From a virus, in the IMG/VR virus record IMGVR_UViG_3300017719_000147, positions 1-27,468 of that record: a stretch of DNA of 27,468 bases. One strand, written 5' to 3'. The notes below the pieces were generated by a model, which saw nothing but the letters and a program-made list of their open reading frames with translations, was not told the DNA's origin and ran no database searches. Below, in pieces: positions 1-27,468 of the stretch (the stretch's first letter is position 1; the number at the start of each line of letters is the position of its first letter). The translations under genes and the position numbers were made by a program.

Positions 1-19
1 ACAAATACGGAAAAGTTGT

Positions 20-25
20 TATAAT
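20..25 (+). promoter_or_regulatory. Candidate -10 promoter hexamer
   Basis: TATAAT at 20-25 is a perfect bacterial -10 hexamer and sits about 50 bases before the first gene. It lies inside an 11-base palindrome (18-28). The -35 box would fall at or beyond the left edge, so it cannot be checked. Transcription would begin near 32 and give a short leader ending in the ribosome site AAGGAG (59-64). This is a motif match only. Confidence 0.35.
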
Positions 26-72
26 AACGCACCACAAGCACCACGCAATAGCGTATGCAAGGAGTTTAGAAG

Positions 73-387
73 ATGGCGGCAAAGAAGCTGGAAGATCAAA
101 GTAAGTACGATGCTTACGATATGAATGGTGATGGCGTTGTATCGGATGCCGAGATGACGAAGGCCAAAGAGATTAGAGAAACTGAGGATGCGCTGCGCAA
201 ACATTTGGCGCAGCTTCGCATGGCTCGGTGGACTTTAATTGGTATGGGTGTCTTTACGGTCACAATGTTCTTTATACCTCTGGATCGTGTTACGGCACTG
301 AGCGACATTTCTAACTTGTTCTACATTTCAGGCGCAGGGATTGTCGGTGCTTTCATGGGCGCAACAGCGTGGATGGGTAGAAAATGA
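73..387 (+). CDS. Small membrane protein with one canonical EF-hand loop
   Basis: Residues 16-27 (DMNGDGVVSDAE) fit a canonical EF-hand calcium loop, with acidic or polar residues at loop positions 1, 3, 5 and 9 and Glu at 12. A charged helix follows (about 30-52), then two likely membrane segments at 53-70 and 83-101. There is no cleavable signal peptide, so the calcium loop is a soluble N-terminal domain anchored to the inner membrane. The start has a good ribosome site (AAGGAG, 59-64). Its stop overlaps the start of the holin gene (ATGA at 384-387), and an endolysin follows, so a role in lysis, for example as a holin partner or regulator, is inferred from context. I do not recognise a named family. 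The loop is near-perfect, but calcium binding is untested. Confidence 0.75.
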   Translation: MAAKKLEDQSKYDAYDMNGDGVVSDAEMTKAKEIRETEDALRKHLAQLRMARWTLIGMGVFTVTMFFIPLDRVTALSDISNLFYISGAGIVGAFMGATAWMGRK

Positions 388-773
388 GTATATTCACTGC
401 CGCACTAGGACCGATAGCCAACCTCGCAGGCTCGTGGTTGCAGGGTAAAGCTGACAAGAACGCTGCCGCCGCGGAGCTAAAGCTCACAGAGGCTAAGGCG
501 AAAGCGCAAATACTTTTGTCGAAAGAGACTAGCGTTGCCGATTGGGAACGCATCATGGCAGAGGGCGCGAAATCAAGCTGGAAAGACGAGTGGTTTGTAA
601 TTGTTCTGTCAATCCCGCTTGTCTTGGCCTTCATACCCGGTGCAGAGGGCTGGGTTGATCGTGGCTTTGAACAACTTTCCAAAGCGCCCGACTGGTATTT
701 TTATAGTTTAGGTATCGCAATAAGCGCCAGTTTTGGTGTTCGCGGTGCGCAGGCTTTGTTCAAGAGGAAATGA
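384..773 (+). CDS. Holin, three-transmembrane gene-transfer-agent type
   Basis: The protein has a weakly hydrophobic N-terminal stretch (3-18), a charged helical middle (22-60), the motif SWKDEW at 65-70, a membrane segment at 71-85, a second at about 104-118 and a basic C-terminus (FKRK). This architecture matches the three-TM holin family known from alphaproteobacterial gene transfer agents and related phages. Such holins permeabilise the inner membrane so that endolysin can reach the cell wall. The gene overlaps the EF-hand gene by ATGA and ends one base before the endolysin start, so it is part of a putative lysis group. The family assignment rests on recognising the DEW-plus-hydrophobic pattern and on position; holin function is inferred. 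Confidence 0.75.
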   Translation: MSIFTAALGPIANLAGSWLQGKADKNAAAAELKLTEAKAKAQILLSKETSVADWERIMAEGAKSSWKDEWFVIVLSIPLVLAFIPGAEGWVDRGFEQLSKAPDWYFYSLGIAISASFGVRGAQALFKRK

Positions 774-774
774 A

Positions 775-1230
775 ATGACATACAAACTGGGAAACCGTAG
801 CAACGAGCGGCTAGAGGGCGTTGATCCCTCGTTACAGACAGTTGTCCGCAGCGCCATTGGGCGTTCCGAACAGGATTTTAGTGTGATTTGCGGTCTTAGA
901 ACTCGCAAGGAGCAGGAAGCCTTGGTTGCGAAAGGTGCTTCTCAAACGATGAAAAGCAAGCACCTCGGCGGCTATGCCGTTGATTTAATGGCATATATTG
1001 ACGGGGGCAGATGGGAACTGAATCTCTATGATGAGATCGCTGACGCCATGAAAACTGCCGCCAAGGATTGCGGCGTCAAACTTCGCTGGGGCGCGGCTTG
1101 GCATATTGACGATTTTGGTGCTTATGAGGGTACGGCTGAAGAGGCTATGAACGAGTATGTAGACTTACGTCGTTCACAGGGCCGTCGTCCATTTATTGAT
1201 GCGCCTCACTTTGAGTTAATGGAGGACTAA
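775..1230 (+). CDS. Endolysin, M15-family zinc L,D/D-carboxypeptidase type
   Basis: This 151-residue protein carries both signatures of M15 peptidases. One is SKHLGGYAVDL (61-71), giving zinc ligands His63 and Asp70. The other is DAPHFEL (142-148), giving zinc ligand His145, with Asp142 in the place of the catalytic Asp of phage T5 endolysin (137 residues, ligands H66, D73, H133, catalytic D130). Such enzymes cut peptide crosslinks of peptidoglycan during lysis. No signal peptide is seen, in keeping with holin-dependent export. The frame is open back to 733, but the ATG at 775 is chosen because AGAGGAAA (763-770) sits just upstream and it begins one base after the holin stop. All key residues are present. 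Confidence 0.9.
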   Translation: MTYKLGNRSNERLEGVDPSLQTVVRSAIGRSEQDFSVICGLRTRKEQEALVAKGASQTMKSKHLGGYAVDLMAYIDGGRWELNLYDEIADAMKTAAKDCGVKLRWGAAWHIDDFGAYEGTAEEAMNEYVDLRRSQGRRPFIDAPHFELMED

Positions 1231-1294
1231 ATCTTCTTGCCTTTCCCTTAAATCTCGCTAATGTCTGTATCAGATAAAGTGGGAGTTTATAGGA
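1231..1294 (+). other. 64-base gap between lysis group and next genes
   Basis: This is one of the longer gaps in the left part of the window. It contains only weak promoter-like matches (TTGCCT at 1237, TAATGT at 1259) and the ribosome site GGGAG (1281-1285) for the next gene. No convincing terminator hairpin was found. Confidence 0.3.
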
Positions 1295-1492
1295 ATGGAT
1301 GAGATATTCATTGCGGAAGCCGTCTTTCGCATGATAAGAGAACGAAGGCAAGCCATTGTTGACTTAATGCAGTACAACAATGTCAAGTCTATGGAGCAAT
1401 ATCGTGAGCTCATAGGGAACTTAGAAGCCCTGAATCATGTGGAACAGGAACTCAAGGGCCTGCTAGATAAACAGGAGCAATCTGTTGACTAA
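1295..1492 (+). CDS. Small helical protein of unknown function
   Basis: This is a 65-residue, acidic, almost wholly helical protein without cysteine or a membrane segment. Heptad-like spacing of Leu, Ile and Val between residues 15 and 57 suggests a short coiled coil or helical hairpin. Ribosome site GGGAG lies nine bases before the ATG. Its last codons overlap the TTG start of the GroES-like gene by eight bases, so the two are probably translated together. The position suggests a role in assembly, but I recognise no family. Confidence 0.65.
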   Translation: MDEIFIAEAVFRMIRERRQAIVDLMQYNNVKSMEQYRELIGNLEALNHVEQELKGLLDKQEQSVD

Positions 1493-1928
1493 AGTTAATT
1501 TAGAGGCCGCTCAAGAAGCGGTCGCCAGCCTCTCCGAGGCATATGCCGCACCCGAAGAAAGGGTTTTAAACCCAGACTCCATTGGTGCTTCTCTCTTAGA
1601 AAAAATGCCCACGCCTACAGGGTGGCGTCTTTTAATTCTTCCGTATCGGGGGAAAGGAAAGACCGAGGGCGGTGTTTACTTGCCGCAAGCTGCGGTAAGT
1701 CAGCAAGAGGTTTCCACTCAAGTTGGTTACGTTTTGAAGGTAGGCGAGCTTGCTTACAAGGATACTGAAAAGTTCCCAAACGGGCCGTGGTGTGAACAAG
1801 GTGATTGGGTCATGTTTGCTCGTTATGCGGGTTCTCGCTTTGCCATTGACGGCGGTAACGTGAGTATTTTGAACGACGACGAAATATTGGCCCGAATATC
1901 GGAACCCTCAGACGTTTTGCATTATTAG
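1485..1928 (+). CDS. GroES-like co-chaperonin
   Basis: The core (about residues 42-140) has the GroES pattern: TPTGWRLLILPY, then a loop ending KTEGGVYLP (59-67), then VGYVLKVGELAY, a GDWVMFARYAG segment and a C-terminal NDDEILARI. The GGVYLP stretch matches the mobile loop by which GroES docks on GroEL (GGIVL in E. coli). About 40 extra residues precede the core, so it is longer than GroES (97 residues) and T4 gp31 (111). It probably caps host GroEL to help fold the capsid protein, since the capsid genes follow. The start is TTG at 1485, chosen because AGGAG (1473-1477) sits seven bases upstream and no better ATG fits the fold. No GroEL gene is in the window. Confidence 0.88.
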   Translation: MTKVNLEAAQEAVASLSEAYAAPEERVLNPDSIGASLLEKMPTPTGWRLLILPYRGKGKTEGGVYLPQAAVSQQEVSTQVGYVLKVGELAYKDTEKFPNGPWCEQGDWVMFARYAGSRFAIDGGNVSILNDDEILARISEPSDVLHY

Positions 1929-1938
1929 GAGAGAATAG

Positions 1939-2802
1939 ATGGCTGAAGACCAAATTGAACTGGACCTTGCGTCCGACGAAGACACTGAGGTGGAAGTAGA
2001 TTCCCCTGAAATTGAGGATTCTGGTTTAGAGGTTGCCTCTTCGGATCAGTTTGAAAAAGCGGATAACGCAACTCAAAAACGTATTGATCGGTTGACTAAA
2101 AAGATGCGTGAGGCTGAGCGTCGTGAAAACGAAGCTATTAATTACGCTAAACAGGTTCAGCAGGAGTCTGAAACTTTAAAGCAACGCTTTTCTAATTTGG
2201 ACAATAGCTACGTTGCGGAATACAGCAACCGTGTTCAAAACGAGATGTCGCAAGCTGAATCTGAGTTTGCCCGAGCAATGGAAATGGGTGATACGCAAGC
2301 TGCGGTTGAAGCTAACAAACGCATGATTGCTTTGACTTCTCAAAGCGAACGCGCGGCTCAAGCAAAGCAGGCTCAAGAGCGTCAGCAACAGACGCAGGCG
2401 CAACAGCAACAGCCTATGCGACAGCCCATGCAACAAGCTGCTCCACAGGTTAAACGGCCCGACCCAAAAGCTGAAGAGTGGGCTCAACGTAACGAGTGGT
2501 TTGGGCAAGATGACGCTAAGACTTTTGCGGCTTTTGGGATTCACAAAAAGCTTGTCGAAGACGAAGGATTTGACCCGACGAGCAATGACTACTATACTGA
2601 GCTTGATCGAAGGATTTCCGACACGTTTGGAGGTTCCTCGCAAGCACCCGGCAAACGGGCCGTCCAGACGGTTGCGGGTGTTTCTAGAAATAATTCTGGG
2701 CGCAGTAGTGGGAAAAAGGTTCGACTCACCCCGAGCCAAGTCGCAATTGCGAAGAAATTGGGTGTGCCGCTAGAAGCATACGCGAAATACGTTAAGGAGT
2801 AA
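1939..2802 (+). CDS. Capsid scaffolding-type protein
   Basis: The layout is that of a scaffold. There is an acidic N-terminus (1-40), a long charged helical or coiled-coil region (45-145), a Gln-rich linker (about 145-170), a conserved-looking domain with EWAQRNEWFGQDD near 180-192, and a basic C-terminal helix pair (258-287) of the kind that contacts the capsid shell. It lies just upstream of the structural and major capsid genes, where scaffolds usually sit. Scaffold proteins direct procapsid assembly and then leave or are degraded. The ribosome site TAGGAGAG precedes the ATG. No protease motif was seen. The call rests on composition and position; homology was not tested. Confidence 0.75.
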   Translation: MAEDQIELDLASDEDTEVEVDSPEIEDSGLEVASSDQFEKADNATQKRIDRLTKKMREAERRENEAINYAKQVQQESETLKQRFSNLDNSYVAEYSNRVQNEMSQAESEFARAMEMGDTQAAVEANKRMIALTSQSERAAQAKQAQERQQQTQAQQQQPMRQPMQQAAPQVKRPDPKAEEWAQRNEWFGQDDAKTFAAFGIHKKLVEDEGFDPTSNDYYTELDRRISDTFGGSSQAPGKRAVQTVAGVSRNNSGRSSGKKVRLTPSQVAIAKKLGVPLEAYAKYVKE

Positions 2803-2807
2803 GACTG

Positions 2808-3290
2808 ATGAGCGAAGATACAAATGTAAACGGTTCTATCAAGCGCACTCCTCGCGCAAACCAAACTCGGGAAAAAACGGCGCAGCGTAAGCCGTGGGCT
2901 CCCCCATCTATGTTGGATGCACCGCCTGCACCGGAAGGTTTTAAGCATCGTTGGATTCGTGCGGAAACGCGCGGATATGATGATCGAAAAAACATCAGCG
3001 CAAAAATGCGCGAAGGTTGGGAACTTGTTCGTCAAGACGAATACCCTGACTTTGAGTCCCCGGTAGTTGAATCAGGAAAATATGAGGGTGTGTTTGGAGT
3101 GGGTGGCTTAATGCTGGCTCGCATTCCTGTCGAAACAATTCAAGAGCGTACCGAATACTTTAAGCAGCGTAATGCTGACCAAATGGAAGCTGTTGATTCT
3201 GACATGATGCGCGAGAACGCACATTCAACCATGACGATTCATAAACCGGATCGTCAGTCTCGTGTAACCTTTGGCGGTCCTCGAAAATAA
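2808..3290 (+). CDS. Conserved head-region protein, function unknown
   Basis: This is a 160-residue soluble protein with a basic, disordered N-terminus (1-45) and a compact middle with EGFKHRWIRAETRGYDDRKN (43-62) and MREGWELVRQDEYPDFE (67-83). The C-terminus is polar, ends GGPRK and looks unstructured. I associate this pattern with marine phage head modules, always near the scaffold and capsid genes, but no function is known to me. Ribosome site AAGGAG precedes the ATG and only five bases separate it from the scaffold gene. A minor head protein or assembly factor is plausible. Confidence 0.7.
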   Translation: MSEDTNVNGSIKRTPRANQTREKTAQRKPWAPPSMLDAPPAPEGFKHRWIRAETRGYDDRKNISAKMREGWELVRQDEYPDFESPVVESGKYEGVFGVGGLMLARIPVETIQERTEYFKQRNADQMEAVDSDMMRENAHSTMTIHKPDRQSRVTFGGPRK

Positions 3291-3294
3291 GGGC

Positions 3295-3308
3295 CTCCTA
3301 TTTAGGAG
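3295..3308 (+). promoter_or_regulatory. Hairpin enclosing the ribosome site of the 3318 gene
   Basis: CTCCT (3295-3299) and AGGAG (3304-3308) form a perfect five-base-pair stem with loop ATTT. The right arm is the Shine-Dalgarno sequence of the gene at 3318, nine bases before its ATG, so folding would hide it. It is short, and its effect on translation is a guess. Confidence 0.4.
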
Positions 3309-3317
3309 AAAAATCTT

Positions 3318-3968
3318 ATGGCAAACCAAAACACTGCCTACGGTCTTCGTCCTATCGGTCTTGTTGGCTCGGGCGCAAACTCTACTGGTGTAACTCAGTA
3401 CGAAATTGCGTCTAACAACACTAACCCAATTTTTCAATATTCGCTCTGTGTCCCTACGGCCGCAGGCGTTGTTGACCACGCAGGCGCTACCAACGGTGGC
3501 ACTACTCCTGCATTGGGTGTTCTGATGGGCGTAGAATATCAAGACGCAACGCAAAAGAAACCTGTGTTTCTAAATTACTGGCCCGGTTCCGGTGCGGTTA
3601 GCGTCGATACAAACTACCCTGTAAAAGCTTTTGTTGCAGACAATCCAAACCAGTTGTTTAAAGTTGCGTCCGACGCTTCTTTGACTGACCGGGCCACGGC
3701 GCAAGCTGCGGTATTTGCTAACGCATCTTTGGGCACCTCTGCACGAACTGGCTCAACTGACACAGGTAGCTCTAACTCTGCATTGGGTGTTTCAACAATT
3801 GCTGTCACCGCGACTCTTCCACTTCGCATTGTAGGCGTAATGGACGATGAAGCTAACAGTGACTTTGCTTCGGCAGGGATTCCAATGATTGTTCGAATCA
3901 ACGCTCACTACAATTCAAACACTAGCCGTTTTGATTCGCAGACTACCGCGACTTCAACGGGCGTATAA
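3318..3968 (+). CDS. Virion structural protein, possible capsid decoration
   Basis: This 216-residue protein is rich in Ala, Thr, Ser, Asn and Val, with few charges, as in beta-rich head decoration or cement proteins. The N-terminus MANQNTAYGLRPIG is a pattern I associate with structural proteins of marine phages. A low-complexity Ser/Thr/Gly stretch lies at about 140-155. There is no signal peptide or membrane segment. It sits directly before the major capsid gene and has a strong ribosome site (partly in a hairpin, 3295-3308), so high-level production is likely. It could alternatively be a second shell protein; the exact role cannot be fixed from sequence. Confidence 0.7.
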   Translation: MANQNTAYGLRPIGLVGSGANSTGVTQYEIASNNTNPIFQYSLCVPTAAGVVDHAGATNGGTTPALGVLMGVEYQDATQKKPVFLNYWPGSGAVSVDTNYPVKAFVADNPNQLFKVASDASLTDRATAQAAVFANASLGTSARTGSTDTGSSNSALGVSTIAVTATLPLRIVGVMDDEANSDFASAGIPMIVRINAHYNSNTSRFDSQTTATSTGV

Positions 3969-3984
3969 GGAAGGGATTTAACAA

Positions 3985-4899
3985 ATGGCTATTTCTCGCG
4001 CACAACTGGCGAAAGAACTAGAACCCGGCCTTAACGCATTGTTTGGCTTGGAATATGACCGTTATGAAAACGAACATGCCGACATCTTCGATGAAGAAAG
4101 CTCAGACCGAGCATTCGAAGAGGAAGTTATGCTCGGAGGTTTCTCAACAGCCCCAGTTAAAGGTGAAGGTACTTCCATCACATTTGACGACGCTCAAGAG
4201 ACCTACACAGCGCGTTACACACATGAAACCATCGCATTGGCCTTCTCCATCACTGAAGAAGCCATTGAAGATAACCTGTATGATCGTTTGGCGTCTCGTT
4301 ACACCAAAGCTCTGGCTCGCTCTATGGCGCAGACGAAGCAGATCAAATCAGCTTCTATCTTGAACAACGCGTTTTCGGCGACAGGTGGCAACGCCATCGG
4401 CGACGGTGCGGCTTTGTGTTCAAACGCTCACCCATCTTTGTCTGGTAACCAGACAAACTTGCTGGCAGTCGCAGCCGACCTCAACGAGACTTCTCTTGAG
4501 CAAATGCTGATCGACATTGCTGGTTTGACAGATGAGCGTGGCCTTAAAATTGCGGTTCGTGGTATGAAACTTATCATTCCAAAAGAGCTTCAGTTTATTG
4601 CCGAGCGTGTTATCAACTCAAATCTGCGTAGCGGAACAGCTGATAACGACAACAACGCAATGAAGTCTATGGGTATGTTGCCTGACGGTGCAGTGGTTAA
4701 CCACTTCCTGAACGACAGCGACGCTTACTTCATTAAAACTGACGCTCCAAACGGTTTTAAATACTTTAACCGTTCACCTATCAAAACCGCCATGGAAGGC
4801 GATTTCGACACAGGTAACATGCGGTTTAAAGCCCGCGAGCGTTATTCTTTCGGTGTATCCGATTGGCGTTCAGTGTTCGGAACTCCCGGCGCAGCATAA
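3985..4899 (+). CDS. Major capsid protein
   Basis: This 304-residue protein lies downstream of the scaffold and just before a strong terminator. Features that fit a HK97-fold shell protein are an acidic helical N-arm (1-45), a beta segment with GGFSTAPVKGEGTSITFDD (51-69), the charged spine-like helix with EEAIEDNLYDRLASRYTKAL (90-109), and a C-terminal domain ending RYSFGVSDWRSVFGTPGAA. The C-terminal SFGVSD.R.VFGTPGA pattern is familiar from phage major heads. Ribosome site AAGGAAGGG lies upstream. It is smaller than HK97 gp5 (385) and T7 gp10A (345), and no protease was seen, so it may be assembled without processing. It is the likely client of the GroES-like protein. Confidence 0.88.
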   Translation: MAISRAQLAKELEPGLNALFGLEYDRYENEHADIFDEESSDRAFEEEVMLGGFSTAPVKGEGTSITFDDAQETYTARYTHETIALAFSITEEAIEDNLYDRLASRYTKALARSMAQTKQIKSASILNNAFSATGGNAIGDGAALCSNAHPSLSGNQTNLLAVAADLNETSLEQMLIDIAGLTDERGLKIAVRGMKLIIPKELQFIAERVINSNLRSGTADNDNNAMKSMGMLPDGAVVNHFLNDSDAYFIKTDAPNGFKYFNRSPIKTAMEGDFDTGNMRFKARERYSFGVSDWRSVFGTPGAA

Positions 4900-4927
4900 G
4901 TTAAGAAGCTTGCTTCTAATCTTATTG

Positions 4928-4960
4928 GAAGGGGGCTTGAAAGAGGCCCCTTTCTTTTTT
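4928..4960 (+). terminator. Rho-independent terminator after capsid gene
   Basis: An 11-pair stem (4928-4938 with 4944-4954, including two G-T pairs) closes a five-base loop and is followed at once by six T residues (4955-4960). It begins 28 bases after the capsid stop. It would end most transcripts of the lysis-capsid operon, or set a step-down in expression for the genes beyond. It is the only strong terminator seen in the window. Confidence 0.9.
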
Positions 4961-4973
4961 GTAAAAGTTATCG

Positions 4974-4979
4974 TATAGT
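4974..4979 (+). promoter_or_regulatory. Candidate -10 promoter hexamer for downstream operon
   Basis: TATAGT matches the bacterial -10 consensus at five of six positions and follows the terminator by 14 bases, where a promoter for the following genes would be expected. The -35 region has no good match. A phage-specific promoter is equally possible. Confidence 0.25.
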
Positions 4980-4985
4980 TTTATT

Positions 4986-5061
4986 AGGGCAAACATCAGC
5001 TTTGTAGACAGGTTATCGCCCTCCTGACGTTGCATAGACTACAAAGCGAATCCTTATGCAA
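4986..5061 (+). promoter_or_regulatory. Possible structured mRNA leader with pseudoknot-like pairings
   Basis: GCTTTGTAG (4999-5007) pairs perfectly with CTACAAAGC (5039-5047). Inside it, CAGG (5009-5012) pairs with CCTG (5023-5026). Two further pairings cross this stem. AGGGC (4986-4990) can pair with GCCCT (5018-5022) in the apical loop, and TTGCATA (5030-5036) can pair with TATGCAA (5055-5061). The last arm abuts the ribosome site AAGGG (5061-5065) of the gene at 5073. No known riboswitch class is recognised. The nine-pair stem is the strongest part; the shorter pairings could be chance. Confidence 0.45.
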
Positions 5062-5072
5062 AGGGTACTAAA

Positions 5073-5297
5073 ATGGCTTCGACTACATTTTCAGGTCCAG
5101 TGACCTCAACCGCTGGTTTTATTGGCGACATCAAAGTTCCAACATACACCGTTGCATCTGCTCCATCCGCATCTTCTGCGGGCGCAGGTACGCTCGTGTA
5201 CGTTTCAAACGGTGCCGCAGGCGCGGCAATTCTGGCGTTCTCTGACGGTACAAATTGGAAACGGTCTGATACGGGCGCTACTATAGCCGCCGCATAA
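5073..5297 (+). CDS. Small Ala/Ser/Gly-rich virion-type protein
   Basis: This is a 74-residue protein of small residues, with MASTTFSGPVTSTAGFIGD at the N-terminus and ILAFSDGTNWKRSDTGATI near the C-terminus. The SDGTNWKRSD element recalls short beta modules in phage head-fibre and tail-fibre proteins. It has no membrane segment or cysteine. It is the first gene after the terminator and possible structured leader, with a modest ribosome site (AAGGG). A small exposed head or fibre component is likely, but this is not shown. Confidence 0.6.
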   Translation: MASTTFSGPVTSTAGFIGDIKVPTYTVASAPSASSAGAGTLVYVSNGAAGAAILAFSDGTNWKRSDTGATIAAA

Positions 5298-5308
5298 GGA
5301 GTTGGGTT

Positions 5309-5497
5309 ATGAGTAGGTTTAAAGCGCCCTCTGCCGAAGAACTCGCACGGCGTGGACTTAACCCTGACGGCTCTCCTATAGAGTCAACAAAAGTTCGCGC
5401 TCGAAACAAAAATGGTACACTTAAAGCAGACGACCCTTCTACGCCTCATGTAAATGAGGCTTGGAAAGCAAAACCTGCAAAGAAAAAGAAGGGCTAA
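5309..5497 (+). CDS. Small basic protein of unknown function
   Basis: This 62-residue hydrophilic protein has an N-terminal helix-like SAEELARRGL (8-17) and a basic tail KAKPAKKKKG. It is probably largely disordered. Ribosome site AAGGAGTT lies just upstream and the next gene starts three bases after its stop. It is the first of several basic small proteins between the capsid and connector genes. A role in binding DNA or in a nucleoprotein inside the head is only a guess. Confidence 0.55.
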   Translation: MSRFKAPSAEELARRGLNPDGSPIESTKVRARNKNGTLKADDPSTPHVNEAWKAKPAKKKKG

Positions 5498-5500
5498 CAA

Positions 5501-5773
5501 ATGGCTGGTTCAGACATTCGAACAAAACGTTTGGCTGCGACGGGTTCTGCGGCGGTTGGTTCCGCGCGTATTCGGCAGATTCAAATAAAAACCACTACGG
5601 GTTCTCCCCGTCTTACGATCACAGACGGAAATGGCGGTTCTGTAGTTTTAGATATGGACTTAGATGCAAGTGACACGCACTCTGTAAACATCCCAGATGA
5701 GGGGATACGAGTAGGAGACATCTATATCTCTGTGTTTACAGCTTGTACGTCTGCAACGGTTTTTTACAGCTAA
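5501..5773 (+). CDS. Small beta-rich protein, likely virion component
   Basis: This 90-residue protein starts with a basic MAGSDIRTKRLAATGSA and continues with alternating hydrophobic and polar residues (RIRQIQIKTTTGSPRLTITD, and GGSVVLDMDLDAS), which predicts a small beta sandwich. There is no membrane segment, signal or catalytic motif. It is set among small genes between capsid and connector. I associate the LxATGSAxVGxARI pattern with marine phages but know no function. A head decoration or head-tail joining role is possible. Confidence 0.6.
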   Translation: MAGSDIRTKRLAATGSAAVGSARIRQIQIKTTTGSPRLTITDGNGGSVVLDMDLDASDTHSVNIPDEGIRVGDIYISVFTACTSATVFYS

Positions 5774-5783
5774 GAGGGTTGTT

Positions 5784-6068
5784 ATGGCTACGACAAAAGA
5801 CGTAACTAGAACACCTTCGGGCCGAATAAAATACCGCGGGGAGACTTTTCCGGGTTTTAACAAGCCTAAAAGGACTCCAAACGCGTCTAAAAAGAGTGCC
5901 GTTTTGGCTAAAAAAGGCTCTGAAATAAAGCTTGTCCGTTTCGGCGACCAAAACATGTCTATAAAAAAGGACCAGCCCGGTCGTCGTAAGAACTTTAGAG
6001 CTCGTCACTCGTGTGACACTGCAAAAGACAAGTTCACTGCGCGATATTGGTCATGTAAGGCTTGGTAA
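5784..6068 (+). CDS. Small highly basic conserved protein
   Basis: This 94-residue protein is rich in Lys and Arg. It has TPSGRIKYRGETFPGFNKPK (10-29), then SAVLAKKGSEIKLVRFGDQ (38-56), and a C-terminal RRKNFRARHSCDTAKDKFTA (67-86) followed by RYWSCKAW. Cysteines are at 77 and 91. The KxRTP...FNKPKRTP, LAKxG.xxKLxRFGxQ and FxARHxxxxxKxKxxxxYW order recalls a small family I know from cyanophages and other marine phages, of unknown function. Ribosome site GAGGG lies upstream. Nucleic-acid binding is inferred from charge only. Confidence 0.65.
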   Translation: MATTKDVTRTPSGRIKYRGETFPGFNKPKRTPNASKKSAVLAKKGSEIKLVRFGDQNMSIKKDQPGRRKNFRARHSCDTAKDKFTARYWSCKAW

Positions 6069-6069
6069 T

Positions 6070-6264
6070 ATGGCATATTCTAGAAAATCTAAAAAAGCGT
6101 CGCCTAAAAGCAAGGGCAGCAAAATTTGCCCCGAAGGCAAGGCTTGGGCGCAACGAACTTTTGACACTTACCCGTCAGCCTATGCAAATATGGCGGCTTC
6201 TAAGTATTGTAAGGACCCTAATTACGCCAAAAAGTCTAAGGGCGGAAAAAGAAAGGGTTCGTAA
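6070..6264 (+). CDS. Small basic protein with two cysteines
   Basis: This is a 64-residue protein with Lys-rich ends and a short conserved-looking core, CPEGKAWAQRTFDTYPSAYA (20-39), then NMAASKYCKDPNYAK. Cys20 and Cys47 flank the core. The PSAYAN.AASKYCKDP pattern is known to me from marine phage proteins of unknown role. The start is ATG at 6070, two bases after the previous stop, with AAGG at 6057-6060; the frame opens earlier (6013), but that part overlaps the preceding gene. It is one of the basic small proteins between capsid and connector. Confidence 0.65.
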   Translation: MAYSRKSKKASPKSKGSKICPEGKAWAQRTFDTYPSAYANMAASKYCKDPNYAKKSKGGKRKGS

Positions 6265-6641
6265 TGGGCAAATTAAAGGATTGGGTCGATGAAGATTGGG
6301 TCAGAATTGATAGCCAAGGTAATATCGCAGGCAAGTGCGGGACTTCTAAGAATAAAAAGAACCCTGACAGATGCCTTCCACGAGCTAAGGCAAATAGTCT
6401 TAGTAAGTCTGAGCGAGCTTCTACGGCTCGCAAGAAAAAGCGTGAAGGCGCTAAAGGAAAGCAAGTTGTTTCGAATACGAAAGCAGCCAAAGTAAAGCGT
6501 TTAGCTTGCGGCGGAGAAGTCACTAGAGCTAAACGTCCTTACAACGGCAGGTCTCAGTCTGGCACGGCTGTAGCAAGAGGTTGCGGGAAAGTTATGGCAG
6601 ATCGTCGTAAGATTACGAAAGGTTCGGTGACTCAAGGATGA
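6264..6641 (+). CDS. Small basic protein, two-part, with C-terminal GCGKVM motif
   Basis: This 125-residue protein has an N-terminal module WVDEDWVRIDSQGNIAGKCG (7-26) with KNPDRCLPRAKANSLS (32-47), a very basic linker (52-80), and a C-terminal part CGGEVTRAKRPYNGRSQ (82-98) ending RGCGKVMADRRKITKGSV. Cysteines at 25, 37, 82 and 107 might bind metal but do not form a classic CxxC pair. The start overlaps the previous stop as TAATG. The N-terminal pattern resembles small marine phage proteins of unknown function. The CGGEV motif recurs in variant form in other proteins of the window. Confidence 0.65.
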   Translation: MGKLKDWVDEDWVRIDSQGNIAGKCGTSKNKKNPDRCLPRAKANSLSKSERASTARKKKREGAKGKQVVSNTKAAKVKRLACGGEVTRAKRPYNGRSQSGTAVARGCGKVMADRRKITKGSVTQG

Positions 6642-7222
6642 ATCTAGCCTTTTACAGTGATCCCACCGAAAAAGCTCTGGTTACTGAGATCATGGGTTGG
6701 TCTAAGGTTGCTTTAGAAAAACCCAGTAAGTTTTTTAACGGACTTCCTCCATGTCCGTTTGCAAAGACGGCGTGGTTGGAGGACAAAGTTTCAATTATCT
6801 TTAAGAAAGAAGCGTCTTATCAGACGTTGTATTCCTGCATTTCTAGATATGATGATGCGTTTGATCTGGTAATTATTGTTGACTTAAAAAACACAAAGAA
6901 CCCGGAGGATTTTCACGAATACTTGGACGATTTAAACCACCGCATTTCCGAAGGTATGTTTATCGACAAGGACATTTGGGTAATGGGGTTTAATCCCGAG
7001 GATGAGCCGAGCGATTTTGTAGAAGACGTTACTTTTAATTATGACGTTGACGATGAATATAGCATGATTTTTGTTCAAAGACTTTCTAAGTTACAGGAAG
7101 CAGCAAACAGGTTGGACAAAAAGGGATACTATGATAGCTATGACGGTGAATACAACTCTACAGAAATATACTTTAACCGTGAAAAACTGTACAGGAGATT
7201 AAAAAATGGCGATGAAACCTAA
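6638..7222 (+). CDS. Conserved acidic protein with PPCPFAK motif, function unknown
   Basis: This 194-residue acidic soluble protein stands out from its basic neighbours. Residues 20-46 hold GWSKVALEKPSKFFNGLPPC and PFAKTAW, resembling the CPFAK-type motif near the start of DUF1415 proteins, but the rest was not matched. Alternating beta and alpha pattern follows, with DLVIIVDL (76-83), DIWVMGF (112-118) and MIFVQRLSKLQEAANRLDKK (143-162). There is no signal or membrane segment. It overlaps the previous gene by ATGA and the next by 17 bases. It may be an enzyme-like auxiliary protein, since virion proteins rarely look like this. No function should be assigned. Confidence 0.7.
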   Translation: MNLAFYSDPTEKALVTEIMGWSKVALEKPSKFFNGLPPCPFAKTAWLEDKVSIIFKKEASYQTLYSCISRYDDAFDLVIIVDLKNTKNPEDFHEYLDDLNHRISEGMFIDKDIWVMGFNPEDEPSDFVEDVTFNYDVDDEYSMIFVQRLSKLQEAANRLDKKGYYDSYDGEYNSTEIYFNREKLYRRLKNGDET

Positions 7223-7346
7223 AAAGATGCGTGGCGGCGGCATGGCAAAGAAGATGCGCGGTGGTGGCATGGTTAAGAAGCTGCGTGGCGGCGGCATGGT
7301 TAAGAAACTTCGTAGCGGTGGAGCCGTTCGTAAATCTAAAAAGTAG
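7206..7346 (+). CDS. 46-residue KK/RGGG repeat protein
   Basis: This short frame is easy to miss. After MAMKP it has four tandem copies of a nine-residue unit of the form KKMRGGGMA, the last degenerate (KKLRSGGAV), and it ends RKSKK. It holds about a third Lys plus Arg, no acidic residue and no aromatic residue. A good ribosome site (AGGAG, 7193-7197) precedes the ATG, which overlaps the previous gene by 17 bases; the connector gene starts six bases after its stop. Such a peptide is likely disordered and could bind DNA, RNA or membrane. Similar GGG-M repeats occur in other marine phages as far as I recall, without known function. Confidence 0.65.
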   Translation: MAMKPKKMRGGGMAKKMRGGGMVKKLRGGGMVKKLRSGGAVRKSKK

Positions 7347-7352
7347 GCTAAA

Positions 7353-8021
7353 ATGACGTTATCTGGAACATCGGACTTTGAACTAGACGTTGCTGAGTAT
7401 ATTGAAGAAGCTTTTGAACGTTGTGGTTTAGAGGTCAGGACCGGGTATGATTTAAAAACTGCAAAACGGTCTTTAAATCTTATGCTTGCGGAATGGGCAA
7501 ATCGCGGTCTAAATCAGTGGACTATAAAGCAAAGAAGCTTTACCTCGACTCAGGGGGATGGCGATATTTCGATAAGTGCCGATGTTATAGACGTTTTATC
7601 GGTTGTGGTTCGTCGAGGTAACACCGATTACGCTTTGGATCGGGTTAGTCGAGACACATTTTTATCCATTCCAAACAAAACAAGTCAGGGCCGACCGTCT
7701 CAGTTTTTCTTAGATCGTCAAACTACGCCTGTTTTGCAGATATGGCCGCGACCTGAAAACAATACGGATGTAGTTATCTATGATGCGTTAACTCGTATGA
7801 ATGATGCGGATGGTCAAACCAACACGCTTGACATGCCCTTTCGTTTTTACCCGTGTTTGGCCGCAGGGCTGGCGTATTATATTTCCATGAAAAGAGCTCC
7901 AAACCGCGTTCAACTTTTGAAAGCTGTTTATGAAGAAGAGTTTGAAAGAGCTATGACCGAGGACCGTGACAGGTCTTCTTTTAATGTTGTTCCTCAATAC
8001 CAGTACTTTAGGACAAACTAA
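7353..8021 (+). CDS. Head-tail connector/adaptor protein
   Basis: This 222-residue protein fits the adaptor class that binds under the portal ring (T7 gp11, 196 residues; P22 gp4, 166). The N-terminal helical part has DFELDVAEYIEEAFERCGLE (8-27) and KTAKRSLNLMLAEWANRG (35-52), a central beta domain spans about 60-150, and a C-terminal helix runs about 170-205. It lies downstream of the capsid genes and near a second adaptor-like gene (8377), as in short-tailed phages. No cleavage or membrane feature is seen. The role is inferred from architecture and order. Confidence 0.75.
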   Translation: MTLSGTSDFELDVAEYIEEAFERCGLEVRTGYDLKTAKRSLNLMLAEWANRGLNQWTIKQRSFTSTQGDGDISISADVIDVLSVVVRRGNTDYALDRVSRDTFLSIPNKTSQGRPSQFFLDRQTTPVLQIWPRPENNTDVVIYDALTRMNDADGQTNTLDMPFRFYPCLAAGLAYYISMKRAPNRVQLLKAVYEEEFERAMTEDRDRSSFNVVPQYQYFRTN

Positions 8022-8380
8022 TGAGTAAGTTTGCGTCGGGTAAAAATTCTTTTGCTATCTCTGACCGATCCGGATTCCGGTATCGGTACAAAGACATGCG
8101 TAAAGAGTGGACCGGGGCGCTTGTTGGTAAGGATGAGTTTGAGTCTAAGCAGCCTCAACTAGGTCCTTTTCCCAAAGTTATAGACCCGCAAGCTTTAAAA
8201 GACGCGCGGCCGGATACGGGCAACCCTACGAGTGCTTTTTTGGTGGTTACGACTAACGGCATTGTTTACTTAGGCAATGGAAACTGGAGTACGTCGGGCA
8301 CCGCCGAGATGGCTTCAGAAGTAGATAAGACTCCAGAGCTACAAGGCTCTGTTGGAAGTATAACGGTGGTGACAACATGA
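8021..8380 (+). CDS. Conserved tail-region protein with VTVVTT-type end
   Basis: This 119-residue protein has a conserved-looking N-terminal part, SGKNSFAISDRSGFRYRYKD (6-25) plus MRKEWTGALVGKDEFE, then PQLGPFPKV, and ends GSVGSITVVTT. The start overlaps the adaptor stop (TAATG) and the end overlaps the next start (ATGA). The last 30 or so bases nearly repeat those of the gene ending at 20550. I associate the N-terminal pattern with marine phage structural modules. It may be a small connector or spacer component; function is unknown. Confidence 0.65.
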   Translation: MSKFASGKNSFAISDRSGFRYRYKDMRKEWTGALVGKDEFESKQPQLGPFPKVIDPQALKDARPDTGNPTSAFLVVTTNGIVYLGNGNWSTSGTAEMASEVDKTPELQGSVGSITVVTT

Positions 8381-9027
8381 GTTTTACATACGCGCAGCTA
8401 AAACAGGCTATTCAAGATTACACTGAAAATGACGAGTCAACTTTCGTCACTAATTTGCCTTTGTTTATTCGTTTATCTGAAGAACGAATTTTAAAAATGG
8501 TTCAGTTAAGTTTGTTTCGTAAGAATTCTACGGCTTCTACAACAAACACAAATCAATACTTAGCTTGTCCCGGGGATTTTTTGGCTCCTTTTTCTTTAAG
8601 TTTAACGGGATCAAACGGCGATAAGTTTTTTGTAGAGTTTAAAGACCCAAGTTTTTTACAGACATATACTCCCGACGCTACCACAACGGGTGCGCCGCGG
8701 TATTATTCTGTTTTTGATGTGGATAATTTTTTGTTGGCCCCTACTCCAGACGCAGCGTATACGGCTGAATTGCACTATTTTTACAGACCTTTAAGTCTTA
8801 CGGCAGGCGGAGAAAGTGGCACGACATGGCTGAGTAAAAACGCCGAACTTACTCTTTTGTACGGCGCGTTGGTGGAGGCTTACCTCTTTATGAAGGGTGA
8901 GCAGGACATAATGCAATATTACGACAAACGCTTTCAAGAAAGTATGATGGCATTGAAAATGCTGGGTGAAGCTAAAGAAACAACAGATGAATACCGCACA
9001 GGCAAGGTTATAAGGGCAAAACAGTAA
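8377..9027 (+). CDS. Second head-tail adaptor protein
   Basis: This 216-residue protein has an N-terminal helical segment with LPLFIRLSEERILKMVQLSL (27-46), a central beta domain (55-140) with FVEFKDPSFL and APRYYSVFD, and a C-terminal helical bundle with ELTLLYGALVEAYLFMKGEQ followed by a long basic-acidic helix. This layout matches phage adaptor proteins such as those of SU10-like podoviruses. With 7353-8021 it suggests a two-layer connector below the portal. Translation is coupled at both ends (ATGA and TAATG). The exact family was not confirmed by search. Confidence 0.72.
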   Translation: MSFTYAQLKQAIQDYTENDESTFVTNLPLFIRLSEERILKMVQLSLFRKNSTASTTNTNQYLACPGDFLAPFSLSLTGSNGDKFFVEFKDPSFLQTYTPDATTTGAPRYYSVFDVDNFLLAPTPDAAYTAELHYFYRPLSLTAGGESGTTWLSKNAELTLLYGALVEAYLFMKGEQDIMQYYDKRFQESMMALKMLGEAKETTDEYRTGKVIRAKQ

Positions 9028-9323
9028 TGTTTGAGTTCAAAGTAGACATCAACAAAGACGCCCCTGTTATTGGGGTAAAAACTACGGACAACCGCGGGTT
9101 TACTCCCGAAGAGTTGGCGGAGCAGTGTGTTGATAAGATTATTTCAGTTTCGGATACCGCAGAATCTGGAATACGCGATCAGGCTCGTGCCTTTTCAAGA
9201 CACATTGAAACGCTTGTTGCATATTACATGCGACAGGCTATTCGCAGTGACCGTACAACTGTGTATAATGCACTCAAGGATGCGGGAAACCCCGAACTGG
9301 CTGAACTTATAAGGAGACTATAA
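9027..9323 (+). CDS. Small helical protein near tail genes, unknown role
   Basis: This is a 98-residue protein, beta-like for the first 20 residues and then helical: FTPEELAEQCVDKIISVSDT (25-44), a second helix around 50-75 and a third at the end (NALKDAGNPELAELIRRL). No motif of an enzyme is visible. The start overlaps the adaptor stop (TAATG), and ribosome site AAGGAG for the next gene lies within its 3' end. It is possibly a tail assembly chaperone or minor connector part, judged only from position. Confidence 0.65.
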   Translation: MFEFKVDINKDAPVIGVKTTDNRGFTPEELAEQCVDKIISVSDTAESGIRDQARAFSRHIETLVAYYMRQAIRSDRTTVYNALKDAGNPELAELIRRL

Positions 9324-9325
9324 TC

Positions 9326-9775
9326 ATGGCTTTCAGCGGAAACTATATGTGTACTTCTTTTAAGCAGGAATTGCTTACTGGTAGTCACAACTTTACAAAC
9401 TCGTCAGGCGATACGTTTAAGTTGGCTCTGTACACAAACAGTGCTTCTTTCAACGCAGCGACCACAGCTTACACAGCAACTAACGAAGTAGCGAACTCAG
9501 GTTCGTATGCCGCGGGAGGTGGTGCGTTAACTAACGTAACTCCGACGACTTCTGGAACCACAGCGTTTACAGACTTTGCGGACCTGACGTTTACATCAGC
9601 TACAATCACTGCGCGTGGTGCGTTGATTTACAACACCACAACTGGCGCGGGGTCGGGTACTACAGACACTGTTGTTGTTTTGGATTTTGGCTCTGACAAA
9701 TCGTCTACAGCGGGTGACTTCCAGATTGTGTTCCCAACGGCTGACGCGACTAACGCTCTTATCCGTATCGCGTAA
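9326..9775 (+). CDS. Beta-rich virion structural protein
   Basis: This 149-residue, Thr/Ala/Ser-rich protein has almost no Lys or Arg. It begins MAFSGNYMCTSFKQELLTGS and continues with beta-like stretches (FKLALYTNSASF, GALTNVTPTTSGTTAFTDFA, VVVLDFGSDKSSTAGDFQIV). The pattern is one I know as a common structural protein of marine phages, including pelagic podoviruses and siphoviruses. The strong ribosome site AAGGAG (9311-9316) suggests high expression. It may be a tail or head surface protein; there is no membrane or signal segment. Confidence 0.75.
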   Translation: MAFSGNYMCTSFKQELLTGSHNFTNSSGDTFKLALYTNSASFNAATTAYTATNEVANSGSYAAGGGALTNVTPTTSGTTAFTDFADLTFTSATITARGALIYNTTTGAGSGTTDTVVVLDFGSDKSSTAGDFQIVFPTADATNALIRIA

Positions 9776-9786
9776 GGGGCAACCCT

Positions 9787-10707
9787 ATGGCGAACATCAC
9801 TGGTTGGAGTCGTGGCGAATGGGGAGAGGCTGCTTGGAATGAAGCAGTTCCTGTCCGCGTGGGCCATACTCTTAACGGGTGGGGTGAGTTAGGTTTTGGC
9901 GTTACATCTTGGGGCGGTGAGCAATCTACGATTGACGCTATGCAGGGCCAAGTTGGTGTTGCGGTTATTCGCGAAAATGTCTCGGTTTCGGTTACGGGGC
10001 TCGGCTCCGTTAGTGCTGTTGGTTCGGCTATCGCAAAAGGCAACAACAGCGTAACGGTAGTAGGACTATCGGGCTCTGGAGATGTTGGTACGGTCACACT
10101 TCGTACTGAGCAGAATATTCCGACTACGGGGCTAGAAGCCACGGGGTTTGTTAATTCTGTAACGGTTGTCGAAGGCGCAGGGGTTACGGTCACACTTACA
10201 GCGTCCCTGCTTGGCACGGCTTCGGTAAACGGCGTCACGGTTGTTATTAACGCCTACGCTCCGGCGACGGGACTTGAGGTCTCGGGAAGTGTCGGCAGTG
10301 TCACGATCATCGAAGGCACCGGCGTTGATGTAAACGCCGTGGGTGTTGAAGCGGCGGGTGGAGTAACCGCTCCGACCATAATTGGTGATGCTCCTAATGT
10401 CGAAGTTACGGGGATTGCGGCATCAGGGCTTGTAAATCCGGTTGAACTACGCACTTTCCAAAGAGTCCCTGTAAATAACCTTGACATGATAATGACCTCT
10501 GGAATGGGGACGGTTGAGGCCAAAGGTAACTCGATTGCAAGTGTTACGGGGCTTAGTGCTAGCGCAACGGTTGGTTCTGTGCTAGTTTATGGTAACATTG
10601 TTCCAAATCCGGGTACGTCTTGGACGCCTGTGTCTCCTTCTGGAGGAGATACTTGGACTGAAGAGGGGCCAAATCCCGGCACAACTTGGACTGAAATAGC
10701 AGCGTAA
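9787..10707 (+). CDS. Tail/fibre protein with nine short beta repeats
   Basis: This 306-residue protein has three parts. The N-terminus (1-45) is Trp/Gly-rich (WSRGEWGEAAWN, then LNGWGELGFGVTSWGG). The middle (about 60-275) holds nine degenerate repeats of 22-24 residues following V-x-V-T-G-L-x-A-x-G-x-V-G-S-V-T-V, typical of a repetitive beta structure such as a stacked helix or fibre shaft. The C-terminus repeats NPGTxWT twice, ending TWTEIAA. There are no cysteines and very few charges. It is probably part of a tail fibre or surface appendage, since it opens the fibre region. No catalytic motif is present. The GxVGxVTV motif is shared with the ends of the genes at 8021 and 20254. Confidence 0.7.
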   Translation: MANITGWSRGEWGEAAWNEAVPVRVGHTLNGWGELGFGVTSWGGEQSTIDAMQGQVGVAVIRENVSVSVTGLGSVSAVGSAIAKGNNSVTVVGLSGSGDVGTVTLRTEQNIPTTGLEATGFVNSVTVVEGAGVTVTLTASLLGTASVNGVTVVINAYAPATGLEVSGSVGSVTIIEGTGVDVNAVGVEAAGGVTAPTIIGDAPNVEVTGIAASGLVNPVELRTFQRVPVNNLDMIMTSGMGTVEAKGNSIASVTGLSASATVGSVLVYGNIVPNPGTSWTPVSPSGGDTWTEEGPNPGTTWTEIAA

Positions 10708-10719
10708 AGGTAAAGAGAT

Positions 10720-11400
10720 ATGGCTACCTATACTACAAACGGCGGCATTACAAAGATTGCAACAGGCGACGAGTCTGGTACTTGGGGTAATACTACCAAC
10801 CTTAATTTCGACATCTTGGATCGACTGACGAACGGTGTCGGTTCTATTACTTTGTCCGGCACAACGCATACTTTGACAACCTCGGATGGGGCGTTATCTG
10901 ACGGACAATACCGGGTTCTGGTTCTTTCTGGCAGTCCAAGTGGAACGAATACAATTACGGTAGCTCCCAACGACAGTCAAAAGTTCTATGTTGTAAAGAA
11001 CAACTCTGGTCAGTCCGCTGTGTTTTCACAGGGCAGCGGGGCTAACGTAACGGTAGCTAACGGCAACACGGCGTTTATTTACTGTGACGGCGCTGGATCA
11101 GGAGCCGCGGTTGTTGATCTTACAGCCACGATTCCGGCCACGGGATCATTGCTTGCTGCGAATAACTTATCCGATGTTGCGAACGCAGGTACTTCCCGCA
11201 CAAATCTAGGTGTGGCAGTTGGATCAGATGTCTTGGCCTATGACGCTAACTTGCAGGCTTTTGTAACTGCGCTTACACTGCCGACATCAGATGGCACAAG
11301 CGGCCAAGCATTAGTTACTAACGGAAGTGGCACTATTAGTTTTGGTAGTGCTGGTATATCAACAGGTAAAGCCATAGCTATGGCAATCGTGTTTGGCTAA
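10720..11400 (+). CDS. Putative tail fibre protein
   Basis: This 226-residue protein starts MATYTTNGGITKIATGDESG and has a beta-rich first half. A linker SLLAANNLSDVANAGTSRTN (143-162) is followed by LGVAVGSDVLAYDANLQAF, a pattern widespread in phage tail fibres as the neck before a trimeric segment. The end, GKAIAMAIVFG, is hydrophobic and typical of marine phage fibre C-termini. There are few charges and one cysteine. The ribosome site is AAAGGTAAAGAG. It follows the repeat protein and precedes the propeller proteins, so it probably belongs to the receptor-binding module. Confidence 0.75.
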   Translation: MATYTTNGGITKIATGDESGTWGNTTNLNFDILDRLTNGVGSITLSGTTHTLTTSDGALSDGQYRVLVLSGSPSGTNTITVAPNDSQKFYVVKNNSGQSAVFSQGSGANVTVANGNTAFIYCDGAGSGAAVVDLTATIPATGSLLAANNLSDVANAGTSRTNLGVAVGSDVLAYDANLQAFVTALTLPTSDGTSGQALVTNGSGTISFGSAGISTGKAIAMAIVFG

Positions 11401-11412
11401 AGGAGAAAACAA

Positions 11413-11787
11413 ATGGCTGCACCGAATATCGTAAATGTAAGCACGATCATAGGCAAATCCGCCACCGTCGCGCTTTCTACAACATCCGCAACGACACTGG
11501 TCAGCAATGCTGCATCCAGCGGCAAGGTCTTTAAGATCAACATGATCCAAGTGGCAAACGTCGATGGCGTAAACGCCGCAGACGTTACGGTGGATATGCA
11601 CAGCGCGGCATCCGGCGGTGGCACAGCCTACTCTCTGGTCGCAACTGTTTCGGTCCCTGCCGACTCTTCGCTGGTTGCTCTTGATAAAGGTACGTCTGTG
11701 TATCTTGAGGAAGATAGGTCAATCACTGCGACTGCTAGTGCCGCTAACGACTTGGAAGTAATTGTAAGCTACGAAGAGATCAGCTAA
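11413..11787 (+). CDS. Small beta-rich virion protein
   Basis: This 124-residue protein is rich in Ala, Ser, Val and Thr, starts MAAPNIVNVSTIIGKSATVA and has alternating beta-strand pattern throughout, with FKINMIQVANVDGVNAADVT (40-59) in the centre and an acidic C-terminus (VIVSYEEIS). No cysteine, signal or membrane part is seen. The ribosome site AAGGAG is strong. Its stop overlaps the start of the first propeller protein (TAATG), so it may be a partner or adaptor for the fibres. The role is inferred from position alone. Confidence 0.65.
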   Translation: MAAPNIVNVSTIIGKSATVALSTTSATTLVSNAASSGKVFKINMIQVANVDGVNAADVTVDMHSAASGGGTAYSLVATVSVPADSSLVALDKGTSVYLEEDRSITATASAANDLEVIVSYEEIS

Positions 11788-13214
11788 TGCGCTTTATTGG
11801 CAACGCCCCTGTAGATGGTGAAGTTCGTGCTATCGCCTCTGGTGCGTTAGCCACTGGAGATCCTGTTGTAGTTAATGCTGATGGGACTGTTAGTAACATT
11901 TTTACTAACCTAACTATATTCAATAATGCCAGCACCTTTGTTCCAGCTATAGCTACAAATGGCTCTGGAACTTTTCTTCTTATTTATAGGGATGATGGTA
12001 ATTCACAGGCAGGCATGGCTGTTGCGGGGACAATATCTGGGTCTTCTGTGACACTTGGAACGGCTGTACAAATAACAAGTGAAATGGGGAACTCACGACT
12101 GTCAACTGCTGTTGTTTACGACCCTGATAACTCAAAGTTTGTTATTGCTTATCGTGACGCCAACAATGACAGTTACCTCACATCCAGAGTTGTCACCGTA
12201 ACTGGTACAACGGTATCACTTGGTACAGCAGTGGTGGTTAATAGCCAGACTGTCACTACCGTAGACATTGCCTATGACACTAGCGCAAACAAAGTTGTTT
12301 TTGGCTGGCGTGGTGGATCAGGTACTCTTGTTGCAGGAGCCGTTGGAACGGTAAGTGGAACGTCTATATCTTTTGGCAGCACTACTATAGTTGCCTCAAA
12401 AAGACCTGATTATATGAATGTTGTATATGATAGCAATGCAAATAAAACTGCATTTTTTTACAAGGACGCCGCAGACACTGGAGATGGATACTATGTTGTT
12501 TGCACTGTTAGTGGCACATCAATAAGTGGTGGTTCAACTGCCGCCTTTGATGCGGCAGATGTACAATATATTTCAGCCGCTTATGACAGCACTGCACAGA
12601 AGATAGTTATTGCATATCGAGATGAAGGAAACTCTGGAGGTTATGGAAGTGCTATTGTTGGGACAATAAGCGGAACATCAATGACGTTTGGCTCAGAAAC
12701 TTCTTTTACTGATGCCCAAGCTGGCGATATTTCCGTTAGTTATGATAGCACAAATAACCAGACGTTTATTTTTTGTGAAAAGAGCAACACCTTACAAGGC
12801 ATTATAGGTACTGTAAGCGGTACGTCGATAAGTTTTGGGACACCTGCGACCCTATCTAGTGGGGGTGGAAAAAGTTATACAAGTTCTACGTTTTCAGTAA
12901 GCTCTGGGAAGGTACTTGTTGCTTTTAGAGATCAAGCGGCCTCAAACATAGGGACTTTATTAACGGTAGACTCCAACTTTGCAGGGGGCAACCTCACCTC
13001 CGAGAACTTCATAGGTTTTGCCAATAGCGGCTACGCTGACGGTCAATCCGCAGCGATCAACTCAACGTGCATGGTTGACAGTAATCAAACCAGTTTAACC
13101 GCTGGGCAGACTTACTATGTACAGACTAGCGGTGCGCTGGGTACAACCCCTGCTGATCCGTCTGTTGTGGCTGGAACGGCCATCTCTTCTAAATCTATTA
13201 TCGTGAAAGGTTAA
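11787..13214 (+). CDS. Seven-repeat putative beta-propeller fibre protein, copy 1
   Basis: This 475-residue protein has an N-terminal module (1-40, with VRAIASG and DPVVVNADGTVS), then seven repeats of about 50 residues (about 45-405), then a C-terminal module (about 406-475) with LTAGQTYYVQTSG and TPADPSVVAGTAISSKSIIV. Each of the first six repeats runs YDSxxNKxVIAYRDxxNS, GTVSGTSISFG, so four beta strands per repeat are likely. The seventh replaces the SGTSISFG part with a strand leading to LTSENFIG. Seven such units suit a seven-bladed propeller, a common carbohydrate-binding or receptor-binding fold. It has no signal peptide or enzymatic motif. The same three modules occur in the proteins at 13488 and 15711. 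Host-receptor binding is inferred. Confidence 0.75.
   Translation: MRFIGNAPVDGEVRAIASGALATGDPVVVNADGTVSNIFTNLTIFNNASTFVPAIATNGSGTFLLIYRDDGNSQAGMAVAGTISGSSVTLGTAVQITSEMGNSRLSTAVVYDPDNSKFVIAYRDANNDSYLTSRVVTVTGTTVSLGTAVVVNSQTVTTVDIAYDTSANKVVFGWRGGSGTLVAGAVGTVSGTSISFGSTTIVASKRPDYMNVVYDSNANKTAFFYKDAADTGDGYYVVCTVSGTSISGGSTAAFDAADVQYISAAYDSTAQKIVIAYRDEGNSGGYGSAIVGTISGTSMTFGSETSFTDAQAGDISVSYDSTNNQTFIFCEKSNTLQGIIGTVSGTSISFGTPATLSSGGGKSYTSSTFSVSSGKVLVAFRDQAASNIGTLLTVDSNFAGGNLTSENFIGFANSGYADGQSAAINSTCMVDSNQTSLTAGQTYYVQTSGALGTTPADPSVVAGTAISSKSIIVKG
11919..13001 (+). repeat. Seven-unit protein repeat array, putative propeller A
   Basis: Seven tandem ~50-codon units; units 3-6 keep the form SGTSxxFG or SGTSISGG and unit 7 is modified at its end. 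Units are diverged at the DNA level. Boundaries are approximate. Confidence 0.75.
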
Positions 13215-13218
13215 ACAC

Positions 13219-13482
13219 ATGAAGACCATCGTTGAAACGTCAACTAAGTTAAGCAAGTATCTGCTTGCTGATAATGTTGCGATCACAGCCACGGCTGATA
13301 ACATTACAGTCGGTGATCCTGCACAGTTTATTATTGGTGACTTGAACAGCACCACGGTTACAATCACTGAGAACATAACAAACGCCCCTGATGATTGGAC
13401 AGGCAACAAGTACAAATTGGATGGCACAACGTGGTCAGCTAATCCTGATTGGGTAGACCCGACACTCGACGACGAGGAATAA
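13219..13482 (+). CDS. Small acidic protein between two propeller genes
   Basis: This 87-residue protein begins MKTIVETSTKLSKYLLADNV and continues with beta-like VAITATADNITVGDPAQFII. It has a C-terminal WTGNKYKLDGTTWSANPDWV (66-85 approximately), rich in Trp, and an acidic tail DPTLDDEE. The pattern resembles small proteins often found next to fibre genes in marine phages. It could be a fibre-assembly chaperone or a minor fibre part, but nothing in the sequence decides this. Its ribosome site is weak (AAAGG, 13205-13209), and it lies four bases after the upstream stop. Confidence 0.65.
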   Translation: MKTIVETSTKLSKYLLADNVAITATADNITVGDPAQFIIGDLNSTTVTITENITNAPDDWTGNKYKLDGTTWSANPDWVDPTLDDEE

Positions 13483-13487
13483 TCTAA

Positions 13488-15707
13488 ATGCGCATCATTG
13501 GTACCGCTGAAAAAGCGAGAGAAGTAAAGGCCGTTGCCAGTGGTGTGTTGCCAAGCGGTCAGCCTATTATCGTAAATGCTGACGGGACGGTTAGTATTGT
13601 TGCGGAGACTGCTGTTTCTCAGTCTATCGGAACGGCGAAAACGGTCAATACCCAAACAAGCGGAGACAATAGCGCAATTTACGACTCCGCAAACAACAGG
13701 GTTGTTGTAGTTTATAGGGACGAAGGCAACAGTAATTATGGCACTGCTGCGGTCGGCACTATAACTGGAACATCTCTTTATTTTGGGTCGGAAGTTGTGT
13801 TCGCCTCTGAGTATGTTGGCTATTTAAATTCTGTTTATGATGTATCCGCAGGAAAAGTTGTTGTTTTTTATTCCGACAGCGGCGCTGTAGGGCGCTGTAA
13901 TGTTGGCACTGTAAGTGGCACATCTATTTCTTTTGGTAGCCAAGTTAACGCAGGCCCCCAAACCAGCTCTTATTCTCAGACATCCGCTTATGACTCCGTA
14001 AATCAAAAAATTGTTATTGCGCGTCAAAAAAGTTCCGGCTCCGGCGGGGAAGCATTTGTTGGGACAGTAAGCGGTACATCGATTAGCTTTGGAAGTGCGG
14101 TTACGTTTGAGACCAGCAACGTAAGCCTTTATGTTGGCGGTTTAGCATATAATCCTGCTACTGGAAAATTTGTTTTGGCATATAGGGAAAGAGTGAATAA
14201 TTACGCAAAGTGTAAGGTCGGCACTGTAAGTGGCACATCGATTAGCTTTGGAGCAATCGAAGGTTTTAATTCATCCAATACTCAACAAATCGTTGTTAGT
14301 TCTGACCCAACCTCAAACCATGTTGTTATCTACTACAAGGATACATCGGATAGCCAAAAGGGTGAGGCTAGGGTAGGAACTATAACGGGAACATCTATTG
14401 CAGTCGGTTCTTTGACTCAATACTCTGCGGGTGAAATAGGTAGACAGTCAGCAACGTACAATGTCGCGGCGGGAAAGCATGTGATCTTCTTTACCGATCA
14501 GAGTGACAATACAAAAGGATTTTTTTGTGAGGGAACAGTAAGTGGAACCTCTGTCAGCTTTACCTCTCCTGTAGAATATGAAGCTGGGACTACCGTCTGG
14601 GCTACGGGCGCGGCCTACATATCTGATGAAAAAGTTGTTGTTCATGCGTTTTCTGATAATTCGGATAGCGGTAAAGGCAAAGCAATTGCAATTCGTTCCG
14701 CCTACACAGAAGCCAACCTCACCTCAGAGAACTACATCGGCACAGCCGCCAGTGGCGCACCTAGTGGGCAAGGCGCAAAGATCAACATCAAGGGCGCTGT
14801 GGCTGAAGTGCCAGAAACTATCTATGAAATTGTAAGTGCCTCTTATGATAGTGTTAACTTTAGTGTATCGGGACAAGACGCAGACCCATATGGTCTTTTC
14901 TTTCGTTCAGATGGCGCAAAGATGTACGTTGCAGGGGATGCAGGAAACGATATAAACGAGTACAATCTTAGCACACCTTGGACTGTTAGTTCGGCTTCTT
15001 ACAGCCAAAACTTTAGCGTAGCTTCTCAAGAGTCTGCTCCTAATGGCGTATTCTTTAAAACCGATGGAACTAAAATGTTTGTAGTTGGCACTGCTACGGA
15101 CACTGTTTATGAGTATGCGTTAAGTTCCGCTTGGGACATTAGCTCTGCAAGCTACGGCTCTGTAAGTTTTAGCGTAGGAAGCCAAGACACTGCTCCAACT
15201 GATCTTGCCTTTAAGACTGATGGAACCAAAATGTTTATTTTGGGTAAAACTGGAGACAATGTTTATGAGTATGCACTGAGTTCTGCGTGGGTTGTGTCCT
15301 CTGCCTCGTATACTAGGAGCTTTAGTGTTGCCTCTCAGGAAACAGGCCCAACGGGTTTGTTCTTTTCTTCCGATGGCCTTAATATGGTGGTAGTAGGGGC
15401 AGCGGGTGTAAACAAATATGTTTTAAGCTCTGCTTGGGATATTAGTACTTCGTCTTACTCACAAGCATTTAGTGTCTCATCCCAAGAAAATGATCCACAG
15501 GCTTTGTTTTTTAAATCTGACGGTACTAAGATGTATGTGTTGGGATCGGGATCGGACACAGTTTATCAGTATTCAACGTCAGTATCACTAACCCCTGCAC
15601 AAAGTTACTACGTCCAGACGGACGGCACATTAAGTACAACTGCCGGAGACCCAAGTGTATTCGCTGGCACTGCTGTAGCTGCAACCAAACTTATCGTGAA
15701 GGGCTAA
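13488..15707 (+). CDS. Two-domain propeller-type fibre protein, copy 2
   Basis: This 739-residue protein has the N-terminal module (VKAVASGVLPSGQPIIVNAD, 13-32), then seven repeats of the SGTSISFG type (about 45-417), ending LTSENYIG. A second, different array follows at 446-699: five units of 49-53 residues with the form SxSYxxxFSVxSQ, PxGLFFKxDGTKMYVxG, DxVYEYxLSSAW. These resemble NHL/YVTN-like propeller blades. The C-terminal module (about 700-739) again carries YYVQTDG, AGDPSVFAGTA and KLIVKG. The protein is thus a fusion of a seven-repeat domain and an unrelated-looking repeat domain between shared ends. No catalytic motif or signal is seen. It is probably a receptor-binding appendage. 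Confidence 0.75.
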   Translation: MRIIGTAEKAREVKAVASGVLPSGQPIIVNADGTVSIVAETAVSQSIGTAKTVNTQTSGDNSAIYDSANNRVVVVYRDEGNSNYGTAAVGTITGTSLYFGSEVVFASEYVGYLNSVYDVSAGKVVVFYSDSGAVGRCNVGTVSGTSISFGSQVNAGPQTSSYSQTSAYDSVNQKIVIARQKSSGSGGEAFVGTVSGTSISFGSAVTFETSNVSLYVGGLAYNPATGKFVLAYRERVNNYAKCKVGTVSGTSISFGAIEGFNSSNTQQIVVSSDPTSNHVVIYYKDTSDSQKGEARVGTITGTSIAVGSLTQYSAGEIGRQSATYNVAAGKHVIFFTDQSDNTKGFFCEGTVSGTSVSFTSPVEYEAGTTVWATGAAYISDEKVVVHAFSDNSDSGKGKAIAIRSAYTEANLTSENYIGTAASGAPSGQGAKINIKGAVAEVPETIYEIVSASYDSVNFSVSGQDADPYGLFFRSDGAKMYVAGDAGNDINEYNLSTPWTVSSASYSQNFSVASQESAPNGVFFKTDGTKMFVVGTATDTVYEYALSSAWDISSASYGSVSFSVGSQDTAPTDLAFKTDGTKMFILGKTGDNVYEYALSSAWVVSSASYTRSFSVASQETGPTGLFFSSDGLNMVVVGAAGVNKYVLSSAWDISTSSYSQAFSVSSQENDPQALFFKSDGTKMYVLGSGSDTVYQYSTSVSLTPAQSYYVQTDGTLSTTAGDPSVFAGTAVAATKLIVKG
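13620..14738 (+). repeat. Seven-unit protein repeat array, putative propeller B
   Basis: Seven units of about 52 codons, with units 1-6 ending in TGTS or SGTS elements and unit 7 ending LTSENYIG. Boundaries are approximate. Confidence 0.75.
14823..15584 (+). repeat. Five-unit repeat array of a second type
   Basis: Five tandem units of 49-53 codons with core SDGTKMYVxG and a closing YxLSSAW. They differ clearly from the SGTSISFG units upstream. Five is fewer than usual for a closed propeller of this kind. Confidence 0.75.
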
Positions 15708-15710
15708 GAC

Positions 15711-18332
15711 ATGGCACTAGATACCATTCCAAAGCAAGAGGGCGGTAAGCTCAAGGCCGTTGCATCTGGGACACTGCCAAGCGGTCAGCCTGTTGTGGTT
15801 AATGCTGATGGGACTGTAAGTGTTGTTGGGGGGTCAACTATATCTTCCAATCTTGGGTCAGCAACTGCTTTCGAAACAACAATTGCTGGTTTTTTGGGGG
15901 CTTCTTACGATAGCAATTCTAACAAGGTTGTTTTTGCCTACAAAGATGAGGGCAACTCTGCTTACGGAACAGCCGTTGTGGGTACAATAAGCGGCACATC
16001 CATTAGTTTCGGGACGCCTGTTGTGTACAGTAGTGTCAATTCAGACTTTCACACTTGTGCTTTTGATAGTTCAAATAACAAAGTTGTAGTTGGTTATAAC
16101 GATAATGTTAATAACTTGGGAAAGGCCATAGTCGGCACTGTATCTGGCACATCCATTAGTTTTGGCTCTGCGGTTAGTTTCCCCGCCAGCAATGTTTGTA
16201 ATTACATTTCTTCCGTATTTGATAGCAGCTCAAATAAAGTTGTTTTTGCTTACAGGGACGCTGGAGCGAGTCAAAGAGGGAAGGCGGCTGTTGCTACAGT
16301 AAGCGGCACAAGTTTGTCCTTTGGCTCTGCGGGAACCTTTTTAAACACTACAGGCAACGGCCCTGAGAATATGTGCATGGCCTTTGACTCCGTAAACAAC
16401 AAGGTTGTTTTGGCTTTTCAAGATCGAAACGATAGCAATAAAGCCAAAGGCATTGTCGGCACTGTAAGCGGCACTGACATTTCGTTTGGCAGCATTTCAG
16501 AAATACCTAGCAGTAGTGCAGACATCGCAGAGGATGGCATGGGTGGTATCGCCTATGACGCCAGCAGTGAAAAAATTGTTGTTGTATATAGAGCTAGTAG
16601 TGTTTCAAATTACGGGCGCGTTTCTGTGGGAACCGTAAGTGGAACTAGCATTTCGTTTGCAGCCGCTGCTACCTTCGCAGCGTTTGCTACGGGAACAGGC
16701 GCTCAGACTCCTAAAATAGTGTACAATCCAACGGCTAAGAAAGTTGTGGTGGTTGTTGAAGGCACTAGTCAAAACAATCTTTATGAAGGCGTTGTTTCTG
16801 GCGACACGGTTACGTTTAGCTCTCCTTTAGCTTATGCAACATCCAGCCCACGCGCTTTGTCTAATCCCGTTTATGCAAGCACACCTGACAAAGTGGTTAT
16901 AGGTTATCAGGCTGACAATAACAACGGCACTTCCGCTGTATACCAAACTGCTTACACCTCCACCACCCTCACCTCCGAGAACTACATTGGTATGTCTAGT
17001 GGGTTTGTTGAAGATAGTTCAGTTTCAGAATCAGTAGGAACTTCAGTTGTGTTCGAAACTGGGGGAATTGCGGATGAAGCCTCTTCCGCTTTTGACAGCA
17101 ATTCCAACAAAACAGTTATAGCTTATGTAGACATAGGGAATGGTTCTGAGGGAACAGCGGTTGTTGGAACAGTAAGTGGAAACGCTATTAGCTTTGGGTC
17201 TGAGGTTAGTTTTTCTGGTTCTGGCGTTAGCACTAGATATATTGGTGCAACTTTTGACTCTTCAAACAATAAAATTGTTATAGCCTACCAAGATGCTAGC
17301 AACTCTCAATACGGCACAGCCGTTGTAGGGACTGTAAGTGGCACAACTATAAGTTTTGGAACACCCGTAGTTTTTGAGAGCGCAAATTGTCAGTTTGTAA
17401 GTGCAACATTCGACAGTAACTCTAACAAAGTTGTTGTCGCCTACGCGGATCAATTTAATGTTTCAGGCGCTGGAACAGCGATTGTGGGGACAGTCTCTGG
17501 AACGTCTATTAGCTTTGGCACTCCTGTTGTTTTTGAAAATGCTAATACGGATGAAATTTCAATAGGCTTTGACAGTAGCGCGAACAAGGTTGTTGTCGCT
17601 TATCAAGACGCAGGAAACTCCAATCATGGCACTGCTGCTGTTGGTACGGTATCTGGAACGTCTATTAGCTTTGGCACTCCTGTTGTTTTTCAGGCAGCAG
17701 ACACTAGACATACTTCTACGACTTTTGACTCCAAAAACAATAAGATTGTTATAGCTTATGAAAACGATGGTAGTTCTGAACACGGTACTGCTGTTGTCGG
17801 GACGGTCAGTGGCACATCTATTTCCTTTGGCACTCCGGTCGTTTTTGCCGCCTCTGTTGTATCTCTCATAGATGCAACCTTTGACAGTAACGCAAACAAA
17901 GTGGTTGTGCAGTATAGAGACGAAACAAACAGTAATTACGGCACTATTGTTTCAGGCTCTGTTTCAGATACAACCATAACCTTTGACACTCCTTTGGTGT
18001 TTAATGCCAATACTTCTAGCAATTCAAATACCAACTCGTTTGACAGTAACGCAAACAAGGTTGTGATCGCTTATAACGACGGTGGAAACTCTAATAAGGG
18101 AACTAGCGCGGTATATCAAACGGGTTATACAGACATCACCAGAGGCCAAGTCGCAAGCGGTGGCGCTGCAACCGTTGACATCGTAGGCACGGTCTCCACA
18201 AACCAGATAGGCTTAACCGCTGGTCAACAATACTTCGTCCAGACAGATGGCACGGTAGGCACAACCCCTGCTGACCCAAGCGTCTTGGCTGGCACGGCAA
18301 TATCTGCTACAAAGCTCGTAGTCAAAACATAA
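15711..18332 (+). CDS. Double seven-repeat propeller fibre protein, copy 3
   Basis: This 873-residue protein has the same N-terminal module (LKAVASGTLPSGQPVVVNAD, 14-33). A first set of seven repeats (about 50-441) closes with TLTSENYIGM. A second set of seven (442-808) closes with GTSAVYQTGYT. The C-terminal module (809-873) has LTAGQQYFVQTDGTVGTTPA, DPSVLAGTA and KLVVK. Repeats 2-5 of the second set are the most alike in the window, with SGTSISFGTPVVF repeated almost unchanged. Two complete sets of seven argue for two stacked seven-bladed propellers. No catalytic residues are recognised. It directly precedes the tail hub gene. Confidence 0.75.
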   Translation: MALDTIPKQEGGKLKAVASGTLPSGQPVVVNADGTVSVVGGSTISSNLGSATAFETTIAGFLGASYDSNSNKVVFAYKDEGNSAYGTAVVGTISGTSISFGTPVVYSSVNSDFHTCAFDSSNNKVVVGYNDNVNNLGKAIVGTVSGTSISFGSAVSFPASNVCNYISSVFDSSSNKVVFAYRDAGASQRGKAAVATVSGTSLSFGSAGTFLNTTGNGPENMCMAFDSVNNKVVLAFQDRNDSNKAKGIVGTVSGTDISFGSISEIPSSSADIAEDGMGGIAYDASSEKIVVVYRASSVSNYGRVSVGTVSGTSISFAAAATFAAFATGTGAQTPKIVYNPTAKKVVVVVEGTSQNNLYEGVVSGDTVTFSSPLAYATSSPRALSNPVYASTPDKVVIGYQADNNNGTSAVYQTAYTSTTLTSENYIGMSSGFVEDSSVSESVGTSVVFETGGIADEASSAFDSNSNKTVIAYVDIGNGSEGTAVVGTVSGNAISFGSEVSFSGSGVSTRYIGATFDSSNNKIVIAYQDASNSQYGTAVVGTVSGTTISFGTPVVFESANCQFVSATFDSNSNKVVVAYADQFNVSGAGTAIVGTVSGTSISFGTPVVFENANTDEISIGFDSSANKVVVAYQDAGNSNHGTAAVGTVSGTSISFGTPVVFQAADTRHTSTTFDSKNNKIVIAYENDGSSEHGTAVVGTVSGTSISFGTPVVFAASVVSLIDATFDSNANKVVVQYRDETNSNYGTIVSGSVSDTTITFDTPLVFNANTSSNSNTNSFDSNANKVVIAYNDGGNSNKGTSAVYQTGYTDITRGQVASGGAATVDIVGTVSTNQIGLTAGQQYFVQTDGTVGTTPADPSVLAGTAISATKLVVKT
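15858..17033 (+). repeat. Seven-unit protein repeat array, putative propeller C
   Basis: First set of seven units in the protein at 15711; unit 7 ends with the VYQTAYT and LTSENYIG closing element. Boundaries are approximate. Confidence 0.75.
17034..18134 (+). repeat. Seven-unit protein repeat array, putative propeller D
   Basis: Second set of seven units in the protein at 15711, more uniform than the first; unit 7 ends with VYQTGYT. Boundaries are approximate. Confidence 0.75.
17496..17690 (+). repeat. 39-base exact direct repeat within propeller D
   Basis: Bases 17496-17534 and 17652-17690 are identical over 39 bases. They start 156 bases (52 codons) apart, exactly one protein repeat. They encode SGTSISFGTPVVF and are candidate sites for recombination or slippage. 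Confidence 0.85.
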
Positions 18333-18343
18333 GGTGATGTTGT

Positions 18344-20254
18344 ATGCCGCTTACCAAACTTCAGTTCAAGCCCGGTGTTAATAGAGAAACAACGTCCTAC
18401 ACGAACGAGGGCGGCTGGTTTGATGTGGATAAGGTGCGGTTTCGCTTTGGTATGCCCGAAAAGATCGGCGGCTGGGAGAAGTTTTCCCAATTTTCATACC
18501 TTGGAACGGCTAGAGCGATGCACCCTTGGGTGGCTTTGGACAATAGCCGCTACATTGGAATTGGCACAAGCCTCAAGTATTATTTGAATCAAGACAGCGG
18601 TGCTTTTTCCGATATTACGCCCTTACGCGCTACAACCGCTGCGGGGGATGTGACTTTTTCTGCCACCAACGGGTCATCAACAATTACTGTGACAGATGCA
18701 AACCACGGCGCAGTGTCCGGTGATTTTGTGACATTTAGCGGTGCGGCGAGTCTTGGTGGGACGATCACCGCAGGGGTCTTGAACCAAGAGTATAACATTA
18801 CAGGGGTTCTGACGAGCAATACATACACAATCTCCGCCCGAACCGCAGGAACTACCGTTCCATCCATTACAGTGGACGGGCAACTCTCTCCAACTCTTGT
18901 GCCTGCAAACGGCTCCGATACAGGAAATGGTGGGTCGTCAGTTGTTGGTGCGTATCAGATTAATATCGGTCTAAACACCTCTACTTTTGGCGCAGGATGG
19001 GGCATTGGTTTTTGGGGTCGAGGAACGTGGGGTTCCGCGGCGTCCACTCCCGTGGTTACTTCTACACTTCGTATTTGGACACATGACAACTTTGGCGAAG
19101 ACTTACTGGTTAATGTGCGCAACGGCGGGATTTACTATTGGGACAAGACCGGGGGACTAGGTTCTCGGGCCGTGAGCCTTGATTCGTTGCCCGGAGCGTC
19201 AACAACTCCCACCATTGCCAAGCAGGTTTTAGTTTCAGACCGTGACCGCCACATTATTGCCTTTGGGTGCGATACGGAAAGCAACCCCGGCGTTCAAGAC
19301 CCGTTGGCTATCCGGTTTTCGTCTCAAGAATCTTTGACGGATTGGGGTGCTACTGCAACTAATACTGCGGGTGAGTTGCGCCTTGGTTCTGGGTCCGAGA
19401 TTGTCATGGCGATTGAAACGCGCCAGCAGGTCTTGGTGTTTACAGACGAATCCTTGTACGCCATGCAGTACTTAGGTCCGCCCTTTACCTTTGGTGTGAA
19501 CTTGGTGTCTGAGAATATTACGACTATGGGTCCGCTGGCCGCGGTTCCTGTTGAAGACAACGTGTTCTGGATGGGTCTTAAAGAGTTCTACGCATATGGT
19601 GGTACTGTTCAGCGCCTGCCATGCACTGTCCGAGACTATGTGTTTGACGACATTAATTTGGCCCAGCGCGAAAAGATTGTGGCTTCAAGCAACACCTCGT
19701 TTTCTGAGGTCTGGTGGTTCTACCCATCTGCTACTAGCGAAGTAAACAATCGCTATGTTGTTTACAACTATCAGCAGCAAATTTGGTACTACGGCACTTT
19801 GTCTCGCAGTTTTTGGATGGACAGGGGTATTTTTGACCAGCCGATTGCCGCAGGGCCTAACAATTATTTGTACTCTCAGGAGACGGGATTCGATGATGAT
19901 GGCGCGGCATTTACTGCATACATCGAGTCGAGCCAGATCGACATTGGGGATGGTGACAGCTTTGCTTTCATCAAGCGCATGATACCGGATGTCACGTTCC
20001 GCGGCTCTACTGCGGCCAGCCCGAGTGCTAACTTTACAATAAAAACTCGCAATTTCCCCGGCGGGAATTATCTACAGTCTACGGAAAAGCAGGTTACCAA
20101 GACGGCTTCTGTTCCTGTTGAGCAGTTTACAGAACAGGTACATCTGAGGTTGCGAGGCCGTAGCTTTGCGATGCGAGTAGAATCGGAAGACTCCGGGGTA
20201 GGCTGGCGGCTAGGGTCTCCAAGGCTGGATATTCGGACTGACGGGAGAAGGTAG
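18344..20254 (+). CDS. Tail hub/nozzle protein, P22 gp10-like type
   Basis: This 636-residue protein starts MPLTKLQFKPGVNRETTSYT, typical of podovirus tail hub or packaged-DNA-stabilisation proteins (P22 gp10, 472; T7 gp12, 794). Motifs include EGGWFDVDKVRFRFGMPEKI (22-41) and GGW, an inserted beta domain with VTDANHGAVSGDFVTFSG (about 115-132), the Trp/Gly-rich GIGFWGRGTWG (about 223-233), and repeated beta segments later (VLVFTDESLYAMQYLG; YVVYNYQQQIWYYGTLS). The C-terminus is basic. It follows the receptor module and would join the adaptors to form the short tail. Some family members fold as propellers. The ribosome site is AAGGTGATG. The family assignment is from pattern and order. Confidence 0.7.
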   Translation: MPLTKLQFKPGVNRETTSYTNEGGWFDVDKVRFRFGMPEKIGGWEKFSQFSYLGTARAMHPWVALDNSRYIGIGTSLKYYLNQDSGAFSDITPLRATTAAGDVTFSATNGSSTITVTDANHGAVSGDFVTFSGAASLGGTITAGVLNQEYNITGVLTSNTYTISARTAGTTVPSITVDGQLSPTLVPANGSDTGNGGSSVVGAYQINIGLNTSTFGAGWGIGFWGRGTWGSAASTPVVTSTLRIWTHDNFGEDLLVNVRNGGIYYWDKTGGLGSRAVSLDSLPGASTTPTIAKQVLVSDRDRHIIAFGCDTESNPGVQDPLAIRFSSQESLTDWGATATNTAGELRLGSGSEIVMAIETRQQVLVFTDESLYAMQYLGPPFTFGVNLVSENITTMGPLAAVPVEDNVFWMGLKEFYAYGGTVQRLPCTVRDYVFDDINLAQREKIVASSNTSFSEVWWFYPSATSEVNNRYVVYNYQQQIWYYGTLSRSFWMDRGIFDQPIAAGPNNYLYSQETGFDDDGAAFTAYIESSQIDIGDGDSFAFIKRMIPDVTFRGSTAASPSANFTIKTRNFPGGNYLQSTEKQVTKTASVPVEQFTEQVHLRLRGRSFAMRVESEDSGVGWRLGSPRLDIRTDGRR

Positions 20255-20550
20255 TGTCTCGTAACCTGATCCTTCCGTTCTTTGCGGTTCCTCCCACAGA
20301 ATATGACCAGCAGTACTTCGCGAACTTAACGCGGAGTTTTGCTGTTTATATGGAGCAGCAGCAGAATCCGGGGGAAGAAAGAGCTACGAAACTTACTTTA
20401 ACGGACTTACAAGCTGACGATTATGGTCTCGAAACAGGGGCATTGTTTCAGCAAGGTGGGTTTGTTAAGGTGACTTTAAGCAATAGCCCTCATGTGCGTG
20501 GGTCAACTGGCACGGGCGGGGTTGGAACAGTTACGGTGGTGACAACATGA
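20254..20550 (+). CDS. Small tail-region protein with VTVVTT end
   Basis: This 98-residue protein begins from GTG at 20254 and overlaps the hub stop as TAGTG. It has MSRNLILPFFAVPPTEYDQQ and YFANLTRSFAVYMEQQQNPG, then a beta-like second half ending GTGGVGTVTVVTT. The end is nearly identical, at protein and DNA level, to that of the protein at 8021-8380. Its stop overlaps the next start (ATGA). It may be a minor tail component; no function is known to me. Confidence 0.68.
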   Translation: MSRNLILPFFAVPPTEYDQQYFANLTRSFAVYMEQQQNPGEERATKLTLTDLQADDYGLETGALFQQGGFVKVTLSNSPHVRGSTGTGGVGTVTVVTT

Positions 20551-20552
20551 GT
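20521..20552 (+). repeat. Duplicated gene-end segment, also at 8351-8382
   Basis: Bases 20521-20552 and 8351-8382 match at 28 of 32 positions, including a 20-base exact block (20533-20552 and 8363-8382). Both cover the last codons of one gene, its stop and the ATGAGT start of the next. The two hosts of this segment are otherwise dissimilar. Confidence 0.8.
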
Positions 20553-20774
20553 GAAACTATTTTAACGATGGCGAACGGTTCGAAGTGGAAACCTTCCTCT
20601 AGTTCTGATACAGTACATTGTGTAAGCTGTGACAACGCAGTGGATACACCCGCAGAGGTCGCGAGTTACCCGGATGGTAATTGCCCAGATTGTGGCGAAT
20701 CGTGGACAGGCGCAGAGCGACGTAGTACCTCTATAAACGTTACTGCCCCAGAAGCCATTTCAGGAGAAGCATGA
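20547..20774 (+). CDS. Small zinc-ribbon protein
   Basis: This 75-residue protein has CVSC (Cys25, Cys28) and CPDC (Cys46, Cys49), a CxxC-17-CxxC pattern that fits a zinc ribbon. The N-terminus (MSETILTMANGSKWKPSSSS) and the Ser/Thr-rich C-terminus are probably flexible. It overlaps genes on both sides by ATGA. Cysteine-rich proteins are rare in this window. A zinc ribbon in a tail operon may stabilise a small structural piece or bind nucleic acid; neither is shown. Confidence 0.72.
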   Translation: MSETILTMANGSKWKPSSSSDTVHCVSCDNAVDTPAEVASYPDGNCPDCGESWTGAERRSTSINVTAPEAISGEA

Positions 20775-22423
20775 TGGCCGCTGCGCAACAGTACGAAACA
20801 ATTACAATGCCAGATGCTGGAATTGGTAGTTTTCTAACGTCAAACATGGACGAGCTTGACGACAACGTTTTGATGTTTGGTCGCGAGTCAGGCATTAACT
20901 CTATGAAGGCTGTTGCGGATCGGATGGCCGCTCAAGGTCGAAATGGTGACAATTATATAATTCACGCCTCTGAAAAAGAGGTCATGGTTCCTCGTGAGGT
21001 GGCGGAAAACAACCCGGAGCTTATGGAGCGGGTTAATCAAGCTATATCTGCCGAGGGGGCCGATCCGGCAGCATATGTTGTTGGTTCAGAATTAAACTCA
21101 ATTAACCCTTACACGGGTCAACGGGAGTTTTTCTTAAAGAAGCTTGTTAAAAAAGTTAAGAACGTACTGAAAAAAGCGGCAAAAGTTATTTTGCCTGTTG
21201 CGATAAACTATTTTCTACCGGGCCTTGGCACGATTGCGTCTGCCGCTATTGGTGCAGGTATCGGGGGCCTTGTTCAAGGCGAGAATTTTGGGGATGCGTT
21301 AAAAAGTGCGGCTTTAGGCGGAATAACCGCGGGCGTTGCATCGGGTATTTCCAGTAAGTTTAGCGGCGGCACGTTTATGGAGGGCGTAAAAGGCGGTCTT
21401 CCAGCAAGTTACAGCGGCGCAGGTTTAAAAGGCGCATTGCCTAGTTCTGGTGATTTTGCTTTACGCGGACCCGAAGCTCCGGGGTTCTTTGAACCCATGA
21501 AAACAGGTTATGCAGGCACAGACGCTTATGCTCAAAGTTTGTCCGCGGCACAAGAGGCTGCGGGTATGAACAAGTATCAGTTAGCTAAAGCAGAAATTGA
21601 CAAAGCGAAAGCCGCCGGAATCACCTTGTCTCCCGATCAGGCGTTGACTCAGGTTTCGGCTAACGTAGGAAAATCAAGCGCCCTCGGCACGGCCGTTAAG
21701 TACGGGCTTCCAACACTCCTCGCCGCTGGAGCGGGGGGAGCTTTTGATCCGATCCCTGCCGAAGAGATTGACTTGTCCGGTTATGGTATAGACGTAGCCG
21801 ACACCTCTGAGACTCGACTTGCTGAGGACCCCGGAAAATATAGCACTGGAGTTCCAACTCGGAGTCCCGGTTACATATCACCGTCTAACGCAATTTACTC
21901 TGGTCAACCTTTGACCACGGCGGCTTATCTTCCAAACCAAGGCTCATATAATCCTATCGTTCCGTCTAACACCTACGCAGCCTTAACCGATCAAAACGCG
22001 GGAACAATGGTTCCAAGTGGCGGTGGTTCTTCAACTTATGTCCCACCTTCCCCGGTTAACATCCCCGGATACGACCCAACAGTAACGGGGATGCGTCCTG
22101 CTCCGTTGTACGGCGTAGATCAATTTGGCAACCCGGTATATTCGCCTTACGCTGATCCGATAATGCCTGCACAATATGCTTCTACGGCCCCAATTACTCC
22201 CGTAAACGCTGCAAGAGGTGGCGCGATGGACTTTCCGCGGCGCACGGGCCAGATAGAAGGCCCCGGCACAGAGACTTCTGACGACATTCCCGCGATGCTT
22301 TCTGACGGGGAGTTTGTTATGACAGCGCAGGCCGTTAGAAATGCGGGTCAAGGCGACCGTCAAAAAGGTTTCAGGAAGATGTACGATATAATGCGGGCAT
22401 ATGAAGGAGGGGCGGTAGCATAA
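20771..22423 (+). CDS. Probable ejected internal virion protein with membrane-active region
   Basis: This 550-residue protein has an N-terminal globular part (1-120) with EKEVMVPREVAENNPELMER (69-88). A Lys-rich amphipathic stretch (123-138) is followed by a long hydrophobic Gly/Ala region (138-192), then a Pro/Gly/Ser/Tyr-rich disordered part (about 335-490). The C-terminal DDIPAMLSDGEFVMTAQAV (504-522) recalls the DDxPAxLxxGEFVx motif common in phage tape-measure and internal proteins. The amphipathic plus hydrophobic block suggests membrane insertion during DNA ejection. RGGAMDFPRR precedes the C-terminal motif. Coupled by ATGA, it opens the final group of large internal-type proteins. An alternative is a tape-measure-like role. 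Confidence 0.65.
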   Translation: MMAAAQQYETITMPDAGIGSFLTSNMDELDDNVLMFGRESGINSMKAVADRMAAQGRNGDNYIIHASEKEVMVPREVAENNPELMERVNQAISAEGADPAAYVVGSELNSINPYTGQREFFLKKLVKKVKNVLKKAAKVILPVAINYFLPGLGTIASAAIGAGIGGLVQGENFGDALKSAALGGITAGVASGISSKFSGGTFMEGVKGGLPASYSGAGLKGALPSSGDFALRGPEAPGFFEPMKTGYAGTDAYAQSLSAAQEAAGMNKYQLAKAEIDKAKAAGITLSPDQALTQVSANVGKSSALGTAVKYGLPTLLAAGAGGAFDPIPAEEIDLSGYGIDVADTSETRLAEDPGKYSTGVPTRSPGYISPSNAIYSGQPLTTAAYLPNQGSYNPIVPSNTYAALTDQNAGTMVPSGGGSSTYVPPSPVNIPGYDPTVTGMRPAPLYGVDQFGNPVYSPYADPIMPAQYASTAPITPVNAARGGAMDFPRRTGQIEGPGTETSDDIPAMLSDGEFVMTAQAVRNAGQGDRQKGFRKMYDIMRAYEGGAVA

Positions 22424-23550
22424 TGGCTGAAGAAGTTGTCCAGATAAGCAGACAGGACCCTGCTATTGAAGCCTACCGTTTAGGGCTTTTAGGTGATGTT
22501 CAAACATACATCAAAGATCAGATTGCGGCAGGAATGCCCGCGGAAACAGCGTATCAGGTTGCGGGTTTAACCGCTCCGGAGACGGCGGCTATTCAAGCGG
22601 CGGGTTCGGGCATCGGTGCTTACCAGCCTTTTTTGCAAGCGGGTGAAGCCGCTATTCAGGGTGGTCAAAACATTCTGACGGGCTCTGCAATGCCTTCTTT
22701 GCAGCAAGCTGAAACAACTACAGGCGCTTCTCAAGACATTATTAACCAAGCGGCGCAACTTGCTGGTGCGCAACGCGCTGTTCCTTACACATATCAACAG
22801 GCGGCGGCACAAACCGCGGCAGGGATTGGCGGCTTTAATCCTTTTGAAGAGCAGGTTGTTCAGAGGTCTCTTGATGATGTTGCTCGTCAGGCGGGAATAC
22901 AGCAACAAGGGATTCGGGCTCAAGCCGTTGGCTCTGGAGCTTTTGGCGGTTCGCGTCAAGCCGTTGCCGAGCAAGAACTTTTCCGCAACGCTTTAGATCA
23001 AATGGGTCGAACATCGGGTCAGTTGCGGCAAGCAGGCTTTGATGCGTCTATGGCGCGTCGCTTGCAGGAAGCTCAGTTGTACGGAAACCTCGGGGTTCAG
23101 TACGGTCAGCTAGGTCAACAAGACGTTTCACAACTTGGTGATTTAGCCAAGACGCAGATGCAGCTTGGTCAGGGCCTCGGATCGTTGTCCGCGCAATACG
23201 GTCAGTTTGGTTCGGCATTGGGTCAGCTGGGCGTTCAACAGGCAGGCATTGGCGAGATCGGCCAAAATATTCGTGGGTCTCAGATTCAAAACGCTCTTAC
23301 CGCGGGCGGACTACAGCGCGGCATCGATCAGTCGGCGCTTGACGCGACTCGCCTTACAAATGTTCAGGCACAACAGTATCCGTATCAACAGTATGGCTTC
23401 TTGTCAGACATTTATGCGGGTATACCGACTTCACAATCTACAATTACAGCATCTTCTGCACCTCAAGTCTCGCCGTTTCAAACGGCTCTGGGCTTGGGTA
23501 TCTCAGGACTTAGCGCCGCGGCGGGCGCATCAAAAGCGGGGTTATTCTAA
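22423..23550 (+). CDS. Probable internal virion protein, Gln/Gly-rich repeats
   Basis: This 375-residue protein has helical N-terminal segments (to about 120), then NPFEEQVVQRSLDDVARQAG (about 139-158) and a long helical stretch. Residues about 220-290 carry seven-residue-like repeats of GQLGxQ or YGQLGQ. The end is hydrophobic and small (GLGISGLSAAAGASKAGLF). The pattern is familiar from internal or ejection proteins of marine phages. Overlaps at both ends are TAATG. There are no enzyme motifs and no signal peptide. Function as an ejected helical component is inferred from composition and its neighbours. Confidence 0.65.
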   Translation: MAEEVVQISRQDPAIEAYRLGLLGDVQTYIKDQIAAGMPAETAYQVAGLTAPETAAIQAAGSGIGAYQPFLQAGEAAIQGGQNILTGSAMPSLQQAETTTGASQDIINQAAQLAGAQRAVPYTYQQAAAQTAAGIGGFNPFEEQVVQRSLDDVARQAGIQQQGIRAQAVGSGAFGGSRQAVAEQELFRNALDQMGRTSGQLRQAGFDASMARRLQEAQLYGNLGVQYGQLGQQDVSQLGDLAKTQMQLGQGLGSLSAQYGQFGSALGQLGVQQAGIGEIGQNIRGSQIQNALTAGGLQRGIDQSALDATRLTNVQAQQYPYQQYGFLSDIYAGIPTSQSTITASSAPQVSPFQTALGLGISGLSAAAGASKAGLF

Positions 23551-26500
23551 TGAACAAAGGCTTCAAATCATTACCTGAAAACGTTCAGCGGAAGATCGAC
23601 CCTGAAATGGCTAAAAAATACATGGGCGGCGGTGCCGTTATGGATCGACCTTTATTCCGTCAGGCAGGAGGGCCCGCGGCCCGCAGTCCTGAAGAGATGG
23701 CGGCTATGGGTCAGCAATACTTGATGCAGCCCCCAGCGGCTGCGCCACAAGGCGAAGCGGATGCTATGGCAATGCTTCAACAGGGCGAAGCGGCTGGAAT
23801 GCAGCAAGGTCAGCAAATAGGTGAAATGTACGGCGAAGCCACTATGGCAAGCTTAGACGCCGCTGAGGACCCGAAAAGTTTGATTGACGCAATCCGGGGA
23901 AACGCCGCTCCCCTTGAAGCGCGGTACACGGAACTTGCGGGTTTAGTTGGGGAAGAAGACGCCCAGCAAACTCCTGAAAGTGTGCTAGCTTTGGTTCAAC
24001 CCACCATAATGATGACCGAGGAAGGCGCTGTAGACAGCGGTATCGGGGAGCTTATGCAGGGTCTGATGGGCGAAGCGGAAATGACCGAAGGCAGCGGCAT
24101 GGATCAAGGGGTTGGCGAACTCATGGCAATGGGGGCGGGCAACACACCACCCGCAAATTTTAATCAGGGTGGGCCCGTAGAGGTCCGTAAGTTTGCTCCC
24201 GGGGGCTCTGTAATATCTGAAGCTCAAAGGATGGCCCCTGATTTTCAGAAATACTTTGAAGGCGCGTTTGACCAACAAGCGCGGGCCGCGGACCTTCAAG
24301 AGCAACGAGAGATGTCTCAAGCGCAGATGCTGTTTGACATTGCAGGCACCGCTTTGAATTTTGCGGGTAATACGCAGGGTCGATCTATTGCGGAACGCTT
24401 GGCTAATGCGGCGGCTCAAACACAATTGACGGACAAGATCGGAACGCGGGCCGCGGGCATGTTGAGTGCTAAACAAGCGCAGGCTGCGGAAGACCGTCAG
24501 ATGCGGATGGCTGGCTTGCAAGCAAGCTTGGGTCAGGCTCAGACTAACAAAGCTGCGGCAGATGCTTTAGAGTTAGCCGCGGCCAAGGCCAAGCCCGGGG
24601 ACGCTAAGTATCAAAGACTTATAGGTCCAAACGGGGAAAAGCTGGGTACTTTTAACGTTTCAACGGCGTCCGGCGTGGCTGACTTAGACGCTGCAATTAA
24701 GAGTAACCCCGATGCTACTTTGTATAACGTTGGTACGGAGCCTGCGGATAGCAGCAAGTCGGACCTTAAAATTGTTGTATCACCCTCCGGACAAGCGCAA
24801 ACGTTTGATCTAAGTACTGCGGACGGTCGAAAAGATTTTAACGCTGCTTCCAAAGTAGACGGCGCAAAAGTTTATAACGTTGGCGCGGCCCCAACAGATG
24901 CCGGGTTTAAAACTATTACACTGTATGACCCGAACAACCCCACAGTTCCGGTCACTAGACCAACAAACACTTTGGAAGAACGGCAGACCGTAAGTGATCT
25001 TCTTAAAGGGGGTTATACAACTGACGATAAAGTTGCCGCGGCAACAATTACCGACGAGTTTGCTCAAAAAAGAGAAGACCGCGCGGAACAGCGAGATATT
25101 GCAGCGGAAGAAAGAGCTTTGGCAACTACCCTTGCCGCAGAAAAGCGTCTTGAAAGCACAACGATTAGCAAAGAAGAGCGGGCTGTTCTTATGGCAATTG
25201 CTTCTGAAGGCCGTGCGCAGCAACGGCTTATCGACACCGAAGCTCGCTTGCTTGCAACTACTCTTGGATCAGAAGATCGCAAACAAGCAACACTTGAAGC
25301 GCAAGAGGCTCGTGACGAGCTTGCAGCTATTAGAAGAGAAAACCGCGCGATACAGGCTCAGATTGAAGCAGAAAAACGTGCTCTTGCAACTACAATTGCC
25401 GCGGAAGATCGTGCAGTGGATCGTGAAAAAGTCGTATATGGTCGGAACCGCGCGGATGAGCTTGCAGACATTGCTGCGCAGATTGCGTCTACGATTGCCC
25501 AAGAAGAAAGAGCTTTGGGTAGAACCCTAAATGCAGAAGAGCGGGCTCAGACAACTTTCGAAACTCGTCAAGCTATAATTCAAGGATACGACCTTGCAAG
25601 GTTAGCGGTTGCTCAAGGGCTTAGAGACGAAAGTCAGATCAACGCCGAGGATCGCGCAGCCATTGTTAATCAAAACAACTTTGAACGAGATCAAGCCGCA
25701 AAGGTTGCTGCAGAAAACCGCGCTGTTGCTAACCGAGACACCATTGAGTTGCGTGAAATAAACGGCGAGCTTGTTCGAGTTGACACGCTCACCGGAGAGA
25801 CTGAAGTTATCTTCGGCGATCCGACTGTTCCAGACCCGTCTATGGCGCAGGTTACTCTTCCAAACGCCGACGGCGTCCCTGTAACGACCGTGATCGACAT
25901 TACAAGCCCGCAGGGCAAGGCTTTGATAGAGCAAGTTAACACTGCAAATGCCGCGGCTCCCGGCTCTGCCTCGTATCAAAAAGTTCCAACAGCAAGCACC
26001 GCGGTCCGCGGCTTTTTTGTTCCGGGTGAGGGCGTATTTACTTCTTACGACGGCAGAACATACGTTGATGAAGATGGTAACGCTAAACCGCTTCCGGGTG
26101 GTGCATTTGAAGTGTCCAGCACGATTGCTTACGAGGTTGCTAAAAACGAGAAGATGGCGGCGGGCGCACAAGCTCAATTGGACGCTTTGGACGCAGAGCT
26201 TCTTAAAGGTATGACCAAAATAGATGGTTCGCCCCTTTCCAGAGCGGACATGGCCGAAGTTAAAGACGCATTTGCTGCGGCTCGTAAAGGTACAGGGTTC
26301 TGGTCAAAAGTATATGCCGGAATTGATGCTGTTGCTGGGGGCTTGGCTCCGGAAGCCTTTGGCGAACTGTTTAAGGACACTACGGATGCTCGTCAGTTTG
26401 TCAAAATGATCCGCGTTATGGGTCGTTCTGCTCTAGCTTCTTCGCCGAGATTTGCGGTTGCGGACTTACAAACAACCGAGCAGTTGTTTCCAAATGAGCA

Positions 26501-26765
26501 AGCTTTGTTGGCGAGCCCTAAAACGGAATCGCGGAAACTTAACGATATTGTGGGCTATCTGGCAGAAGAAAAGACTCGGATTCTAGAAATGTTTGCAGGC
26601 GGGACGCCTATGGACAGCACGATGAAGTCTACTCTTAATCAAAAGTTGTTTGAAATTGATCGCCTTGAAAGTATTCTGGGTCCAATTACACTGCTTGGTG
26701 AGGCCAGTATAAACCAAGAAGCGATTGAAGCTGCGAAAGCTTCGATGCGTAAGAGAAAAAGGTAG
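23550..26765 (+). CDS. Large internal virion protein with coiled-coil repeats
   Basis: This 1071-residue protein has an N-terminal part with KKYMGGGAVMDRPLFRQAGG (24-43) and an acidic helical region with DAAEDPKSLIDAIRGN and GEEDAQQTPESVLALVQPTI. Two or three similar beta modules follow at about 353-470 (YQRLIGPNGEKLGTF; LKIVVSPSGQAQTF), each ending in YNVGxxP. A long charged helical zone (about 500-730) is built on AEERALATTLAAEKR-like units. A further module VTLPNADGVPVTTVID lies near 768-783, and the C-terminal helical domain (about 840-1071) has VKMIRVMGRSALASSPRF and ends RKRKR. It resembles large ejection proteins of podoviruses; no lytic motif is seen. The start overlaps the upstream stop (TAATG). 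Confidence 0.68.
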   Translation: MNKGFKSLPENVQRKIDPEMAKKYMGGGAVMDRPLFRQAGGPAARSPEEMAAMGQQYLMQPPAAAPQGEADAMAMLQQGEAAGMQQGQQIGEMYGEATMASLDAAEDPKSLIDAIRGNAAPLEARYTELAGLVGEEDAQQTPESVLALVQPTIMMTEEGAVDSGIGELMQGLMGEAEMTEGSGMDQGVGELMAMGAGNTPPANFNQGGPVEVRKFAPGGSVISEAQRMAPDFQKYFEGAFDQQARAADLQEQREMSQAQMLFDIAGTALNFAGNTQGRSIAERLANAAAQTQLTDKIGTRAAGMLSAKQAQAAEDRQMRMAGLQASLGQAQTNKAAADALELAAAKAKPGDAKYQRLIGPNGEKLGTFNVSTASGVADLDAAIKSNPDATLYNVGTEPADSSKSDLKIVVSPSGQAQTFDLSTADGRKDFNAASKVDGAKVYNVGAAPTDAGFKTITLYDPNNPTVPVTRPTNTLEERQTVSDLLKGGYTTDDKVAAATITDEFAQKREDRAEQRDIAAEERALATTLAAEKRLESTTISKEERAVLMAIASEGRAQQRLIDTEARLLATTLGSEDRKQATLEAQEARDELAAIRRENRAIQAQIEAEKRALATTIAAEDRAVDREKVVYGRNRADELADIAAQIASTIAQEERALGRTLNAEERAQTTFETRQAIIQGYDLARLAVAQGLRDESQINAEDRAAIVNQNNFERDQAAKVAAENRAVANRDTIELREINGELVRVDTLTGETEVIFGDPTVPDPSMAQVTLPNADGVPVTTVIDITSPQGKALIEQVNTANAAAPGSASYQKVPTASTAVRGFFVPGEGVFTSYDGRTYVDEDGNAKPLPGGAFEVSSTIAYEVAKNEKMAAGAQAQLDALDAELLKGMTKIDGSPLSRADMAEVKDAFAAARKGTGFWSKVYAGIDAVAGGLAPEAFGELFKDTTDARQFVKMIRVMGRSALASSPRFAVADLQTTEQLFPNEQALLASPKTESRKLNDIVGYLAEEKTRILEMFAGGTPMDSTMKSTLNQKLFEIDRLESILGPITLLGEASINQEAIEAAKASMRKRKR

Positions 26766-26771
26766 ATTAAC

Positions 26772-27468
26772 ATGGCAGACACCTTTCCTGTTCCCGTTGT
26801 TGAACCAGCCGTTGAACCCGTTGCTCCGTCGCTTCCTTTTTTAACATATGACAAAGATGAGTTTGAAACGGATGTAAGTCTTTTTGGCGGGAACACCTCC
26901 GCCTTTACTTCTAGCATGGTCGAGGTTTTAGCCGAGGATTTTCCAGAGCAACCTGACTACATGACTTACAGTGGTCTAAGAGACGGTACTGCACCAATCT
27001 TAGACACCATTCCAGAGTTGGCGGGCTTATCTCCAGCCGAACGCAGGTTGTCGGACAACGATATTATTGAGTTCTTTGCAAGAGATTTAGAGGGTGAGCC
27101 CATTCAAGCGGGTACTTTCCTTGGCGGAGCAAAACGTGAGATTATTCCTGCGGCAGCGTCTGTTCCAACCTTTATGGGCGGTTTTGCTTTAGGACAAACC
27201 GCGGTTGCGGGTGTTCCTCCTGTTGGACCTGCCGCGGTCCTGAGATTTGGGCTTCCGTTTGTAACAGGAACGGTTGGCGCGGGGCTTGGCTACTTTGTCG
27301 GAGAGCAAGTAAACGATGCGATCCAAGGTGAAGAATCTCCAATCCTGCCGGGAACGGCAGCGGCTTACGAGGCGGGAAAGACTGCGGCTGGAGCTTTTGC
27401 ATGGCTTCCGATGCCGTACATGGTTCCGAAACAAATCAACTTTGGTGTGGAGTTAGCGGAAAACCTTG
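26772..27468 (+). CDS. Partial large internal virion protein, runs off right edge
   Basis: The frame is open from ATG at 26772 to the window end (232 complete codons), so the gene is incomplete. Residues 1-25 are Pro/Val-rich. An acidic helical part follows (26-112, with TYDKDEFETDVSLFGG and LSPAERRLSDNDIIEFFARD), then a Gly/Ala-rich hydrophobic region (125-177) fit for membrane insertion, then polar sequence. The layout echoes the protein at 20771. It is probably another ejection protein. No lysozyme or transglycosylase motif is visible in this part, though one may lie further on. Confidence 0.65.
   Translation, partial: MADTFPVPVVEPAVEPVAPSLPFLTYDKDEFETDVSLFGGNTSAFTSSMVEVLAEDFPEQPDYMTYSGLRDGTAPILDTIPELAGLSPAERRLSDNDIIEFFARDLEGEPIQAGTFLGGAKREIIPAAASVPTFMGGFALGQTAVAGVPPVGPAAVLRFGLPFVTGTVGAGLGYFVGEQVNDAIQGEESPILPGTAAAYEAGKTAAGAFAWLPMPYMVPKQINFGVELAENL

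Follow-up and report, generated by a model that had tools for sequence, protein, structure and literature searches.

We propose that the three large repeat proteins P1, P2 and P3, encoded in tandem in the window (the whole 27,468-base IMG/VR record analysed here), are in all likelihood a three-gene cassette of receptor-binding tail-fibre proteins that are built of closed beta-propeller rings and exchanged between marine podoviruses. The original prediction had read the seven-unit arrays of these proteins as closed seven-bladed propellers, and this reading is well supported in sequence and model: the constant unit count, the lone D strand, the truncated last unit, the predicted structures and the fold matches all agree. 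The receptor-binding role that had also been suggested receives indirect support from the tail-fibre slot, the assembly chaperones and the swapping of the cassette; that P1-P3 bind a receptor or glycan is an inference.

Gene organization of the cassette

The window, which is probably a fragment of a genome, has a gene order like that of the marine podoviruses Pelagibacter phage HTVC027P, Roseobacter phage CRP-902 and phage DSL-LC04, in which capsid genes, tail genes and a fibre region are followed by a stabilization protein. Table 1 lists the features of the cassette. The 636-residue protein at its downstream edge has GenBank relatives that carry the annotation stabilization protein. P1 belonged to no Pfam or PHROG family, and searches of P1-P3 against Pfam, PHROGs and PDB sequences returned only sub-threshold or irrelevant matches. 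No WD40 Pfam family matched P1-P3, and their similarity to WD40 proteins is at the fold level only.

Table 1. Features of the propeller cassette and its edges in the window
Feature	Position	Strand	Remarks
124-residue gene bordering the cassette upstream, retained where the cassette has been exchanged	11413..11787	+	71-85% identity in near relatives, both those with P1-P3 and those lacking them
P1, 475 residues, tail-fibre-slot protein: N-cap, one predicted seven-bladed propeller, C-cap	11787..13214	+	7 profile units
P1 predicted seven-bladed propeller array, limits approximate	11895..12998	+	profile units; degenerate unit 1 matched from profile position 11
Gene for an 87-residue protein, located between P1 and P2 and related to the N-terminal half of an assembly chaperone for tail fibres	13219..13482	+	
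P2, 739 residues: N-cap, predicted seven-bladed propeller, predicted five-bladed propeller, C-cap	13488..15707	+	
P2 predicted seven-bladed propeller array, limits approximate	13617..14699	+	7 profile units
P2 predicted five-bladed propeller array, FKxDGTKMYVxG repeat, residues 444-698	14817..15581	+	
P3, 873 residues: N-cap, two predicted seven-bladed propellers, C-cap	15711..18332	+	
P3 first predicted seven-bladed propeller array, limits approximate	15843..16958	+	7 profile units
P3 second predicted seven-bladed propeller array	17016..18143	+	7 profile units and D-strand match
P3 conserved C-cap, LTAGQQYFVQTDGTVGTTPADPSVLAGTAISATKLVVKT	18207..18329	+	same motif ends P1 and P2
636-residue phage stabilization protein, downstream edge of the cassette	18344..20254	+	PHROG 3287, E 3e-68

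Elsewhere in the window, an intergenic tandem repeat of 27 bases (TAAGAAGATGCGTGGCGGCGGCATGGT) is present in 3 to 4 copies at 7220-7318, and, ahead of the capsid module, a small gene (1485-1928) occupies the position of an annotated co-chaperone GroES in HTVC027P.

Repeat units of P1, P2 and P3

A unit profile was built from ten P3 units and iterated on 158 related loci. Searches with this profile reproduced the seven units that had been counted in each of P1 and P2 and the seven plus seven in P3. The repeat unit of this family is about 52 residues long, and its spacing in P1-P3 is mostly 49-57 residues. Since the single units scored 18 to 90 bits and the same count recurred in 252 complete arrays of relatives, the seven-unit pattern is not due to chance. 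As had been noted, the seventh unit lacks SGTSISFG in all four arrays; this segment is the fourth strand, so that unit 7 ends after its third. The motifs VYQTxYT and LTSENYIG, which had been taken for a distinct closing element, turn out to be the C strand of unit 7 and the linker that follows. The piece that would close the ring is instead a lone D strand ahead of unit 1, such as SSVSESVGTSVVFETG, which precedes the second P3 array (match at profile positions 34-49). The earlier total of four propeller domains was one short: the five-unit array of P2 had gone uncounted, and the rings of the three proteins number five. An alignment of 43 P3 relatives contained 17 invariant columns, 8 of them within the C-cap, and the invariant residues belong to the blade consensus or the C-cap.

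Unit number among relatives and predicted closure of the ring

A beta-propeller consists of a four-stranded antiparallel blade that is repeated 4 to 12 times, with a fixed number of blades and a closure that is usually of the velcro type. As judged from sequence and model, the P1-P3 arrays have a four-stranded repeat of about 52 residues, together with a fixed count and a velcro signature. In the IMG/VR loci, 230 of 252 complete arrays had seven units by automatic count, and the other 22 came to seven on reading. These arrays are from diverse ORFs, which form 145 clusters at 90% identity and 74 at 50%. Six-unit counts were rejected as real exceptions because the last unit was degenerate, counts of five and smaller groups because units had been skipped, and eight-unit counts because a profile match was spurious or split; a count of fourteen reads as 7+7. 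Relatives with six, eight or varying numbers of units had been named as evidence that would speak against closed rings, and the count proved constant, with seven units in all 252 complete arrays after reading. One ORF of 2353 residues (L250:7017-14075) contains 28 blades, arranged as four sets of seven; its contig is binned as a Euryarchaeota MAG and is possibly viral. When a cellular origin of the family was sought among genome contigs, only two MAG contigs were found, both possibly viral.

Among 172 non-redundant arrays, a D-strand match was present in the 20 residues before unit 1 in 73% (above the 99th percentile of shuffles) and behind unit 7 in 0%. The lone D strand and the truncated unit 7 together are the sequence signature of a velcro-closed ring, because the fourth strand is permuted to before unit 1 and such a permutation would have no obvious use in an open solenoid. 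Of the 30 non-redundant loci that include flanks, 25 carry three genes from the seven-bladed family in tandem. Among the five others, L012 and L059 have, between their family genes, a diverged ring-like gene that shares the caps, which brings these two loci to three as well.

Five-bladed and six-bladed families

The five-unit array of P2 has the same arrangement at its ends: a lone D strand precedes unit 1, and the fifth unit has no D strand. In 70 of 77 non-redundant ORFs of the FKxDGTKMYVxG family, to which this array belongs, the unit number is 5, 10, 15 or 20; the other seven comprise four that prove to be multiples of five when read and three ORFs of a single diverged locus (L209). The interval between units 5 and 6 was off the normal 51-52 residues in 40 of the 40 ten-unit arrays listed, and in a twenty-unit array the intervals behind units 5, 10 and 15 depart from normal. 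The isolate phages CRP-2, CRP-9 and CRP-13 each encode a single protein, 1.22-1.25 thousand residues long, in which the units number 5+5+5, so the pattern of the five-unit family is not a metagenome assembly artefact. The Lactonase and SGL families (PF10282 and PF08450) were matched by a member of the five-unit family, Lentibacter phage ICBM2 gp51, with E values of 4e-7 and 7e-9; Lactonase is described as seven-bladed, whereas the phage arrays of this family have five units per ring.

Several deviating counts in the five-unit family were rejected. The eight units of L177:3802-5145 are probably a repeat collapse in metagenome assembly, since near-identical contigs have ten units and L177 is 102 residues shorter. 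The nine units in L183 and L185 are explained by a degenerate tenth unit, and in L120, L210 and L202 the apparent extra unit consists of nothing but a D strand. Some fifteen-unit arrays (L215:3277-5682, also L172, L175, L216 and L233) have the spacing 5 + 1 + [5] + 4, apparently one five-bladed ring inserted in another that is split 1+4.

A third family, which is kelch-like, occupies the same slot in sister phages. Its proteins have five full units and two halves, which indicates six blades. The repeat (STGNATDFGDLTVAR...RGVFAGG...NTIDYVTIA) was found in L101, L102, L089, L091 and L124, upstream of the stabilization gene, and in L089 and L091 a five-bladed and a six-bladed ring are fused. This six-bladed family corresponded to no Pfam family, and tblastn in GenBank phages gave no match.

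Predicted structures of P2 and P3

AlphaFold2 models were made with alignments of the window and locus proteins as input. The mean pLDDT was 89.5 for P2 (pTM 0.62), with the five-bladed part mostly at 94-98, and 86.8 for P3 (pTM 0.52). Ring residues were mostly above 90 in both models, and the modest pTM is probably a consequence of models that do not fix the placement of the rings relative to each other. DSSP assigned four strands to most units. Structure prediction, which had been suggested as a check on the arrays, thus gave confident models, and these matched tandem propellers in fold. The top PDB matches of P2 were the WD40 proteins of the SSU processome and Elp2 (E 3.5e-15), and the top match of P3 was the double propeller Elp2 (E 3.6e-12); whole-chain TM-scores were low in these matches, as expected when the relative ring placement differs. 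In BFVD, the nearest structures were those of uncharacterised viral proteins and of one protein from Lentibacter phage ICBM2. The P2 and P3 monomer models showed no obvious trimeric stalk (coiled coil or triple beta-helix) of the kind that classic phage fibres have.

Exchange of rings at the tail-fibre locus

In the nearest relative by stabilization protein (L085, 94% identical), P1-P3 are replaced by a kelch-like propeller together with fibre and chaperone genes: the slot also encodes a protein matching the tail-fibre PHROG 24898 (E 8e-62) and a Phage_tail_APC chaperone. The 87-residue protein between P1 and P2 is 42% identical to Lentibacter phage ICBM2 gp48 (E 4e-21), of which the C-terminal half is PF16778 Phage_tail_APC, and in ICBM2 the ring genes alternate with chaperones of the Phage_tail_APC type. 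ICBM2 gp51 is five-bladed, and gp49 is a diverged candidate for a seven-bladed protein. A published study of cobaviruses reports that the corresponding part of the genome is variable and carries genes for tail fibres and for assembly proteins (PMC6775973). Because sister phages keep recognised tail-fibre genes and assembly chaperones there, the slot of P1-P3 is, as judged by gene content, the tail-fibre locus; like those loci, it combines a tail-fibre position with a relative of an assembly chaperone.

The propeller genes are the part of this region that changes. Over the near relatives, adjacent genes are 71-94% identical while the propeller genes are 40-49% identical or replaced. In three relatives that share the cassette (L088, L100 and L022), the 124-, 87- and 636-residue neighbours are 71-88% identical and P1-P3 40-49%; the 87-residue gene is 82-88% identical in relatives where P1-P3 drop to 36-49%. 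At a separate position in the window (22423-23550), a 375-residue gene is 27-32% identical in most relatives while the neighbouring tail genes are 79-89% identical, and given this low identity beside well-kept neighbours it is probably another exchanged gene.

Discussion

The constant seven could in principle be inherited from one ancestral open-solenoid array that neither gained nor lost units. All arrays of the family do share ancestry and have similar caps. In that case, blades at the same position should be more alike between arrays than blades at different positions, and they hardly are: similarity was 0.461 at the same position and 0.448 at different positions. Blade identity inside single arrays ranges from 0.27 to 0.72. 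The near-equal similarities and the high identity inside some arrays indicate that blades have been turned over within arrays while their number stayed, and turnover at a fixed count points to a constraint on the number, not to inheritance alone. Inheritance would also leave unexplained why three repeat families keep three fixed numbers (7, 6 and 5), why higher counts are whole multiples (14 and 28; 10, 15 and 20), and what the permuted D strand would do in a solenoid. We therefore consider an inherited open solenoid very improbable and favor closed rings.

Closed rings need not bind receptors. They could be enzymes, such as glycosidase or depolymerase tailspikes of the kind seen in phage endosialidases: glycosidases are frequent among propellers, the tailspike of phage K1F is an endosialidase (PMC12632334), and the neighbouring 636-residue protein has a weak, sub-threshold match to an endosialidase beta-barrel. 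Yet P1-P3 contain no strict Asp-box (S/T-x-D-x-G-x-x-aromatic), on which ground an identity as Asp-box glycosidase or sialidase was rejected, and no glycosidase Pfam family was found in them. The invariant columns of the 43 P3 relatives include no blade-specific catalytic set. The missing Asp-box and the lack of blade-specific invariant residues make an enzyme less likely, and we regard this role as improbable. A structural role as tail adaptors or decorations that make no contact with the host receptor has a precedent in the nozzle propellers of podoviruses, which serve as tail-tube structure (seven-bladed in SU10; PMC9509320). Against it, a nozzle-type job is probably filled by the stabilization protein next door, near relatives conserve most of the tail genes around the slot and exchange P1-P3, and recognised tail-fibre genes occupy the slot in sister phages. 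A purely structural role thus seems unlikely, and receptor-binding fibre proteins remain our preferred reading.

As receptor-binding fibres, P1-P3 would work as follows. Each stretch of about 52 residues would form one four-stranded blade, and the last blade would take its D strand from before unit 1, so that the ring closes at seven blades, or at five in the second family. P1-P3 would be part of the virion, with the conserved N-cap and C-cap presumably anchoring each chain to the tail, with help from the chaperone relative whose gene separates P1 from P2. Towards the host, the rings would turn their more variable loops as a recognition surface, probably for surface polysaccharide. Entropy per blade position was lowest at the CD turn (0.84) and the D strand (0.95) and high in the BC loop (2.35) and DA loop (2.29). 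The AB and CD turns are more conserved than the BC and DA loops, in a contrast that is graded, not sharp, as the A strand (2.3) is as variable as these loops. This pattern fits a recognition surface on one face of the ring, and variable BC and DA loops would be compatible with a carbohydrate-binding propeller lectin. The locus behaves as a cassette in which whole rings or genes are exchanged for five-, six- or seven-bladed rings or give way to LamG-type fibres, and the tail genes next to it are retained. We also consider, with considerable doubt, that P1, P2 and P3 form one hetero-oligomeric receptor-binding head, possibly a heterotrimer, to which each chain gives one or two rings. If so, the three-gene rule and the shared caps would follow, and the phage could display a combinatorial set of rings.

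The analysis identifies large uncharacterised repeat proteins of marine phages as predicted closed rings with a blade number that is fixed per family, and a tail-fibre locus at which five-, six- and seven-bladed rings appear to be interchangeable parts, likely a kit for gripping different hosts. If confirmed, the cassette would offer a ready-made supply of swappable rings that bind marine bacteria, roseobacters among them, and natural data on propellers that keep their blade number while the blades turn over. The description of P1-P3 as an undescribed kind of module was overstated, since propeller receptor-binding proteins are known; in the sources covered, the repeat family does appear undescribed, as do its chains of several rings and the cassette of three genes. 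Pfam, PHROGs, PDB sequences and the literature covered contained neither the seven-bladed family nor chains of several rings, a rule of three genes, or an exchange of five-, six- and seven-bladed rings at one tail-fibre locus. For the literature, of which few subscription journals were covered, this absence is weak evidence.

Among known propellers, which arise continuously by blade amplification (PMC6805158), Elp2 and other tandem WD40 proteins have two propellers per chain as P3 does; they match by fold only, being eukaryotic proteins of unrelated function with 7-12% identity in the alignments. The SU10 nozzle is a seven-bladed, velcro-closed propeller in a short-tailed phage (PMC9509320), and it differs in being a tube-forming tail protein whose counterpart here is probably the 636-residue neighbour. 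According to PMC4901313, PRD1 P2 has a distorted five-bladed head, and the C-terminal domain of Pseudomonas phage phiKZ gp131 (PDB 4GBF) is a seven-bladed propeller at the baseplate periphery with a proposed receptor-binding role. The latter was not detected by sequence with P1-P3; it shares their seven blades but comes from a jumbo myophage and is not a three-gene, multi-ring cassette. Sequence searches of the PDB gave no match to Gp45, the receptor-binding protein of Staphylococcus phage phi11, whose five-bladed ring is closed where an N-terminal strand joins three C-terminal strands (PMC4901313). Gp45 resembles the second P2 array in its five blades and in its velcro-type N-terminal strand, and differs in forming a homotrimer with a triple-helical stem and tower and one ring per chain.
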